Below, one piece after another: positions 1-64,000 of a stretch of DNA of 64,000 bases (the stretch's first letter is position 1; every line of letters starts with the position of its first letter). The notes beneath the pieces are model-generated. The model ran no database searches. It was not told the DNA's origin and was given only the letters and a program-made list of their open reading frames with translations. The DNA comes from Jatrophihabitans cynanchi (lineage in GTDB: Bacteria > Actinomycetota > Actinomycetes > Mycobacteriales > Jatrophihabitantaceae). The translations under genes and the position numbers were made by a program. The DNA lies in the NCBI RefSeq assembly GCF_027247405.1, contig NZ_CP097463.1, positions 2,790,001 to 2,854,000 of the forward strand, read 5' to 3'.

Positions 1-2
1 CC

Positions 3-1508
3 GCCGGCGCCACCGTCGCGACCGCCAAGCAGAAGCTCGCGGCCGACAAGGCCGGCCAGACCAGCGCCGCCGGCTCGGGCATCGGTACTGCGTCCGGTAC
101 TGCCTCCGGTACTGCCGACAGCCTGGCGGCAACCGACTCGGCCTTCCAGACGCTGCTGCCCTCGCCGAGTTCTCCCGGCACCGGCACGAACGGCACCGGC
201 ACGAGCGGTACCGGCAAGAACGGCACGCCCGGCGGCAGCACCCTCAGCCGGCTGCTGGCGCAGATCGCCGCCGGGCAGCAGCAGGTGCTGGCCGCGCAGC
301 AGGCCGTCGACGCCGGCCAGCAGGACGTGGACGCAACCCAGCAGGTCGTCGACCAGGACGTCGTCCAGAACACGAAACTGCGTGACGCGCAGAAGAGCAC
401 CTGCGCCGGCGGCTCGAGCGATCCGGCGTGTACCAGCGCGCAAGCGGACTACGAGGCGTTCGCGGACACCCTCAGCACCGACATGGCCGCCCTGGACAAG
501 GCGGTCACCGCTCAGGACGGCAAGATCAGCAGCCTGGATGGCGCCGTCAAGGCACTGGACGGGCTGCTGAGCATGCTGCCCGCAGCGATCGAAGCGGCCA
601 GCAACGGCACCGGGTTGACCGGCTCGCCCGGCTCGTCCGGCACGGGGTCGTCCGGCACCGGGTCGTCCGGTACCGGGTCGTCCGGCACCGGGTCGTCCGG
701 CACCGGCGGTACCACCCGACAGAGCGGCAGTCCCCAGAACTCGCAGACCGGCGGAAGCGCCCCTCAGCAGAGCAGCAGCGAGCCCGCCAGCGCCAGCCGG
801 CTCGCCGCCGACCAGGCCTCGATCGACGCCGCCGAGGCGCAACTCAAGCTCGCCCGGCAGAACCTCAGGGCCGCGACGCTGACCAGCCCGATCAGCGGCA
901 CTGTCGCGACCGTCGGCTTCACGGTGGGATCCGGATCAAACGGGCAGAGCATCACCATCCTCGGCACCGGCAACCAGATCGTGCAGATCAACGTGCCGCT
1001 CAGCCAGATCGAGCAGGTGAAGCTCGGCCAGTCGGCGAGCCTGGCGGTGGACGGGCAGACCAGTGCGCTGCACGGGACGGTCACCAAGATCGGCCTGCTG
1101 AGCAGCACGTCCGCAGGCACGACGACGTTCCCGGTCACGGTGACCCTGGCCGCGAACTCGCCGAAGCTGTTCGACGGCGTCGGTGCGGACGCCACCGTCA
1201 CGACCGGGACGGTCAGCAACGCCGTGACCGTCCCCAACTCCGCGATCACCACGGTCGGCAGCCGGCACCTCGTGACCGTCGTCCGTGGCGGCAGGAGCAC
1301 CACCACGCAGGTGACGCTCGGGCTGGCGGGCGCCGCGACCAGCCAGGTCACGGCCGGCGTCAAAGCCGGGGACAAGGTCCAGCTCGCGCTACCGGGCAAG
1401 GCGTTGCCGAGCAGCGCCACCAGCAACTCCACGTCCATCCGGCGCTTCGGCGGTACCTTTCCCGGCGGCTTCACCGGGCGGCTCGCCACCTTCGGCGGCG
1501 GGGGTTGA
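3..1508 (+). CDS. HlyD-family efflux adaptor protein, 5' end outside window
   Basis: The frame is open from the first bases of the window, so the gene starts upstream; about 501 residues are visible. The C-terminal part shows the adaptor (membrane fusion protein) pattern: an alpha-helical hairpin rich in Ala, Gln and Asp, then a lipoyl-like segment with TSPISGTV and repeated beta-barrel stretches such as KLGQSASLAVDG. Such proteins link an inner-membrane ABC or RND transporter to export; in Gram-positives they usually partner a MacB-type ABC transporter, which would lie upstream. The hairpin is interrupted by Gly/Ser/Thr-rich linkers, including a five-fold GSSGT repeat. The family is reasonably sure; the cargo is unknown. 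Confidence 0.75.
   Translation, partial: AGATVATAKQKLAADKAGQTSAAGSGIGTASGTASGTADSLAATDSAFQTLLPSPSSPGTGTNGTGTSGTGKNGTPGGSTLSRLLAQIAAGQQQVLAAQQAVDAGQQDVDATQQVVDQDVVQNTKLRDAQKSTCAGGSSDPACTSAQADYEAFADTLSTDMAALDKAVTAQDGKISSLDGAVKALDGLLSMLPAAIEAASNGTGLTGSPGSSGTGSSGTGSSGTGSSGTGSSGTGGTTRQSGSPQNSQTGGSAPQQSSSEPASASRLAADQASIDAAEAQLKLARQNLRAATLTSPISGTVATVGFTVGSGSNGQSITILGTGNQIVQINVPLSQIEQVKLGQSASLAVDGQTSALHGTVTKIGLLSSTSAGTTTFPVTVTLAANSPKLFDGVGADATVTTGTVSNAVTVPNSAITTVGSRHLVTVVRGGRSTTTQVTLGLAGAATSQVTAGVKAGDKVQLALPGKALPSSATSNSTSIRRFGGTFPGGFTGRLATFGGGG
631..705 (+). repeat. Coding 15-bp tandem repeat, five units
   Basis: Five near-identical 15-bp units (core GGTCGTCCGGCACCG) encode a (GSSGT)5 linker inside the HlyD-like protein. 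Units differ at only one or two bases, which suggests recent expansion by slippage. Confidence 0.9.
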
Positions 1509-1550
1509 CCGGCTGACCACTCGGAGCGGGGACGGGTCGGCGGCCAGGGA

Positions 1551-1556
1551 TACTGT
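1551..1556 (+). promoter_or_regulatory. -10 box of the UbiD-UbiA-UbiX cassette
   Basis: TACTGT lies 5 nt before the GTG start of the UbiD-like gene. This spacing places transcription start at or next to the start codon, so a leaderless mRNA is inferred. No clear -35 box is visible. Confidence 0.5.
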
Positions 1557-1561
1557 CGGAC

Positions 1562-3022
1562 GTGGCGTTCTCCGATCTGCAGGACTTCGTGGCCGCGCTG
1601 GAGCGCGACGGCGACCTGGCCAGGGTGTCCGCGCCCGTCGATCCGCACCTGGAGGTGACCGGGATCGTGCAGCGGGTGCTGCGCGAACACGGCCCGGCGC
1701 TGCTGTTCGAGAACCCGACCCGCGGACGGATGCCGTTGCTGATCAACGCGTTCGGCACGCCGCGGCGGATGGCGCGGGCCCTCGGCGTCGACGACCTGGA
1801 CGAGATCGGCGCGCGCCTCGGCGAGCTGCTCAGGCCGGAACTGCCGCGCGGCGTGGGCGGGTTCAAGGATGCACTGGGCAAGGTGTCCCAGCTGCGCGCC
1901 GCGCCGCCGCGGCGGGTGAAGGGCGCGCCGTGCCAGCAGGTCGTGCTCCAGGGTGAGGACATCGACCTGGTCGACCTGCTGCCCGGCGTGCAGTCGTGGC
2001 CGGACGACGGCGGGGTGTTCCTGAACCTCGGGCTGACCCACACCAAGCACCCGGACACCGGGGCGCGCAACCTGGGCATGTACCGGCTGCAACTGCAGGA
2101 CGAGCGCACCGTCAGCCTGCACTGGCAGATCCACAAGGACTCCACCTCGCACGCGGCGATCGCCGAGCGGCGCGGCGAGCGGCTGCCGGTGGCGATCGGG
2201 TTCGGCTGCCCGCCGGCGGTGACCTACGCGGCCAGCGCGCCGCTGCCGGCCGACATCGACGAGTACCTGTTCGCCGGGTTCCTGCAGCGCGAGCGCGTCG
2301 ATCTCGTCGACTGCGTGAGCGTTCCGCTGCAGGTACCGGCGGCGGCGCAGGTCGTCCTGGAGGGCTGGGTCGAGCCGGGCGCACGGCTACCGGAAGGACC
2401 GTTCGGCGACCACACCGGCTTCTACACGCCGGTCGAGCCGTTCCCGTACCTGCGCGTCGACACGCTGACGATGCGCACCGACCCGATCTACCAGTCGATC
2501 GTCGTCGGACGGCCGCCGCAGGAGGACGGGCCGATGGGCAAGGCCACCGAGCGGATCTTCCTGCCGCTGATCAAGCTGACAGTGCCCGAGATCGTCGACT
2601 ACGACCTGCCCGAGGCGGGCGTGTTCCACAACTGCTGCATCGTCTCGATCGACAAGCGCTACCCGAAGCACGCGCAGAAGGTGATGAACGCGATCTGGGG
2701 AGCCGGGTTGCTGTCGCTGTCGAAGCTGATCGTGGTCGTCGACGCCGACTGCGACGTGCACGATTACGCCGAGGTCGCGTGGCGCGCGTTCGGGAACGTC
2801 GACTACGCCCGCGACGTGCTGCACAGCGTGGGGCCGGTCGACCACCTCGATCACGCGTCGTACGAGCAGTTCTACGGCGGCAAGCTCGGGGTCGACGCGA
2901 CCCGCAAGCTGCCCACCGAGGGGTACCGGCGCGAGGGTGGCTGGCCGGCCGAATGCGTGCTGGACGCATCGACGCTCGAGCTGGTCGGTCGCCGCTGGCG
3001 CGAGTACGGGATCGGCCGATGA
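1562..3022 (+). CDS. ubiD: UbiD-family decarboxylase, probably menaquinone pathway
   Basis: A 486-residue protein of normal UbiD length. It has the family landmarks NLGMYRLQLQDERTVSLHWQ in the prenyl-FMN domain and GPFGDHTGFYT near residue 279. UbiD enzymes decarboxylate aromatic acids using prenylated FMN made by UbiX, which is encoded two genes downstream. In futalosine-pathway actinobacteria this UbiD-UbiA-UbiX trio converts 1,4-dihydroxy-6-naphthoate to demethylmenaquinol. The GTG start is supported by the promoter just upstream. The stop overlaps the prenyltransferase start (ATGA), showing translational coupling. The pathway assignment rests on context; the enzyme family is clear. Confidence 0.93.
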   Translation: MAFSDLQDFVAALERDGDLARVSAPVDPHLEVTGIVQRVLREHGPALLFENPTRGRMPLLINAFGTPRRMARALGVDDLDEIGARLGELLRPELPRGVGGFKDALGKVSQLRAAPPRRVKGAPCQQVVLQGEDIDLVDLLPGVQSWPDDGGVFLNLGLTHTKHPDTGARNLGMYRLQLQDERTVSLHWQIHKDSTSHAAIAERRGERLPVAIGFGCPPAVTYAASAPLPADIDEYLFAGFLQRERVDLVDCVSVPLQVPAAAQVVLEGWVEPGARLPEGPFGDHTGFYTPVEPFPYLRVDTLTMRTDPIYQSIVVGRPPQEDGPMGKATERIFLPLIKLTVPEIVDYDLPEAGVFHNCCIVSIDKRYPKHAQKVMNAIWGAGLLSLSKLIVVVDADCDVHDYAEVAWRAFGNVDYARDVLHSVGPVDHLDHASYEQFYGGKLGVDATRKLPTEGYRREGGWPAECVLDASTLELVGRRWREYGIGR

Positions 3023-3909
3023 CCGCACTGGCCGAGCGGGGCCGCGTCCGCAAGTTCCTGTCGCTGGTGATGATCGAGCACTCGGTGTTCGCGCTGCCGT
3101 TCGCCTACCTCGCCGCGCTCACCGCGATGTGGACGCAGACCCGGTCGGTGCACTGGGTGCAGCTGGCGCTGATCACGGTGGCGATGGTGTCGGCGCGGAC
3201 CGTCGCGATGTCGGCGAACCGGATCCTGGACCGCGACTTCGACGCGCTGAACCCGCGCACCGCGCGCCGCGAGCTGGTGACCGGAGAGCTGTCGGTGCGC
3301 TCGGCCTGGGTGGGCACGCTGATCGCGCTCGCGGTGTTCCTCGCCGCGGCGGCCGCGCTGTCGTGGCTGTGCCTGCTGCTCGCGCCGGTCGCCGTGTTCG
3401 CGCTCGTCCTCTACTCGTACGGCAAGCGGTTCACCGACTACCCCCAGGTGCTGCTCGCGCTCGCCCAGTTCGTCGCGCCGGTCGGCGCGTGGCTCGCCGT
3501 CACAGACGGCGTGCCCGGCGCGGCCGTGGCGCTGGGCATCGCGGTCGGCACCTGGATCGGCGGCTTCGACCTGATCTACTCGTGCCAGGACGCCGAGGTC
3601 GACCGCCGGATCGGCTCGCGCTCCGTCCCGGCCCGCTTCGGCATCGCGACGGCACTGCGGGCCTCGTCGGCGGTGCACGTCGTGACGGTGGCCGCGTTCG
3701 CCTGGTTCGGCGCCGCGGCCGGGCTGGGCTGGCTGTGGTGGGCCGGCGTGCTGCTCACCGGTGCGGTGCTGGTGTACGAGCACCTGATCGTCCGCGCGCA
3801 CGACCTGTCCCGGGTGAACCGCGCCTTCTTCACCGCGAACGGCGTGATCGGCATCGGCCTGTTCGCGTTCGCCCTCGCCGACCTGCTGCGCCTCGGCCTG
3901 CGCGCATGA
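3019..3909 (+). CDS. mqnP: UbiA-type prenyltransferase (MqnP-like)
   Basis: This 296-residue polytopic membrane protein carries both Asp-rich UbiA motifs: N67-RILDRD (Asp71, Asp73, Asp75) and DLIYSCQDAEVD (Asp184, Asp191, Asp195), which bind Mg-prenyl diphosphate. It should attach the polyprenyl tail to the naphthoate ring in the futalosine menaquinone route. The frame is open far upstream inside the UbiD gene, but the ATG at the ATGA overlap gives the normal family length and N-terminus. It overlaps the next gene by another ATGA. A ubiquinone role is unlikely in an actinobacterium. Confidence 0.92.
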   Translation: MTALAERGRVRKFLSLVMIEHSVFALPFAYLAALTAMWTQTRSVHWVQLALITVAMVSARTVAMSANRILDRDFDALNPRTARRELVTGELSVRSAWVGTLIALAVFLAAAAALSWLCLLLAPVAVFALVLYSYGKRFTDYPQVLLALAQFVAPVGAWLAVTDGVPGAAVALGIAVGTWIGGFDLIYSCQDAEVDRRIGSRSVPARFGIATALRASSAVHVVTVAAFAWFGAAAGLGWLWWAGVLLTGAVLVYEHLIVRAHDLSRVNRAFFTANGVIGIGLFAFALADLLRLGLRA

Positions 3910-4577
3910 CTACCCCCACAACCACACCCCGGGGTGGCTCCGCGGGCAGTCATGCGCGCACCCCGTGGGTCGTCGGCGTCTCGGGGGCGTCCGGCACGCC
4001 GTACGCGCGCGCCGTGCTCACCGGCCTGCTGGATGCCGGGCTGCCCGTCGACCTGGTCGTCTCGCGCGCGGCGCGGCTGACGATCCTGGACGAGACCGGC
4101 CTGGCCTTCCGCGATGCGCACTGGCGCGCGGACCTCGCCGGCTGGCTGGAACGCGAGGAGCGTGAGCTGGGCGACGTCCGGCACTGGGCGGCCGGCGACC
4201 TGGCCGCCGGCCCGTCGTCCGGCTCGTACCCCACGCGCGGCATGCTGGTCGTGCCCGCCTCGACCGCGGCCGTCGCCGGCATCGCCGTCGGGCTGTCCAA
4301 GGACCTGTTGCAGCGCGCCGCCGACGTCACGCTCAAGGAGTGCCGCCCGCTCGTCGTGGTGCCGCGCGAGACGCCGTACACCCGGGCGACGCTGCAGCAC
4401 CTGCTCGCGCTGCACGACGCCGGCGCGGTCGTGCTGCCCGCCAGCCCGGGCTTCTACGCGGCGCCCAAGAGCGTCCAGCAGTTGGTGGACTTCGTCGCGG
4501 CGAAGGCCCTGGACGCGATCGGGGTCGAGCACGACCTGATCACCCGCTGGCGCGGCGAGCTGGGCGGCGCGAGGTAG
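3906..4577 (+). CDS. ubiX: UbiX flavin prenyltransferase
   Basis: A 223-residue protein of the flavoprotein UbiX/Pad1 family that makes prenyl-FMN for UbiD decarboxylases. The N-terminal VVGVSGASGTPYARAV is the Rossmann-type flavin site. GSYPTRGMLVVPAST, GIAVGLSKDLLQRAADVTLKE and the C-terminal ASPGFYAAPKSVQQLVDFV are the conserved segments. About 18 extra N-terminal residues (Thr/Pro/Gly rich) precede the core; the ATG at the ATGA overlap with mqnP is preferred because of coupling. Its place next to UbiD and UbiA fits a dedicated prenyl-FMN supply. Confidence 0.95.
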   Translation: MTTPTTTPRGGSAGSHARTPWVVGVSGASGTPYARAVLTGLLDAGLPVDLVVSRAARLTILDETGLAFRDAHWRADLAGWLEREERELGDVRHWAAGDLAAGPSSGSYPTRGMLVVPASTAAVAGIAVGLSKDLLQRAADVTLKECRPLVVVPRETPYTRATLQHLLALHDAGAVVLPASPGFYAAPKSVQQLVDFVAAKALDAIGVEHDLITRWRGELGGAR

Positions 4578-4580
4578 CGT
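4575..4580 (+). promoter_or_regulatory. -10 box of the Lrp gene
   Basis: TAGCGT sits 7 nt before the GTG start at 4588 and overlaps the ubiX stop codon, predicting a leaderless transcript. Confidence 0.5.
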
Positions 4581-4587
4581 CGGCGCC

Positions 4588-5049
4588 GTGGACTCCGTCG
4601 ACCGCCAACTGCTCGACGCCCTGCGCGCCAATGCCCGGGCGACCTACGCCGAGCTGGCCCGCGTCGTCGGGTTGAGCGCGCCGGCCGTTCACGAGCGGGT
4701 CGCCAAGCTCGAGGCGAACGGCGTGATCACCGGCTACCACGCGGCCGTCGCCCCGGAGTCGCTCGGCTACGCGATGAACGCCCTCGTCGGGATCTTCATC
4801 TCCGACAGCGCGGACACCGACGACGTCGCCGCGCAGCTCGCCGCCGTCCCGGCCGTCGAGCACTGCTGGTTCGTCGCCGGCGAGGAGACGTTCGTGGTGA
4901 AGGTGCGGGTGCCGGACGTCAGCGGCATGGAGGCCACGATCCGCAACCTCAACGCCATCCGCGGTGTGGCGCGAACCCGCACCACCGTCGTGCTGTCGAC
5001 GAAGTTCGAAGACCGCGTGCAGGTGCTGCAGGCACCGGGACAGCGCTGA
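4588..5049 (+). CDS. Lrp/AsnC-family transcriptional regulator
   Basis: The 153-residue protein starts with an AsnC-type winged helix-turn-helix (VDRQLLDALRANARATYAEL, then VVGLSAPAVHERVAKLEANG) and ends with a RAM-type ligand-binding beta-alpha domain (about residues 65-145). Such proteins sense amino acids or other small metabolites and form octamers on DNA. It lies 10 bp after ubiX but has its own -10 box. Whether it controls the menaquinone genes cannot be told from the sequence. A terminator hairpin follows at once. Confidence 0.9.
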   Translation: MDSVDRQLLDALRANARATYAELARVVGLSAPAVHERVAKLEANGVITGYHAAVAPESLGYAMNALVGIFISDSADTDDVAAQLAAVPAVEHCWFVAGEETFVVKVRVPDVSGMEATIRNLNAIRGVARTRTTVVLSTKFEDRVQVLQAPGQR

Positions 5050-5075
5050 GCACGCCGGGCTGCCGCCCGGCTCAG
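5046..5075. terminator. Bidirectional terminator hairpin
   Basis: GCCGGGC-TGCC-GCCCGGC lies between the convergent Lrp and methyltransferase genes, with extra flanking complementarity (CTGAGC/GCTCAG). There is no U-tract, as is usual in high-GC actinobacteria. Confidence 0.6.
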
Positions 5076-5971
5076 TTCAGTTGCGCGGCGACGGCGTAGA
5101 GCGACTTCTCGCTCGGCCGGCCACCCGTCGCGTAGCGAGCCACCAGCTCGGCCGCCCCGGCCACGTCGACCGCAGCGAACCCGTGCCGATCGAGGAAGCC
5201 GGGTGCGGCGTCCGGGGCGAGGCTGAAGGTGACCGGCTCGCCGAACAGCCGGATGGCCTGCGCGGCCGCGCGGCGAGCCTGGTCGTACCGACCCCGCCCG
5301 GTCGGCTCGTGCCAGAAGTCCATCGCCAGCCGGGAGCCCACACCGCAGATCTCGCGGAGCGCGCCGAGCGTCGCACTCACCGCGAGCCGGGTCAGGTACA
5401 TGCTCACGCCCTCCCAGATCACGACGGTGCGCACGCCCACCGCGAATCCCGAATCGAGCAGCCGGTCGGTGAGCGACTCGGTGCGAAAGTCGATCTCCAC
5501 CCGCCGGATCGTGTTCGCCGCGAACAGCTCCGGGTGCCCGGCCACGACCTCGGCCTTGCGACGCGACAGCGGGGCGAGGTCGACCTCGTGCAGCGGCCGG
5601 CCGCGCAGCTCGTCGGCGAACCGGTAGGCGCGGCTGTCGTAGCCGGCGCCGAGCACGACCACCTGCTCGGCGCCGTCGGCCAGGGCGTCCCGCAGTTGAT
5701 CGTCGATGAACCGGTGGCGCAGCAGCACGAAGGCCGACACCCCGGCCAGCTCGTGCCGTTCGGCCCGCCGCACGAGCGGCGAGCCCAGCCGCAGCGACTC
5801 CAGCACGGCGCGGGACGTGGCGGTCAGGAACACCGGCGCGAACTCGTCGCTGACGATCCGCTCGGGCTCGGGACGGTCCAGCTCCAGGGCGCGCACGACG
5901 GCAGTCCACTGGGCGGTGATGCTGGGTCGCTCGGTGGTGTGCAGCTCGCTGGGCAGCAACGGGATCTGCAT
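5072..5971 (-). CDS. SAM-dependent methyltransferase, LCMT/PPM-like family
   Basis: This 299-residue protein has the class I methyltransferase SAM site VVVLGAGYDSRAYRF (about residue 86), followed by HEVDLAPLSRRKAEVV and the later VVIWEGVSMYLT. These are hallmarks of the leucine carboxyl methyltransferase-like family, expanded in mycobacteria and streptomycetes. Substrates of most members are unknown, and I see nothing here that fixes one. It is transcribed alone, convergent with the Lrp gene and downstream of a palindromic element. Confidence 0.85.
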   Translation of the reverse strand: MQIPLLPSELHTTERPSITAQWTAVVRALELDRPEPERIVSDEFAPVFLTATSRAVLESLRLGSPLVRRAERHELAGVSAFVLLRHRFIDDQLRDALADGAEQVVVLGAGYDSRAYRFADELRGRPLHEVDLAPLSRRKAEVVAGHPELFAANTIRRVEIDFRTESLTDRLLDSGFAVGVRTVVIWEGVSMYLTRLAVSATLGALREICGVGSRLAMDFWHEPTGRGRYDQARRAAAQAIRLFGEPVTFSLAPDAAPGFLDRHGFAAVDVAGAAELVARYATGGRPSEKSLYAVAAQLN

Positions 5972-6015
5972 GGCGTTGTCGAGCGTAGGGGAATCCGCCG
6001 CTTTGCGCCTCTTGT

Positions 6016-6087
6016 CGTTGAGTGGCGGGTTATGGACTCAGTGGCGGCCTATACACCGCCACTCACGACGAAAGCCGCCACTCAACG
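6016..6087. repeat. Nested inverted repeat, GAGTGGCG type, copy 1
   Basis: Outer arms CGTTGAGTGGCGG (6016-6028) and CCGCCACTCAACG (6075-6087) are a perfect 13-bp inverted repeat. Inner arms AGTGGCGG (6040-6047) and CCGCCACT (6056-6063) form a second hairpin. The element overlaps the VKOR stop codon and probably terminates that transcript. A related element with the same nested layout and arm cores is at 25655-25724. Confidence 0.8.
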
Positions 6088-6516
6088 GGACGAGGACGAG
6101 GTCCACAGGACGCTGCTGAGCAGCGCGACCGCGGCCGCGTGCACGGCGGTGCACCACAGGCAGATCGCCTCGACGCGGAACAGCTCCACCCAGATCAGGT
6201 ACAGCGCCATCAGCACCCCGGCCGCCGCGCCCGAGATCCGCACCGTGTTCAGCCGAGGCAGCCGCCACGCGGGCGGCGCGGTCAGCGCGGTCATCACCAG
6301 GAAGTACCCCAGCCCGAGCACCGCGACAGGCAACGGGCCGATCTGCGACCAGGAACTGGTGGTCACCTTGGCGCAGTTGACGACCGCAGACTCCGGACAG
6401 GCGAGCAACGCGGGCGCCGCGGCGTAGTGCTCGACGGTGAGATAGCCGGAGACCGCGAGCCCGAAGAGCGCGACGGCGAACGGGGCCAGCCCGCGGCGCG
6501 CGAGCTCAGCCGGCAT
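6082..6516 (-). CDS. Vitamin K epoxide reductase (VKOR) family protein
   Basis: A 144-residue polytopic membrane protein of bacterial VKOR size. Cys40 and Cys48 form the periplasmic loop pair; Cys119-Leu-Trp-Cys122 is the quinone-proximal active-site CXXC. Bacterial VKORs reoxidise DsbA-like thiol oxidases and pass electrons to menaquinone, so they replace DsbB. The start overlaps the end of the thioredoxin-like DUF929 gene by 11 bp, so the two are very likely partners in disulfide formation of exported proteins. Confidence 0.92.
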   Translation of the reverse strand: MPAELARRGLAPFAVALFGLAVSGYLTVEHYAAAPALLACPESAVVNCAKVTTSSWSQIGPLPVAVLGLGYFLVMTALTAPPAWRLPRLNTVRISGAAAGVLMALYLIWVELFRVEAICLWCTAVHAAAVALLSSVLWTSSSSR

Positions 6517-7384
6517 GGGCTGAGTCGGCCAGAGCTGCCGCCCCGGCTCGCACGCCGGCAGAGGTGCACACCGCGGCCGGCTGGCCGCCGGTCAACTCGC
6601 ACAACGCGGCGCTGATCACGTTCGCGGCGCCGTTCACGCCGCGGGCGATGGCCGAGGCCGGATCGGCGAGCGCCGCGGCGATCTGCGCGTGCGTCTTGCC
6701 GGCGAGCACCGCCGGCGAGTAGCTCGCCCCAGTGGTGGCCCGCCGGCCGCCGAGGTCCACGAACGGGATGCCGCCGGACGGATCGTGCGCGCGCAGCACG
6801 GCGGCGTCCGCGGCAGAGAGCGTGTCGAGCGGGGCGTACCGCCCGTCGACGACCTGGTTCGACTCGGTCTCGACACCGGTGAACGACAGCAGTTCGCTGC
6901 GGTACGTCGCGCCGTGGAAGGTGAGCGTTGCGGTGTCCGGGTACACCTCAGGGGCGCCGGCGGAGGTGGTCTGCCCCAGCCCCTGCCAGGTGCCGAAACG
7001 GGACAGCGCCACGATCATCGGCCACCGCTGCGCGGCGCAGAACGGGCAGTACTCGGCGCCGACGTACAGCACCCGCGGCTTGCCGTCCGCGGTCAGCGCC
7101 GGTCCGGCGATCGCCGCCGGCAGTTGTGTGCTGGTCCCGACGCCGACCGCGTCCAGAACGCCGGCCGGCACACCCGTCACGGCCTGCACGACGGCGGCGG
7201 CAGCCGTCTCGGCGCGGGTGCCCGACTTGGGGCCGGAACCGGTGCCCAGCTTGACCCCGACCAGCACGCTGACCGCGATGATCACGACGCCGATCGGGGC
7301 GCCCGCGACCAACCACCGGTTCCGCCGGTGGGGGTGCAGCGGGGGTGCGGGCGGCCGGCGGGCGGACGTCTTCGGGGCAGGCAT
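6506..7384 (-). CDS. DUF929 membrane-anchored thioredoxin-fold protein
   Basis: About 292 residues. One membrane helix near residues 25-45 (WLVAGAPIGVVIIAVSVLVG) anchors an extracytoplasmic domain that contains YVGAEYCPFCAAQRWPM, a CPFC active site typical of DsbA-like oxidoreductases, and later conserved pieces FVDLGGR and NVISAALCELTGG. DUF929 proteins are found next to VKOR, as here. The ATG at 7384 is chosen; a GTG three codons upstream is possible. The proposed role is to oxidise secreted proteins with VKOR as recharger; substrate is unknown. Confidence 0.85.
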   Translation of the reverse strand: MPAPKTSARRPPAPPLHPHRRNRWLVAGAPIGVVIIAVSVLVGVKLGTGSGPKSGTRAETAAAAVVQAVTGVPAGVLDAVGVGTSTQLPAAIAGPALTADGKPRVLYVGAEYCPFCAAQRWPMIVALSRFGTWQGLGQTTSAGAPEVYPDTATLTFHGATYRSELLSFTGVETESNQVVDGRYAPLDTLSAADAAVLRAHDPSGGIPFVDLGGRRATTGASYSPAVLAGKTHAQIAAALADPASAIARGVNGAANVISAALCELTGGQPAAVCTSAGVRAGAAALADSAHAG

Positions 7385-7461
7385 GATCACCACCGTCCCG
7401 GACCGGACTGGGCCCCGCCGCGGGCGATGGTCCCGAAACGGGCCGGACCAAGGGCCCCCCG

Positions 7462-7467
7462 TACCCT
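7462..7467 (+). promoter_or_regulatory. -10 box of mqnE
   Basis: TACCCT lies 6 nt before the ATG at 7474. The match supports that ATG rather than the GTG at 7468 and predicts a leaderless mRNA. Confidence 0.55.
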
Positions 7468-7473
7468 GTGGGC

Positions 7474-8634
7474 ATGGCGTTGACCGAGGCCCGCAAGGCG
7501 GAGCTGACCGAGAAGATCCAGGCGCGCGAGCGGCTCAGCCGCCAGGACGGCGAGGACCTGTACGCGGCCGACGACCTCGCCTGGCTGGGCGGCCTGGCCC
7601 ACGGCGTGCGCACCGAGAAGAACGGCGGCACCGTCTTCTTCAACGTGAACCGGCACCTGAACCTGACCAACGTGTGCACGGCGTCCTGCGCGTACTGCAG
7701 CTTCCAGCGCAAACCCGGGCAGAAGGACGCGTACACGATGCGCGTCGAGGAGGCCGTCGCGCTCGCGTCCGCGATGAAGGGCGACGGGCTGACCGAGCTG
7801 CACATCGTCAACGGGCTGCACCCCACGCTGCCGTGGAAGTACTACCCGCGGGTGCTGCGGGAGTTGAAGGCCGAACTGCCCGGTGTGGCGCTCAAGGCGT
7901 TCACCGCCACCGAGGTGCACTTCTTCGAGGAGATCAGCGGGCTGAGCGCCGACGAGATCCTGGACGAACTGATCGACGCCGGTCTGGAGTCGCTCACCGG
8001 CGGCGGCGCGGAGATCTTCGACTGGGACGTGCGCAAGCAGATCGTCGACCACAACACGCACTGGGAGGACTGGTCGCGCATCCACCGGCTCGCGCACCGC
8101 AAGGGGCTGCGCACGCCAGCGACCATGCTGTACGGGCACATCGAGGAGCCGCGGCACCGCGTCGACCACGTGCTGCGCCTGCGCGAACTGCAGGATGAGT
8201 CACTGGAAGCGGCTTCCGGCAATTTCAGTGTCTTCATCCCGCTGCGGTTCCACAACGACAACAACCGGCTCTCGCACCTGCCGATGGCCCAGCCCGCGGA
8301 CGTGCTGCGCACCTTCGCCGTCTCGCGGCTGATGCTCGACAACTTCGACCACGTCAAGGTGTTCTGGGTGATGCACGGCCTGTCGACGAGCCAGTTGGCG
8401 CTCAACCACGGCGCCGACGACATGGACGGCTCGGTGGTCGAGTACAAGATCACGCACGACGCCGACCACTACGGGACGCCGGACAAGCTCACCCGCGAGG
8501 ACCTGCTCGAGCTGATCCGCGACGCCGGGTTCCGCCCGGTCGAGCGCAACACGCGGTACGAGATCGTGCGCGAGTACGACGCGCCCGTCCCGCTGGCGGA
8601 GCGACGCGCCGAGCCGCAGGCGGTCTGGGCGTAG
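7474..8634 (+). CDS. mqnE: Aminofutalosine synthase MqnE
   Basis: A 386-residue radical SAM enzyme with the cluster motif C68-TAS-C72-AY-C75 and the family sequences FNVNRHLNLTNVC, NGLHPTLPWKYY and FIPLRFHNDNNRL. MqnE joins 3-(1-carboxyvinyloxy)benzoate, the product of MqnA, with SAM-derived adenosine to give aminofutalosine. MqnA and MqnC are encoded at 17.4 and 19.3 kb, so the pathway is present but split. The downstream DUF4229 gene overlaps the stop codon by one base. MqnC is the related alternative, but that protein is clearly the other radical SAM gene of this window. Confidence 0.95.
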   Translation: MALTEARKAELTEKIQARERLSRQDGEDLYAADDLAWLGGLAHGVRTEKNGGTVFFNVNRHLNLTNVCTASCAYCSFQRKPGQKDAYTMRVEEAVALASAMKGDGLTELHIVNGLHPTLPWKYYPRVLRELKAELPGVALKAFTATEVHFFEEISGLSADEILDELIDAGLESLTGGGAEIFDWDVRKQIVDHNTHWEDWSRIHRLAHRKGLRTPATMLYGHIEEPRHRVDHVLRLRELQDESLEAASGNFSVFIPLRFHNDNNRLSHLPMAQPADVLRTFAVSRLMLDNFDHVKVFWVMHGLSTSQLALNHGADDMDGSVVEYKITHDADHYGTPDKLTREDLLELIRDAGFRPVERNTRYEIVREYDAPVPLAERRAEPQAVWA

Positions 8635-8942
8635 TGACCGTGGCCGAGAAGCACCCGCAGGGCAGCTCGTCGTTCGGTCGGTGGATGGGGTCGATGTGGC
8701 TCTACACGATCTTGCGGTTCGCGCTGTTCTTCGCGCTGTGGGGGCTGATGGTGCTGATCGGGCTGCACGGCCTGGTCGCCGCGTTCGTCGCGCTGTTGCT
8801 GTCGGTGCCGCTGTCGTTCGTGCTGCTCGCGGTGCCGCGGGCCAGGTTCGCCGCCAGCGTCGAGGACCGGCTCAACGCGCGCCGCGAGGATCGCCAGCAA
8901 CTGGACGACAAGCTCGAGCCCGGCGAGGGCGAGCAGAACTGA
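8634..8942 (+). CDS. DUF4229 small membrane protein
   Basis: The 102-residue protein has two hydrophobic helices (about residues 24-43 and 45-66) and a charged C-terminal tail (DRLNARREDRQQLDDKLEPG) likely in the cytoplasm. It matches the actinobacterial DUF4229 pattern. Its GTG start shares one base with the mqnE stop, so it is co-translated with mqnE. Function is unknown; a role at the membrane in menaquinone synthesis is only suggested by position. Confidence 0.8.
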   Translation: MTVAEKHPQGSSSFGRWMGSMWLYTILRFALFFALWGLMVLIGLHGLVAAFVALLLSVPLSFVLLAVPRARFAASVEDRLNARREDRQQLDDKLEPGEGEQN

Positions 8943-9006
8943 CTGCGCCGAAAGGTGGAGGGCGAGGTTCATCCGCGGGACGGATGTGGCGGTGACGACG
9001 TCCGCC

Positions 9007-9012
9007 TAGCCT
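9007..9012 (+). promoter_or_regulatory. -10 box of the ABC exporter operon
   Basis: TAGCCT is 7 nt upstream of the GTG at 9020, giving a leaderless start for the four-gene ABC/two-component operon. Confidence 0.5.
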
Positions 9013-9019
9013 GATAGTC

Positions 9020-9940
9020 GTGATCGAAGCTGTCGGGTTGACCAAGCGCTACGGCGAAACCGTTGCCGTGGACGGGCTGTCGTTCGTGGTGCAGCCGGGG
9101 GTGGTCACCGGATTCCTCGGCCCGAACGGTGCCGGTAAGTCCACGACGATGCGCATGTTGCTCGGGCTGGACCGGCCGACCACGGGAACGGCGAGCATCA
9201 ACGGCAGGCCGTACACCCGGTTGACGGCGCCGCTGTGCGAGGTGGGCGCGCTGCTCGAGGCGCGGGCGATTCACACCGGCCGGTCCGCGCGCAATCATCT
9301 GCTCGCCTTGGCCGCGACGCACGGCATCGGTCGGCGCCGGGTGGATCAGGTGCTCGAGCTCGTCGGACTGACCCAGGTCGCCGGCAAGCGGGCGGGCGGG
9401 TTCTCACTCGGCATGGGGCAGCGGCTCGGTATCGCGTCGGCGCTGCTCGGCGACCCGCACACGCTGATCCTGGACGAGCCGGTGAACGGGCTGGATCCGG
9501 AAGGGATCCTGTGGATCCGTACCCTGCTGCGCTCGCTGGCGGCCGAGGGCCGGACGGTGTTCGTCTCCTCGCACCTGATGAGCGAGATGTCGATGACCGC
9601 GACACATCTGATCGTCGTCGGTCAGGGCCGGCTGATCGCCGACTGCAGCGTGGCGGAGCTGACCAACGCCTCGGGCCGCTCGGTGGTCCGGGTGCGGGCG
9701 GAGGAGGCACCGCGCCTGCGCGACCTGCTGGCGGCAGACGGCGTCAGCATCACCAGCACCGAGCGCGATCTGCTCACGGTGAGCGGGCTGTCCAGTACCG
9801 AGATCGGCAAGGTCGCGGCCGAGGCCCGGGTGGCCCTGATCGAACTGACCCCGCAGCAGGCCTCGCTCGAGGAGGCGTTCATGGAGCTGACTCGCGATGC
9901 CGTCGAGTTCGGCACGCCGATGCAGGCGGCCCGCCTGTGA
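9020..9940 (+). CDS. ABC transporter ATP-binding protein
   Basis: A 306-residue ATPase with Walker A GPNGAGKST (about residues 35-43), the signature FSLGMGQRLGIA and Walker B LILDEPVNGLDP followed by the H-loop SSHLMSEM. The signature reads LGMGQ instead of LSGGQ, common in actinobacterial drug/antibiotic ABC-2 exporters. The C-terminal 80 residues form the usual extension. It overlaps the permease gene (GTGA) and is followed by a histidine kinase and response regulator, a typical inducible efflux layout. The substrate is unknown. Confidence 0.93.
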   Translation: MIEAVGLTKRYGETVAVDGLSFVVQPGVVTGFLGPNGAGKSTTMRMLLGLDRPTTGTASINGRPYTRLTAPLCEVGALLEARAIHTGRSARNHLLALAATHGIGRRRVDQVLELVGLTQVAGKRAGGFSLGMGQRLGIASALLGDPHTLILDEPVNGLDPEGILWIRTLLRSLAAEGRTVFVSSHLMSEMSMTATHLIVVGQGRLIADCSVAELTNASGRSVVRVRAEEAPRLRDLLAADGVSITSTERDLLTVSGLSSTEIGKVAAEARVALIELTPQQASLEEAFMELTRDAVEFGTPMQAARL

Positions 9941-10818
9941 CCGCGACGGCGGTGGAGCCCGCGGTGCACCTCGGCGTAACCCAGCGGCGGGCCATGGTGT
10001 CCGAATGGATCAAGTTCCGCTCGCTGCGCTCGACCTGGTGGAGCATCGGCGTCGCGCTGCTGATCTCGATCGGACTGGGCGTGCTGTTCTCCGCCCTGCG
10101 TGGCAACGACATCGCCACGCACGGCGGCTTCGAACCCGACCCGACCGCGCTGAGCCTGCGCGGCTTCTACCTGGCGCAGCTCGCCGTTGCGGTGCTCGGG
10201 GTCCTGTTCGTCACGGGTGAGTACAGCACCGGCATGATCCGCGCGACGCTGTCCGCCGTGCCGCGCCGGGTGCCGGTCTGGGCCGCCAAGATCGCGATCT
10301 TCGCGGCCGTGATCTTCGTGATCACCCTGGTGGCCGCCTTCATCGCGTTCCTCGGTGGTCAGGCGGTGCTCGCCGGGTATCACGTCAAGAGCGGGTTCAT
10401 CGTCGGCCCGCGGGGCGGCATCGCGTTCCGGCCCGGGGCGAGCGCCGGGGCGCTGCACAGCCTCGGGGTGCCGATCACTCACCCGGGGGCGCTGCGTGCG
10501 ATCTTCGGTGCCGCGCTGTACATGGTCGGCGTGGGGCTGCTCGGGCTGGGTTGCGGGTTCGCCATCCGCAACGCCGGCGGCGCGATCGCGACGCTGTTCG
10601 GCCTGCTTCTGGTGCTGCCGCTGCTGGCCCAGGCGCTGCCGAGCTCGCTGCAGCAGCACGTGAGCAAGTACCTGCCGCTGCTCGCCGGCACCGCGGGCAT
10701 GAACAACGGGAAAGACAAGGACCTGCTGGCTCCGTGGACGGGCCTCGGCGTCTTCGCGATCTACGTCGTGGTCGCCCTCGGCATCGGGTTGTACGTGCTG
10801 CGCCGTCGCGATGCGTGA
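9937..10818 (+). CDS. ABC-2 type transporter permease
   Basis: A 293-residue integral membrane protein with about six hydrophobic segments. The N-terminus MVSEWIKFRSLRSTWWSIG is the amphipathic entry helix seen in ABC-2 permeases that work with LGMGQ-type ATPases. FVTGEYSTGMIRATLSAVPRR is the conserved first coupling segment. The GTG start overlaps the ATPase stop; the frame is open further upstream inside the ATPase gene but has no family sequence there. It forms the membrane half of the exporter. Confidence 0.9.
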   Translation: MTATAVEPAVHLGVTQRRAMVSEWIKFRSLRSTWWSIGVALLISIGLGVLFSALRGNDIATHGGFEPDPTALSLRGFYLAQLAVAVLGVLFVTGEYSTGMIRATLSAVPRRVPVWAAKIAIFAAVIFVITLVAAFIAFLGGQAVLAGYHVKSGFIVGPRGGIAFRPGASAGALHSLGVPITHPGALRAIFGAALYMVGVGLLGLGCGFAIRNAGGAIATLFGLLLVLPLLAQALPSSLQQHVSKYLPLLAGTAGMNNGKDKDLLAPWTGLGVFAIYVVVALGIGLYVLRRRDA

Positions 10819-10841
10819 GCGGTTCGCGCGACACTGAGGGC

Positions 10842-11576
10842 ATGTCGTGGGTACATCGACGTCCCGTGTCCCGCCGCCGCCGGCGCGGCGGTGGCAGTGA
10901 CCCGGCTGCCGAACAGGACCGCGCCCGACTCACCGAGATCGCAGTGTCCGCCGAACGCAACCGCATCGCGCGGGAGATGCACGACATCGTGGCGCACAAC
11001 CTCTCGGTGATGATCGCGCTCACCGACGGTGCCGCGCTGACCGTGGAGCGTGACCCGGCCCGTGCCCGCGAGGCGATCAACCAGGCCGCTGCCACCGGAC
11101 GCGCTGCTCTGGCGGAGATGCGCAACACCTTCGCGCTGCTTCGGTCCGGCCCGGAGGACAGCGATCCCGCGCTGCACCCGGAGCCCGGGCTGGCCGACCT
11201 GGACCTGCTGCTGGAGACGGCGCGCAGCACCGGTCTGCAGGTCACGTACCAGACCAGCGGGTCGACCGAGAGCCTGCCCATCGGCCTGCAGCTGGCCGTC
11301 TTCCGGCTGGTCCAGGAAGGGATCACCAACACCCTCAAGCACGCACCGCGCGCGACCCGGTTGCAGATCTCCATCCGGCGCGGGCAGGAGGATCTGCGGC
11401 TCGTCGTCGACGACAACGGCGGCGCCGGGGCGCCCCCGGCGGGGTTGGGGCAGGGGCTGATCGGGATGCGCGAGCGGGCCGCCCTGCACGACGGCCGGCT
11501 GTTCGCCGGTCCGACCAGCAGTGGCTGGCGGGTCAGCGTGTGGCTGCCGCTTCACGAACGTGCCGCGCGGGCATGA
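10842..11576 (+). CDS. Histidine kinase, NarL type, without membrane sensor domain
   Basis: The predicted 244-residue protein contains a HisKA_3 dimerisation helix with H-box ERNRIAREMHDIVAHNLSVM (His about residue 47) and a HATPase_c domain with the N-box GITNTLKHA, DDNGG and GLIGMRERA. The first 30 residues are Arg-rich and there is no transmembrane segment, unlike the usual members with four to six helices. The permease gene ends 23 bp upstream, so no sensor region is hidden there. It may sense the exporter directly or a soluble ligand, or be a deletion product. ATG is chosen because it is the last start before the H-box. Confidence 0.85.
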   Translation: MSWVHRRPVSRRRRRGGGSDPAAEQDRARLTEIAVSAERNRIAREMHDIVAHNLSVMIALTDGAALTVERDPARAREAINQAAATGRAALAEMRNTFALLRSGPEDSDPALHPEPGLADLDLLLETARSTGLQVTYQTSGSTESLPIGLQLAVFRLVQEGITNTLKHAPRATRLQISIRRGQEDLRLVVDDNGGAGAPPAGLGQGLIGMRERAALHDGRLFAGPTSSGWRVSVWLPLHERAARA

Positions 11577-12235
11577 CGGTCCGGGTGGTCCTGGCCGACG
11601 ACGAACAGCTGCTGCGCGTCGGTTTCCGCATGATCCTCGACGCCCACGCGGACTTCGAGGTGGTCGCCGAGGCGGCCGACGGACGCGCGGCCGTCGCTGC
11701 CGCCGCCGCGCACCGGCCCGATGTGGTCGTCATGGACGTGCGCATGCCCGAGCTGGACGGCATCGGGGCAACCGAGATCATCGCCCGCGAGTACCCGGAC
11801 GTCCGGGTGCTGATCCTCACCACCTTCGACCTGGACGAGTACGCGTTCGCCGGGTTGCGCGCCGGCGCCAGCGGCTTCCTTCTCAAGAACGCGCCGCCGG
11901 ACGAACTGGTTGCCGCGATCCGCACCGTGGCCGCCGGTGACGCGGTCGTGGCGCCGCGGGTGACCCGCCGGTTGCTGGACACCTTCGCCCGGCGCATGCC
12001 GACCGCCACGCCGGCCGCACGAGATCGACGGCTGGCCCAGCTCACCGACCGGGAGCGTGAGGTGCTGCAGGCGCTCGCGGTCGGCCAGAGCAACCAGGAG
12101 ATCGCGGCCTCGCTGGTGCTGTCCGAAGCGACCGTGAAGAGCCACATCAGCCGGATCCTGGCCAAGCTCGAGCTGCGTGACCGCGTCCAGGCGGTGATCT
12201 TCGCCTACGAGACCAAGCTGGTCGAACCGTCGTGA
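11573..12235 (+). CDS. LuxR/NarL-type response regulator
   Basis: The 220-residue protein has a receiver domain (acidic pair in VVLADDEQ, phospho-acceptor Asp in VVVMDVRMPELDG, Thr-Thr in LILTTFD, Lys in GFLLKNAP) and a C-terminal LuxR helix-turn-helix (LTDREREVLQALAVGQSNQEIA, ATVKSHISRILAKL). ATGA overlap with the kinase marks them as a pair. It probably activates the ABC exporter operon it belongs to. Confidence 0.93.
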   Translation: MTVRVVLADDEQLLRVGFRMILDAHADFEVVAEAADGRAAVAAAAAHRPDVVVMDVRMPELDGIGATEIIAREYPDVRVLILTTFDLDEYAFAGLRAGASGFLLKNAPPDELVAAIRTVAAGDAVVAPRVTRRLLDTFARRMPTATPAARDRRLAQLTDREREVLQALAVGQSNQEIAASLVLSEATVKSHISRILAKLELRDRVQAVIFAYETKLVEPS

Positions 12236-12245
12236 CCGCGCGACG

Positions 12246-12847
12246 TCAGGGGCTCACCCGGATCAGGTGTTCGCGGGTGAGGAATGCCTCGGCCAGTTCG
12301 TCCGGCAACCCCGCGTAGGGCGAGGTCTGGGACGCGTGCGCTGCCAGCGCCGCATCAGGTGGTTCGGCAGACACCACTCGTACAGCGGCAGCCCGCTCGC
12401 AGCGGTCGCGGCACGGATCGCCGCCGCAAGATGCAGGTGGTCGGGGTGACCGTCGTCGTCGGCAATCGTGAGCACGACATCCGGACGGGTGGCGACGATG
12501 AGCTTGCCGATGCGCGCGGCAAGGTCGGGTAGCGGCAGGGCGCACAGCGTGCCCGCCGCGATCGGTCCGTCGAACCCGGAGTCCAGCAGCCCCAGCGGAG
12601 GCAGACAGGTGGCACCGAGTGCCGCCGCGGCGGCGTGTAGCTCGGCGTGGCGGACCTCAGCCAGCGTGCGATCGCCGAGGTCGTACCCCGGTGCGAGTTC
12701 GCCGGCTTCGCCCAGCGTCGCGCAGCACACGCTCACCCGGCTGCCGGCCGCGACCGCATGCGCGATGGTCGAGCCGCAGCCGAACGACTCGTCGGGATGA
12801 GCGACGACAACCAGTAGCTGCCCGACGGGCAGCGAGGTCTCCGGCAT
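12246..12847 (-). pseudogene. PIG-L family deacetylase with a frameshift
   Basis: The first 170 codons read as a PIG-L/LmbE zinc deacetylase: VVVAHPDESFGCGST (AHPDE metal motif) and IADDDGHPDHLHLAAAI (HPDH). At about 12342-12346 the frame breaks: after LPNHLMRRW the continuing frame is nonsense, while the -1 frame gives the expected family ending SPYAGLPDELAEAFLTREHL to a stop at 12246. One missing G in a TGG(G) run explains it. The metal-binding core is intact. It is either a genuine mutation or a sequencing error. Relatives deacetylate GlcNAc-type sugars in mycothiol and related pathways. ATG at 12847 fits a leaderless promoter. Confidence 0.8.
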
Positions 12848-12853
12848 CAAGGG

Positions 12854-12859
12854 ACCGTA
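12854..12859 (-). promoter_or_regulatory. -10 box of the PIG-L gene
   Basis: On the minus strand TACGGT is 6 nt before the ATG at 12847. A 12-bp palindrome (12864-12875, ATCGGCGCCGAT) lies just upstream and could be an operator or hairpin. The promoter implies the deacetylase need not be read from the reverse transcriptase gene. Confidence 0.45.
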
Positions 12860-12909
12860 GCCGATCGGCGCCGATACGACACGGCTGCTTGATCACCTCG
12901 CAGGACTCC

Positions 12910-14223
12910 TCATGTCCAGTCGACGGCGTCGTAGGCGGCGCGCAGCCGCGCGCCGAACGCGGGGTCCAGGCCGCCGGCCCAGCTGATCCGGCCGAGCACG
13001 TACTCCGGGAAGTTCTCGCGCCCGCGTGCCTGCGTCCGCCAGCCCCGCACGGCACAGTTGTGCAGCAGCGCGCGCAATGCGTCACGCTCGGGACGCGGCA
13101 GCGCCGGGTGATCGTTGACGACCGCGCCGAGCACCTGCTGCCGTCCGGCCGATCCGAGCACGACCGTCTTGCGCTCGTTGGGCCGGAACCCCTCGGCTCG
13201 CACGACCTCCGCGACCAGCGCGACGAAGCGGCTGCGTGCCGCGCGCAGCGACGGCCCCCCGCTGAAGGTCAGGTCGTCGACATACCGGGTGTACTGCGCG
13301 CCGAACCGCGCGGCCAGACCGGCCAGCCGCCGGTCGAGCGTGAACGCCACCAGGTTCGCGGCGGCCGGTGACGTCGGTGCCCCCTGTGCCAGGTGGGGCG
13401 CGGCCAGCCGCTGCCCCAATCGCCAGTGCGCATCGGGGATTCCGCGCATCGGGACCTGCCGCCACACCGGCCGGGGGACGACCGTGGTCAGCAGCCCGGT
13501 CAGGGTGTGCGCGACAGCCTCGGGTAGGCCCGCGGCGCGCAGCACGCCCCAGATCCGGGCCGCGGTGATCGAGGCGAAGAACGCCTCCAGGTCCATGCGC
13601 ACCACCACGTCGGCCCCGGTGTGCGGCCCGACCGCGGTGCGCACCGAGCGTGCACGCACGCAGCCGTGCGCGGCCGGATGCAACGCGATCGGATCCAGGA
13701 CGTGGTGCAGCAGCCGGCGCTGGATCTCCTTCAACCGCGGCTTGGGTGCCGCGACCAGCCGCACCCCGTCGCGCTTGGGCAGCGTGCGCCACCGGTAGTG
13801 CCGCAACGGCTCGCTCACGCGCCGCTCGAGGGACCGGACGTCGGCGAACCAGGCCAGCTCGCCGGCGTCCACAGCGAGCAGCGCGCACAGCGCGGCCAGG
13901 TCGGGCAGCGGCGTGATCGGCCACGGTGCCCGCCCCATCGCCGTCGGCGTCGGCTCCCAGTGCACGACGCGCGGCGGCCGGCGATGCTGCCACGCCAGCT
14001 GCCAGGCGGGCCGGGTCTGCAGGTAGGCGGCGAGCTCGCGCGGCCGGTCGGCCGGCGGGTCGCGGTACGCGTCGAGCACCTGGTCGACGAGCGCAACCAC
14101 CCACTTCGGCGGCGTCCGGCGGCCGAGCGCGGCGGTCACCTGGGCGCGCATCGCGGGTGGCTGCCACGCGCCGGCCAGCAGCACCGTCGCCAGGCCCGAG
14201 GCGACCTGCTCGCGGCGACTCAT
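12910..14223 (-). CDS. Retron-type reverse transcriptase with N-terminal extension
   Basis: 437 residues from the ATG at 14223. The polymerase domain begins about residue 130: RHYRWRTLPKRDG, APKPRLKEIQRRLLHHVLDP, AAHGCVRARSVRTA, RMDLEAFFASI (first catalytic Asp211), LAQGAPTSPAAAN and YTRYVDDLTFSGG (YVDD, Asp316-Asp317), then GFRPNERKT and QQVLGAVVN. These match retron RTs rather than group II introns (no maturase or endonuclease domain). The 130-residue N-terminal extension recalls the longer myxobacterial retron RTs. The usual VTG motif reads VLG. Eleven bases upstream of the ATG ends a 159-nt RNA with matching terminal repeats, the expected template. A TTG at 14256 is an unlikely alternative start. 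Confidence 0.9.
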   Translation of the reverse strand: MSRREQVASGLATVLLAGAWQPPAMRAQVTAALGRRTPPKWVVALVDQVLDAYRDPPADRPRELAAYLQTRPAWQLAWQHRRPPRVVHWEPTPTAMGRAPWPITPLPDLAALCALLAVDAGELAWFADVRSLERRVSEPLRHYRWRTLPKRDGVRLVAAPKPRLKEIQRRLLHHVLDPIALHPAAHGCVRARSVRTAVGPHTGADVVVRMDLEAFFASITAARIWGVLRAAGLPEAVAHTLTGLLTTVVPRPVWRQVPMRGIPDAHWRLGQRLAAPHLAQGAPTSPAAANLVAFTLDRRLAGLAARFGAQYTRYVDDLTFSGGPSLRAARSRFVALVAEVVRAEGFRPNERKTVVLGSAGRQQVLGAVVNDHPALPRPERDALRALLHNCAVRGWRTQARGRENFPEYVLGRISWAGGLDPAFGARLRAAYDAVDWT

Positions 14224-14233
14224 CGCGGCGCCG

Positions 14234-14392
14234 GCGTGCGGGACGGCGGCAGCCAACCTCTGCCGTGCGCGCCGGTTCCTTCGCGCAGTGAAGAGCTCGG
14301 CGTGCGACGCGATGGTCTGCGTCGAGTGATGCCCCCGGGGTTGCCCCGGAGCGATCGGGAGGTCCCGACCGTCCTGCCGCCGTCCCGCACGC
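14234..14392 (-). ncRNA. Candidate retron msr-msd RNA with 19-nt a1/a2 inverted repeats
   Basis: On the minus strand the RNA begins with GCGTGCGGGACGGCGGCAG (14392-14374) and ends with its perfect 19-nt complement (14252-14234), 121 nt apart. Just after the 5' arm are two short hairpins: GGTCGGG-ACCT-CCCGATC (7 bp with one G-U) and CCGGGG-CAA-CCCCGG. Further on is CGACGC-N8-GCGTCG and GCGCG-N10-CGCGC. Terminal repeats, short 5' hairpins and a position directly upstream of a retron RT are the known msr-msd plan. A -10 box would start transcription within the first bases of the 5' arm. The exact branching G and cDNA ends cannot be set from sequence alone. Confidence 0.72.
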
Positions 14393-14396
14393 GCAC

Positions 14397-14402
14397 ACCC
14401 TA
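14397..14402 (-). promoter_or_regulatory. -10 box for the retron transcript
   Basis: TAGGGT on the minus strand ends 4 nt before the first base of the 5' inverted-repeat arm, so transcription should start within its first two or three bases. Upstream lies a GC-rich palindrome (14411-14422). No consensus -35 is visible. Confidence 0.5.
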
Positions 14403-14429
14403 GCCGCGAACGCGGCGCCGCGAAACGAT

Positions 14430-15023
14430 CTAGAGCGGAACCGACCAGGTGAGCCGCGCGCCGAGCGGATCGTTCGGCTCGATGCCGAACGATCCCCCGC
14501 GCGCCTCGGCGCGAGCCTGCATGTCGGCCAGGCCGCGGCCGCTGGTCGGCTCGTCGTTCGGACCGACCCCGTCATCGGTGACCCGCAGGGTGAGGACGCC
14601 ACCGTCGGTCCTCACCGTCACCGCGAGCGTGCCCGCGTACGCGTGCTTGATCACGTTCGCCAGGGCCTCGCCGAGTACCGCCGCGAGATCCTCGGCCAGC
14701 AGCTCGGGCAGCTCGTCGAGCTCGTCGCCCGCGTCGAAGCGCGGGCTGCAGCCGAGCCGCTGCCCGGCGTCCAGCACCAGCTCGCGCAGCCGCGAGCGCA
14801 CCCCCGCGCTGGCGCCGCGCTGCAGCTCGCGCAGCTGGCCGCGCAGCGTCGCCGCGATCCGCTCCAGCTCGGCCGCCGCCTCACCGACGCGCCGTTGTAC
14901 CTGCGCATCCCGCGTCAATGCCATCACCGAGTCCAGCCGCGCGGCGACCGCCGACAGCGGGGTGAGCACGCCCTCTTGCAGTTGCTGCGCGATCGCTTCG
15001 TGCTCGCTCACGACCTCGTTCAC
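14430..15023 (-). CDS. Histidine-kinase-like ATPase lacking the phospho-acceptor His
   Basis: The protein has 197 residues. The C-terminal half is a HATPase_c domain with the N-box LGEALANVIKHAY, DDGVGPND and GRGLADMQARAEARGGSF, most like DevS/DosT-type sensor kinases. The N-terminal helix SEHEAIAQQLQEGVLTPLSA aligns with the HisKA_3 H-box (E-x-E-x-I-A-x-x-L-H-D-G-V), but the His is Gln here. There are no GAF or membrane domains and no response regulator nearby. It therefore looks like a degenerate or non-signalling ATPase. It follows the monophosphatase gene across a 20-bp tandem duplication and precedes the retron. Confidence 0.75.
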   Translation of the reverse strand: MNEVVSEHEAIAQQLQEGVLTPLSAVAARLDSVMALTRDAQVQRRVGEAAAELERIAATLRGQLRELQRGASAGVRSRLRELVLDAGQRLGCSPRFDAGDELDELPELLAEDLAAVLGEALANVIKHAYAGTLAVTVRTDGGVLTLRVTDDGVGPNDEPTSGRGLADMQARAEARGGSFGIEPNDPLGARLTWSVPL

Positions 15024-15052
15024 AGTGCAGCCGGCTCGTTCACAGTGCAGCC
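15015..15052 (-). repeat. 20-bp tandem duplication at a stop/start junction
   Basis: An 18-nt sequence (15015-15032) is repeated at 15035-15052. Each copy contains GTGA. In the upstream copy TGA ends the monophosphatase; in the downstream copy GTG starts the kinase-like gene. The ancestral layout was probably one GTGA overlap, now split by the duplication. Confidence 0.85.
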
Positions 15053-15798
15053 TGCACCAGCTCGGCGAGTTCGGCGACGGCCTGCGCGTTTCCCGCGATG
15101 TGCCAGCGGTGCCCGTGCGCCTCGAAGACCGCGGTCGCGCCGCCGGCGGCGTGCACCAGGGCGGCGCCGGGAAACCAGTCCCAGTCCAGCGAGTCCAGTT
15201 GCACCGAGGCGCCGAGCCGGCCGCCCGCGATCGAGGCCAGCTCGACCGACCCGGAGCCGAGCATGCGCACCGTGGCGGCCGCCTGCATCGCGCGCAGCAG
15301 CGGGATGCGGGCGCCGTCGTCGGGCAACGTGGTCGGGTGCAGGTAGCTCGCCAGCGACAGTTCGGCGACGGGGCGGTCGGCCAGCTTGTCGACCGGACGG
15401 CCGTTGCAGGACGTCTGCAGGTCGCGGCCACCGAGCCACAGCTCGTCCGAGGTCGCCTGAAAGACCGCGCCCAGCACCGGCGTCGTGTCCTCGGCGAGGG
15501 CCAGGGCCGAGCACCATGTCGGCAGGCCGGACAGGAAGTTGTAGGTGCCGTCCACCGGGTCGATGAACCAGGTTCGGACGCCGGGTTCGTCGGTACCCTC
15601 CTCGCCGACGACGCCGTCGCCGGGGCGCGCCGCGCGCAGCCGGTCGACGACCAGCCGTTCGGCCGCGTGGTCGGCCGCGGACACCACGTCCGAGACGGAT
15701 GTCTTGCGGTGCGTGGTCAGCCCGTCGGCCAGCATCCGTGCGGCCAGCGTGCCCGCCTCGCGCACGAGCGAGGCGGCCAGCTCGAGATCGTCCTGCAC
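15040..15798 (-). CDS. Inositol monophosphatase-family phosphatase
   Basis: A 252-residue protein of the IMPase fold. Metal and phosphate sites are visible: VVGEEG (Glu-Glu), WFIDPVDGTYNF (the DPxDGT motif) and LDWDWFPGAAL (C-terminal Asp). In actinobacteria related enzymes act on myo-inositol-1-phosphate, histidinol phosphate or PAP; the exact substrate cannot be assigned. GTG at 15798 lies 7 nt after a -10 box. Confidence 0.9.
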   Translation of the reverse strand: MQDDLELAASLVREAGTLAARMLADGLTTHRKTSVSDVVSAADHAAERLVVDRLRAARPGDGVVGEEGTDEPGVRTWFIDPVDGTYNFLSGLPTWCSALALAEDTTPVLGAVFQATSDELWLGGRDLQTSCNGRPVDKLADRPVAELSLASYLHPTTLPDDGARIPLLRAMQAAATVRMLGSGSVELASIAGGRLGASVQLDSLDWDWFPGAALVHAAGGATAVFEAHGHRWHIAGNAQAVAELAELVQAAL

Positions 15799-15808
15799 AC
15801 GGCTGACC

Positions 15809-18376
<2,568 letters not shown>

Positions 18377-18429
18377 GCCGAGGTCGCCGCCGACCGTGAC
18401 GTCCCGGTGACCGCCGCGTCAGCGCCCGC

Positions 18430-19239
18430 TCAGCGCAGGCCGGGGTGGCTGCGCGCGACCACCGGCAGCAGCAGCGAACGAGGCGTGAGCTGGGCAAGCA
18501 CCGATGTGGCGCGGTTGGCCAGGCCGGGAATGGCCACCAGCCGGCCCTTGTCCATGGCGTCGACCGCGGTGCGCGCCACCTCGCGCACGTCCACCCAGAG
18601 GAAGCCCGGCAGCGACGACTCCGCCTCACCCGGCTCGAAGCCGGCCGCGGCGCCGAACCCGGTGCGCACCGGGCCCGGGCACAGTGCGGTCGCCGTGACG
18701 CCGCTGCCGCGCAACTCCCCGGCGATGCTCTGCGTGTACACCAGCACGAACGCCTTCGCGGCGCTGTAGGCGGCTTGACCCGGCAGCGGCTGGAACGCCG
18801 CGGTGGACGCGACGTTGAGCAGTGCGCCGCGGCCGCGCTCGAGCATGCCGGGCAGGAACCGGGTGCACAGGTCGGCCACTGCGGCGACGTCCAGCTCGAT
18901 CAGCGCGAGCTCCCGATCCACGTCCGCGGCGTGCACCGGTCCCACCGTGGAGAAGCCGGCGTTGTTCACCAGCGCGACCGGTTCCAGGCCTAGCGCGGCG
19001 ATCCGCCCGGGCAGCGCGGCGCGCTCCGCCGGTGACGTGAGGTCGGCCGGCAGCGCCTCGGCCCGCACGCCGGTCCCGACCAGCTCGGTCGCCAACGCGG
19101 CCAGCTTGTCCGCCGACCTGGCCACCAGCGCGACACCGTGGCCGCGACCGGCGAGCTCGCGGGCGATGGCCGCACCGATCCCGGACGACGCGCCGGTGAC
19201 GACGGCGACCCGGTCCGGTGCAGGTGACGGCAGGCCCAT
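18430..19239 (-). CDS. Short-chain dehydrogenase/reductase
   Basis: A 269-residue SDR with the cofactor site TGASSGIG (about residue 16), NNAG, the catalytic Ser in NVASTAAF and the YSAAK Tyr/Lys pair. The acidic/basic pattern after beta-2 (VARSADKL) favours NADP(H). It is a classical-type dehydrogenase; the substrate is not known. ATG at 19239 follows a -10 box at leaderless spacing. Confidence 0.88.
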   Translation of the reverse strand: MGLPSPAPDRVAVVTGASSGIGAAIARELAGRGHGVALVARSADKLAALATELVGTGVRAEALPADLTSPAERAALPGRIAALGLEPVALVNNAGFSTVGPVHAADVDRELALIELDVAAVADLCTRFLPGMLERGRGALLNVASTAAFQPLPGQAAYSAAKAFVLVYTQSIAGELRGSGVTATALCPGPVRTGFGAAAGFEPGEAESSLPGFLWVDVREVARTAVDAMDKGRLVAIPGLANRATSVLAQLTPRSLLLPVVARSHPGLR

Positions 19240-19245
19240 GCCCTC

Positions 19246-19251
19246 AGCGTA
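19246..19251 (-). promoter_or_regulatory. -10 box of the SDR gene
   Basis: Minus-strand TACGCT, 6 nt before the ATG at 19239. It stands back to back with the mqnC promoter. Confidence 0.5.
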
Positions 19252-19284
19252 GGTGCGCGCGCTCGAGTGCGCAGGGCGACCAAC

Positions 19285-19290
19285 TAGCCT
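19285..19290 (+). promoter_or_regulatory. -10 box of mqnC
   Basis: TAGCCT, 7 nt before the ATG at 19298; leaderless transcript inferred. Confidence 0.55.
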
Positions 19291-19297
19291 GTCCGGT

Positions 19298-20464
19298 ATG
19301 ACGCGCGCGATGGGCCGACTGCTGGACGACGCCGCCGAGGGCGGGCGCATCACCCCGGACGAGGCGCTGCTGCTGTATACCGACGCGCCGCTGCACGCGC
19401 TCGGGCAGGCCGCCGACGTCGTCCGGCGGCGCCGCTACCCGGACAACATCGCGACCTACATCATCGACCGCAACATCAACTACACCAACGTGTGCGTGAC
19501 CGCGTGCAAGTTCTGCGCCTTCTACCGTGCGCCCGGTCACAAGGAGGGTTGGACGCACAGCGACGAGGAGATCCTGCGGCGCTGCGGCGAGGCGGTCGAG
19601 CTGGGCGCCACCCAGATCATGTTGCAGGGCGGGCACTCGCCCGAACTCGGCATCGAGTGGTACGAGCGGATCTTCGCGGCGATCAAGGCGTCCTACCCGC
19701 AGTTGACGCTGCACAGCCTGGGCGCGTCCGAGGTCGTGCACATCGGCCGCACCTCGAACCTGGACCACGCCACGGTGATCGCGCGGCTGCACGCGGCCGG
19801 GCTGGACTCGTTCGCCGGCGCCGGCGCGGAGATCCTCGTCGAGCGGCCGCGTACCGCGATCGCGCCGCTGAAGGAGAAGGGCGAGGTCTGGCTGGACGTC
19901 ATGGCGACCGCGCACGGCCTCGGCGTCGAGTCGACCGCGACGTTCATGATGGGCACCGGCGAGACGAACGCCGAGCGCATCGAGCACCTGCGGATGATCC
20001 GCGACGTGCAGGACCGCACCGGCGGGTTCCGCTCGTTCATCCCGTGGACGTACCAGCCGGAGAACAACCACCTCAAGGGGCGCACCCAGGCGACCAGCCT
20101 GGAGTACCTGCGCATGGTGGCCGTGGCCCGGCTGTTCTTCGACAACGTCAACCACCTGCAGGGTTCGTGGCTGACGACGGGCAAGGACATCGGCCAGCTG
20201 ACCCTGCACTACGGCGCGGACGATCTCGGTTCGGTGATGCTGGAGGAGAACGTGGTGTCCTCGGCGGGCGCCCGGCATCGGTCCAACCGCACCGAGCTGA
20301 TCGAGCTGATCCGCGGCGCCGGCCGGATCCCGGCCCAGCGCGACACGCTGTACCGGCACCTCGCGGTGCACCGCGACCCGGCCGAGGACCCGGTCGACGA
20401 TCGCGTTCACTCGCACGTCAGCTCGACGGCGCTCAACCTGGTGCCGGTGGCTGCCGCGGGCTGA
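19298..20464 (+). CDS. mqnC: Cyclic dehypoxanthinyl futalosine synthase MqnC
   Basis: A 388-residue radical SAM enzyme with the cluster motif C66-VTA-C70-KF-C73, DRNINYTNVC, LQGGHSPELGIEWYE, FMMGTGETNAERIEH and FIPWTYQPENNHL, all typical of MqnC. It cyclises dehypoxanthine futalosine. MqnB, which produces that substrate, and MqnD are not encoded in the window. The frame is open 45 bp upstream, but the ATG at 19298 is set by the promoter spacing. Confidence 0.95.
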   Translation: MTRAMGRLLDDAAEGGRITPDEALLLYTDAPLHALGQAADVVRRRRYPDNIATYIIDRNINYTNVCVTACKFCAFYRAPGHKEGWTHSDEEILRRCGEAVELGATQIMLQGGHSPELGIEWYERIFAAIKASYPQLTLHSLGASEVVHIGRTSNLDHATVIARLHAAGLDSFAGAGAEILVERPRTAIAPLKEKGEVWLDVMATAHGLGVESTATFMMGTGETNAERIEHLRMIRDVQDRTGGFRSFIPWTYQPENNHLKGRTQATSLEYLRMVAVARLFFDNVNHLQGSWLTTGKDIGQLTLHYGADDLGSVMLEENVVSSAGARHRSNRTELIELIRGAGRIPAQRDTLYRHLAVHRDPAEDPVDDRVHSHVSSTALNLVPVAAAG

Positions 20465-20478
20465 GCGCCTCCGGCGGT

Positions 20479-20484
20479 TACGCT
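20479..20484 (+). promoter_or_regulatory. -10 box of the transporter gene at 20492
   Basis: TACGCT, 7 nt before the GTG start; leaderless spacing. Confidence 0.5.
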
Positions 20485-20491
20485 CGCGTTC

Positions 20492-21379
20492 GTGTCGTCC
20501 ATCCCGCTCGCCATCGGTCTCGGGGTCGCGTCGGCGGTGGTGTACGGCACGTCCATCGTGGTGCAGCACGGGGCCATGCACGTCGGCGAGGAGGATGCGC
20601 GCGGGCTGCTGCGCGCGATGCGCAACCCGCGCTGGCTGATGGCGGTGGGCGGCGACTTGATCGGCTTCCTGCTGCAGATCGGCGCGCTGACGGCGGGACC
20701 GGTGGTGCTGGTCCAGCCTCTCGTCGTGCTCATGCTGCCGGTGTCGCTGATCGTCACCTTCCTGATGGGTGGCCCCCGGCCGCGTCCGGGCGACTACCTC
20801 GGCAGCGCCGGCGTGGTGGGTGGCCTCGCGGTGTTCCTGATGCTGATCGGGACGCCGGGCGAAGGTCACGTGCCCCGCCCGGAACGGGTGGGCTTCTTCG
20901 TCGCCCTCGTGCTGCTCTTCGGCCTGGCCTGCTGCATGTCGGTGCTGGGGAAGCGGGCGATGATCCGTGGCGCGGTCTACGGCGCGATCGCGGGGATGTA
21001 CTTCGGCACGCTCGGCGTGCTGGTCGACGCCTCGTCGGCCCGGGTCTCGGACGCCGGCTGGCACGGCCTGGTGGCCACGCCACGCGGGCTCGTCCTGCTC
21101 ATCGGCATCGCGCTGCTCGGCATCGGGGGTATCACGCTGACCCAGGTCTCCTTCCAGGTCGGTGCGCTGTCGGCGACGCTGCCGGCGAACCTGTCCGCGG
21201 ACCCGCTGACGGCGGTGCTGCTCGGCGCCGTGCTGCTGCGCGAGCACATCCCGATCGGGCCGTGGCACCTGCTCGGCTACTCGCTGTGCCTGGTCGCGGT
21301 GGTCGCGGGCGCGATCCGGCTGGCGGAACCGGCGACCGTGGTCGCGCCGGACACCCGGGCGGGCGCGGCACCGGCCTAG
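20492..21379 (+). CDS. DMT-superfamily transporter, NIPA/EamA-like
   Basis: The 295-residue protein shows about nine hydrophobic helices and the EamA/NIPA-like patterns GVASAVVYGTSIVVQHGA at the N-terminus and QVGALSATLPANLSADPLTA in the second repeat. Such proteins move small metabolites or Mg2+; the family does not predict which. It lies between mqnC and menG but has its own promoter. Confidence 0.8.
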   Translation: MSSIPLAIGLGVASAVVYGTSIVVQHGAMHVGEEDARGLLRAMRNPRWLMAVGGDLIGFLLQIGALTAGPVVLVQPLVVLMLPVSLIVTFLMGGPRPRPGDYLGSAGVVGGLAVFLMLIGTPGEGHVPRPERVGFFVALVLLFGLACCMSVLGKRAMIRGAVYGAIAGMYFGTLGVLVDASSARVSDAGWHGLVATPRGLVLLIGIALLGIGGITLTQVSFQVGALSATLPANLSADPLTAVLLGAVLLREHIPIGPWHLLGYSLCLVAVVAGAIRLAEPATVVAPDTRAGAAPA

Positions 21380-21392
21380 CCTTGCGGGCGTC

Positions 21393-21487
21393 CCGCTTCC
21401 CCCCTCCAGTTACCAGAATCCGGCCCCGGATTTCGTAATCCGGTGGGGGAAGCGGGTGCGGTTTCGTCGCCGGGTGGGGGAAGCGGG
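21393..21487. repeat. GGGGGAAGCGG repeat element, locus 1
   Basis: This part of the 321-bp gap before menG has CCCGCTTCCCCC (from 21392) facing GGGGGAAGCGGG (to 21456), a 12-bp inverted repeat with an AATCCGG/CCGGATT hairpin inside, and a further GGGGGAAGCGGG copy to 21487. The 22 bases 21393-21414, read on the minus strand, are identical to 51898-51919, 30 kb away. The rest of the gap (21488-21690) shows no gene I can support. Confidence 0.8.
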
Positions 21488-21700
21488 CGACTGCAGCGAG
21501 CAACGCTGGCCGCGGGCAGGCCGGGGGACGTTCCGGATCGACGACCGGGGCGGACCTCGGCAGATCGGCGCGGACGCCGCATCGCGAACCAGTCCGCCCG
21601 TCCTGGTCGCCTGCTTCGGTGCCGCGAACGCATTGGCGCACCCGGCGCGTTCCGGGTCCGGCACAATGGCCCACAGAGGACACGGTTACGGAGCGACGAG

Positions 21701-22399
21701 TTGAGCAGAGCCACCCTGGACAAGGACCCGCACGAGGTCGCGGCCATGTTCGACGGTGTCGCGTGCCGCTATGACCTGGCCAACACGGTCCTCTCGCTGG
21801 GGCTGGATCGCCGGTGGCGCAAGCGCACCCGGCAATGCCTGGAACTGCAGCCGGGGCAGCGGGTGCTCGACCTGGCCGCGGGAACCGGCGTGTCGACGGC
21901 CGAACTGCAGCGCTCAGGAGCAGACGCCGTCGCCTGTGACTTCTCCCTCGGTATGCTGCGCGCCGGCCGCGTCCACAAGCAGCGGCGTCACGTGCAGTTC
22001 GTGGCCGGTGACGCCACGCGGTTGCCGTTCGCCGACGGCGCCTTCGATGCGGCGACGATCAGCTTCGGGCTGCGCAACATCGTCGACGTCGGCTCCGCGC
22101 TGCTGGAGATGGCGCGTGTCGTACGCCCCGGCGGGCGGCTGGTGGTGTGCGAGTTCAGCCGGCCGGTGTGGCGCCCGCTGCGTGTGGTGTACCTGAACTA
22201 CCTGATGCGCCTGCTGCCGTGGATCGCCCGCAAGGTCGCGTCCAATCCCGACGCCTACGTGTACCTGGCCGAGTCGATCCGGGCCTGGCCCGGGCAGGCC
22301 GAACTGGCGCGCACGATCGCGGCTGCGGGCTGGACCGACGTCCGGTACCGGAACCTCACCTTCGGCGTCGTCGCGCTACACCTGGCCGAACGTGGCTGA
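21701..22399 (+). CDS. menG: Demethylmenaquinone methyltransferase MenG/UbiE
   Basis: A 232-residue class I methyltransferase with the UbiE signatures [21 protein letters not shown] (start), [15 protein letters not shown] (SAM site), [21 protein letters not shown] and [17 protein letters not shown]. It makes menaquinone from demethylmenaquinol, the last step of the pathway begun by mqnA. The TTG start at 21701 has GGAG six bases upstream and gives the family N-terminus; the longer open frame upstream runs through repeats. Confidence 0.92.
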
Positions 22400-22482
22400 C
22401 GGGTGTTGCGCGCATCGGACATCTCACTAGCGTGAGAGGTGCGGCCGACCGGACGCGCGAAGGCGATCTCGAGGGAGCAACG

Positions 22483-22737
22483 ATGAGCACGGACGACGAG
22501 ACGATCACGGGCGACGGCGGTGCGGACGGCGCGGCCGACAGCGGCGCCGACGGCGGTGGCGCCGACAGCGGGGACAGCGGCGCGGACGGCGGCGCCGACA
22601 GTGGCGCCGACAGCGGGGACAGCGGCGCGGACGGCGGCGCCGACGGCGGTGCCGACAGTGGCGCCGATAGTGGCGCCGACAGTGGGGACAGCGGCGCGGA
22701 CGGCGGCGCCGACGGCGGATCGGACTCGAACGCGTAA
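22483..22737 (+). CDS. 84-residue Asp/Gly/Ala/Ser repeat protein
   Basis: After a ten-residue N-terminus (MSTDDETITG) the rest is almost only Asp, Gly, Ala and Ser in repeats such as GADSGADSGDSGADGG, ending SDSNA. It is extremely acidic, with no hydrophobic segment. The frame is supported by a strong Shine-Dalgarno sequence GAGGGAG five bases before the ATG, and the stop lies three bases before the GTG of the cupin oxygenase gene, so the two are translated together. A substrate or precursor role for the oxygenase is my inference. The repetitive DNA keeps other frames open too. Confidence 0.7.
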   Translation: MSTDDETITGDGGADGAADSGADGGGADSGDSGADGGADSGADSGDSGADGGADGGADSGADSGADSGDSGADGGADGGSDSNA

Positions 22738-22740
22738 CCC

Positions 22741-23967
22741 GTGAGCTCAGCTGTGGCCGCGGGCGGTGCGGCGCTGCGGCGCTGCATCGCCTGCGCTCCG
22801 GCCGTCTTCGCCGCCGAGCACTGGGGGCGAAACCCGCTGCTCACGCGGGCGGCGGAGCTGAGCGGTCCGTTCACCGACCTGCTCGACGCGGCGGCCGTCG
22901 ACGAACTGGTGTCGGCACGCGGGTTGCGTACGCCGTTCCTGCGCATGGCGAAGGACGGCACGGTGCTGCCCGGGTCGGCGTTCACCCGCGGCGGCGGCGC
23001 CGGTGCCGCGATCGGCGATCAGGCCGCCGACGACCGGGTGCTCGCCGCGATCGACGACGGCGCGACGCTCGTGCTGCAGGCGCTGCACCGCACCTGGCCG
23101 CCGCTGGTCGACTTCGGCACGCGGCTGGCTGCCGAGCTGGGCCACCCCGTGCAGATCAACGCCTACATCACCCCGCCGCAGAACACCGGGTTCGCGCCGC
23201 ACTATGACGTGCACGACGTCTTCGTGCTGCAGGTGTCCGGCGGCAAGCGCTGGGTCATCCACGAACCGGTGATCGTCGACCCGCTGGCCGACCAGCCGTG
23301 GGAGAAGCGGCGGCCGGCCGTCGCCGCGCGCGCCGCCGAGCCGCCGCTGATCGACACCGTGCTCGCGCCCGGCGACGCCCTGTACCTGCCGCGCGGCACG
23401 GTGCATGCGGCCGCGGCGACCGGGCAGACGTCGATCCATCTGACGGTGGGCATCCACCCGGTCACGCGCTATCACCTCGTTCGCCAGTTGCTCGAGGGCG
23501 CGCAGCACGATCCGGCGCTGCGCGCGTCGCTCCCGATCGCGAGCGACCTCGCCGACCCGGCGGTGCTCGCGCCGCACCTCGCCGACACCGTCGCGGCCCT
23601 GCACGCGTACCTCGATCGCGCCGATGCGGGCGAGCTCGCCGCGGGGATCGGCCGCTTGCTCATGCGCCAGACCCGTCCGGAGCCGCTCGGCCCGCTCGCC
23701 CAGCTCGCAGCCGTGGAAACGCTCACCGCAACGACCTCGCTGCGATTGCGCACCGGGGTCCGCGTCCAGCTGGTCGCGGGTGCCGACGAGCTGGCGCTGC
23801 GGCTGCTCGACCGGACGATCGAGCTGGCCGCCACCGACGATCGCGCGGTGAAGACGCTGCTCGCCGGGGCGCCGTTCGTCCCCGCCGACCTGCCCGGGCT
23901 CGATGCGGAGGGACAGTTGGCGCTCGCGCGGCAACTGCTGCGTGCCGGGGTCATCGTCCCGGTGTGA
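22741..23967 (+). CDS. JmjC/cupin-4 type Fe(II)/2-oxoglutarate oxygenase-like protein
   Basis: A 408-residue protein of the cupin_4 (ROX/YcfD, NO66-like) family. PHYDVHDVFVLQVSGGKRWVIHEP supplies the metal His-x-Asp and the fold core; LPRGTVHAA supplies the distal His. The winged C-terminal region (about residues 250-408) is helical as in ribosomal oxygenases. Family members hydroxylate protein side chains (Arg of L16, His of ribosomal proteins). It starts three bases after the Asp/Gly repeat protein and is followed by a ferredoxin-like gene, so modification of that protein is possible. Its stop codon is included in a 19-bp repeat. Confidence 0.88.
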   Translation: MSSAVAAGGAALRRCIACAPAVFAAEHWGRNPLLTRAAELSGPFTDLLDAAAVDELVSARGLRTPFLRMAKDGTVLPGSAFTRGGGAGAAIGDQAADDRVLAAIDDGATLVLQALHRTWPPLVDFGTRLAAELGHPVQINAYITPPQNTGFAPHYDVHDVFVLQVSGGKRWVIHEPVIVDPLADQPWEKRRPAVAARAAEPPLIDTVLAPGDALYLPRGTVHAAAATGQTSIHLTVGIHPVTRYHLVRQLLEGAQHDPALRASLPIASDLADPAVLAPHLADTVAALHAYLDRADAGELAAGIGRLLMRQTRPEPLGPLAQLAAVETLTATTSLRLRTGVRVQLVAGADELALRLLDRTIELAATDDRAVKTLLAGAPFVPADLPGLDAEGQLALARQLLRAGVIVPV

Positions 23968-24017
23968 GCCAGGGACGCCGGTGTGAGCCAGGGACGCCGG
24001 TGTGAGCCAGGGACGCC
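23961..24017 (+). repeat. 19-bp tandem repeat, three units, over the oxygenase stop
   Basis: Unit GGTGTGAGCCAGGGACGCC is repeated three times exactly. The first copy holds the TGA stop of the cupin gene. Confidence 0.95.
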
Positions 24018-24040
24018 GTCCCGCGTGAGAAGGTGCTGCG

Positions 24041-24967
24041 GTGACCGAACCGCAGGCGCCGCACCAGTCCCACCCGCATCCGCGGGAGTCGCTCGCCCGC
24101 TGCGCGCTTCGTGCGCAGCTGCGCGGGGACACCATGCTGGGCACCGCGTTCCCGGCGGCGCGGCTGCTGCTCATCGAGCAGCCCGGACCCTGGGGGCGCG
24201 ACGGGCTGCGCACCTCGCACTTCGACGGGGACACCGCGCTGGCACTGGAGCGGCGCGCGTCGGCCGCGGGGATCCGCGTGCAGGCGATCCGCGGCCCCGG
24301 ACGCACGGCGCGCGGTGCGCGGCGGCGGTGGGCGCTGGTCGACACCAGGATCGGTCGCGAGTCGTTGCGCTGGGGCAGCTTCGACCGGGACGCTGACCTG
24401 CTGGAGCTGCCGCTGGACGGCTCGACCGGCATTGCCGACGAGGCGCCGTTGTACCTGGTGTGCGCGCACAGCAAGCACGACACCTGTTGCGCGCTGCGCG
24501 GCCGGCCGGTCGCCGCGGCGATCGAGAGCGTGCGGCCGGGGCGGGTGTTCGAGTGCAGCCACCTGGGCGGGGACCGGTTCGCCGCCAACGTCCTGGTGCT
24601 GCCTGCCGGCCTGCTGTACGGCCGGGTGCTGCCCTTCGCGGCGGCCGAGTTCGTCGCGGCGGCCGAGGCGGACGAAGTGGTCGGTGCGCTGCTGCGCGGC
24701 CGTGTCGGGCTGCCGTCGGCCGCGCAGGCAGCGCTCGCCTTCGCCTACGAGCACCTCGCGCTGCGCCGGCGTACCGACCTGCAGGTGCGCTCGACGTCCC
24801 CGGTGAACGGCGGGGTGTCGGTGGTGCGCATTGCCGGGCCGCACGGCCTGCTGGACGTGTCGGTGCGGGTGGACACGGTCGCCGCGACCGGGCTCACCTG
24901 CGCGAACCCGCGACCGAACCAGTACCTCAGCTACCGGCCGCTGTCCGTCGTCCCGGTCGAGGAGTGA
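24041..24967 (+). CDS. Sucrase/ferredoxin-like family protein
   Basis: A 308-residue protein of the Suc_Fer-like family, which has a thioredoxin-like [2Fe-2S] ferredoxin fold. VCAHSKHDTCCALRGRPVAAA holds three cysteines, FECSHLGGDRFAANVLVLP the fourth, and YGRV follows. The redox role is known for the fold, not for the family. It sits 73 bp after the cupin oxygenase across the 19-bp repeats and may supply electrons or iron to it; this is inferred only from position. GTG start is used. Confidence 0.85.
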   Translation: MTEPQAPHQSHPHPRESLARCALRAQLRGDTMLGTAFPAARLLLIEQPGPWGRDGLRTSHFDGDTALALERRASAAGIRVQAIRGPGRTARGARRRWALVDTRIGRESLRWGSFDRDADLLELPLDGSTGIADEAPLYLVCAHSKHDTCCALRGRPVAAAIESVRPGRVFECSHLGGDRFAANVLVLPAGLLYGRVLPFAAAEFVAAAEADEVVGALLRGRVGLPSAAQAALAFAYEHLALRRRTDLQVRSTSPVNGGVSVVRIAGPHGLLDVSVRVDTVAATGLTCANPRPNQYLSYRPLSVVPVEE

Positions 24968-25007
24968 ACCCGCCGCATCGGGGCGGTGCGGTGTGCACGG
25001 CTGCGCG

Positions 25008-25148
25008 TCAGCGGGCGCGGTCGGTCCGGATCCGCAAGGTGGCGATGAACGTGGCCAGCAGCTCGTAGTGCCCGACCAGGAGCACGAACTCGATCGCCTG
25101 TTGCCCGTCGAGGTGCGTCCGCATCGCCTGCCACGACGCGTCGTCCAG
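25008..25148 (-). pseudogene. Remnant of a carboxymuconolactone decarboxylase-like gene
   Basis: In the third minus-strand frame a stretch starting LDDASWQAMRTHLDGQQ, then FVLLVGHYELLATF, up to a stop at 25008 matches the C-terminus of AhpD/CMD-like proteins. No CMD N-terminus, including the CXXC part, exists upstream; instead an SDR fragment joins it in another frame. A deletion fusing two genes is the simplest reading. Confidence 0.6.
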
Positions 25149-25158
25149 ATCCTGCCGC

Positions 25159-25626
25159 GCCGAACTTGCTCGCGCTGCAGGCCGCGTGCCACGGCAGGGC
25201 GACGAGCGCCGCGGCGGACGCCACGTTCACCAGGTGACCGCCCCGGCCGGCCGCGATCATCGGCGGCACGAACGCCTCGATCACCTGGATCGGTCCCATC
25301 AGGTTGACGTCCACCATCGCCTGCCAGTGCGCGTGCTCCAGGTTCTCGACCGTGCCCCACGCGGACACGCCGGCGATGTTCATGACCACGTCGAGCGCGT
25401 CGACCTGCGCGTGTACCGAGGCGCCGAGTGCTCGTACCTGTTCCAGGTCGCTGATGTCGGCGGGCTCGGCCAGCCGCACCGCGCACCCGGCCCGCCGGAG
25501 TTCGTTCGCCGCCCGAGCCAGTGCGCCGGAGGCGACGTCGGTGAGGAACAGTTCGGCACCGTGCCAGCCGGCGAGCGCCGCGGTCGCGCGGCCGATCCCG
25601 CTCGCCGCGCCGGTGATCAGGGACAC
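25159..25626 (-). pseudogene. Truncated short-chain dehydrogenase
   Basis: About 155 codons read as an SDR: LITGAASGIGRATA, DVVMNIAGVSAWG, NVASAAALVALPWHA and SASKFG, i.e. cofactor site, NAG-type motif, Ser and Lys. The Tyr of YxxxK is Cys (CSASK). Directly after SASKFG homology ends and the frame runs into unrelated residues. The missing C-terminal third would carry the substrate-binding region, so the product is not expected to work. Confidence 0.75.
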
Positions 25627-25654
25627 TCGAGCCGCGTCCGGCTGCCCAGCCCCG

Positions 25655-25724
25655 CCGAGTGGCGACCCAGGGCGCCCAGTGGCGAGGAAATGCCCGCCAC
25701 TGGGCGGTCCAGGTCGCCACTCGG
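25655..25724. repeat. Nested inverted repeat, GAGTGGCG type, copy 2
   Basis: Outer arms CCGAGTGGCGACC (25655-25667) and GGTCGCCACTCGG (25712-25724) are a perfect 13-bp pair; inner arms CGCCCAGTGGCG (25673-25684) and CGCCACTGGGCG (25695-25706) a perfect 12-bp pair. It lies 7 bp after the ppa stop and likely ends that transcript. Same plan and arm cores as 6016-6087. Confidence 0.85.
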
Positions 25725-25731
25725 CGCCTTC

Positions 25732-26235
25732 TCAGTGCGCGATGACGCCCGGGTTGTCGATCAGCCGCTGGCGCGACGCGACGATCTCGGCCTCGGCCTC
25801 GGTGCGCCCGACCCAGGCCGCGCCCTCGACGCTCTTGCCCGGCTCGAGGTCCTTGTAGACCTCGAAGAAGTGCTGGATCTCCAGCCGGTCGAACTCGGGC
25901 ACGTGATGGATGTCGCGCAGGTGCTCCAGCCGCGGGTCGGTCGACGGGACGGCAAGGATCTTGTCGTCGCCGCCCTTCTCGTCCGTCATCCGGAACATGC
26001 CGATGGCCCGGCACCGCACCAGCACGCCCGGGTAGAGCGGGTCGCCGTGCAGGATCACCAGCGAGTCCAGCGGGTCCCCGTCCGCTCCGAGGGTCTCCTC
26101 GATGTAGCCGTAGTCCGCGGGGTACTGGGTGGACGTGAACAGCGTGCGGTCCAGGCGCATACGACCGGTCGCGTGGTCCACCTCATACTTGTTGCGGCTG
26201 CCGCGGGGGATCTCGATGAGGACGTCGAATTCCAC
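25732..26235 (-). CDS. ppa: Inorganic pyrophosphatase (family I)
   Basis: A 167-residue soluble pyrophosphatase. [19 protein letters not shown] starts the fold; [23 protein letters not shown] holds the Mg-binding Asp cluster (D-x-DPLD); [23 protein letters not shown] closes it. It hydrolyses PPi in the cytoplasm and so drives synthetic reactions. The GTG at 26235 is the last start before the conserved N-terminus; the open frame upstream has no homology. Divergent from dacB. Confidence 0.94.
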
Positions 26236-26312
26236 TTCGCTCAGGTTCCTCTCGCCGATGACGGGCACGCACGGCGCCGGCCGGACTCGGCCGGCCACGG
26301 CGCGCCGAGCAT

Positions 26313-26318
26313 TAGTGT
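26313..26318 (+). promoter_or_regulatory. -10 box of dacB
   Basis: TAGTGT, 8 nt before the ATG at 26327. Confidence 0.45.
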
Positions 26319-26326
26319 GGCCCATC

Positions 26327-27721
26327 ATGAGCCGTCCGGGTGTGCGCACCGCCTCGCTCGTGGCGCTCGTCATCGTGCTGGCGGCCGGCGCCGGAACCGC
26401 GGGGTTCTTCGAGACCCGGGCCCTACGCAGCCATCGGGACCCCGCGCCGAGCGCGTCCGCAGCCCCGACCGCCTGGCCCGCCGCGCTGTCGGCCGCCACC
26501 GCGGCGCCGGCTCCGGTCGTGACCGCGGGCGCCGGGCAGGTGCCCGCGGCCGCCGCGGTCGCCCGGGCGCTGGCCGCACCGGTCCGCGACCCGGCGCTGG
26601 GCTCGCGTCTGCTCGCGCAGGTGATCGACGTCGACTCGGGCACGTCGCTGTTCGCCGACCGGCCGGGCACTCCCGCGGCGCCCGCCTCGACGGCGAAGCT
26701 GCTGACCGCGGCGGCCGTGCTCGCCGCCTACCCCGGCACGCACCGGTTCACCACCTCGGTCGCCACGGGCGCCGGCGGCGCGCTCGTGCTGGTCGGCGGC
26801 GGCGACCCGACGCTGACGGCGGCCGCCGCGGGCAAGGCCGCCGACTACCCGGGCGCCGCGCGCATCAGCGATCTCGCGGCGCAACTGCACGGCGTGCCGG
26901 TCACCCGCATCGTCGTCGACGACTCGCTGTTCGCCGGGCCGTCGGTCTCGCCGGACTGGGCCGCCGAGGACGTGCCGAGCAGCTACGCGTCGGCGATCAC
27001 CGCGGTGCTGGCCGACGGGGGCCGGGCCCGGCCCGGGGACGCGATCCGCAGCGCGGCGCCGGATCTGGCCGCCGGCCATGCGCTGGCCGCCGCGCTCGGT
27101 CACGCGGACCTGCCGGTGACGCGTGGGGCCGCGCCGTCAGGTGCCCGCACCCTGGCCACGGTGCGCTCGGCGCCGCTGCGCGAACTGGTCGAGCAGATGT
27201 TGCAGCAGTCCGACAACGTGATCGCCGAGGTGCTGGCGCGGCAGGTCGCGGTGGCCCGGCACCTGCCCGCCTCGTTCACCGGCGCGGCGGCCGCGGTTCG
27301 CGCCGAGCTCGCCGGCCTCGGCGTGCAGGTCGGCGCCGGGCTGCGCGACGGCAGCGGGCTCGCCGCCGCGGACCGGGTCAGCCCGGCCGCGCTGGCCGCG
27401 GTGCTGCGGCTGGCCGCGACGGGACCGGCCGGCCCCCGCGCGCTGCTGGCCGGCCTGCCCGTCGCGGCCTGGTCGGGGACGCTGGCCGACCGCTACCTCG
27501 GCGGCCGGGCGGTCGCCGCCGGCGCGGGGGCGGTGCGCGCCAAGACCGGCACGCTGACCGGCGTGTCCTCGCTCGCCGGCGTCGTGCACACCCGGGACGG
27601 GCGGCTGCTCGCGTTCGCGCTGATCGCCGACCGCGTCGCCCCCGGCGCTGCGGCGACCGACGCCGCCGACGCCGCGCTGGACGCCATCGCGGCCGCGCTG
27701 GCGCGGTGCGGCTGTTCCTGA
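26327..27721 (+). CDS. dacB: D-Ala-D-Ala carboxypeptidase/endopeptidase, PBP4 (DacB) type
   Basis: 464 residues. An N-terminal hydrophobic helix ([19 protein letters not shown]) serves as signal anchor, then an Ala/Pro linker. The penicillin-binding motifs follow in order: S-x-x-K in [14 protein letters not shown]-x-N in [11 protein letters not shown], and [13 protein letters not shown]. This is the class C PBP layout. It trims peptidoglycan stem peptides or cross-links outside the membrane. In mycobacteria the same gene lies between ppa and the mesJ(tilS)-hpt-ftsH block, as here. Confidence 0.93.
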
Positions 27722-27743
27722 GCGGGCCGGCGAAAACTCCCCC

Positions 27744-27772
27744 TTGGCGGCAGATGAGTTCCGCGTTAGTAT
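27744..27772 (+). promoter_or_regulatory. Candidate sigma-70 type promoter
   Basis: TTGGCG (27744-27749), a 17-bp spacer and TAGTAT (27767-27772) make the best -35/-10 pair seen in this gap. It would start about 145 bp upstream of the metallopeptidase-like gene, leaving a long leader that contains GC-rich inverted repeats. Confidence 0.4.
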
Positions 27773-27912
27773 CTTCCTCGGAAGGTATCGCCACGGGACG
27801 GTCCCCGCTTGGGGGAGCACGGGCCCGGCCCGTGGCCACCGGGCGCCGCGTCGAGCGGCGCGCTGGGCTCGCGTCGGGGGGCGCGATAAGGGCCGCTCAT
27901 GCCCGCGGTAGG

Positions 27913-27918
27913 TACTGT
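27913..27918 (+). promoter_or_regulatory. -10 box of the DUF2342 gene
   Basis: TACTGT, 6 nt before the ATG at 27925. Confidence 0.5.
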
Positions 27919-27924
27919 GCGGGC

Positions 27925-28971
27925 ATGAGCGGTCTCATCGACTGGGACGTCGCGGCCCGAGTGGCCAGACGGCTCAGTCCAGCCCCGCCGGCCGTCAGCC
28001 GGGACATCGCCGAGGACGCGGTGGGCGAGCTGTACCGCTGCGCCTCGCGCGCTGCCGACCACGTCGCCGAGCTCACCGGGCTGCACGAGCCGCCGGTCAC
28101 CGCCGCGACCCGGGTGGTCGACCGGCACGCCTGGATCGACGTGAACGCCGGCGGGATGCGTGCCGTGCTCACCCCGCTGATCGACAAGCTCGCCGCTGAC
28201 AATCCGGTCGGCCGGGTGGGCGAGCGGATCGGCGGCCGGGTCACCGGCGCCCAGGCCGGCGCGGTCCTCGGCTTCCTGTCCGGGAAGGTCCTCGGCCAGT
28301 TCGAGTTCTTCGACCGCCCGGGCGGGCAGTTGCTGCTCGTGGCGCCCAACCTGGTCGCGGTCGAACGCCAGCTCAAGGTCGACCCGTCCGACTTCCGGCT
28401 CTGGGTCTGCCTGCACGAGGTGACCCACCGGGTCCAGTTCACCGCGGTCCCCTGGCTGCGCCGGCACATGCTGGACGAGGTCAGCGCGCTCACCGAGTCG
28501 ATGGACACCGATCCGGCCGCGCTCCGCCAGCGGCTCGCCGGCGCGGCGAGCGAGCTGGTCAAGGTGATCCGCGGCAGGGACGACGGCGCGGGGCTGATGG
28601 CCGCGCTCGCCACGCCGCAGCAGCGCGAGATCCTCGATCGCGTCGGCGCGTTCATGTCGCTCGTCGAGGGGCACGCCGAGTACGTGATGAACGCCGTCGA
28701 CCCGGCGGTCATCCCGAGCCAGCCGCAGATCGAGCAGCGGTTCGCGGTGCGCCGGCGGCGCGGCGCGAACCCGCTTGACCGGTTGCTGCGCCGGCTGCTC
28801 GGCATGGACGCCAAGACCCGGCAGTACGTCGACGGCGCGACGTTCGTGCGCACCGTGATCGACCGGGTCGGGCTGGCGGACTTCAACGCGGTCTGGGCGT
28901 CTCGCCAGACGCTGCCGAGCAAGGCCGAGATCGCGAACCCGGTGCAGTGGATCGCGCGCGTCCACGCCTGA
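27925..28971 (+). CDS. Zinc-dependent metalloprotease-like protein (DUF2342, F420-associated)
   Basis: 348 residues beginning MSGLIDWDVAARVARRL, the start expected of the DUF2342 family once called coenzyme F420 biosynthesis-associated. It has LLLVAPNLVAVERQLKVDP, FRLWVCLHEVTHRVQF with the HEVTH zinc motif, and FMSLVEGHAEYVMNAV with the third ligand. Proteolysis has not been shown for this family to my knowledge. It lies 16 bp upstream of tilS, as in mycobacteria and streptomycetes. A much longer open frame upstream is a GC artefact. Confidence 0.9.
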   Translation: MSGLIDWDVAARVARRLSPAPPAVSRDIAEDAVGELYRCASRAADHVAELTGLHEPPVTAATRVVDRHAWIDVNAGGMRAVLTPLIDKLAADNPVGRVGERIGGRVTGAQAGAVLGFLSGKVLGQFEFFDRPGGQLLLVAPNLVAVERQLKVDPSDFRLWVCLHEVTHRVQFTAVPWLRRHMLDEVSALTESMDTDPAALRQRLAGAASELVKVIRGRDDGAGLMAALATPQQREILDRVGAFMSLVEGHAEYVMNAVDPAVIPSQPQIEQRFAVRRRRGANPLDRLLRRLLGMDAKTRQYVDGATFVRTVIDRVGLADFNAVWASRQTLPSKAEIANPVQWIARVHA

Positions 28972-28987
28972 TCCGGGGCTGAGGCCG

Positions 28988-29977
28988 ATGGCCCCGCACC
29001 CGGCGGTCGCCGAGGTCCGCCGCGCCGTGCGCGAGCACCTGCGGCGGCTCGGCCAGGGGCGCGCCCTGGTCGCCTGTTCCGGCGGCGCCGACTCGCTCGC
29101 GCTCGCCGCGGCGACGGCGTTCGTGGCGCCGCGGCTCGGCATCGCGGCCGGGCTCGTCACGGTCGATCACGGGCTGCAGCCGGGCTCGGCCACGCAGGCG
29201 CAGCGGGTCGCGGCGGTCGGCGCCGAACTCGGGCTGGACCCGGTCGAGATCGTCCCGGTAGCCGTCGGGACGGCGGGCGGGCCGGAGGCGGCGGCGCGCA
29301 CCGCGCGGTACGCCGCGCTCGACGCGGTCGCCGCGGCGCTCGACGCACAGGTGCTGCTGGGGCACACGCTGGACGACCAGGCCGAGACGGTGCTCCTCGG
29401 GCTGGGTCGCGGCTCGGGCCCGCGTTCGATCGCGGGCATGCGGGCGCGGCAGGGGCGATGGAGCCGGCCGTTGCTCGGGGTGCGGCGCAGCACGACCGCC
29501 GCGGCCTGCGCCGCGCTGGGGCTGGAGTCCTGGACGGACCCGCACAACGCCGACCCGGCCTATCAGCGGGTGCGGCTGCGCACCGAGGTGCTGCCACTGC
29601 TCGAGGAGGTGTTGCGCGGCGGCGTCGCCGAGGCGCTCGCCCGCACCGCGGCGCTGCTGCAGGACGACCTGGACGCCGTCGACGCCCTCGCCGACGGCTT
29701 CGGCATGCCTCAGCGGTGCCCGGACCCCACGATCGCATGCCAGAGCCTGGACGCGGGCGAGCTGGCCGGCACGCCCCGCGCGATCCGCACCAGGCTGCTG
29801 CGTGCCTGGGCCCGCTCGAACGGCGCCGGCCCGCTGAGTGCCGAGCGCACCGCCGCGCTGGACGCGCTGATCACCGACTGGCACGGCCAGGGGCCGGTCG
29901 ACCTGCCGGGCGGCGTCCGGGTGATCCGCGCGTCTGGGAAACTGGTGGTGTCCCCGAGCGTCTTTGACCAGGAGTGA
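28988..29977 (+). CDS. tilS: tRNA(Ile)-lysidine synthetase TilS
   Basis: A 329-residue N-type ATP pyrophosphatase with the PP-loop [14 protein letters not shown] (about residue 35) and [18 protein letters not shown]. It changes C34 of the CAU anticodon tRNA to lysidine so that it reads AUA as isoleucine. Length fits the short actinobacterial form. Its stop overlaps the first possible hpt start, and the gene order tilS-hpt-ftsH is conserved across bacteria. Confidence 0.94.
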
Positions 29978-29982
29978 TCGCC

Positions 29983-30531
29983 GTGTCCGAACTCGACGCC
30001 GACATCGACGAGGTCGTGATCACGGCCGAGCAGATCAACGGCAAGATCACCGAGCTGGCCAAGGAGATCGACGCCGAGTACGCAGACCGCGAACCGTTGC
30101 TGGTCGGTGTGCTCAAGGGCGCCGTCATGTTCATGTCCGACCTGGCGCGCCAGCTGGAGCGCCCGTCGACGATGGAGTTCATGGCGGTCAGCTCCTACGG
30201 CAGCGCCACCACGTCGTCCGGAGTGGTGCGCATCCTCAAGGACCTGGACCGCGACATCGCCGGCCAGCACGTGCTGATCGTCGAGGACATCATCGACTCC
30301 GGACTGACCCTCTCGTGGTTGCTCAAGAACCTCGCCGCGCGCCACCCGGCGTCCATCGAGATCGTCACCTTGCTGCGCAAACCGGACGCCGTGAAGGTCG
30401 AGGTTCCGGTCAAATATGTGGGCTTCGACATCGCGAACGAGTTCGTCGTCGGCTACGGCCTGGACTACGCCGAGCGGTACCGCGACCTGCCGTACATCGG
30501 GCGCTTGCGGCCCTCGGTGTACGGGGGCTGA
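29983..30531 (+). CDS. hpt: Hypoxanthine phosphoribosyltransferase
   Basis: A 182-residue type I phosphoribosyltransferase with [14 protein letters not shown] and the PRPP motif [14 protein letters not shown]. It salvages hypoxanthine and guanine. Two GTG starts are possible: 29974, overlapping the tilS stop, and 29983. The second is chosen because AGGAG at 29970-29974 lies eight bases before it. Confidence 0.94.
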
Positions 30532-30607
30532 CGTGTACCGTCGCTAGTTAATTGCCGCGAAACCGAGCAGGAGGAACGCGGACGGCCCCCCGTTCGTGAA
30601 TACGCAT

Positions 30608-32842
30608 ATGAACCGCAAGCGCATTCTGAGGTCGTGGTGGCTGTGGGCGGCCGTGATCCTGTTCGGCTTGTTCGTCCTGCCGTCCCTGCTCGGCGGTGGC
30701 AGCGACTACCACGGTGTGTCCACCCAGCAGGCGCTGGCGCAGATCGAATCGGGCAACGCCAAGAAGGTCACCGTCAAGGACAAGGAGCAGGAGCTCCAGG
30801 TCGACCTGAACACCAAGTTCGACGGCAAGTACACCAAGATCAGCACCCAGTACCCGTCCGGCAGCTCGGACGAGATCCTGACGACCTTGGAGAAGGCCAA
30901 GAGCGGCGATCAGCCGCTGAACTTCAACACCAAGGTGACGCACGACAACACCTGGCTCTCGCTGCTGGTCAGCCTGTTGCCGATCCTGTTGATCGTCGGC
31001 GTGCTGTTCTTCGTGATGAGCCAGGTGCAGGGCGGCGGCAGCCGGGTGATGAGCTTCGGCCGCAGCAAGGCCAAACTGGTGACCAAGGACACCCCGAAGA
31101 CGACGTTCGCCGACGTCGCGGGCGCGGACGAGGCGATCGAGGAACTCGAGGAGATCAAGGAGTTCCTGGCCAACCCGGCGAAGTTCCAGGCGATCGGCGC
31201 CAAGATCCCCAAGGGCGTGTTGCTGTACGGCCCACCGGGCACCGGCAAGACGCTGCTCGCGCGCGCGGTCGCCGGCGAGGCGGGCGTGCCGTTCTACTCG
31301 ATCTCCGGCTCGGACTTCGTGGAGATGTTCGTCGGTGTCGGTGCCTCCCGCGTTCGTGACCTGTTCACGCAGGCCAAGGAGAACGCGCCGTCGATCATCT
31401 TCGTCGACGAGATCGACGCCGTGGGCCGGCACCGTGGCGCCGGCATGGGCGGCGGTCACGACGAACGCGAGCAGACCCTGAACCAGCTGCTGGTCGAGAT
31501 GGACGGCTTCGACGTCAAGGGCGGCGTGATCCTGATCGCCGCGACCAACCGTCCCGACATCCTGGACCCGGCGCTGCTGCGCCCTGGTCGCTTCGACCGG
31601 CAGATCGCGGTCGGGCCGCCGGACGTCCTGGGTCGCGAGGCCGTGCTGCGCGTGCACGCCAAGGGCAAGCCGTTCGCCGCCGACGTCGACCTCGGCGTGA
31701 TCGCGCGCCGCACGCCCGGCTTCACCGGCGCCGACCTGGCGAACGTGATCAACGAGGCCGCCCTGCTCACCGCGCGCAACAACGGCCGGCTGATCACCAC
31801 CTCGGCGCTGGAGGAGTCGATCGACCGTGTCCTCGCCGGCCCGGAGCGCAAGACCCGGGCGATGAGCGACAAGGAGAAGCGGGTCACCGCCTATCACGAG
31901 GCCGGGCACGCGCTCACGGCGTGGGCGATGCCGAACCTCGACCCGGTGCACAAGGTGACGATCCTGCCGCGCGGCCGGTCACTGGGGCACACCCTGGTGC
32001 TGCCGCTGGAGGACCGCTACACGCAGACCCGCTCGGAGATCCTCGACCAGCTCGTGTACGCACTGGGCGGGCGCGCCGCCGAGGAACTCGTCTTCCACGA
32101 GCCGACGACCGGCGCGTCCAACGACATCGAGAAGGCCAGCGGCCTGGCCCGCGCGATGATCACCGAGTACGGCATGAGCGCCAAGCTCGGTGCGGTCAAG
32201 TACGGCACCGGCGACGCCGAACCGTTCATGGGGCGCGACTACGGCCACCAGCGCGACTACTCCGAGGCCGTCGCCGCGGACATCGACGCCGAGGTGCGCG
32301 GCCTGATCGAGGGCGCGCACGACGAGGCCTGGGAGATCCTGGTCCAGTACCGCGACACGCTCGACGCGATGGTGCTGGAGCTGGTCGAGAAGGAGACGCT
32401 GGCCAAGGACGATCTGGAGCGGATCCTCGCGCCGGTGCGCAAGCGGCCGCCGCACAACAGCTTCGCCGGGTTCGGCAAGCGCACGCCGAGTGACCGTCCG
32501 CCGATCGAGATCCCGCCGTCGCTGCGCAAGGCACCGGCCCCGACGAACGGCGCGCACGCCCAGCCCGGGGTGCAGCCCGATCCGACACCGCCGGCGCCGG
32601 CGCCTACGCCCGGCGCCTTCGGTCCGTCCGACCGCCCGGGCACGCCCTACGGCGGATACCCTCCCCCGCCGCCTACGGCCCCACTGGCGGGGGGACCCCC
32701 ATCGCCGCCTACGGCCCCACTGGCGGGGGGACCTCCCCCGCCGCCTACGGCCCCACTGGCGGGGGGACCCCCATCGCCGCCCTCGGCCCCGGTCCCGGGA
32801 GGGCCTCCTCCGCCACCGCCTACGGCGCCGTACCACCAGTGA
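30608..32842 (+). CDS. ftsH: ATP-dependent zinc metalloprotease FtsH
   Basis: About 744 residues. An N-terminal membrane helix, an extracytoplasmic domain (residues 30-115) and a second helix lead to the AAA domain: Walker A GPPGTGKT (208-215), Walker [12 protein letters not shown], second region of homology [19 protein letters not shown], then the protease HEAGH (430-434). It degrades membrane and regulatory proteins. The C-terminus is a long Pro/Gly/Ala tail with 12-residue repeats. ATG at 30608 (MNRKRIL) matches relatives; a GTG at 30596 is the alternative. The stop overlaps folE. Confidence 0.96.
32663..32827 (+). repeat. Coding 36-bp tandem repeat in the FtsH tail
   Basis: About four units of 36 bp encode [12 protein letters not shown]-type repeats. 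Units share long stretches of identical bases, so the expansion is recent. Confidence 0.85.
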
Positions 32843-33633
32843 GCGAGCTTGCGAGCTCACCGTCGGGTGCAGCTGCGTCTTCGCGGCCGACGAAGCAGGC
32901 CGAGCCGAGCGAGCTTGCGAGCTCACCGTCGGGTGCAGCTGCGTCTTCGCGGCCGACGAAGGAGGCCGAGCCGAGCGAGCTTGCGAGCTCACCGTCGGGT
33001 GCAGCTGCGTCTTCGCGGCCGACGAAGGAGGCCGAGCCGAGCGAGCTTGCGAGCTCACCGTCGGGCAGTGTCGATGTGGCGCGCGCCGAGGCTGCGGTGC
33101 GCGAGCTACTGCTGGCGGTCGGCGAGGACCCGGACCGCGAGGGGCTCAAGGCCACCCCGAGTCGGGTGGCGCGCTCCTACGCCGAGATCTTCGGCGGCCT
33201 GTTCGTCGATCCGGAGGAGGTGCTGCAGACGACGTTCGACGAGAACCACGACGAACTGGTGCTCGTCAAGGACATCGCGCTGTACTCGACCTGCGAGCAT
33301 CACCTCGTCCCGTTCCACGGCTCGGCCGCGGTCGGCTACATCCCCGGCGACGACGGCCGGATCACCGGGCTGTCCAAGCTGGCCCGGCTGGTCGACCTGT
33401 ACGCGCGCCGGCCGCAGGTGCAGGAACGGCTGACCTCGCAGATCGCCGACGCGGTGATGCGCCGGCTCGAGCCACGCGGCGTGATCGTGGTGGTCGAGGC
33501 CGAGCACCTGTGCATGGCGATGCGCGGCGTGCGCAAGCCGGGCGCGATGACGATGACCTCCGCGGTGCGCGGCATCTTCAAGGCCGATCCGCGCACCCGA
33601 GCCGAAGCCCTGAGCCTGATCCTGGGGAAGTGA
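32839..33633 (+). CDS. folE: GTP cyclohydrolase I FolE with N-terminal 22-residue repeats
   Basis: 264 residues. From about residue 77 the sequence is a normal Fol[20 protein letters not shown], zinc site [13 protein letters not shown] and [19 protein letters not shown]. It makes dihydroneopterin triphosphate for folate. The first 75 residues are three copies of [22 protein letters not shown] plus a partial fourth, encoded by a 66-bp repeat that begins at the start codon. The GTG start overlaps the ftsH stop (GTGA). Followed by folP with a TGATG overlap. Confidence 0.95.
32842..33066 (+). repeat. 66-bp in-frame tandem repeat at the folE start
   Basis: Units 32842-32907, 32908-32973 and 32974-33039 are nearly identical (one or two differences); a partial fourth ends at 33066. 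The period is a multiple of three, so folE stays in frame. Confidence 0.97.
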
Positions 33634-34466
33634 TGTCGCTTCCGGTGCGTACCGACCGCATCGTCGTCGTCGGGGTACTGAACGTCACGCCGGACTCGTT
33701 CTCCGACGGCGGGCGCTACACGACGCTCGACGACGCGATCGCGCACGCGCACGAGATGCGCGCCGAGGGCGCCGACCTGATCGACGTGGGTGGCGAGTCG
33801 ACCCGGCCCGGCGCGCAGCGGGTGGACGCCGAGGAGGAGACGCGCCGGGTCGTCCCGGTGATCGAAGCGCTGGCCGGCGCCGGTTTCGCGCTGAGCGTGG
33901 ACACGTACCGCGCCGAGGTCGCCGAGGCCGCCCTGAAGGCCGGCGCGCACGTCGTCAACGACGTGTCCGGCGGGCTGGGCGACCCGGACATGGGCCGGGT
34001 GGTGCGGGACGCCCGCTGCCCGTGGATCCTCATGCACTGGCGCGGGCACAGCGCGCGCATGCAGCAACTCGCCGTGTACGACGACGTCGTCGCGGACGTG
34101 CGGCGCGAGCTGTCCGAGCGGGTGGACGCCGCGCTCGCGGTCGGGGTGGACCGCACCGCGCTCGTGCTCGATCCGGGGCTGGGCTTCGCCAAGACCGCCG
34201 CGCACAACTGGCAGCTGCTCGCCCGGCTCGATGCGCTCACCGAAGTCGGCCTGCCGGTGCTCGTGGGCTCCTCGCGCAAGTCGTTCCTCGGTTCGTTGCT
34301 TGCGGACGCCGGCGGTGCGGCGCGTCCGGTCGGCGAGCGCGAGGACGCGACCACCGCGCTGACGGCGTACGCCGCCACGCAGGGCGTCTGGGGGGTGCGG
34401 GTGCACGAGGTGCGGCCGTCGGTCGACGCCGCGCTGGCCATGGCCGCCGTCCGGAGCGCACGATGA
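33633..34466 (+). CDS. folP: Dihydropteroate synthase FolP
   Basis: A 277-residue TIM-barrel enzyme with GVLNVTPDSFSDGG at the start, DVGGESTRPGA and the late GSSRKSFLG motif. It condenses pABA with the pterin pyrophosphate and is the sulfonamide target. Start overlaps the folE stop. The frame is open far upstream but the overlap start gives the standard N-terminus. Confidence 0.96.
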   Translation: MSLPVRTDRIVVVGVLNVTPDSFSDGGRYTTLDDAIAHAHEMRAEGADLIDVGGESTRPGAQRVDAEEETRRVVPVIEALAGAGFALSVDTYRAEVAEAALKAGAHVVNDVSGGLGDPDMGRVVRDARCPWILMHWRGHSARMQQLAVYDDVVADVRRELSERVDAALAVGVDRTALVLDPGLGFAKTAAHNWQLLARLDALTEVGLPVLVGSSRKSFLGSLLADAGGAARPVGEREDATTALTAYAATQGVWGVRVHEVRPSVDAALAMAAVRSAR

Positions 34467-34849
34467 CGCCCGACCTGATCTCGCTGACCGGGCTGCGGGT
34501 GCGCGGCAATCACGGCGTGTTCGACTTCGAGCGTGCCGACGGGCAGGACTTCGTCGTCGACGTCGCGCTCGAGACGGACACCCGCGCAGCCGCTACCTCC
34601 GACCGGCTCACGGACACGATCGACTACGGCGCGCTCGCCCAGCAACTGGCCGCGGTGATCGGGGGCGAACCGGTCAACCTGCTCGAGACGCTCGCCGCCC
34701 GGCTGGCCGACAGCTGCCTCGCGGACGCCCGCGTGCACGCGGCCACGGTGACCGTGCACAAGCCGCAGGCGCCGATCCCGCTCGCCTTCGCCGACGTGGC
34801 CGTCACCGTCCGCCGCGACAGGGTTGTCCCCGGGCGTGACCAGCCGTGA
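34463..34849 (+). CDS. folB: Dihydroneopterin aldolase FolB
   Basis: A 128-residue protein with ISLTGLRVRGNHGVFDFER (catalytic Tyr replaced by the common His/Gly-type NHGVF), TDTIDYGALAQ and NLLETLAARLAD. It cleaves dihydroneopterin in folate synthesis. ATGA overlap with folP and GTGA overlap with folK show tight coupling. Confidence 0.94.
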   Translation: MTPDLISLTGLRVRGNHGVFDFERADGQDFVVDVALETDTRAAATSDRLTDTIDYGALAQQLAAVIGGEPVNLLETLAARLADSCLADARVHAATVTVHKPQAPIPLAFADVAVTVRRDRVVPGRDQP

Positions 34850-35337
34850 GCATCGCGGTGCTGTCGATCGGGTCGAACCTGGGGGACCGGCTCGCGCTGC
34901 TGCAGGCGGCGGCCGACGCCTTCCGGCCGTGGTTGCGCGAGCTCTCGCCGGTCTACCGGACGCCGCCGTGGGGGCCGGTGCCGCAGGGTGACTACCTCAA
35001 CGCGGTGCTGATCGTCGAGGACCGGGCCGCCGGCCCGGCGACCTGGCTGCAGCGCGCGCACGCCTCGGAACAGGCGGCCGGTCGCACCCGCGACGTGCGG
35101 TGGGGACCGCGCACGCTGGATGTGGACGTGATCGACGTCGACGGCATCGACAGCGCCGATCCGGTGCTGACCCTGCCGCACCCGCGTGCTGCCGAGCGGG
35201 CCTTCGTGCTGGTCCCCTGGCTGGCGGTCCAGCCCGGCGCGGCCCTGTCCGGGCGTGCGGTTGCAGACCTGCTCGCGGCGCTGCCGGCGGACGAGGTCGC
35301 CGCCGTGCGTCCGTGCCCGGACCTGGTGCTGCGGTGA
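34846..35337 (+). CDS. folK: HPPK (6-hydroxymethyl-dihydropterin pyrophosphokinase) FolK
   Basis: A 163-residue kinase with VLSIGSNLGDRLALLQAA, SPVYRTPPWGPVPQGDYLNAV, and RWGPRTLDVDVIDVDG holding the Mg-binding D-x-D pair, then LPHPRAAERAFVL. It pyrophosphorylates the pterin before FolP. Start overlaps the folB stop. Confidence 0.95.
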   Translation: MSIAVLSIGSNLGDRLALLQAAADAFRPWLRELSPVYRTPPWGPVPQGDYLNAVLIVEDRAAGPATWLQRAHASEQAAGRTRDVRWGPRTLDVDVIDVDGIDSADPVLTLPHPRAAERAFVLVPWLAVQPGAALSGRAVADLLAALPADEVAAVRPCPDLVLR

Positions 35338-35347
35338 GCCGGCCCGG

Positions 35348-35833
35348 ATGAGCACCCCGCCGCGGCTGCGCCGAACCGGTCCGCTCGACCTGGCCATCCC
35401 GTTGCTGGTCGTCGGCGTGCTCGCGTATGCGCTGTTGCGCGCGAACTACGACTCGCTGCCACCGCTCGGCTGGCTGGTGCCGGCGCCGATGCTGGCGCTC
35501 GCCGTCGCCGAGTTCGTCGCTGCACGCCGGGTGCGTGCGGCGGTGCGGCACGACCCGAACGGCCGGCCGATGGCTGCGCTGGTGATCGCCCGTTGCGTCG
35601 CACTGGGCAAGGCCTCCTCGATCGTCGGCGCAGCGGTCGTCGGCGCCGCGATCGCGCTGCTGGCACGCGTGCTGCCCGAGTCGTCCACGGTGACGGCCGC
35701 CGATCACGACTCGCGGGTCGGTGCCCTGCTGCTCGCGTCGGCCGTGCTGATGGCGGCAGCGGGGTTGCTGCTGGAGCGCGCCGGCATCGACCCCGGAAGT
35801 GATGATCACCGGTCCGCTGACCGGCGCGAGTAG
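35348..35833 (+). CDS. DUF3180 membrane protein
   Basis: A 161-residue protein with four hydrophobic helices and the family segment RPMAALVIARCVALGKASSIVGA. DUF3180 is found directly after folK in mycobacteria and most actinobacteria. Its function is unknown. Ten bases separate it from folK. Confidence 0.88.
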   Translation: MSTPPRLRRTGPLDLAIPLLVVGVLAYALLRANYDSLPPLGWLVPAPMLALAVAEFVAARRVRAAVRHDPNGRPMAALVIARCVALGKASSIVGAAVVGAAIALLARVLPESSTVTAADHDSRVGALLLASAVLMAAAGLLLERAGIDPGSDDHRSADRRE

Positions 35834-35881
35834 CGCGCCCGCGGCGCGCCGACGGCCCCTCGACTCCTCGCGCCCGTTGAC

Positions 35882-35887
35882 TAAGCT
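35882..35887 (+). promoter_or_regulatory. -10 box of the DUF6779-like gene
   Basis: TAAGCT, with TTGACT directly before it; 6 nt before the ATG at 35894. Confidence 0.45.
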
Positions 35888-35893
35888 GGTGCG

Positions 35894-37150
35894 ATGCCAC
35901 GCTCCACCGACGGCGCCGGACTGCGCCGCGACCGCCGGGTCGCGGTGGTCCGGGGCATCGGTTTCGGCATCGCGGTCGCCCTGGGAGCCGTGGCTGTCTG
36001 GCTGATCGTCACGAGCAGTTCGCTCAAGAGCATGCGGATCGGCGCGCTCGCCGGATTCTGGGGCCTGCTGCTCGGCGCGTATTCGGTGTTCGGCAGTCGG
36101 CACGCGCATCCGGCCGCGGCGGAACAGCAGTCCGGCCAGCAGCTCGCCGTGCGGGAGAACGCCGCGCTGGAGCGCGCCGAGGAGGCCGCTGCGCGCCGTC
36201 AGTTCGAGTTGCGGCTCGAGCACATGCTGCGCCGTGAGATCCAGGCGGCGGTGGCCCGCGAGGTGTCCACGGTCCGCGCCGAGCTCGCCTCGCTGCGTGG
36301 TGAGCTGCTGGAGAAGGTCGGCGGCCAGTTGCGGCTCGAGCGGATCGAGACGACCCGGGTGATCGGCTCGGACATCGAGGCTCTGCAGCGCGAGGTCAAC
36401 CAGCTCAAGACGATGCGCCAGCTCAACGAGCGGGCCGCGGCGTCGCTGGCGCGCCTCGGCGGCCCGGGACGTGTCGTGGACGCCGAGATCTCCGCACCTG
36501 GTCGCGGCGAGCAGCACGAGCCGGTGGACCAGCGCCAGCCCGCGCAGCAGCCGCACATCCGACTCGCGCCGGCGCCCCCGGCCGATGCCGCTCCGCCGCC
36601 CGCCGCAGCGCCCGGCCCGCTGCGCCCGCCCGCGCCCGCCGCGCCACCGCCGACAACACCACCGCCGACAACACCACCGCGGGCGCCGGCCGCGCCCGCA
36701 GCGTCGGCCACGCCGGCTGCGTCAGCCACGGCCGCCGCGTCCGTCACGGCGGCCGCAGCAGCTTCGGCGGCCGCACGGCAGGGGATGCCGCAGCAGCACG
36801 CGGAAACGCAACAGGCGCAAGCACAGCAGGCGCAAGCACCGCAGCAGGCGGACCCACCGTCAGAGACGGACGCACAGCCGAAGGCGGACACCCAGCAGCC
36901 CGCCCAGCAGCCGTTGTCGGGTGTGAGCCTGCCTGCCGACGAGTTCGCCGGGCTGCCGCGGCTGCGCCCGTTCACCGACTTCGAGCTCGACCCGATCGAG
37001 CCGCCTGCGCCGTCCTACTCGGGACGCCGCCGGGCCGACGAGCCCGTCGGCCGGCACGGCGCGCGCGACGACGAGCCCGGCGGCAGGCGCCGAGGCGACG
37101 CCGGCCACGACGTGTTGGCCCAGATCCTGCAGCGCGAAGCGGCGCGCTGA
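35894..37150 (+). CDS. DUF6779-like membrane protein with coiled coil and disordered tail
   Basis: 418 residues. Two hydrophobic helices (about residues 20-42 and 52-70) precede a charged coiled coil (residues 88-190, e.g. RREIQAAVAREVSTVRAELASL), then a 150-residue Ala/Pro/Gln-rich low-complexity stretch and a conserved-looking end GLPRLRPFTDFELDPI. The position after DUF3180 matches the mycobacterial Rv3604c-type gene. Role unknown; the build suggests a membrane-tethered scaffold. Confidence 0.75.
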   Translation: MPRSTDGAGLRRDRRVAVVRGIGFGIAVALGAVAVWLIVTSSSLKSMRIGALAGFWGLLLGAYSVFGSRHAHPAAAEQQSGQQLAVRENAALERAEEAAARRQFELRLEHMLRREIQAAVAREVSTVRAELASLRGELLEKVGGQLRLERIETTRVIGSDIEALQREVNQLKTMRQLNERAAASLARLGGPGRVVDAEISAPGRGEQHEPVDQRQPAQQPHIRLAPAPPADAAPPPAAAPGPLRPPAPAAPPPTTPPPTTPPRAPAAPAASATPAASATAAASVTAAAAASAAARQGMPQQHAETQQAQAQQAQAPQQADPPSETDAQPKADTQQPAQQPLSGVSLPADEFAGLPRLRPFTDFELDPIEPPAPSYSGRRRADEPVGRHGARDDEPGGRRRGDAGHDVLAQILQREAAR

Positions 37151-37205
37151 CGCGCATCGGCCCGGGTGCGGCCCCGTTCCAGGCCTGAGCGGGCCTGCCT
37201 GAGGG

Positions 37206-37664
37206 TCAGCGGCGGTCCGGCCGCGGCCGCGACAGGCGCAGCCGGCTGCGCAGCCGGCGGTGCGCGCTGACCGGTTCACCCGGCAGCTCGGCGGCAGCGG
37301 CGTCGAGCAGCTCCCGGGCCTCCCGCAGCGCCGCGCGTGCCGTGCTCACGTCGGCGGCGGCCAACCCGGTACCGCCGGAGCCGACGAGTTGCGCCTCCAC
37401 CAGGCGCATCGCGCAGGACGCCAGGGCCATCGCCTCGCCCGGGCTGGGCGTGGTGCCCCCGCGTGCGCCGCCCGGCTCGGCCGTCGCGGAGCGCAGCAGC
37501 CCGCGCAGGTCCGTCCGGTGCTCTACCGGGCCGGTCCACGGTGCCGCGGACCCGCCGGGCACTGTCGGCACTGTCGGCACTGTCGGCACTGTCGGCACCG
37601 TCGGCACCGTGGGCACTGCAGCGAAGTCCTCGCTCGTCCCCGATTCGCGTGCAGCGTCGTCCAT
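37206..37664 (-). CDS. Hypothetical protein with PTV repeats
   Basis: 152 residues with no recognised domain. Residues 17-35 are (PTV)n, encoded by 9-bp repeats. The middle has ALASCAMRLVEAQLVGSG and ARAALREARELLDAAAAEL, probably two helices; the C-terminus is Arg-rich. No signal peptide. It starts the region that interrupts the conserved fol-pan block. Codon bias supports it as real, but function is open. Confidence 0.55.
   Translation of the reverse strand: MDDAARESGTSEDFAAVPTVPTVPTVPTVPTVPTVPGGSAAPWTGPVEHRTDLRGLLRSATAEPGGARGGTTPSPGEAMALASCAMRLVEAQLVGSGGTGLAAADVSTARAALREARELLDAAAAELPGEPVSAHRRLRSRLRLSRPRPDRR
37561..37614. repeat. 9-bp tandem repeat, six units
   Basis: ACTGTCGGC/ACCGTCGGC repeated six times; on the minus strand it encodes Pro-Thr-Val repeats of the hypothetical protein. 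Confidence 0.95.
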
Positions 37665-37729
37665 GCCCCGGCCTTGGTGATCTTCACGGAGATCTCATTC
37701 TGACAGACGTGCGCAAGGCCCCGGGGGTC

Positions 37730-38266
37730 TCAGGTGCGCGCTACCCGCCGCCGCTCGGGTACCGCCGTGCTGGGCGGCGACGCGGCGCCGGCGCGCGCCG
37801 GGGTGGTCTCGTGCGGTACGTCGGCGTGCTCGTCCAGGGCGCGCAGCCCGTCGGCGACCGTCCCGAGTTGCGCCGGGGTGAGGGTCTGCAACAGCTGTTC
37901 GCGCAGCGCCGCCCGGTAGCGACGTTCGGCGTCGCGGGCGACCTGGACGCCCTCGCTGGTCAGCGAGGCATACACGACCCGGCGGTCACCCTCGGAACCG
38001 CGCCGGTCGATCAACCCGGCGCGGCCGAGCCGGTCGGCGAGTTTGGTGAACCCGCCGGAGGTCATCAACAGCTCGCGGGCCAGGTGGCTCATCGGCAGCC
38101 GCTTGTCCGGTGCATGCAGCAGCGCGTGCAGCACCCCGAAGGACTGCTCGGGCAGCTCCGGGCCGGCGACCTGGGACAGGATCCGCTGGTCGGCGCGCGC
38201 GACCACGCGCCGGATCAGCTCCCAGTCCAGGGCTGCCTGATCGTCGACTGCGTCGCGTGCTGCCAC
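37730..38266 (-). CDS. MarR-family transcriptional regulator
   Basis: 178 residues with the MarR winged helix: SFGVLHALLHAPDKRLPMSHLA, MTSGGFTKLADRLGRAGLI and GDRRVVYASLT (wing). The C-terminal 30 residues (RAGAASPPST and so on) are extra and disordered. It is divergent from the MFS gene with 93 bp between starts, the classic layout of a repressor and its drug pump. GTG at 38266 follows a -10 box; the upstream open frame is noise. Confidence 0.9.
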   Translation of the reverse strand: MAARDAVDDQAALDWELIRRVVARADQRILSQVAGPELPEQSFGVLHALLHAPDKRLPMSHLARELLMTSGGFTKLADRLGRAGLIDRRGSEGDRRVVYASLTSEGVQVARDAERRYRAALREQLLQTLTPAQLGTVADGLRALDEHADVPHETTPARAGAASPPSTAVPERRRVART

Positions 38267-38272
38267 GCGCAC

Positions 38273-38278
38273 ACGGTA
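38273..38278 (-). promoter_or_regulatory. -10 box of the MarR gene
   Basis: Minus-strand TACCGT, 6 nt before the GTG at 38266. Confidence 0.45.
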
Positions 38279-38347
38279 GCTTCCCGCGAGCAGCGATGTC
38301 GGCAGCCACGCTGCCGCCGGCCGTAGCGGTGAGCACGCACCGGGACT

Positions 38348-38353
38348 TAACAT
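38348..38353 (+). promoter_or_regulatory. -10 box of the MFS gene
   Basis: TAACAT, 6 nt before the GTG at 38360. The MarR operator should lie between the two -10 boxes, but I see no clear palindrome there. Confidence 0.45.
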
Positions 38354-38359
38354 GCGGTA

Positions 38360-39625
38360 GTGATCCCGCAGGCAAGACAAACCGTCTCGTTCCGGACGGT
38401 GTTGCAGGTCCGCGAGTTCCGCTGGGTGTGGCTGGCTGGGCTGCAGTCGCTGCTCGGTGACCAGCTGGCCCGGGTCGCGCTGTCCGTGCTCGTCTTCGAC
38501 CGGACGCACTCCGGCGCCCTCACCGCCACCGTCTACGCGCTCACCTTCTTGCCGGCGCTGCTGGGCACGCCGCTGGGCGTCCTCGCCGACCGCCTGCCGC
38601 GGCGCAGCCTGCTGGTCGGCGGCGACCTGACCCGGGCCGCGCTGCTCGCCGCGATGGCGCTGCCGGGGATGCCGCTGGGCGCGCTGATCTGCCTGCTCGT
38701 GGCGGTGGTGCTCGTCGGCTGCCCCTGGAAGGCGGCCGAGTCGGCGCTGGTCGCCGACATGCTGGCCGGCGAGGGCTACGCGCTGGGCACCAGCCTGCGA
38801 CTCGCGACCGGCCAAGGCGCCCAGCTGATCGGATTCGCGGTCGGCGGCGTGGCCGTCGCCGCGATCGGTGCGCGCAGCGCGCTCGCCGTGAACGCGCTCA
38901 CCTTCGCGCTGTCGGCGCTCGTGCTGCGGATCGCGCTCAGCTACCGCCCCGCGGTCCAGGGACGCGAGGTCGCCGCGAGCGAGCGGGACGACTGGCGGGC
39001 CGGGTTCCGGGTGGTGCTGCACGATCCCCGGCTGCGGCTGATGGTCGGCTACGCGTGGCTGGCCGGGGCGTTCGTCGCGCCGGAGGGCCTTGCCGCGCCG
39101 TACGCGCAGGAGCTGGGCGGCGGCGCGCAGGCGGTCGGGCTCCTGCTGGCCGCCGCGCCCACCGGGGCGTTGATCGGGGCGCTTCTTTTCGTCCGCTTGG
39201 TGCCGGTCGGCACCCGGATGCGGGTGACCCCGCTGCTCGCGGTGGGCTGCGGGCTACCGCTGATCGCGTGTGCCGCCCACCCCGGCCTGACGGTCAGCCT
39301 GGTGCTGTGGGGGCTGTCCGGCCTCGGCATGACCTATCAGGTGCAGGTGATGACCGAGTTCGTGACGGCGGCGCCGGTCCGGCTGCGCGGGCAGGCCATC
39401 GCGTTCGCCTCGTCCGGCCTGCTCGCGGCCCAGGGGGTTGGGCTGATCCTTGCCGGCCTGGTGGCCAAGCTCAGCTCGACGACCATCGCGGTGGCCACGG
39501 CCGGCCTGTTCGGCTCGGCGTGCGCGCTCGCCCTGGCGGTGTCGTCCGCCCGACGCCGGGGTCCGGTCGAACCGGACACCCGGACGGTCGGGGACGTGGC
39601 CGAAGCGGGGATCGGTCGCCGCTGA
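38360..39625 (+). CDS. MFS transporter, probable drug efflux
   Basis: A 421-residue protein with about 12 hydrophobic helices. The loop between helices 2 and 3, GVLADRLPRRSLLVGGDLTRA, is the MFS motif A variant of the actinobacterial DHA3-like exporters (MefA/Tap-type). Regulation by the divergent MarR gene is likely. The substrate is unknown. Confidence 0.88.
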   Translation: MIPQARQTVSFRTVLQVREFRWVWLAGLQSLLGDQLARVALSVLVFDRTHSGALTATVYALTFLPALLGTPLGVLADRLPRRSLLVGGDLTRAALLAAMALPGMPLGALICLLVAVVLVGCPWKAAESALVADMLAGEGYALGTSLRLATGQGAQLIGFAVGGVAVAAIGARSALAVNALTFALSALVLRIALSYRPAVQGREVAASERDDWRAGFRVVLHDPRLRLMVGYAWLAGAFVAPEGLAAPYAQELGGGAQAVGLLLAAAPTGALIGALLFVRLVPVGTRMRVTPLLAVGCGLPLIACAAHPGLTVSLVLWGLSGLGMTYQVQVMTEFVTAAPVRLRGQAIAFASSGLLAAQGVGLILAGLVAKLSSTTIAVATAGLFGSACALALAVSSARRRGPVEPDTRTVGDVAEAGIGRR

Positions 39626-39650
39626 CCGGTTCGCCGCTCGCGGTGCAAGG

Positions 39651-39677
39651 TCAGCTCCACTCGACGTGCTGCTGCAT
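39651..39677 (-). CDS. Octapeptide gene 1, MQQHVEWS
   Basis: A nine-codon reading frame encoding MQQHVEWS and TGA. The full anti-16S sequence AAGGAGGT (39691-39684 on the minus strand) ends six bases before the ATG, an ideal ribosome site that is hard to explain by chance in this gap. The last five codons are identical in sense to octapeptide gene 2. No known function is assigned. Confidence 0.65.
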   Translation of the reverse strand: MQQHVEWS

Positions 39678-39727
39678 GACGCGACCTCCTTCGGCGCGAT
39701 GGTGGCGGGGGGAAACGCTTCGACCGA

Positions 39728-39754
39728 TCAGCTCCACTCGACATGTGCGAACAC
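39728..39754 (-). CDS. Octapeptide gene 2, MFAHVEWS
   Basis: A nine-codon frame with GTG start encoding MFAHVEWS. GAGGAG lies seven bases upstream. The C-terminal HVEWS and its DNA (GTCGAGTGGAGCTGA) are shared with gene 1, 77 bp away, while the first residues differ. This pattern suggests a conserved C-terminal signal or core. Confidence 0.6.
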   Translation of the reverse strand: MFAHVEWS

Positions 39755-39849
39755 GGCGGTACTCCTCTCGTTCGTCTTCGGCCGGGCACCGGCTGTCCCG
39801 GCTGGAACCAGGCGGACCTAAGAATGCGTGCCGACTGACCGTCGCGGGT

Positions 39850-39909
39850 CTACCGCGTGTCGGTGACCTCCTGTACGTTCAGCTCACTCGGGGGCAAGTG
39901 CTTCGCCAT
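39850..39909 (-). CDS. Small ORF, 19 residues
   Basis: Frame MAKHLPPSELNVQEVTDTR then TAG, the first of three small minus-strand frames in the 376-bp gap between the MFS and diguanylate cyclase genes. The ribosome site is weak (GGAAG directly before ATG), so it would need a leaderless or unusual start. Two 14-bp direct repeats (39914-39941) lie upstream. Confidence 0.35.
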   Translation of the reverse strand: MAKHLPPSELNVQEVTDTR

Positions 39910-40001
39910 CTTCCAGTCGTGCCTGGCCAGTCGTGCCTGGTGCGACGCTTTCGGTGGCCGGAGCGCTTGTGGGTGATGCGCGCCAGCGGAGGGGTACCCC
40001 C

Positions 40002-41273
40002 ATGATGGACCGGGAATCGGGTCTTGACCAGGTTCCGTGGTTTGCGCTGCGTTCGATTCGATCCTGGGCGCTGTGGAAGGTCCGGCCGCTCGGGCTCGTC
40101 TTCATCCTCACCGTCGAGCTGTTCGCCCCCGTCCTGACCGCCGTCGCGCTCAGCCGTGACGACCTGTCGGCGACCTACCTGATCCGGGTCGGTGTGCTGC
40201 TGGCCGCGGCGATCGCCTACGGCGAGGCGTGCGACCGGATCGAGCGGTTCCGGCGCTTCCTGGGTGACGGCAGCGTGCGCACGAACCACCTGTCGGTGTG
40301 GACGGTCGCCGCGATCCTGGTCGTGCCCGCCGGGCTGGCCGCGGCGCTGGTGATGGCGATCTACGCGCACGTCCTGCTGGTCGGCCGGCGCGGCCGCACG
40401 CTGCGTCCGCATCGCATGCTGTTCACCGCCGCGGCCGCCACCGTCGCCACCTGGGCGGCGGCCGAGGGCGCCGAATTCGTGGCCGGGCGCGTGGTGCCCG
40501 GCGTCGCCGCGCACTCGGCGTTGCCCACCGTCGTGGCGCTGCTGCTGTTCCTGCCGCTCGATGCTCTGATCGTGTCCACCGGCGCGTTCCTGGCGACCCG
40601 TCCGGCCAGGTTCCGGGCGGTGCTGCCCAACCGCGAGGCGCTCGGCTTCGAGGGCGCCACCGAGGTGATCGGTGTCGTCACGGCGCAGTTGCTGCTGCGC
40701 ACACCGTGGCTGTTGCCGGTCAGCTTCGGGTTCATGGTGGTGCTGCATCGCGCCTCGCTGGTCAAGCAGCTGCAACTCGCGGCGTGCACCGATGCGAAGA
40801 CCGCGCTGCTGAACGCCTCGGCCTGGCGGGAGCGGGCCAGCGCCGCCGTCGCTTCCGCCGCGCGCGAGGGCCGCCGGGTCGCCGTCATGGTCATCGACCT
40901 GGACTACTTCAAGCGGGTCAATGACACGCACGGCCACCTGGTCGGTGACCTGGTGCTGCGCGAGGTCGGCCGCACCCTCAAGCGCGAGACGCGGGCGAGC
41001 GATCTGGTCGGCCGGTTCGGTGGCGAGGAGTTCGTCGTGCTGGTCGACGGCCGGGCCTCCGTCGCGCACGCCCTGGACATGGCGACCCGGATTCGGGAGC
41101 GCATCTCGACGATGGACCTGCCCGCGCAGCTGCGGGTGACCGCGACCATCGGCCTCGCGCACTGCGTGCCCGCGTCGGCCGACGGGCTGGACCAGGTGCT
41201 CGAGGTGGCCGACGCGGCGCTGTACGGCGGCAAGCAGGCCGGCCGCGACCGCGTGCACGCCGCCGCCGTCTGA
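40002..41273 (+). CDS. Diguanylate cyclase with membrane sensor domain
   Basis: 423 residues. The first 250 form a polytopic membrane region (about six helices) resembling MASE-type sensors. The GGDEF domain follows: DLDYFKRVNDTHGHLVGD and GRFGGEEFVVL with an intact GGEEF active site, so it should make cyclic di-GMP. No EAL domain is attached. GGAGG before the ATG at 40002 supports the start. No inhibitory RxxD is evident directly before GGEEF. Confidence 0.92.
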   Translation: MMDRESGLDQVPWFALRSIRSWALWKVRPLGLVFILTVELFAPVLTAVALSRDDLSATYLIRVGVLLAAAIAYGEACDRIERFRRFLGDGSVRTNHLSVWTVAAILVVPAGLAAALVMAIYAHVLLVGRRGRTLRPHRMLFTAAAATVATWAAAEGAEFVAGRVVPGVAAHSALPTVVALLLFLPLDALIVSTGAFLATRPARFRAVLPNREALGFEGATEVIGVVTAQLLLRTPWLLPVSFGFMVVLHRASLVKQLQLAACTDAKTALLNASAWRERASAAVASAAREGRRVAVMVIDLDYFKRVNDTHGHLVGDLVLREVGRTLKRETRASDLVGRFGGEEFVVLVDGRASVAHALDMATRIRERISTMDLPAQLRVTATIGLAHCVPASADGLDQVLEVADAALYGGKQAGRDRVHAAAV

Positions 41274-41323
41274 GAGCCGCGCGGCGTCCCTGTTCGCCAC
41301 CCGGGGCGCAGCGACGGCCCGGC

Positions 41324-41926
41324 TCAGCCGAGCGTGGTGTCCAGGATCCGCGCCCACTGTCGGGCGATCTGAGCGCGGCGGCGGCTGTCGTCGGTGAGCA
41401 GGTTCGCCAGCCCGAGCCCGCGCGCCAGGTCGAGGGTGGCCTGCACGGTCTCGCGCACCCCGGCCGCGGACTCGTCGGCGCCGAGCATCGCGACGACGGC
41501 GCGGTGCGTCTCGCGCCCGATGCGAGCTTCGAGGCCGATGATCTGCTCGCGCAGCGCCGGCTCGCCCGCCGCGGCGAGCCAGAGCGCGAGGGCGGCGCGG
41601 AACACGATGCCGGTGAACAGGCTGAACACGGCGTCCACGATCGCGGCGGTGTCCGGGCGGCCGCCGGGCAGCGCGGCGAACTGCCGGGTCATCTCGGCGG
41701 CGCGCACCGCGGTCATGTGTTCCAGCGCGGCGGTGAACAGCGCCTCGCGGGTCGGGAAGTGGTGCTGCGCGGCGCCCCGCGAGACGCCGGCCCGTTCGGC
41801 GACGACGGCGACCGTGCTGGCCTGGTAGCCGAGCTCGGCCAGGCAGGTGATGGCCGCCTCCAGCAACCGGCCGCGGGTCGCACGGCTGCGGTCCTGCTGC
41901 GGCTGCCGGGCCGGCGCACCGGTCAC
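41324..41926 (-). CDS. TetR-family regulator of the acyl-CoA operon
   Basis: A 200-residue protein with a TetR DNA-binding domain (AITCLAELGYQASTVAVVAERAGVSRGAAQHHF) and a helical ligand domain. It is the last gene of the eight-gene minus-strand operon, 10 bp after the enoyl-CoA hydratase, so it probably senses an acyl-CoA of the pathway. The palindrome at 51327-51346 over the operon's -35 box is the likely binding site. Confidence 0.9.
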   Translation of the reverse strand: MTGAPARQPQQDRSRATRGRLLEAAITCLAELGYQASTVAVVAERAGVSRGAAQHHFPTREALFTAALEHMTAVRAAEMTRQFAALPGGRPDTAAIVDAVFSLFTGIVFRAALALWLAAAGEPALREQIIGLEARIGRETHRAVVAMLGADESAAGVRETVQATLDLARGLGLANLLTDDSRRRAQIARQWARILDTTLG

Positions 41927-41936
41927 AGCGGGCCGA

Positions 41937-42704
41937 TCATGACGTCGTGGGCGGCGCCCAGCTCGGCGGCCGCTTCTGCAGGAACGCCAGGATGCCCTCG
42001 CGGGCTTCGTCCGACTCGAAGAGCCGCTGCGAGAGCGCCTGCAGGCCGGCGGCGTCGGCCGCGAACCGCGCGACGGTCGCTGCCGTGGTCAACGGCTTGG
42101 TCTCGGCCAGTCCCTGCGGCGAGCAGGCCCGCAGCGCCTCGCACACCGCCGCCAGGCTCGCGTCGAGATCGTCCGCCGCTTCGGTGATCAGGCCGCTGCG
42201 GGCGGCGGCGGCCGCGTCGAACGTCTCGCCGGTGAGGTAGTAGCGGCTCGCGGCGCGCTCGTCCATCCGGCCCAGCGTGGTCAGCGAGATGATCGCGGGC
42301 GCGAGGCCGAGCCGTACCTCGGTGAACGCGAACGTGGCGTCGGCGCTCGCGAACGCGAGATCGCAGGCGCCGAGGATGCCGAGACCCCCGGCGCGCACGT
42401 GCCCGTCGACGCGGGCCAGTACCGGCTTGGGCAGCTCGACGATCGCTCGCAGCAGGGCGAGCATCCGCTTGGTGCCCTGCTCGGGGCCGCCCTCCGCCGC
42501 CTGCTCCTTGAGGTCGGCGCCGGCGCAGAACGTCCGGCCGGCGTGCGTGATCACGGCGGCACGCACGTCCGGGTCGGCGGCCGCGCGCTGCAGGCCCTCG
42601 CTCAGCTCGCCGACCAGTCGGGCCGACAGCGCGTTGCGGTTCGCCGGGGAATCCAGGGTGAGCGTGGCGATCGCCCGGTCGACGGCGTACGGCACGACTG
42701 GCAT
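41937..42704 (-). CDS. Enoyl-CoA hydratase/isomerase family protein
   Basis: 255 residues of the crotonase fold. SPANRNALSARLV, TFCAGADLKE (oxyanion hole) and LGILGACDLAFASADATF with EVRLGLAPAII provide the usual sites. It hydrates the enoyl-CoA made by the neighbouring acyl-CoA dehydrogenases, or, as an AtuE/LiuC-like enzyme, the glutaconyl-type product of the carboxylase. Exact substrate unknown. Confidence 0.9.
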   Translation of the reverse strand: MPVVPYAVDRAIATLTLDSPANRNALSARLVGELSEGLQRAAADPDVRAAVITHAGRTFCAGADLKEQAAEGGPEQGTKRMLALLRAIVELPKPVLARVDGHVRAGGLGILGACDLAFASADATFAFTEVRLGLAPAIISLTTLGRMDERAASRYYLTGETFDAAAAARSGLITEAADDLDASLAAVCEALRACSPQGLAETKPLTTAATVARFAADAAGLQALSQRLFESDEAREGILAFLQKRPPSWAPPTTS

Positions 42705-42715
42705 GGCGCTGCTCC

Positions 42716-43882
42716 TCAATACGATTTCGGCAGGCCCAGGCTGAACTGGGCGACGAAGTTCAGGATCATCTCGCGGCTGACCGGGGCGATGCGCGCGACC
42801 CGCGCGGCGATGAGCAGCGAGCCGACGCCGTACTCGTGGGCCAGCCCGTTGCCGCCCATCGTCTGCACGGCCTGGTCGGCGCACGCGATGCTCGCCTCGG
42901 CCGCCGCGTACTTCGCCATGTTCGCGGCCTCGCCGACCGCTGCCCCGTTGGCCTCGTCGCCGCCATCGAGCAGGCTGGCCGCCTTCTGCATCATCAGCTT
43001 GGCCAGCTCCAGCTCGACCTTCGCCTTCGCCAGCGGGTGCGCCAGCCCCTGGTGCGTGCCGATCGGCTTGCCCCACACGACGCGCTCGTTCGCGTAGCCG
43101 ACCGCCCGGTCCAGCGCGTAACGGCCCATGCCCACCGAGTTGGCCGCAGCCATGATCCGCTCCGGGTTCAGCCCGGCGAACAGCTGCGCCAAGGCGGCGT
43201 CCTCCTCGCCGATCAGCGCGTCGGCCGGCAGCCGGACGTCGTCCAGGTAGAGCAGGAACTGCTTGTCCGGCATCTGCACGTCCATGTCGATCGGCGTGTA
43301 CTCGAAGCCGGCGGTGTCGGTCGGGACGACGTAGAGCGCCGGCTTGAGCCGGCCGGTTCGGGCGTCCTCGGTGCGCCCGACGATCAGGACGGCGTCGGCG
43401 GAGTCGACCCCGGACACGAAGACCTTGCGGCCGTTGAGCACCCAGTCGGCGCCGTCTCGGCGCGCGGTCGTGGTGATGTTGTGCGAGTTGGAGCCGGCGT
43501 CCGGCTCGGTGATGCCGAAGGCCATGATCGCCTCACCCGAAGCCAGGCCGGGCAGCCAGCGCCGCTTCTGCTCGTCGGTGCCGAACCGGCTGATGATCGT
43601 GCCGCAGATCGCGGGGGAGACCACCAGCATCAGCAGGCCGCTGCCGGCCGCGCTCAGCTCCTCGCCGACGATCGCCAGCTCGTACATGCCGGCGCCGCCA
43701 CCGCCGTACTGCTCGGGCAGGTTCACGCCGATGAACCCGCTCTTGCCGGCCTCGGCCCACAGTTCGGACAGCGGCTCGCGGGCGCGTGCCCGCGGTGCGG
43801 TGTACGCCTGGCCGTAGCGCTTGCCGAGTTCGGCCACCGCGCTGCGCAGCGCCTGCTGTTCGGGCGATTCGGTGAAGTTCAC
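42716..43882 (-). CDS. Acyl-CoA dehydrogenase
   Basis: 388 residues of the FAD-dependent family: MAFGITEPDAGSNSHNITTTA (FAD site), WVLNGRKVFVSG, and QTMGGNGLAHEYGVGSLL at the C-terminus. The usual catalytic Glu region GGNGLAHEYGV holds a Glu. The GTG start overlaps the carboxylase alpha stop (GTGA). Introduces a 2,3-double bond in an acyl-CoA, passing electrons to ETF. Confidence 0.92.
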   Translation of the reverse strand: MNFTESPEQQALRSAVAELGKRYGQAYTAPRARAREPLSELWAEAGKSGFIGVNLPEQYGGGGAGMYELAIVGEELSAAGSGLLMLVVSPAICGTIISRFGTDEQKRRWLPGLASGEAIMAFGITEPDAGSNSHNITTTARRDGADWVLNGRKVFVSGVDSADAVLIVGRTEDARTGRLKPALYVVPTDTAGFEYTPIDMDVQMPDKQFLLYLDDVRLPADALIGEEDAALAQLFAGLNPERIMAAANSVGMGRYALDRAVGYANERVVWGKPIGTHQGLAHPLAKAKVELELAKLMMQKAASLLDGGDEANGAAVGEAANMAKYAAAEASIACADQAVQTMGGNGLAHEYGVGSLLIAARVARIAPVSREMILNFVAQFSLGLPKSY

Positions 43883-45906
43883 ACCGGCTCCTGTCCGTGA
43901 CTGGCTGGGTCCTGGTCGGCTGGGTCCACGTCGGCTGCGTCCACGTCGGCTGGGTCCACTACGGCGAGCACTGCGCCGACGTCGACCTGTTGCCCTTGCT
44001 GCACCGGCAACTCGGTGACCGTGCCGTCGGCGGGTGCGTTGATCTGGTGCTGCATCTTCATCGCCTCCAGCCACAGGATGGGTTCCCCGGCGCGCACGGT
44101 GTCACCGGTCGTGACCGCGACGCGGGTGACGGTGCCCGGCATCGGCGCGAGCAGCGATCCGGCCGCAACCTGTGCTGCGGGATCGGTGAACCGGGCGGGG
44201 GCGCCGAAGGTGACGGCGCCGAGCGCCGAGTCGACGTACACCTGCGCGCCGGCGGTGCGCACCGCGAACGCCCGGCGCACCCCGGCGTCGGTGAGCACCA
44301 CTTCGTCCGCGGCGACGCTGAGCAGCCCCACCGCCTCGAGCTCGCAGGTGAGGCCGTCACGGCCCAGCCGGTACGTCACGTGGTGCGCACCGTGCGGGCC
44401 GTCCAGGTCGCGCCACTGTGGCCGGCTGACCACGTTGCGCCATCCGGTGGGGACGGTACGCAGTACGGGTGCGTTCTCGCGCGCCGCGGCGTCCAGGGCG
44501 AGAGCGGCGGCGAGCGCGGACAACGCCTCGGCGCGCTCACCGGCCAGCGGCGCCGCGAGCTGCGCCAGCCCGTGCCGCTCGAAGAATGCCGTGTCGGTGT
44601 CGCCGTCGAGGAATGCCTTGTGACGTAGGACGTTCACCAGCAGGTCGCGATTGGTACGCACGCCGTGGATCGTGCTGCGCGCGAGCGCGTGGCTCAGGGC
44701 GCGCGCCGCCTGGCCGCGGTCGGGCGCCCAGCTGATCACCTTCGCCAGCATCGGGTCGTAATGCACGCCCACGGCCGTCCCGTCCTGCACCCCGCTGTCC
44801 AGCCGGATGCCGGCCGGCCGCGTTCCGGCGGCGAACTCGGCGCTGACGCCCGGGACGGCGAAGCGGTTCAGGGTGCCGCTCTGCGGACGCCAACCGGCCT
44901 GCGCGTCCTCGGCGTACAGCCGCACCTCGATCGCGTGTCCGCGCGTGGCCGGCGGTTCGGCGCCGAGTCGGTGACCGTCGGCGACCGCGAGCTGCAGCGC
45001 GACCAGGTCCAGTCCGGTGGTGCACTCGGTGACCGGGTGCTCGACCTGCAGCCGGGTGTTCATCTCCAGGAAGTAGAAGCGGCCGTGCTCGTCGGCGAGG
45101 AACTCGACGGTGCCCGCGCCGGTGTAGGCGATCGCCTCGGTGGCGGCGCGCGCGGCGTCGAACAGCTGCGCCCGCAGGCCGCTGACGCGTTCGGCGAGCG
45201 GTGACGGCGCCTCCTCGACGACCTTCTGATGCCGCCGCTGGATCGAGCACTCGCGCTCGCCGATCGTCCAGATCGTGCCGTGCTCGTCGGCCAACACCTG
45301 CACCTCGATGTGCCGGCCGGTAGGCAGGTACGGCTCGCAGAACACCGTCGGGTCACCGAACGCGGACGCCGCCTCGGCCCGGGCCGCGTCGAGCTCGCGC
45401 GGCAGGTCGGCGAGGCGGTGGACGGCCCGCATGCCGCGCCCGCCGCCGCCGGCCGAAGCCTTGATCAGCACCGGTAGGTCGGCCTCGGTGATCGAGTCCG
45501 GGGCGAGCTCGGCCAGCACAGGCACGCCCGCGGCGGACATCAGCGCCTTGGCGGCGACCTTCGAGCCCATTGCCGCGATCGCCTCCACCGGCGGTCCGAT
45601 CCAGCTCAGCCCGGCGTCCTGCACGGCGCGCGCGAAGGCTGGGTTCTCGGACAGGAAGCCGTACCCGGGGTGGATCGCGTCGGCGCCCGCGCGGATCGCC
45701 GCGGCGACCAGCAGGTCCGCGCGCAGGTAGGTGTCGGCCGGGGCGATACCCGGCAGCCGGACCGCGGCGTCCGCCTCGCGCACATGCGGGGACTCGGCGT
45801 CGGCGTCGGCGTACACCGCCACGGTCGACAGGCCCAGCTCGCGGCAGGTGCGGAACACCCGGCGGGCGATCTCGCCGCGGTTGGCCACCAGGACCGACGT
45901 GATCAC
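43879..45906 (-). CDS. Acyl-CoA carboxylase alpha subunit (biotin carboxylase + BCCP)
   Basis: 675 residues. Biotin carboxylase domain (1-450): VLVANRGEIARRVFRTCRELG, KASAGGGGRGM (ATP loop), FLEMNTRLQVEHPVTE and RLYAEDA. After a linker domain comes the biotinyl domain with LEAMKMQHQI (Lys is biotinylated) near residue 615. This architecture is that of methylcrotonyl-, geranyl- or propionyl-CoA carboxylase alpha subunits. The C-terminus carries a repeated DPADVDAADVDPAD tail beyond the biotin domain. It pairs with the beta subunit encoded just upstream, overlapping by four bases. Confidence 0.95.
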   Translation of the reverse strand: MITSVLVANRGEIARRVFRTCRELGLSTVAVYADADAESPHVREADAAVRLPGIAPADTYLRADLLVAAAIRAGADAIHPGYGFLSENPAFARAVQDAGLSWIGPPVEAIAAMGSKVAAKALMSAAGVPVLAELAPDSITEADLPVLIKASAGGGGRGMRAVHRLADLPRELDAARAEAASAFGDPTVFCEPYLPTGRHIEVQVLADEHGTIWTIGERECSIQRRHQKVVEEAPSPLAERVSGLRAQLFDAARAATEAIAYTGAGTVEFLADEHGRFYFLEMNTRLQVEHPVTECTTGLDLVALQLAVADGHRLGAEPPATRGHAIEVRLYAEDAQAGWRPQSGTLNRFAVPGVSAEFAAGTRPAGIRLDSGVQDGTAVGVHYDPMLAKVISWAPDRGQAARALSHALARSTIHGVRTNRDLLVNVLRHKAFLDGDTDTAFFERHGLAQLAAPLAGERAEALSALAAALALDAAARENAPVLRTVPTGWRNVVSRPQWRDLDGPHGAHHVTYRLGRDGLTCELEAVGLLSVAADEVVLTDAGVRRAFAVRTAGAQVYVDSALGAVTFGAPARFTDPAAQVAAGSLLAPMPGTVTRVAVTTGDTVRAGEPILWLEAMKMQHQINAPADGTVTELPVQQGQQVDVGAVLAVVDPADVDAADVDPADQDPASHGQEPV

Positions 45907-47501
45907 AGCCGGAACACCCCGTAGCCGGTGGCGCCCTCGACGGGCGCGGAGTGCGCGGCGGACAGCGCGATGCCGAGGACGGTGCGGGTGTCACGCGGGT
46001 CGATCACCCCGTCGTCGTAGAGCATTCCGGACAGGAAGGGCGCGAGTGACTGCTCCTCGATCTGGGCCTCGACGTACGCGCGCAGCTGCGTGTCGCCGGC
46101 CTCGTCGTAGGCCTGCCCGCGCGCCTCCGCCGCCTGCCGCGCGACGATCGACAGCACTCCGGCCAGCTGCGCCGGACCCATCACCGCCGACTTCGCGCTC
46201 GGCCAGGTGAACAGGAATCGCGGCCCGTACGCGCGCCCGCACATGCCGTAGTTGCCGGCCCCGTACGAGGCGCCCATCGTCACGGTGAAGTGCGGCACCG
46301 TCGAGTTCGACACCGCGTTGATCATCAGCGCACCGTGCTTGATGATCCCGGCCCGCTCGTACTGGCTGCCGACCATGTAGCCGGTGGTGTTCTGCAGGAA
46401 CAGCAAGGGCGTCCGGGCCCGGTTCGCGAGCTGGATGAAGTGTGCCGCCTTCTGGGCCTCCTCGCTGAACAGCACGCCACGCGCATTGGCCAGGATGCCG
46501 ATCGGGTAGCCGTGCAGCGCCGCCCACCCGGTGACCAGCGACGAGCCGTACAGGGGTTTGAACTCGTCGAACTCGCTGCCGTCGACGATGCGCGCGATCA
46601 CCTCGTGCGGGTCGAACGGGTTCTTCAGGTCGGTGGGGACGATGCCGAGCAGTTCGTCCTCCTCGAACCGTGGCGGGGCCGGGTCGGCCTGCGGCGCCGG
46701 ACCCTGCTTGCGCCAGTTGAGGCTTGCGACGATCTGCCGGCCGATGCGGATCGCGTCCTGCTCGTCGAGCGCGAGGTAGTCGGCCAGGCCGGACTGCCGC
46801 GCATGCAGCTCGGCGCCGCCGAGTGACTCGTCGTCGGACTCCTCGCCGGTGGCCATCTTCACCAGCGGCGGACCGGCGAGGAACACCTTGGCGCGCTCCT
46901 TGACCATCACCACGAAGTCGCTCATGCCCGGGACGTATGCGCCGCCTGCGGTGGAGTTTCCGAAGACCAGCGCGACCGTCGGGATGCCCGCGGCCGACAG
47001 CCGGGTGAGGTCGCGGAAGATCTGCCCGCCAGGGATGAAGATCTCCTTCTGGGTGGGCAGGTCGGCGCCGCCGGACTCCACCAGCCCGATGACCGGCAGC
47101 CGGTTCTGCAGCGCGATCTCGTGCGCGCGCAACGTCTTCTTCAGCGTCCACGGATTCGACGCTCCGCCGCGCACCGTCGGGTCGCTCGCGCTGATCACGC
47201 ATTCGACCCCGCTGACCACGCCGATGCCGGTGACCACGCTCGCGCCGACGGCGAAGTCAGTGCCCCAGGCGGCCAGCGGCGACAGTTCGAGAAACGGCGC
47301 ACCCGGGTCGAGCAGCAGTTCGATGCGTTCGCGAGCGAGCAGCTTGCCGCGCTCGTGGTGCCGGGCGACGTACTTCGCCCCGCCGCCCGCGACCGCCTTC
47401 GCGTGCTCGGCATCCAGCTCGGCGATCTTGCCGAGCAGCGCCTCCCGGTTCGCCTGGTACTCCGGCGTGGCCGGGTCGATCGCCGTCTTCAGCACGCTCA
47501 T
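45903..47501 (-). CDS. Acyl-CoA carboxylase beta subunit (carboxyltransferase)
   Basis: A 532-residue carboxyltransferase of the MCC/GCC-beta type: KYVARHHERGKLLARERIELLLD, LPVIGLVESGGADLPTQ, FGNSTAGGAYVPGMSDF, GYMVGSQYERAGIIKHGA and GASYGAGNYGMCGRAY. Together with the alpha subunit it carboxylates a branched enoyl-CoA. Sequence alone does not separate 3-methylcrotonyl-CoA from geranyl-CoA; the AtuA neighbour favours an acyclic-terpenoid or related branched substrate. The ATG at 47501 overlaps the previous gene. Confidence 0.94.
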   Translation of the reverse strand: MSVLKTAIDPATPEYQANREALLGKIAELDAEHAKAVAGGGAKYVARHHERGKLLARERIELLLDPGAPFLELSPLAAWGTDFAVGASVVTGIGVVSGVECVISASDPTVRGGASNPWTLKKTLRAHEIALQNRLPVIGLVESGGADLPTQKEIFIPGGQIFRDLTRLSAAGIPTVALVFGNSTAGGAYVPGMSDFVVMVKERAKVFLAGPPLVKMATGEESDDESLGGAELHARQSGLADYLALDEQDAIRIGRQIVASLNWRKQGPAPQADPAPPRFEEDELLGIVPTDLKNPFDPHEVIARIVDGSEFDEFKPLYGSSLVTGWAALHGYPIGILANARGVLFSEEAQKAAHFIQLANRARTPLLFLQNTTGYMVGSQYERAGIIKHGALMINAVSNSTVPHFTVTMGASYGAGNYGMCGRAYGPRFLFTWPSAKSAVMGPAQLAGVLSIVARQAAEARGQAYDEAGDTQLRAYVEAQIEEQSLAPFLSGMLYDDGVIDPRDTRTVLGIALSAAHSAPVEGATGYGVFRL

Positions 47502-48724
47502 GAGCCGTACCCCAGCAACTTGGCGGACAGGCCGGTCAGGATCTCGGTGGCGCCGCCGCCGATGCCGATGATGCGCATGTCCCGGTACTGCCGCTCGACC
47601 TCGGACTCGCGCAGGTAGCCGGCGCCGCCGTGCAGTTGGACGGCCTGGCTGACCACCCACTCGCCCGCCTCGACCGCGGTGTTCTTCGCGAAGCAGGCCT
47701 CGAGCACGAGGTCCGACTCGCCGCCCGCGGCGCGTTCGGCGACGCCGCGCGTATAGCTGCGGGCGACCTCCACTCGGCGTGCCATCTCGGCGAGGGTGTG
47801 CCGCACCGCCTGCCGGCTGATCAGCGGCCGGCCGAACGTCTCGCGCAGCCGGCACCACTCGACGGTGAGATCGAGTGCGCGCTGCGCGCTCGCGTAGGCC
47901 TGCGCCGCCAGCCCGATCCGCTCGCTCACGAAGTGCTGCGCCAGCTGGGCGAAACCGCTGTTCTCGGCGCCGACCAGGTTCGTGGCCGGCACCCTCACGT
48001 CGACGTACGACAGCTCGGCGGTGTCGGAGCAGAGCCAGCCCATCTTCTCCAGGCGCCGCGTGACCGTGAATCCCGGCGTCCCCTTCTCCACGACGAGCAG
48101 TGAGAGCCCTGACCCGCCGGCGTCTCCCCCGGCGGCTACTCCCCCGGCGGCTACGCCTTCGCTTCCGAGGGGACCCCCACCTTCGCTGCCGGGGGGACCC
48201 CCACCGGTGCGGACCACGGTCACGACGAAGTCCGCGCGCGCCCCTGAGGTGATGTACGTCTTGGTGCCGTTGACGACGAAGTCCGCGCCGTCCCGCCTGG
48301 CGGTGGTGCGCAGTGCGGCCACGTCCGAGCCGGCGTCCGGTTCGGTGACCGCGAGCGAGCCGATCAGCCGGCCCTCGAGCGTCGGTCGTACCCACCGTTC
48401 GAGCTGGTCCGGATCGCCGGCCGCGACCAGATGCGGCAGCGCGATCCCGGAGGTGAACAGCGCGGCGAACACGCCACCGGCCGCGCCCGCGTAGTGCAGC
48501 TCCTCGGCCAGGATCAGCGCCTCGATCGGGCCGCCCCCGCCACCGCCGACCGCATCCGGGTAGGCGAGCCCGAGCAGCCCCGCTCGCGCGGCGCGGGCGT
48601 GCAGGTCGCGCGGCACCTCGCCGGCGCGCTCCCACGCGTCCTGGTGCGGCAACACCTCGGCCTGGACGAAGCGGCGCACCGTCTCGCGCAGCGCGCGCCG
48701 TTCCGCCGTCTCGAACGCGCTCAC
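47498..48724 (-). CDS. Acyl-CoA dehydrogenase with in-frame Gly-rich insertion
   Basis: 408 residues: LAVTEPDAGSDVAALRTTARR, FVVNGTKTYIT, LHGGAGYLRESEVERQYRDMRI are the family motifs. Between the two middle-domain strands a 30-residue stretch (GGGPPGSEGGGPLGSEG, then VAAGG repeats) is inserted; it is encoded by short DNA repeats. A surface loop could accept this. GTG at 48724 overlaps the AtuA gene stop (GTGA). Likely the first oxidation step for the carboxylase substrate, like citronellyl- or isovaleryl-CoA dehydrogenase. Confidence 0.92.
   Translation of the reverse strand: MSAFETAERRALRETVRRFVQAEVLPHQDAWERAGEVPRDLHARAARAGLLGLAYPDAVGGGGGGPIEALILAEELHYAGAAGGVFAALFTSGIALPHLVAAGDPDQLERWVRPTLEGRLIGSLAVTEPDAGSDVAALRTTARRDGADFVVNGTKTYITSGARADFVVTVVRTGGGPPGSEGGGPLGSEGVAAGGVAAGGDAGGSGLSLLVVEKGTPGFTVTRRLEKMGWLCSDTAELSYVDVRVPATNLVGAENSGFAQLAQHFVSERIGLAAQAYASAQRALDLTVEWCRLRETFGRPLISRQAVRHTLAEMARRVEVARSYTRGVAERAAGGESDLVLEACFAKNTAVEAGEWVVSQAVQLHGGAGYLRESEVERQYRDMRIIGIGGGATEILTGLSAKLLGYGS
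48123..48212. repeat. Coding repeat cluster with GGGGACCCCCACC palindromes
   Basis: Near-repeats of a 15-bp unit (CCCCCGGCGGCTACT) adjoin two copies of CTTCGCT-(T/G)CCG-(A/G)GGGGACCCCCAC. They fill the insertion of the acyl-CoA dehydrogenase. The GGGGACCCCC core also occurs in the ftsH tail repeats. Confidence 0.75.
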
Positions 48725-50442
48725 TGTTGGCCTCCCTGCAGGCGGACACGCCGCGCCGGACCCTGCTCCGGGGCCAACAGTGCCTCCGGGACGTCGACGA
48801 GGCGCGAGCGCAGCCACTCGCCGAGCGCCTTGGCCTGTGGGTCGTGCCGCGCGTTGAACGCCACCCCGGCACCGAGGATGCCCTCCACCACGAAGTTGAC
48901 CGCGCGCAGGTTCGGCAACGCGTGTCGCGTCACGGGCAGCGTTGCGGTCTCCGGCAGCAGCCGCTGGAACTCGGCGACCGTGAGCGACGCGGCCAGCCAG
49001 CGGTACGCCTCGTCCGTGCGCACCCAGACCCCGACGTTCGCCGAGCCACCCTTGTCGCCGCTGCGCGCGCCCGCGATCGTGCCCAACGGCACGCGGCGGG
49101 TCGGGCCGGCGACCGGCGTCCCGGCTGGCGACTCGGGAACGCCCTGCAGTGCAAGGGTGTTCTCGGCAGGAGCGATGTCGATCCGGGTGCCGTCGGCGAG
49201 CACCGCGACGTGCGGCACGAGCGCCGCGTCCACGTACGCGGAGGTGAACACCCCGTACGGCGTGGCGTCACCGGGCGGGGCGGTGACGTGGAAGCCCGGG
49301 TAGGAGGCGAGCGCGAGCTCGATCGCGGCGCCGGAGAACGCCCGGCCGATCGCCTTCGGGTCCGGACCGCGCACGACGCAGTGCAGCAGCGCGCTCGCGG
49401 CCTCCTGGCTGTCAGCGTCGGCGTGGTCGGTGCGGGCCAGCGTCCAGTTCGCGTCCAGCCCGGCGAGCTGGCGCTGCACGAGGGCAGCCTTGGCCTCGAT
49501 GTCCAGTCCGGTCAGCACGAAGGTGACCTCGTTGCGGAAGCCGCCGAGCGCGTTGAGCCCGACCTTCAGCACCGGTGGTGGTGGCTCGCCGCGCACGCCG
49601 TCGATGCGCACGCGATCAGGCCCGTCCTGCGCCAGCTGCACGGTGTCGAAGCGGGCCGTGACGTCCGGCCCGGCGTACCGAGCGCCGCCGATCTCGTACA
49701 GCAGTTGCGCGGTGACCGTGCCGATGCTGACTGCGCCACCGGTGCCGGGATGCTTGGTGATCACGGCCGTGCCGTCGGCGTGCACCTCGGCGATGGGGAA
49801 GCCCGGACGGGTCAGGTCGGCGATCTCGGTGAAGAACGCGTAGTTGCCGCCGGTTGCCTGCGGGCCGCACTCGATCACGTGCCCGGCGACGACCGCACCG
49901 GCGAGCGTGTCCCAGTCGGTGCGCGCCCAGCCGAAGTGCGCCGCCGCCGGGCCGACCACCAGCGAGGCGTCCGTGACGCGGCCGGTCACCACCACGTCCG
50001 CGCCCGAGCGCAGGCACTGGGCAATGCCCCAGGCCCCGAGGTACGCGTTCGCCGCGAGAGCGCTGCCGAGGCCGAGTTCGCTCGCCCGCTCGCGCAGGTC
50101 GTCGCCCTCGACGTGCGCGACGTTGACCTGCAGCCCCAGCCGGTCGGCCAGCGCGCGCACCGCAGCCGCCAGGCCGGCCGGGTTGAGGCCGCCCGCGTTC
50201 GTGACGATGCGTACCCCGTTGTCGAGTGCGGTACCCAGCGACGTCTCCAGCTGGCGCACGAAGGTCTTCGCGTACCCCAGCGACGGGTCCTTGAGCCGGT
50301 CGCGGCCGAGGATGAGCATGGTCAGCTCGGCCAGGTAGTCGCCGGTCAGCACGTCCAGTTCGCCGCCGCCCAGCAGCTCGGCCATCGCGTCGAACCGGTC
50401 CCCGTAGAAGCCGGACGCGTTGCCGACCCGCAGCGGCTTCAT
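48721..50442 (-). CDS. AtuA-family protein (DUF1446)
   Basis: 573 residues from the ATG at 50442 (MKPLRVGNASGFYGDRFDAM). GDYLAELTMLILGRD, NAGGLNPAGLAAAVRAL, VVTGRVTDASL and GARSGDKGGSANVGVW are AtuA-family signatures; the C-terminal 100 residues are the small domain often fused in actinobacteria. AtuA is required for acyclic terpene use in Pseudomonas but its reaction is not settled. Its start codon lies in a 17-bp repeat array with five ATGs, of which only this one gives the long frame. Confidence 0.9.
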   Translation of the reverse strand: MKPLRVGNASGFYGDRFDAMAELLGGGELDVLTGDYLAELTMLILGRDRLKDPSLGYAKTFVRQLETSLGTALDNGVRIVTNAGGLNPAGLAAAVRALADRLGLQVNVAHVEGDDLRERASELGLGSALAANAYLGAWGIAQCLRSGADVVVTGRVTDASLVVGPAAAHFGWARTDWDTLAGAVVAGHVIECGPQATGGNYAFFTEIADLTRPGFPIAEVHADGTAVITKHPGTGGAVSIGTVTAQLLYEIGGARYAGPDVTARFDTVQLAQDGPDRVRIDGVRGEPPPPVLKVGLNALGGFRNEVTFVLTGLDIEAKAALVQRQLAGLDANWTLARTDHADADSQEAASALLHCVVRGPDPKAIGRAFSGAAIELALASYPGFHVTAPPGDATPYGVFTSAYVDAALVPHVAVLADGTRIDIAPAENTLALQGVPESPAGTPVAGPTRRVPLGTIAGARSGDKGGSANVGVWVRTDEAYRWLAASLTVAEFQRLLPETATLPVTRHALPNLRAVNFVVEGILGAGVAFNARHDPQAKALGEWLRSRLVDVPEALLAPEQGPARRVRLQGGQQ

Positions 50443-50524
50443 CCGGCGGCACCGTTCATCCGGCGGCACCGTTCATCGGGCGGCACCGTTCATCGGGCGA
50501 CACCGTTCATCGGGCGACACCGGC
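50440..50524 (-). repeat. 17-bp tandem repeat, five units, over a stop/start junction
   Basis: Unit CATCCGGCGGCACCGTT (plus strand) is repeated five times with small changes. On the minus strand every unit ends in ATG followed by A, so ATGA recurs five times. The first TGA ends the TIGR03084 gene; the last ATG starts the AtuA gene. The period is not a multiple of three. Confidence 0.95.
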
Positions 50525-51298
50525 GGCGCGCCCGTTTCCGGGCGGCCCGGCGAAGGCCTGCGCGATGGCGAGCCACTCCTCCGCGTCGGCGCCGACGGCG
50601 GTGAGGTCGAGCTCGGACCGGGCGCGGCGCTGCGTGACGAGCAGGCAGAAGTCCAGGGCGCTGCCGGTGACCCGTTGTCGCGCGCCGTCCGGTCCCCAGG
50701 TCCAGGTCTGCCCGGACGGGCCGGTCAGCTCGACGCGGAACTCCTCACCCGGTGCCGGGCGGTCGTTGACCAGGTAGGCGAAGTCGCGAGTGCGGACGCC
50801 CAGGTGCGCGACGTGGCGGATCCGGTCGGTGGGCTCGCGCGTCACGCCGACGGCGTCGTAGACGTCCTGCCCGTGCGCCCAGGTCTCCATCAGCCGTGCG
50901 GTCGCCATCGACGGCGCGCTCATCGGGGGGCCGAACCACGGCAGCTTCGCACCGGGCGGCACCGTGGCCAGCGCCTGCTGCAGCCGGGCCCGCCCGGCTC
51001 GCCAGCGGGCGAGCAGTGCGCTGGGCTCCGCGGTCGCGCCTTGCGCTGCCGCTGCGTCGACGAACGTGGCGAGGCGGGGCAGCGCGTCCTGCAGGTCGGC
51101 AAGGAAGCGCGCCTCGTCGGTGGCGGCCGTCGTCGCCACCTCGTCGGTCCAGGCCAGGTGCGCGATCTGGTGCGCGATCGTCCAGCCTTCGGCCGGCGTG
51201 GCACGTGACCAAGCGGCGTCGGGGAGCGCGGCGACGACCGCGTCGAGCGCATCGGACTCTGCATGCAGGTCCGCCAGCAGCGCGTCCAGCTCGGCCAC
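50507..51298 (-). CDS. TIGR03084-family metal-binding protein (DinB/MDMPI-like)
   Basis: 263 residues with a DinB-like four-helix N-domain ([18 protein letters not shown] with a metal His, and [20 protein letters not shown] with the H-x-x-x-D pair), followed by a C-terminal domain [19 protein letters not shown]. Members of this family occur with AtuA-like genes in actinobacteria and may be thiol-dependent enzymes; no reaction is known. It is the first gene of the operon; GTG at 51298 is 6 nt after the -10 box. Confidence 0.85.
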
Positions 51299-51304
51299 GC
51301 CCTG

Positions 51305-51333
51305 ACCTTGGCATGCCGCGCAAGACAAAGCAA
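51305..51333 (-). promoter_or_regulatory. Promoter of the acyl-CoA catabolic operon
   Basis: On the minus strand TTGCTT (51333-51328), a 17-bp spacer and CAAGGT (51310-51305) precede the GTG at 51298 by 6 nt. The -35 box lies inside the palindrome 51327-51346, so a bound regulator would block RNA polymerase. Confidence 0.6.
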
Positions 51334-51346
51334 GCCCGCTTGCTTT
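51327..51346. promoter_or_regulatory. Candidate TetR operator 1
   Basis: AAAGCAAGC-CC-GCTTGCTTT is a perfect 20-bp palindrome over the operon's -35 box. Its core GCAAGC-N2-GCTTGC recurs at 51557-51570. The TetR protein at the operon's end is the natural candidate ligand. Confidence 0.7.
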
Positions 51347-51383
51347 TTTCCTGGGTGCGCGGACCGGCCCCGCCAGGCGTCTC

Positions 51384-51479
51384 GTACCGGATGATCGATG
51401 TACCGGATGATCGATGTACCGGATGATCGATGTACCGGATGATCGATGTACCGGATGATGGATGTACCGGACGATCGAT
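51384..51479. repeat. 16-bp tandem repeat, six units, upstream of the operon
   Basis: GTACCGGATGATCGAT is repeated six times (two units with one change each) between the two palindromic operators. It is noncoding as far as I can see. The 272-bp gap 51299-51570 holds these repeats, two palindromes and the promoter. Confidence 0.95.
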
Positions 51480-51556
51480 CCGCTGTCGCGAGGACCTAGC
51501 TGGCGTCGCACTCCGGCTCGACGATCCGTCCGGCTGGCCGCTCGTCGACTGAACCG

Positions 51557-51570
51557 GCAAGCGCGCTTGC
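51557..51570. promoter_or_regulatory. Candidate TetR operator 2
   Basis: GCAAGC-GC-GCTTGC, same core as operator 1 and 227 bp upstream of it, directly after the DUF1737 stop codon. Confidence 0.6.
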
Positions 51571-51759
51571 TCAGTGCGTCGGCCAGATCAGGGCCTGGGC
51601 AACGATGACGTCCGTGCCGTTGAAGGTGACCGCAGGACCTTCGTGCAGCTGGTATCCGAGAGCCAGTGCTTCGCTCACCCGACGGCAGAACGCGTCGTCG
51701 TCGGGACCGGTCAGCACGCGATAGGCGGGCAATCCATCAGGCGGTGCGTTCACCGGCAA
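51571..51759 (-). CDS. DUF1737-like small protein
   Basis: 62 residues: [37 protein letters not shown] and [10 protein letters not shown] match the short DUF1737 family, found as single-domain proteins in many bacteria. Function unknown. It is transcribed toward the catabolic operon, but the operators and repeats lie between. Confidence 0.75.
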
Positions 51760-51825
51760 AGCATCCCACCCCGGTCAGCGGCCACGCCGCCCGCCGACGT
51801 CGCGATGCGCGCAGGGGTGTCGAGA

Positions 51826-52010
51826 CCGCTTCCCCCACCGGCTGACGGAAATCGGGCGCCGAATCTCGTCACCGGATGGGGGAAGCGGCGCAGAGTTGGT
51901 AACTGGAGGGGGGAAGCGGCGCAGCGTTGCTAACTGGCGGGCGGAAGCGGCGCAGAGTTCGTCACTGGATGGGGGAAGCGGCGCAGCGTTGGGGGAAGCG
52001 GCGCCAGCGG
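51826..52010. repeat. GGGGGAAGCGG repeat element, locus 2
   Basis: CCGCTTCCCCCA (51826-51837) and TGGGGGAAGCGG (51877-51888) form a 12-bp inverted repeat. Four more copies of the GGAAGCGGCG arm follow at 21-45 bp spacing, each after a TAACTGG- or TCACTGG-like sequence or directly. The 267-bp gap 51760-52026 contains no gene that I can see. It shares 22 identical bases with 21393-21414. Confidence 0.85.
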
Positions 52011-52026
52011 GGGCGGTAAGAGCGGC

Positions 52027-52356
52027 TCAGTGCGGGTCGAACGGCCAGCCGGCCTCGCTGCTCGCCTGCACCTGTTGCCCCTGCCGGTTCAGGTTGGCCG
52101 CGGTCGCGATGACCGCTTGCGCCACGTCGACTCCGGTCTGGTCGGCGAGCAGGTAGACGCCGTACGCGAGCTCGCCGAGCCGCGCCGGCCAGTCCGCCGA
52201 CGGCCGGAACGGGCGACGGCCGCGATCGGTCGCAGCGGTCACCGTCGCGGTCAGCGAACCGAGCAACGACTGCAGTTCGAGCAGCAGCGTGGGTACCGGC
52301 GCGTGCAGGTCGGCGACGTCCGCACTGTGCGCCACCACGTCGTTCAAGTCGGTCAC
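52027..52356 (-). CDS. Small MazG-like protein
   Basis: 109 residues. The C-terminal half, WPARLGELAYGVYLLADQTGVDVAQAVIATAANLNR, resembles MazG/NTP-pyrophosphohydrolase helices, but the acidic metal ligands (E-x-x-E ... E-x-x-D) are not all evident, so activity is doubtful. GTG at 52356 follows the -10 box TAGGTT by 7 nt. Confidence 0.55.
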   Translation of the reverse strand: MTDLNDVVAHSADVADLHAPVPTLLLELQSLLGSLTATVTAATDRGRRPFRPSADWPARLGELAYGVYLLADQTGVDVAQAVIATAANLNRQGQQVQASSEAGWPFDPH

Positions 52357-52363
52357 GACAGTC

Positions 52364-52386
52364 AACCTACTTGCCCCAAGTAGGCT
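52364..52386. promoter_or_regulatory. Divergent -10 boxes joined by a palindrome
   Basis: Minus-strand TAGGTT (52369-52364) serves the MazG-like gene and plus-strand TAGGCT (52381-52386) the DUF2520 gene. CCTACTT-N5-AAGTAGG (52366-52384) overlaps both, so one bound protein could control both promoters. Confidence 0.55.
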
Positions 52387-52427
52387 GCGGCGAACGAGTG
52401 ACGGCCGACGGTGACGGAGCAGGTGAC

Positions 52428-53309
52428 GTGAGTACAGCCCGGCCCGCACGGCTGCGGGTGGGCGTGATCAGCGCCGGGCGCGTGGGCAGCGTCCTCGGCG
52501 CCGCGCTGGCGCGCGCCGGGCACCAGGTCGTCGCGGTGTCAGCGGTGTCCGCGGCCTCGCGCGATCGGGCCGAGCGGCTGCTGCCCGGTGCCGAAGTCCG
52601 CGCGCCGGACGACGTGGTCGCCGAGTCGGACCTGGTGCTGCTCGCCGTGCCGGACGACGAGTTGCGCCCGCTGGTCGCGGGGCTGGCCGAGACCGGGGCG
52701 TGGCGGCCCGGTCAGCTCGTCGCGCACACCTCCGGCGCACTCGGCATCGGCGCGCTCGACCCGGCCGCGGCGCGCGGCGTGCTGCCGCTCGCGCTACACC
52801 CGGTGATGACCTTCGTGGGCCGTCCCGAGGACATCGACCGGCTGGACGGCGCCCTGTTCGGCGTCACCGCCGACGACGAACTGCGCCCGGTCGCCGAGTC
52901 GCTGGTGCTGGAGATGGGCGGCGAGCCGGTCTGGGTGCCCGAGACGGCCCGCGGGCTGTACCACGCGGCGTTGAGCATCGGCTCGAACCATCTCGTCACG
53001 ATCGTCGCCGACGCGCTGGGCCTGCTCGGCGACGCCGGCGTCGAGACGCCCTCGCGCCTGCTCGCCCCGCTGGTCAGCGCCTCGCTCGACAACGCGCTGC
53101 GCCTCGGCGACGGCGCGCTGACCGGGCCGGTGTCGCGCGGTGACGTCGCCACCGTCGCCACCCACCTGCGGACGTTGGCCGAGCGCGCGCCACAGGTGCT
53201 GCCGGCGTACCGCGCGATGGCACTGCGCACCGCCGAGCGTGCCCGGGACAGCGACCGGATCACCGCGGCGCAGTTCGCCGACCTCGCCGACACCCTGGAG
53301 CGCGGCTGA
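52428..53309 (+). CDS. Rossmann-fold DUF2520 oxidoreductase-like protein
   Basis: 293 residues. [23 protein letters not shown] is an NAD(P) site; [18 protein letters not shown] and LHPVMTFVG follow, then the DUF2520 helical domain ([18 protein letters not shown]). It resembles ketopantoate-reductase-type and F420-dependent NADP reductase-type folds, and always sits next to panC in actinobacteria, so a pantothenate role is often assumed but not shown. GTG at 52428 with GGAG upstream is chosen; GTG at 52398 is possible. Confidence 0.85.
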
Positions 53310-54133
53310 TGCAGGTGGTCCACTCCCGCGCCGACTTCTTCGCCGCCCGCGAGCAGCTCACCGGCCCGGTCGGCCTGGTGCCGACCATGGGCGCGCTGCA
53401 CGCCGGGCACGCGGCGCTGATCGAAACGGCGGCGCGCACCGCGGAGTCGACCGTCGTCACCGTCTTCGTCAACCCGCTGCAGTTCGGCCCGGACGAGGAC
53501 TTCGGCCGCTACCCTCGGGCGCTCCCGGCCGACCTGGAGCGGTGCGCGGCGGCCGGCGCCGACCTGGTGTGGGCGCCCGCCGTCGAAGACGTCTACCCCG
53601 GCGGCCCGTCCCGGGTGCGCGTCGATCCCGGCTCGCTCGGTGCCGAACTCGAGGGCGCGGCCCGGCCGGGACACTTCGCCGGGATGCTCACCGTCGTCGC
53701 CAAGTTCCTGGGCCTGGTGCGCCCGGCGGTCGGCTTCTTCGGCGAGAAGGACTACCAGCAGCTGACCCTGATCCGCCGGATGGCCGCCGACCTGGAGCTG
53801 ATGGTCGGCGTCGCCGGCGTCCCGACCGTGCGCGAGCCGGACGGCCTGGCGCTGTCCAGCCGCAACATCTACCTGTCCGCGGACGAGCGGCAGCGGGCGA
53901 CGGCGCTCTCGCGCGCCCTGTTCGCCGGTCAGGACGCCGCCGCCGGCGGTGCGGCGAAGGCGGTCGCGGCCGCGCGTGAGGTGCTGGAATCGACCGGCGG
54001 CATCGACGTCGACTACCTCGAACTGCGCGATGCCGAACTCGGGCCCGCCCCCGATCACGGCAGCGGGCGGCTGCTCGTCGCCGCGCGCCTGGGCCGCACC
54101 CGGCTCATCGACAACGTCCCGGTCAGCCTGTGA
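53309..54133 (+). CDS. panC: Pantothenate synthetase PanC
   Basis: 274 residues of the nucleotidyltransferase fold: [19 protein letters not shown] (HIGH-like), [34 protein letters not shown] and [15 protein letters not shown] (KMSKS-like). It joins pantoate and beta-alanine. The TGATG overlap couples it to the DUF2520 gene. panD, the usual next gene in mycobacteria, is absent here; nadB follows. Confidence 0.96.
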
Positions 54134-55767
54134 CCAGCGTCGCCGCGCCCGCACCGGGCTGGAGTGCCGAGACCGACGTCGTGATCGTCGGTTCCGGCAT
54201 CGCCGGGCTGACGACCGCGCTGCACATCGCCCGGCACTCCACGCTGCGGATCATGCTCGTGACCAAGGACGTGCTGGCCGCGGGCTCGACCCGCTGGGCG
54301 CAGGGCGGCATCGCCGCGGCCCTCGGCGCAGGTGACTCGCCGGAGCAGCACTTCGACGACACGATCGTGGCAGGCGCCGGCGTGTGCGACGAGGCGGCGG
54401 TTCGCGTGCTGGTGCGCGAGGGGCCCGCGGCGGTGCGCGAGCTGGCGCAGATCGGGGCACGGTTCGACCGCACGCACGACGGATCGCTCTCGCTCACCCG
54501 CGAGGGCGGCCACCACCGCGACCGCATCGCCCACGCCGGCGGCGACGCGACGGGCGCCGAGATCGAGCGCGCGCTGGTCACCCGCGTGCTGGACGCCACG
54601 TCCGTCGAGGTGCTCGAACACGCGCTCGTCCTGGACCTGCTGCGCACCGCGGACGGGCAGATCGCCGGCCTCACCCTGCACGTGATGGGCGAGGGGCAGC
54701 GCGACGGTGTCGGCGCAGTGCGCGCACGGGCGGTGGTGCTGGCCACCGGCGGCATCGGCCAGATCTACGCCTCGACCACCAACCCGTCGGTGTCGACCGG
54801 CGACGGTGTCGCGGTGGCGCTGCGGGCCGGGGCGGTCGTCCGCGACCTGGAGTTCGTGCAGTTCCACCCGACCGTCACCTGGCTCGGCGCGCGGGCGCGC
54901 GGGCAGCAGCCGCTGGTCAGCGAGGCGGTGCGTGGTGAGGGCGCGTTCCTCGTCGACGACGCGGGCGTGCGGTTCATGCAGGGCCAGCACGAGCTCGCCG
55001 ACCTCGCGCCGCGTGACATCGTGGCCAAGGCGATCCTGCGGCGGATGCGCGAGACGGGGGCCGAGCACCTGTGGCTGGACGCGCGCGCGTTCGGCGCCGA
55101 GAAGTGGCGGGTCCGCTTCCCGACGATCCACGAAACCCTGCTGTCACTGGGCATTGACCCGGTGCACGAGCTGATCCCGATCGTGCCCGCGTGCCACTAC
55201 GCGAGCGGCGGGGTGCGCACCGACCTGCACGGCGAGACGTCGGTACCCGGCCTGTTCGCGTGCGGCGAGACGGCCTGTACCGGCGTGCACGGCGCCAACC
55301 GGCTGGCGTCCAACTCACTGCTCGAGGGGCTGGTCTACGGCCGCCGGATCGCCGAGTCGATCCGCACGCGGCTGGACGCCCCGGGCGCGCCGCCCGAGCC
55401 CGAACCGAGCACTACCGAGCCCGCCGCGCTGATCGGCGACAAGGCCCGGCCGGCGCTGCAGCAACTGATGTCCGAGCACGTCGGCGTGCTGCGTGACGCC
55501 GCCGGGCTGGCCGCCGCCGAGCGCGGCCTGGCTGAGTTGCGCGCCGAGGCGGGCGCGGAGCCGGCGACCGAGAATTGGGAGGCGACCAACCTGCTCACCG
55601 TAGCCGAGGTGCTGGTGCGCGCCGCCCGCCGGCGCGAGGAGACCCGCGGCTCGCACTGGCGCGAGGACTTCCCGGACCGCGACGACGGCAGCTGGCGCGG
55701 GCACCTCGACACCGTGCGCACACCCGACGGCACGCTGACCACGACCTACCGGAGTAGCAGTGACTGA
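54130..55767 (+). CDS. nadB: L-aspartate oxidase NadB
   Basis: 545 residues. The FAD site [33 protein letters not shown], the succinate dehydrogenase-like catalytic region EFVQFHPT and [27 protein letters not shown] are all present. It oxidises aspartate to iminoaspartate for NAD synthesis. GTG start overlaps the panC stop. NadA is not in the window. Confidence 0.95.
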
Positions 55768-56632
55768 TGAGCTAGCCCCCGGCCTGCCCCGCCACCTCGT
55801 CGCCGAGGTGGTGGCCCGCGCGCTGGAGGAGGACCTCGGCGCCGCCGGCGACGTCACCACCTCGGCCACCATCGCCGCCACCGCGCTGGCCGCCGCCGAC
55901 CTCGTGCCGCGGCAGGAGGGCGTGGTGGCCGGCCTGCCCGTCGCCGCGTACGTCTTCGAGACCGTCGGACAGGGCCGGCTGCGCGTCGAGTTCGGTGCCG
56001 CCGACGGCGCGCGGGTGAGCGCGGGCGAGGTGCTGGCGACCGTCCGCGGGCCGGTCCGCGACCTCCTCACCGCCGAGCGCACCGCGCTGAACCTGCTCGG
56101 CCACCTCTCCGGCATCGCCACGCTGACCCGCCGCTGGGTGGACGCCGTTGACGGCACGGGTGCGCAGATCCGCGACACCCGCAAGACGCTGCCGGGCCTG
56201 CGGGCGCTGGAGAAGTACGCGGTGCGCTGCGGCGGAGGTGTGAATCACCGGATGTCTCTGTCCGACGCCGCGCTGGTGAAGGACAACCACGTGGCCGCGG
56301 CCGGCGGTGTGGTCGCCGCGTTCGACCTGGTGCGCGCGGCGTATCCGGACCTTCCGCTGGAGATCGAGGTCGACACCGTGGCGCAGGCGCGCGAGGTGAT
56401 CGAGGCCGGCGCGCAACTCGTGCTGCTCGACAACATGAGCCCGGCCGACATGCGTACGGTCGTCGCGCTCGCGCGTGGCCGGGCCCGGCTGGAGGCCTCC
56501 GGCGGACTGCAACTGGACAACGCCCGCGCGGTGGCCGAGACCGGCGTCGACTACCTTTCGGTCGGTGCGCTGACGCACTCCGCGCCGCAGTTGGACATCG
56601 GCCTGGACATCACCGCCATCGAGACGGACTAG
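55760..56632 (+). CDS. nadC: Quinolinate phosphoribosyltransferase NadC
   Basis: 290 residues: ALEEDLGAAGDVTT, TALNLLGHLSGIATLTRRWVD, DTRKTLPGLRALEKYAVRCGGG, VKDNHVAA and the barrel end SVGALTHSAPQLDIGLDI. It turns quinolinate into nicotinate mononucleotide. It overlaps nadB by eight bases. Confidence 0.96.
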   Translation: MTDELAPGLPRHLVAEVVARALEEDLGAAGDVTTSATIAATALAAADLVPRQEGVVAGLPVAAYVFETVGQGRLRVEFGAADGARVSAGEVLATVRGPVRDLLTAERTALNLLGHLSGIATLTRRWVDAVDGTGAQIRDTRKTLPGLRALEKYAVRCGGGVNHRMSLSDAALVKDNHVAAAGGVVAAFDLVRAAYPDLPLEIEVDTVAQAREVIEAGAQLVLLDNMSPADMRTVVALARGRARLEASGGLQLDNARAVAETGVDYLSVGALTHSAPQLDIGLDITAIETD

Positions 56633-56634
56633 AC

Positions 56635-57402
56635 ATGCTGCTCGCGATCGACATCGGCAACACCAACACCGTCCTCGGCGTGTTCGACGGCGATCGGCTC
56701 GAGCGTTCGTGGCGGATCAAGACCGACGCGCGCAGCACCGCGGACGAGCTCGCGCTCACCTTCCGCGGCCTGCTCGCCGACCACAAGATCACTGGAACCG
56801 CTGCGTGCTCGACCGTGCCCGCCGCGCTTCGCGAGCTGCGCACCATGTTGGCCGGCTACTACCCGGACGTGCCCACCGTGCTGGTCGAACCGGGCGTGCG
56901 CACCGGCGTCAGCCTGCAGTACGAGAACCCGAAGGAGGTCGGCGCCGACCGGATCGTCAACACGCTCGCCGCGCACCATCTCGTGCAGGGGCGTCCCGCG
57001 ATCGTCGTCGACTTCGGCACCACCACGAACTTCGACGTGGTGAGCGAGCGCGGCGACTTCCTCGGCGGCGCGCTCGCGCCGGGCATCGAGATCAGCCTGG
57101 ACGCGCTGGCCGCCCGGGCCGCCCAGTTGCGCAAGGTCGAGCTGATCGCGCCGCGGCACCCGATCGGCAAGAGCACCGTGGAGGCGCTGCAGTCCGGCGT
57201 CGTGTACGGCTTCGCCGGGCAGGTCGACGGCCTGGTGCGCCGGCTGTCGGCGGCGCTGCACCCGGAAGACCCCGACGCGGTGCAGGTGATCGCCACCGGC
57301 GGCCTGGCGACTCTCGTGATCGAGCACTGCGAGACGGTCGACCGCTACGAGCCGGACCTGACGCTGCTCGGCCTGCGGCTGATCTACGACCGCAACACCT
57401 GA
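56635..57402 (+). CDS. coaX: Type III pantothenate kinase CoaX
   Basis: 255 residues of the ASKHA fold: LLAIDIGNTNTVLGVFDGD at the N-terminus, GADRIVNTLAAHH, AIVVDFGTTTNFDVVSERGDFLGGALAPGI. It phosphorylates pantothenate in CoA synthesis, in the same operon as panC. Two bases after nadC. A strong hairpin begins at its stop codon. Confidence 0.95.
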   Translation: MLLAIDIGNTNTVLGVFDGDRLERSWRIKTDARSTADELALTFRGLLADHKITGTAACSTVPAALRELRTMLAGYYPDVPTVLVEPGVRTGVSLQYENPKEVGADRIVNTLAAHHLVQGRPAIVVDFGTTTNFDVVSERGDFLGGALAPGIEISLDALAARAAQLRKVELIAPRHPIGKSTVEALQSGVVYGFAGQVDGLVRRLSAALHPEDPDAVQVIATGGLATLVIEHCETVDRYEPDLTLLGLRLIYDRNT

Positions 57403-57459
57403 CCCGATCGTGCAACCGGCTGCGCCCTGGGGCCGCAGCCGGTTGCTCAATCGGGTCAG
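57399..57459. terminator. Nested hairpin after coaX
   Basis: Outer arms CTGACCCGAT (57399-57408)/ATCGGGTCAG (57450-57459) and inner arms GCAACCGGCTGCG (57412-57424)/CGCAGCCGGTTGC (57434-57446) are perfect pairs. It ends the pan-nad-coaX operon and lies just before the promoter of the next gene. Confidence 0.8.
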
Positions 57460-57463
57460 ACGA

Positions 57464-57469
57464 TAGGTT
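57464..57469 (+). promoter_or_regulatory. -10 box of the LLM oxidoreductase gene
   Basis: TAGGTT, 7 nt before the ATG at 57477. Confidence 0.5.
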
Positions 57470-57476
57470 TCCGGCT

Positions 57477-58394
57477 ATGGACCTGCGTATCTTCACCGAG
57501 CCCCAGCAGGGTGCGTCGTACGACGACCTGCTCCGTGTCGCGCAGAAGACCGAGGAGTGCGGCTTCGACGCGTTCTTCCGCTCCGACCACTACCTGTCGA
57601 TGGGCGACGCCGACGGGTTGCCCGGCCCGACCGACGCCTGGCTGACGCTGGCCGCGCTGGCCCGTGACACATCACGGGTTCGCCTCGGCACGCTGGTCAG
57701 CCCGGCGACGTTCCGGCTGCCCGGCCCGCTCGCCATCAGCGTCGCGCAGGTCGACCAGATGAGCGGCGGCCGCGTCGAGCTCGGCCTGGGTGCCGGCTGG
57801 TTCGAGACCGAGCACACCGCGTACGGCATCGAGTTCCCGCCGGTGGGCGAGCGGTTCAACCGCTTCGCCGAGCAGGTCGAGATCGTCGACGGGTTGCTCA
57901 GCACCCCGGCCGGCCAGACCTACTCGTTCGCCGGCAAGCATTACCAGGTCACCGATTCGCCGGCGCTGCCCAAGCCGGTGCAGTCACCACGTCCGCCGCT
58001 CATCCTGGGTGGTGCCGCGAAGCCGCGCGGCCTCGCGCTCGCGGCGCGCTACGCCGACGAGTACAACGTCTCCTTCGACAAGGCCGGCACGCCCGAGAAG
58101 TTCGAGAAGGTGCGCGGCGCCGTGGCCCAGACCGGCCGCGCGATGAAGTACTCCGCGGCGCAGATCGTCTGCCTGGGTCGCGACGACGCCGAGGTCGCCC
58201 GCCGCGCCGCCGTGCTCGGCCGCGACGTGGCCGAGCTGAAGGAGAACGGGATCGCCGGCACGCCCGCCGAGGTCGTCGACGAGATCGGCAGGTTCACCGG
58301 CTGGGGCGCCGACCGCTTGTACCTGCAGGTGCTCGACCTCACCGACCTGGACCACCTCGAGCTGCTCGCGTCCGAGGTCCTGCCCCAGCTCTGA
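57477..58394 (+). CDS. LLM-class F420-dependent oxidoreductase
   Basis: 305 residues of the luciferase-like TIM barrel. MDLRIFTEPQQGASYDDLLRVAQKTEECGFDAFFRSDHY, split here only by length (start FTEPQQG, then FFRSDHYL), and LGTLVSPATFRLPG, GRVELGLGAGWFETEH, PPLILGGAAKPRGL are typical of F420-dependent LLM enzymes. The presence of the DUF2342 gene fits an F420-making organism. Substrate unknown. Confidence 0.88.
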   Translation: MDLRIFTEPQQGASYDDLLRVAQKTEECGFDAFFRSDHYLSMGDADGLPGPTDAWLTLAALARDTSRVRLGTLVSPATFRLPGPLAISVAQVDQMSGGRVELGLGAGWFETEHTAYGIEFPPVGERFNRFAEQVEIVDGLLSTPAGQTYSFAGKHYQVTDSPALPKPVQSPRPPLILGGAAKPRGLALAARYADEYNVSFDKAGTPEKFEKVRGAVAQTGRAMKYSAAQIVCLGRDDAEVARRAAVLGRDVAELKENGIAGTPAEVVDEIGRFTGWGADRLYLQVLDLTDLDHLELLASEVLPQL

Positions 58395-58401
58395 CGCTTG
58401 T

Positions 58402-58444
58402 CCCCGTAGCAGGGCGACACGCCGGTGAACACCCTGCTACGGGG
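58402..58444. terminator. 13-bp perfect hairpin between convergent genes
   Basis: CCCCGTAGCAGGG (58402-58414) pairs perfectly with CCCTGCTACGGGG (58432-58444) around a 17-nt loop; short CTGAC/GTCAG arms flank it. Bidirectional terminator for the oxidoreductase and response-regulator genes. Confidence 0.85.
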
Positions 58445-58453
58445 CCAAGACGG

Positions 58454-59059
58454 TCAGAGCCAGCCGCGCTCGTCGGCGACGCGGATCGCCTCCACGCGGT
58501 TGCGCACGCCGGTCTTGGCGATCGCCGCGGACAGGTAGTTGCGCACGGTCCCCTCGGACAGGAACAGCTTGGCGGCGACGTCGGCGACCGTGGCACCGTC
58601 ACGCGCCGCGACCAGCACATCGCGCTCGCGCCCGGTGAGCGGCGACGCGCCACCGGCAAGGGTCGCCGCGGCCAGCGCCGGGTCGACCACCCGCTCGCCG
58701 CGAGCGACCCGGCGCACCGCGTCGGCCAGCTGCTCGGCGGGCGCGTCCTTGACAACGAAGCCGAGCGCGCCCGACTCCATCGCGCGGCGCAGGTACCCGG
58801 TGCGGCCGAACGCGGTCAGCATCAGCACCCGGCAGGACGGCAGCTCGTGCGCGAGCGCGGCCGCGGCGGCCAGCCCGTCGACGCCCGGCATCTCGATGTC
58901 CAGCAACGCGACGTCCGGACGGCTCGCCAGCGCCGCGGCCACCACCTCGTCGCCCCGGCCGACCTGCGCCACGACCTCGAAGTCCTCCTCGAGCTCGAGC
59001 AGTGTCGCGAGGGCGGTGCGGATCAGGGTCTGGTCGTCCGCAAGCAGCAGTCTGATCAT
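58454..59059 (-). CDS. LuxR/NarL-type response regulator (DesR-like)
   Basis: 201 residues: receiver LLLADDQTLIRTAL, VALLDIEMPGVDG (phospho-acceptor Asp), LTAFGRTGYLRRAM and FVVKDAP; C-terminal LuxR domain LTGRERDVLVAARDG and EGTVRNYLSAAIAKTG. Partner of the kinase that overlaps it by four bases; most likely controls the adjacent ABC transporter. Confidence 0.93.
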   Translation of the reverse strand: MIRLLLADDQTLIRTALATLLELEEDFEVVAQVGRGDEVVAAALASRPDVALLDIEMPGVDGLAAAAALAHELPSCRVLMLTAFGRTGYLRRAMESGALGFVVKDAPAEQLADAVRRVARGERVVDPALAAATLAGGASPLTGRERDVLVAARDGATVADVAAKLFLSEGTVRNYLSAAIAKTGVRNRVEAIRVADERGWL

Positions 59060-60231
59060 GTCGTGCTGATCGCCGGCGTCTCGGCCGCGCCAGTGGCGCC
59101 CGGCAGCGGCAGCGGCACGTCGACGCGCACCGTCCAGCCGCGGTTCGTGCCGCTCACCTCGACGGTGCCGCCGTCGGCCGCCACGCGCTCGCGCAGCCCG
59201 GTCAGCCCGTTCCCGGCGCCGACAGTGCCGCCGCGCCCGTCGTCGCGTACCTCGATCCAGTTCGGCCCCAGCGTCACGATGCAGTGCGCCGCGTGCGCGT
59301 GCCGGACGACGTTGGTGACCGCCTCGCGCAGCACCCAGCCGAACAGTTCGGACAACTCGGCCGGCACATCGGCAACCGATGCCGGCAGTTCGGCGATGAC
59401 GCCGGCCGCGCGCAACACCTCGCGGGACGTCGCCAGCTCACCGGCCAGCGTCACATCGCGGTGTCCGGCCACTGCGGCGCGCACGTCGCTCAGCGTGCTG
59501 CGCGAGAGCGTCTCGACCTCGGCGATCTCCTTCGCGGCGCGCTCGAACTCCGCGCGCTCGGCGAGCCGGCGGGCCAGCCCGGCCTTGACCGTGATCGTGG
59601 TCAGCGAGTGGCCGAGCAGGTCGTGCAGGTCGCGCGCGATGCGGGTGCGTTCGTTCTCCGCCGCCAGCCGGGCGACCTCCGCACGCGCCGCCGCCAGCTC
59701 GATGTTCGACCGGATGATGGCGAAGAAGCCGAACATCGCCATGCCGACGAGCACGATGGACACCGCGGTGCCGAAGCCGGAGTCGGCGTTCCATCCGGGC
59801 ACGACGGCGGGGACCACCGCGGAGGCGAGCGCCATGGCGCCCACCATCGCGACGCCCCAGCGGGCGCGCGAGGCGACCGTCAGCACGGTGACGTACACGC
59901 AGAACACGAACGCGTCCTCGTGCGCGATCAACAACTCCACGCCGGTGAGCAGGAGCGTCACGACGTACAACGACCAGAACGTCTTGTGCGCGTTCTCCCA
60001 GCCGGCCGGGATCGCGGCCAGGTAGATGATCGCGAACACGCCGATGATCGCGTAGCCGGCAATCTCGACGGCACCGCTCGCGTGCTTGGCCACGCCGCCG
60101 ACGACCTGGGCGAGATAGATGAGCCAGATGCCCGGGAACGCCCACCGCCGCCAGCCGCCGCCCCACAGTGACGTGTTCGCGCCGAAGACGGCGCGAACAC
60201 GTCCTTGCTGGGTCATCGGATCGCAGCTCAT
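59056..60231 (-). CDS. Membrane sensor histidine kinase (DesK-like)
   Basis: 391 residues. About five hydrophobic helices (residues 25-175) are followed by the H-box RIARDLHDLLGHSLTTITVKAG (His near residue 205), and a HATPase_c domain with EAVTNVVRHAHA, DDGRGGTVGAGNGLTGLRERV. The layout is that of NarL-type DesK kinases that sense membrane state or envelope stress. ATG at 60231 is used; ATG five codons later is possible. Confidence 0.92.
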   Translation of the reverse strand: MSCDPMTQQGRVRAVFGANTSLWGGGWRRWAFPGIWLIYLAQVVGGVAKHASGAVEIAGYAIIGVFAIIYLAAIPAGWENAHKTFWSLYVVTLLLTGVELLIAHEDAFVFCVYVTVLTVASRARWGVAMVGAMALASAVVPAVVPGWNADSGFGTAVSIVLVGMAMFGFFAIIRSNIELAAARAEVARLAAENERTRIARDLHDLLGHSLTTITVKAGLARRLAERAEFERAAKEIAEVETLSRSTLSDVRAAVAGHRDVTLAGELATSREVLRAAGVIAELPASVADVPAELSELFGWVLREAVTNVVRHAHAAHCIVTLGPNWIEVRDDGRGGTVGAGNGLTGLRERVAADGGTVEVSGTNRGWTVRVDVPLPLPGATGAAETPAISTT

Positions 60232-60268
60232 GGTGCTTTCCAGGCTAGGTGGTCTGACGGCCGGGTGC

Positions 60269-61027
60269 TCAGACGCGCTGGGTGTCGCGACGGTACGTCC
60301 ACATCGCGAAGCCCGCCATCGCCGCCGACCAGGCCGCCATCACGATCCAGCCCTTGGCACCCCACGGGTCGCCGGACCCGCCGAGCCCGATCTGCCCGGC
60401 CTTGACCAGCCAGTACGACGGGAGCAGCTGGCACAGGTGGACGAACAGGCCGTCGCCGACCAGCGGGAACCAGGTTCCGCCGAGGAACGCGAACAGCGCC
60501 GTGCCGCCGCCCATCGCCGGGCCCATCGAGTCGACCGTCAGCAGGTGGCCCAGCGCGATGCCCATGGCGGCGAAGGGGATCAGCGCGAGCAGCACCAGCC
60601 AGGTCATGTGCACCCACTGGCCGAACGGCATGCGCACCCCCAGGACGGAGCCGGACGCGTACAGCAGCACGATCGCGCAGCCGGCCATCAGGTAGCTGGT
60701 CAGCACCTTGGTGCGGAAGTACGCCCGCGGTGACAGCGGCGTCAGCCGAAGCTGGCGGTTCCAACCGACCGACCGCTCGGCCGCGATCCGCGCGCCGCCG
60801 GCCAGCGCCGCGATCATCGCGCCGAACGCGAGCAGCCCGACCATGTAGTACTGCGGTGCGAACAGGCCGGTGTGCACCGTGTCCGAGCCACCGAAGTTGT
60901 GGTCGTGCTTGTTCGGCGCGGCCAGCAGGAAGTACATGATCACCGGGAAGCCGAGCGAGAAGATGAAGAACCGCTTGTTGCGGAACGAGCGCAGCAGCTC
61001 GTACTTGAGATAGGTGGCGCTGCTCAT
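60269..61027 (-). CDS. ABC-2 type transporter permease
   Basis: 252 residues, six hydrophobic segments; MSSATYLKYELLRSFRNKRFFIFSLGFPVIMYF shows the ABC-2 entry (given here as LKYELLRSFRNKRFF), and ERSVGWNRQLRLTPLSPRAYF is the conserved loop of drug/antibiotic exporters. ATGA overlap with the ATPase gene. Substrate unknown. Confidence 0.9.
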   Translation of the reverse strand: MSSATYLKYELLRSFRNKRFFIFSLGFPVIMYFLLAAPNKHDHNFGGSDTVHTGLFAPQYYMVGLLAFGAMIAALAGGARIAAERSVGWNRQLRLTPLSPRAYFRTKVLTSYLMAGCAIVLLYASGSVLGVRMPFGQWVHMTWLVLLALIPFAAMGIALGHLLTVDSMGPAMGGGTALFAFLGGTWFPLVGDGLFVHLCQLLPSYWLVKAGQIGLGGSGDPWGAKGWIVMAAWSAAMAGFAMWTYRRDTQRV

Positions 61028-61992
61028 CGCGCGTCCTCCATGTCGCTCGTGTCGTCGTCGACGGCGATGTCGCCGTTGTCCGCGGTCAGTTGCAGGAATG
61101 CCTCCTCCAGCCCGGCGCCGCTGACCTCGATGTCGCGTGCCTGCGGGTAGGCCGGCAGCAGCGCGCGCAGTGCGGTGTCGGAGTCCGAGCAGTTCAGGAT
61201 CACGGCCTCGCCGCGCGTGTCGGCGTTGGTCACTCCCGGCAGTGCGGCGAGAGCCGTCAGGTCGGCGTCCGGCAGGGTCGCGCGGATCGTCCGTAGCCCG
61301 ACGGTCGCCTTGATCTCGGTCGCCGGCCCGTCGGCGACGACGGTGCCCCGTGCCATCAGGATGATCCGGTCGGCGTACGCGTCCGCCTCCTCCAGGTAGT
61401 GCGTTGCGAACACGATCGTCTTGCCGCGCGAGGCGAATTCGCGCATCGTCGCCCAGAACTCGCGGCGTGCCTCGACGTCCATCGCGACGGTGGGCTCGTC
61501 CAGCACGAGCAGGTCGGGGTTGCTGACCAGCGCGATCGCGAACCGCAGCCGCTGGGTCTGCCCGCCGGAGAGCCGGTTGGTCCTGCGGCCGACCAGGTCC
61601 TGGATCCGGGTGAGCTCGATCGCCTCGTCGACGCCGAGCGGGTTCGGGTACAGGCTGGCCATCATCGTGATCAGCTCGCGCACGCTCAGGTCCTGGATCA
61701 CCGCTCCGACCTGCAGCATCGCGCCGACCGCGCCGGACGCGATCGCGCGATCCGGCGTCATGCCGAACACGCTCACCGTGCCGGCGTCCGGGGGCAGCAG
61801 GCCCAGCAGCATGTCGATCGTGGTCGACTTGCCGGCGCCGTTCGGGCCGAGCAGCGCGACGGTCTCGCCGGGCGTGATCGCGATGTCGATGCCGCGTACC
61901 GCGTGCACGGGTCCCTGGGGCGATTTGAAGCTCTTGCGAAGGCCGGCGAGCGAGATTCCCGTCGCCGGCCCGGTGTCGGGGTGCGTCGTCAT
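61024..61992 (-). CDS. ABC transporter ATP-binding protein
   Basis: 322 residues: Walker A LLGPNGAGKSTTI, Q-loop, signature RLSGGQTQRLRFA and Walker B LLVLDEPTVAMD, H-loop FATHYLEEAD. The C-terminal region (about 225-322) is the extension of drug-exporter ATPases. First gene of the four-gene exporter/two-component operon. ATG at 61992 is used; no clear promoter box was found upstream. Confidence 0.93.
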   Translation of the reverse strand: MTTHPDTGPATGISLAGLRKSFKSPQGPVHAVRGIDIAITPGETVALLGPNGAGKSTTIDMLLGLLPPDAGTVSVFGMTPDRAIASGAVGAMLQVGAVIQDLSVRELITMMASLYPNPLGVDEAIELTRIQDLVGRRTNRLSGGQTQRLRFAIALVSNPDLLVLDEPTVAMDVEARREFWATMREFASRGKTIVFATHYLEEADAYADRIILMARGTVVADGPATEIKATVGLRTIRATLPDADLTALAALPGVTNADTRGEAVILNCSDSDTALRALLPAYPQARDIEVSGAGLEEAFLQLTADNGDIAVDDDTSDMEDAR

Positions 61993-62092
61993 GGTGATCA
62001 CTGTGCCGTCGGCCGCTGGTGCCGCACAGTGCGGCGAGCACGTGAGTTCGCGGTGACATTCGTCAGGTGGATTTCGCCGATCGTGCTGTCGA

Positions 62093-62098
62093 TACGCT
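62093..62098 (+). promoter_or_regulatory. -10 box of lysS
   Basis: TACGCT, 6 nt before the GTG at 62105, which supports that codon rather than the GTG three bases earlier. Confidence 0.5.
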
Positions 62099-62104
62099 GA
62101 CGTG

Positions 62105-63583
62105 GTGAATGAGGACGATCTGCCTGAGCAATTGCGCATCCGCCGCGAGAAATACGACCGGTTGACGGCGGCTGCGGACGGATCGTTGTTCCCGGTCGGC
62201 GTGCCGCGGACGCACTCCCTCGGCGAGGTGCGCGAGCAGTTCCCCGAACTGCCGGCGGGAACCGAGACCGGACGGCAGGTCGGCGTCACCGGCCGGGTTA
62301 TCTTCGTCCGCAACACCGGAAAGCTGTGCTTCGCCACGCTGCGCGAGGACGGTGTCGAGCTGCAGGTGATGCTCTCGCAGGACCGCGTCGGGGCCGAGTC
62401 GCTGGCGGCGTGGAAGGCGGACGTCGACCTGGGCGATCTGGTGTTCGTGCAGGGCGAGGTGATCGCGTCCAAGCGTGGCGAACTGTCGGTGCTCGCGCAG
62501 TCGTGGCAGATCACCGCGAAGTCGCTGCGTCCGCTTCCGGTCGCGCACAAGCCGCTGTCCGAGGAGACCCGGGTCCGGCAGCGCTACGTCGACCTGATCG
62601 TCCGACCGGAAGCGCGGGAGATGGTCCGCACCCGCGCCGATGTGCTGCGCGCGATCCGCGAAACGCTCCACGACCGCCGCTACGTCGAGGTGGAGACGCC
62701 GATCCTGCAGGTCGTGCACGGCGGTGCCGCGGCCCGCCCGTTCCACACGCACCTGAACGCGTTCGACCTGGATATGTCACTGCGCATCGCCACCGAGTTG
62801 TATCTCAAGCGGTGCATCGTCGGTGGCGTGGAAAAGGTGTTCGAGATCGGCCGCACGTTCCGCAACGAAGGGGTCGACTCGTCACATTCCCCGGAGTTCA
62901 CGATGTTGGAGGCCTACGAGGCGTATGCCGATTACGACTCGATGGCGCAGCTCACCCGATCGCTCGTCACCGCGGCCGCCGAGCGCACCGGATTGCGCGA
63001 ACCGGTGACCGCGGACGGCGTGCCGATCGCGCTGTTCGACCAATGGCGCTCGGTGACCATTCATGATCTCGTTTCCGGGGCCGTGGGTGACCGGGTCACC
63101 GTGGACACCCCGGTCGAGCAGCTGCGCACCCACGCCGACCGGCTCGGTGTCGGGCTGCGCGACGGGTGGGACGCCGGCGAGATCGTTCTGGAGCTGTACG
63201 AAAAGCTCGTCGAGCACACCCTGATCCAGCCGACCTTCGTGCGCGACTACCCGGTGTCGGTACGCCCGCTCGCCCGCCCGCATCGGGACGACCCGCGGCT
63301 GGCCGAGGCGTGGGACCTGATCATCGGCGGCTTCGAGGTCGGCGTCGCGTATTCGGAATTGGCCGATCCGGTCGAACAGCGCCGCCGCCTCGTCGAGCAG
63401 TCGTTGGCCGCCGCAAAGGGCGATCCGGAAGCGATGCAGCTGGATGAAGACTTTCTCACCGCCCTCGAATACGGCATGCCCCCGACCGGCGGAATGGGAC
63501 TCGGCGTGGACCGGCTGATCATGCTGCTTACCGGTCGTGGTATTAGGGAAACGATTCTGTTCCCATTACTCAAGCCGCTTTGA
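62105..63583 (+). CDS. lysS: Lysyl-tRNA synthetase, class II
   Basis: 492 residues. N-terminal OB-fold for the anticodon ([20 protein letters not shown]), class II motif 1 near [16 protein letters not shown], motif 2 [24 protein letters not shown] and motif 3 [20 protein letters not shown]. It charges tRNA(Lys). A standalone LysS; no membrane domain as in LysX. Upstream of lsr2 as in mycobacteria. Confidence 0.94.
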
Positions 63584-63663
63584 GTTCGGCGTCGCCGAGT
63601 GGAAATGTGCGCCCGCGTGTGATTTGCTTTACGGACATTTTCCAGGCGGAGAGGAATCACCCG

Positions 63664-64000
63664 ATGGTGCAGAAGCACATCGTGCAACTCGAGGACGACA
63701 TCGACGGCGGAGCCGCGGTCGAAACCGTCAGATTCGCACTCGACGGATCGGACTACGAGATCGATCTGTCCGCCAAGAATGCGGGCAAGCTGCGTGACGC
63801 GCTCGCCGTCTATGTGGCGCACGGCCGCCGCGCCCGCGGCGGTGCGCGCATCGCGACACCCGGCCGCCGCGGTGGCCGGCCGGCCCGCGCCGACCGCGAG
63901 CAGACCCAGGCGATCCGGGCCTGGGCGCGCAAGAACGGCTTCCAGGTAGGGGACAAGGGCCGGATCCCGGCGCAGGTGCTGGAGGCTTACCAGGCCAAGG
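63664..64000 (+). CDS. lsr2: Lsr2 nucleoid-associated protein, 3' end outside window
   Basis: 112 codons are visible, starting [16 protein letters not shown] with GGAGAGGA ten bases before the ATG. The N-terminal dimerisation domain ([33 protein letters not shown]), a basic linker ([13 protein letters not shown]) and the DNA-binding start [20 protein letters not shown] are all Lsr2-typical. Lsr2 silences AT-rich and foreign DNA. The gene runs off the end of the window. Confidence 0.95.

Follow-up and report, generated by a model that had tools for sequence, protein, structure and literature searches.

A probable two-part retron in Jatrophihabitans cynanchi, with no effector gene recurring beside its RNA and reverse transcriptase in the loci examined

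Retrons are typically composed of a reverse transcriptase (RT), a non-coding RNA (ncRNA) and a toxic effector that is held in check by the RT-DNA complex (PMC12548924). Putative retrons in Actinobacteria are already in print (PMC6868368, section 9). The structure that gave the best fold match (E 1.4e-16, 24% identity) to the RT described here, and the best match in a sequence search of the PDB, is that of Ec86 (Eco1; PDB 7v9x/7v9u). According to the entry title it shows the retron in complex with an effector, and its RT chain of ~320 residues is without a long extension.

We analysed 64 kb of Jatrophihabitans cynanchi DNA (GCF_027247405.1, NZ_CP097463.1, positions 2,790,001-2,854,000), hereafter the window, whose numbering is used throughout. 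By its sequence, the region 14392-12910 looks like a genuine retron, formed by an RT and a small structured RNA (Table 1). We consider it likely, with a probability of about 0.8, that this is a chromosomal two-part retron, in which a structured RNA and an RT with an extra N-terminal helical domain occur with no effector travelling along.

Table 1. Features of the retron locus in window coordinates.
Feature	Position	Strand	Basis
-10 element TAGGGT, 4 nt ahead of a1	14397..14402	(-)	motif; box recurs among relatives
ncRNA (a1-msr-msd-a2), 159 nt	14392-14234	(-)	folding, covariance model
a1, 5' arm, perfect complement of a2	14374..14392	(-)	fold, repeat search, swap test
msr hairpin 1: 8 bp, 4-nt loop, variable among relatives	14352..14371	(-)	fold, alignment
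msr hairpin 2: 8 bp, 3-nt loop, strongly conserved	14333..14351	(-)	97.7% of cells paired, 39 sequences
msd hairpin; basal stem 14305-14298 with 14274-14267 (covarying), apical hairpin 14293-14279	14267..14305	(-)	covariation, helices 3 and 4
a2, 3' arm of the ncRNA	14234..14252	(-)	fold, repeat search, swap test
Retron RT, 437 aa	12910..14223 (12913-14223 plus stop)	(-)	RT profiles, PDB sequence and fold matches
N-terminal helical domain of the RT, ~residues 1-80	13984..14223	(-)	predicted structure

The reverse transcriptase and its class

The RT reading frame opens with an ATG at 14223 and its stop ends at 12910 on the minus strand; an RVT_1 profile search of the 4.5-Mb genome returned it as the single match. 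An initial annotation of the window had noted YVDD and retron-like motifs in this protein, and both YVDD and, at motif 7, VLG are present. The Y-x-D-D columns are invariant in all 24 aligned members of the RT family, and a strict VTG occurs at motif 7 in four of the 24 (L022, L026, L032, L033); across retron RTs, VTG itself has a frequency of 47% (PMC4244168, section 13). The same annotation assigned the protein to a long-RT type, with VLG in place of VTG and an N-terminal extension of 130 residues. The VLG stands, and the extension comes to ~113 residues when measured against the Ec78 RT, where residue 139 of the query aligns to residue 26 of the chain.

Searches with several kinds of model place the protein consistently. 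Among the best 25 of 51 PADLOC families matched, RT_other (517 bits) and RT_outgroup (501 bits) come ahead of RT_XIII (274 bits) and then of typed retron RTs; the first two match near full length, over residues 3-437 and 4-436 of the window RT, respectively. All 24 aligned family members match RT_other and RT_outgroup at E <= 1e-20, and RT_XIII is also matched by all 24. With NCBIfam, the retron St85 model scored 145.8 bits, below its cut-off of 235, compared with 25.2 for group II and 22.5 for Drt2. A PDB sequence search gave 14 matches at E <= 0.001, each of them a retron RT; two are named as such by entry titles. Likewise, a fold search with the AlphaFold2 model of the RT (mean pLDDT 77, pTM 0.59) placed retron RTs at ranks 1-18, and a DRT2 RT with its non-coding RNA at rank 20. 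The initial annotation had made its reading depend on where the RT would be placed; retron models, sequences and structures score far above other RT classes, and the RT belongs to the retron RT class. Its dN/dS of 0.16-0.31 in eight close, overlapping pairs indicates that it is under purifying selection.

We examined the N-terminal domain separately. When predicted alone, residues 1 to ~80 form five helices with block means of pLDDT between 85 and 92, and in the AlphaFold2 model they are joined to the RT part by a low-confidence stretch. No Pfam family was found in the domain of the window RT, and one weak match (E 0.02) appeared in one of 17 members. The best match in a PDB sequence search reached only E 0.036, and a fold search gave nothing at E <= 0.001. 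VIA-align against 10 chains gave a best Z of 3.9, to the small helical peptide NKR-5-3B, which we took as chance. The domain is present in aligned family members, in which W, LG, P and L positions are conserved; inspection of the alignment by eye revealed no conserved catalytic-looking polar residues. In seven of eight overlapping pairs, dN of the N-terminal part exceeds that of the remainder.

The upstream RNA and its conservation in relatives

The ncRNA lies directly upstream of the RT and ends 10 nt before its ATG. The initial annotation had described here a 159-nt segment with perfectly complementary 19-nt termini, followed after the 5' arm by two short hairpins, and both observations proved accurate. 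Folding, which that annotation had proposed as a check, gives -107.6 kcal/mol, compared with -74.1 +/- 3.8 for 200 dinucleotide shuffles (z -8.8; no shuffle as low). The fold shows a retron-type order: the a1/a2 stem, the hairpin with a 4-nt loop, the hairpin with a 3-nt loop and a longer msd-type region. It agrees with the published retron rules on arm length, hairpin size and order, namely complementary ends of 8-30 nt, one to three msr hairpins of 7-10 bp with 3-10-nt loops, and then a structured msd (PMC6868368, section 6). The msd hairpin is expected to be the template core of the cDNA.

By analogy with the motifs given in section 6 of PMC6868368, the G at the inner end of a1 is the putative priming guanosine. 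Its context is CAGG (14376-14373); by eye, the context among relatives is often CAGG or GAGA and in some cases GGGA. Priming is expected in an NAGN-like context; the contexts published in that paper do not list CAGG. An Rfam search of the whole 64-kb window found no family at the gathering score, and with a relaxed threshold on 14180-14450 the sole match was Pyrobac-1 on the opposite strand (E 4.9), which we regard as chance. A survey of the open-access literature turned up no paper on this ncRNA among the titles and abstract starts listed; an earlier description elsewhere in the literature is possible.

The TAGGGT box had led the initial annotation to place the transcription start within the first bases of a1. 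In 17 of 28 diverse relatives a TANNNT box precedes the RNA start by no more than 18 nt, compared with 91 of 8,400 random positions. Because the box recurs upstream of the RNA, transcription probably starts at the first base of a1 or near it.

Relatives were collected from four sources: named genomes (16 loci); 394 genomes belonging to the class, 14 of which, the own genome counted, matched at E <= 1e-40; 41 near-relative genomes (11 at E <= 1e-20, including the own genome and one broken RT); and plasmid records. A search for upstream repeats covered 40 loci, of which 31 with a suitable repeat of differing sequence were taken further. Nine were dropped (L013, L015-L017, L024, L029, L038-L040); four of these (L013, L024, L029, L038) were later matched by the covariance model described below. 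The arms were picked by complementarity, and a random-window repeat test together with a model search outside the training set served as controls. An inverted repeat of this span with a score of at least 15 occurs in 13 of 24 windows upstream of the RT versus 3 of 360 random windows of the same loci; the other 11 of the 24 fall below that score, in part an effect of positioning the windows by the start of the alignment instead of the actual start codon. When arms were swapped among 20 diverse RNAs, the own a2 was the best partner of a1 in 18 (permutation, 0 of 20,000), with a mean duplex energy of -41.7 for own arms versus -23.3 for swapped partners. The test was weaker in a version with 40-nt ends and held-out loci, where the own a2 was best in 18 of 25, and in 4 of the 7 held-out loci.

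Covariance model R1 was built from the sequences of 20 relatives with an RNAalifold structure. Of 46 loci searched with it, 39 have the ncRNA next to their RT; 20 of the 39 are training sequences, and the others include near relatives of these. Eight diverse loci outside the training set are matched, from Amycolatopsis, Tsukamurella, Dietzia, two Burkholderia and three genomes of the window's class, with E values between 2.7e-10 and 9.2e-4. The seven negative loci are distant RTs (L015-L017, L066, L067) and two pieces of one broken RT (L039/L040); four of the distant ones (L015, L016, L066, L067) gave no R1 match at E <= 1. One of these, a Methylobacterium RT (L066:4611-6329), is 40% identical to the window RT along part of the sequence and is encoded in a 573-aa open frame with a long extension. 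It has no match to the ncRNA model and is possibly a fused retron-like RT.

In the 39-row alignment, 94.3% of cells are paired and both sides of the pair have changed in 17 of 23 pairs; none of five covariation measures was reached by any of 500 shuffles. Since this alignment was fitted to R1, its counts lean towards the model; double changes are already seen in 16 of 23 pairs in a plain MAFFT alignment of the 20. The arms, on whose behaviour in relatives the initial annotation had also staked its reading, are conserved and covary. Together, the RNA fold, the covariation and the class of the RT support the retron interpretation that it proposed. We infer that the window retron is functional, with formation of msDNA as a prediction from the sequence.

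Neighbourhood, distribution and inheritance

We searched the surroundings of the RT for an effector gene, with a size floor for ORFs of 60-90 aa and flanks of ~2 to 11 kb, as some contigs end early. When ORFs of at least 90 aa were clustered around 37 RT loci (36 and the window), the RT alone was widely shared, and no neighbour was common beyond close relatives and broad superfamilies. The next-largest clusters are antisense shadow ORFs of the RT, broad superfamilies at scattered distances and synteny of the window's family; by eye, the superfamily clusters are acyl-CoA-ligase-like (7 groups), SDR/hydrolase (6) and ABC transporter (5). Pfam searches of 100 immediate neighbours (two per side at 25 loci) revealed no recurring effector family. 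The top family, with four occurrences, is the inositol monophosphatase found where the retron lies in the window's family, which reflects locus synteny. Likewise, no PADLOC family was seen more than twice among the same 100 neighbours, with single matches to, for example, mad1, mad2, mad3 and mad8. Neighbours include housekeeping genes, among them recA, a class-I (C) tRNA synthetase gene and menaquinone genes. In Burkholderia pyrrocinia, the copy lies between an SDR oxidoreductase gene upstream and a carboxypeptidase gene downstream.

Thus, in the loci examined, no effector gene recurs beside RT and ncRNA, unlike the usual retron of RT, RNA and effector. Neither a linked effector nor a known fused effector domain, as in the tripartite retrons of types I-XIII, was found; given the consistent absence of a recurring effector, the element counts as a retron variant. 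The initial annotation had framed the locus in terms of phage defence. A neighbourhood that lacks a recurring effector gene does not indicate such a role.

Of the 24 genomes in the window's family, five have an uninterrupted RT, and all five carry the ncRNA. It is absent from the remaining 19, of which 18 have neither RT nor ncRNA and one has a broken RT only. In four of the five copies and in the broken case, the same inositol monophosphatase gene lies next to the RT or, in the window, one gene away. There, a gene for a histidine-kinase-type ATPase (14433-15023, minus strand) stands between monophosphatase and retron; in three copies at the same site (L042, L046, L048) the retron directly follows the monophosphatase. 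In the fifth copy (genome G402) the RT is found elsewhere, and the monophosphatase site of that genome is without an RT. Together with the monophosphatase, a radical SAM gene and a DUF4229 gene (7468-8942, plus strand) make up a synteny block that surrounds the retron site and is shared by many members of the window's family; we take the radical SAM gene to be of the menaquinone type. Downstream of the RT is a gene for a PIG-L deacetylase (12246-12850, minus strand), in which an apparent frame change near 12350, seen by eye, may be a frameshift or a sequencing error.

The broken case (L150, genome G400) has RT pieces at 861-1449, one with three stops. They adjoin the inositol monophosphatase gene at the site that the retron occupies in the family, and the genome gives no match to the ncRNA model; this locus is a decayed retron. 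At three other loci (L014, L030, L038) the ncRNA is present and the RT matches in two reading frames, the result of decay or of assembly error, and at L065 the RT match is lost after residue 392. Broken, two-frame and shortened copies of the RT, among them that of the family member without the RNA, show that the element is dispensable.

The RT tree has 32 rows (L038 was left out), and its outer part is poorly supported. The window's family groups with Geodermatophilaceae (100/99) and is not one clade, as the window and genome G396 lean towards Geodermatophilaceae (92/96). Copies from Dietzia and Tsukamurella group with family f2 (100/99). Supported groups mostly track taxonomy, and several copies share one chromosomal locus, a pattern that suggests vertical inheritance of the retron. 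Two Burkholderia copies nest beside one from the window's order (98/95); transfer thus occurs too.

We also considered an origin from a phage element. The best RT identity was 33% in phage records (12 records) and 35% among the best 80 of 159 IMG/VR matches, and PHROGs gave one polymerase family; we do not consider the retron a phage element. Plasmid records showed RT identities of up to 45% among the matches listed (25 of 79 records). Four plasmid records are family members with the ncRNA: two Burkholderia replicons (0.9 and 1.1 Mb), a 250-kb Tsukamurella record and a 47-kb Dietzia plasmid. On the last of these (L065:1211-4298), RT and ncRNA adjoin a mercury reductase gene, one sign of mobility.

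Possible modes of action and comparison with known retrons

What the sequence holds, namely the RNA with its conserved fold, the promoter box, a retron-class RT under purifying selection and no recurring linked effector in the loci examined, can be read in several ways. One is that the complementary arms act on the RT gene as its controlling leader or attenuator and do not serve as a template. The position of the segment immediately upstream of the start codon would suit such a role; however, the inner msd and msr hairpins are also conserved and covary, and the layout fits the retron rules in PMC6868368, and we find this reading hardly credible. Assignment to another RT-ncRNA defence class, with a DRT or unknown-group RT, is highly improbable: DRT systems likewise pair an RT with an ncRNA, as the DRT2 match in the fold search illustrates, but the St85 score is far above those for Drt2 and group II even though it is below its cut-off, PDB sequence matches are retron RTs throughout, and the RNA has the a1/a2-msr-msd layout.

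The absence of an effector could itself be secondary, with RT and RNA as decaying leftovers of a tripartite defence retron. The RT remnants without RNA at the conserved locus of one genome and the two-frame RTs would agree with such a course, whereas the joint retention of RT and RNA over many lineages, strong covariation and purifying selection oppose it, and repeated independent losses of an effector are not expected to keep both parts; we therefore regard it as quite improbable. Alternatively, the effector may be fused to the RT, the ~80-residue N-terminal helical domain being a toxin or other effector that is freed when a phage disturbs the msDNA. Fused retron RTs exist, PADLOC models for RT-Toprim, RT-TIR and RT-protease being among the matches; the domain occurs in aligned members with its conserved positions, and no separate effector recurs. 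Against this, the domain has neither catalytic-looking conserved polar residues nor, in the window copy, a Pfam match or a significant fold match, and it diverges faster than the RT part in most pairs. To our knowledge, the fused effectors of known retrons are all far larger than this domain. An anti-phage retron of this kind is unlikely.

We thus favour the two-part retron. Its action may be pictured as follows, largely by analogy with other retrons. A single transcript driven by the -10 box would begin at a1, and a1 would pair with a2 in the folded RNA. The RT would bind the conserved msr hairpin 2 and prime at the G that ends a1, and copying of the msd would yield branched msDNA with a cDNA of up to ~80 nt, the distance from a2 to hairpin 2. 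Host RNase H might then trim the template (PMC6868368, section 6). As no effector gene travels with the retron, the RT-msDNA complex may act alone or control a protein encoded elsewhere in the chromosome, and we favour these two possibilities. The N-terminal domain would be a natural contact for an unlinked partner; both the partner and the job of the domain are guesses. More tentatively, the locus may belong to a class of retrons without effectors that is widespread and for the most part inherited vertically. In such a class, RT and msDNA would be a stable component of actinomycete cells that works alone or, through the N-terminal domain, on an unlinked chromosomal partner, and msDNA would have a role independent of guarding a neighbouring toxin.

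In this family, selection maintains RT and RNA although no linked toxin recurs, and several genomes have them at one chromosomal locus. This raises the question of what msDNA does alone, and the family offers a clean test system for it. The covariance model and the alignment of 39 msr-msd RNAs are a resource; 37 of the RNAs come from actinomycetes, with several near-identical ones among them, and two from Burkholderia. The RNAs are possible starting parts for retron-based DNA production or editing in actinomycetes.

The initial annotation suggested that an actinobacterial retron of this architecture may be undescribed. The RT family is represented in PADLOC and putative actinobacterial retrons are in print, and therefore we do not regard the element as new in kind. 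PADLOC RT_other (PDLC02949) and RT_outgroup (PDLC03740) resemble the window RT in that the N-terminal extension is included in the match; they differ in being RT profiles alone, with names that give neither type nor effector. In RT_XIII (retron type XIII), ~115 profile positions likewise precede the matching part, but the match is limited to residues 109-433 of the window RT. The partner genes of type XIII, which presumably encode ARM and WH-SWIM proteins, are absent among the 18 PADLOC families reported for the 100 neighbours at E <= 1e-5. In the msr, the Ec86 RT requires a stem of 8 bp and a loop of 3 bases (PMC6868368), and the conserved hairpin 2 described here has the same geometry. Retron-Bth1 (PMC12548924) is likewise a retron without an apparent effector gene; it is a single case, in an extrachromosomal assembly and with a group II intron in its RT, whereas the arrangement described here extends over a whole family.
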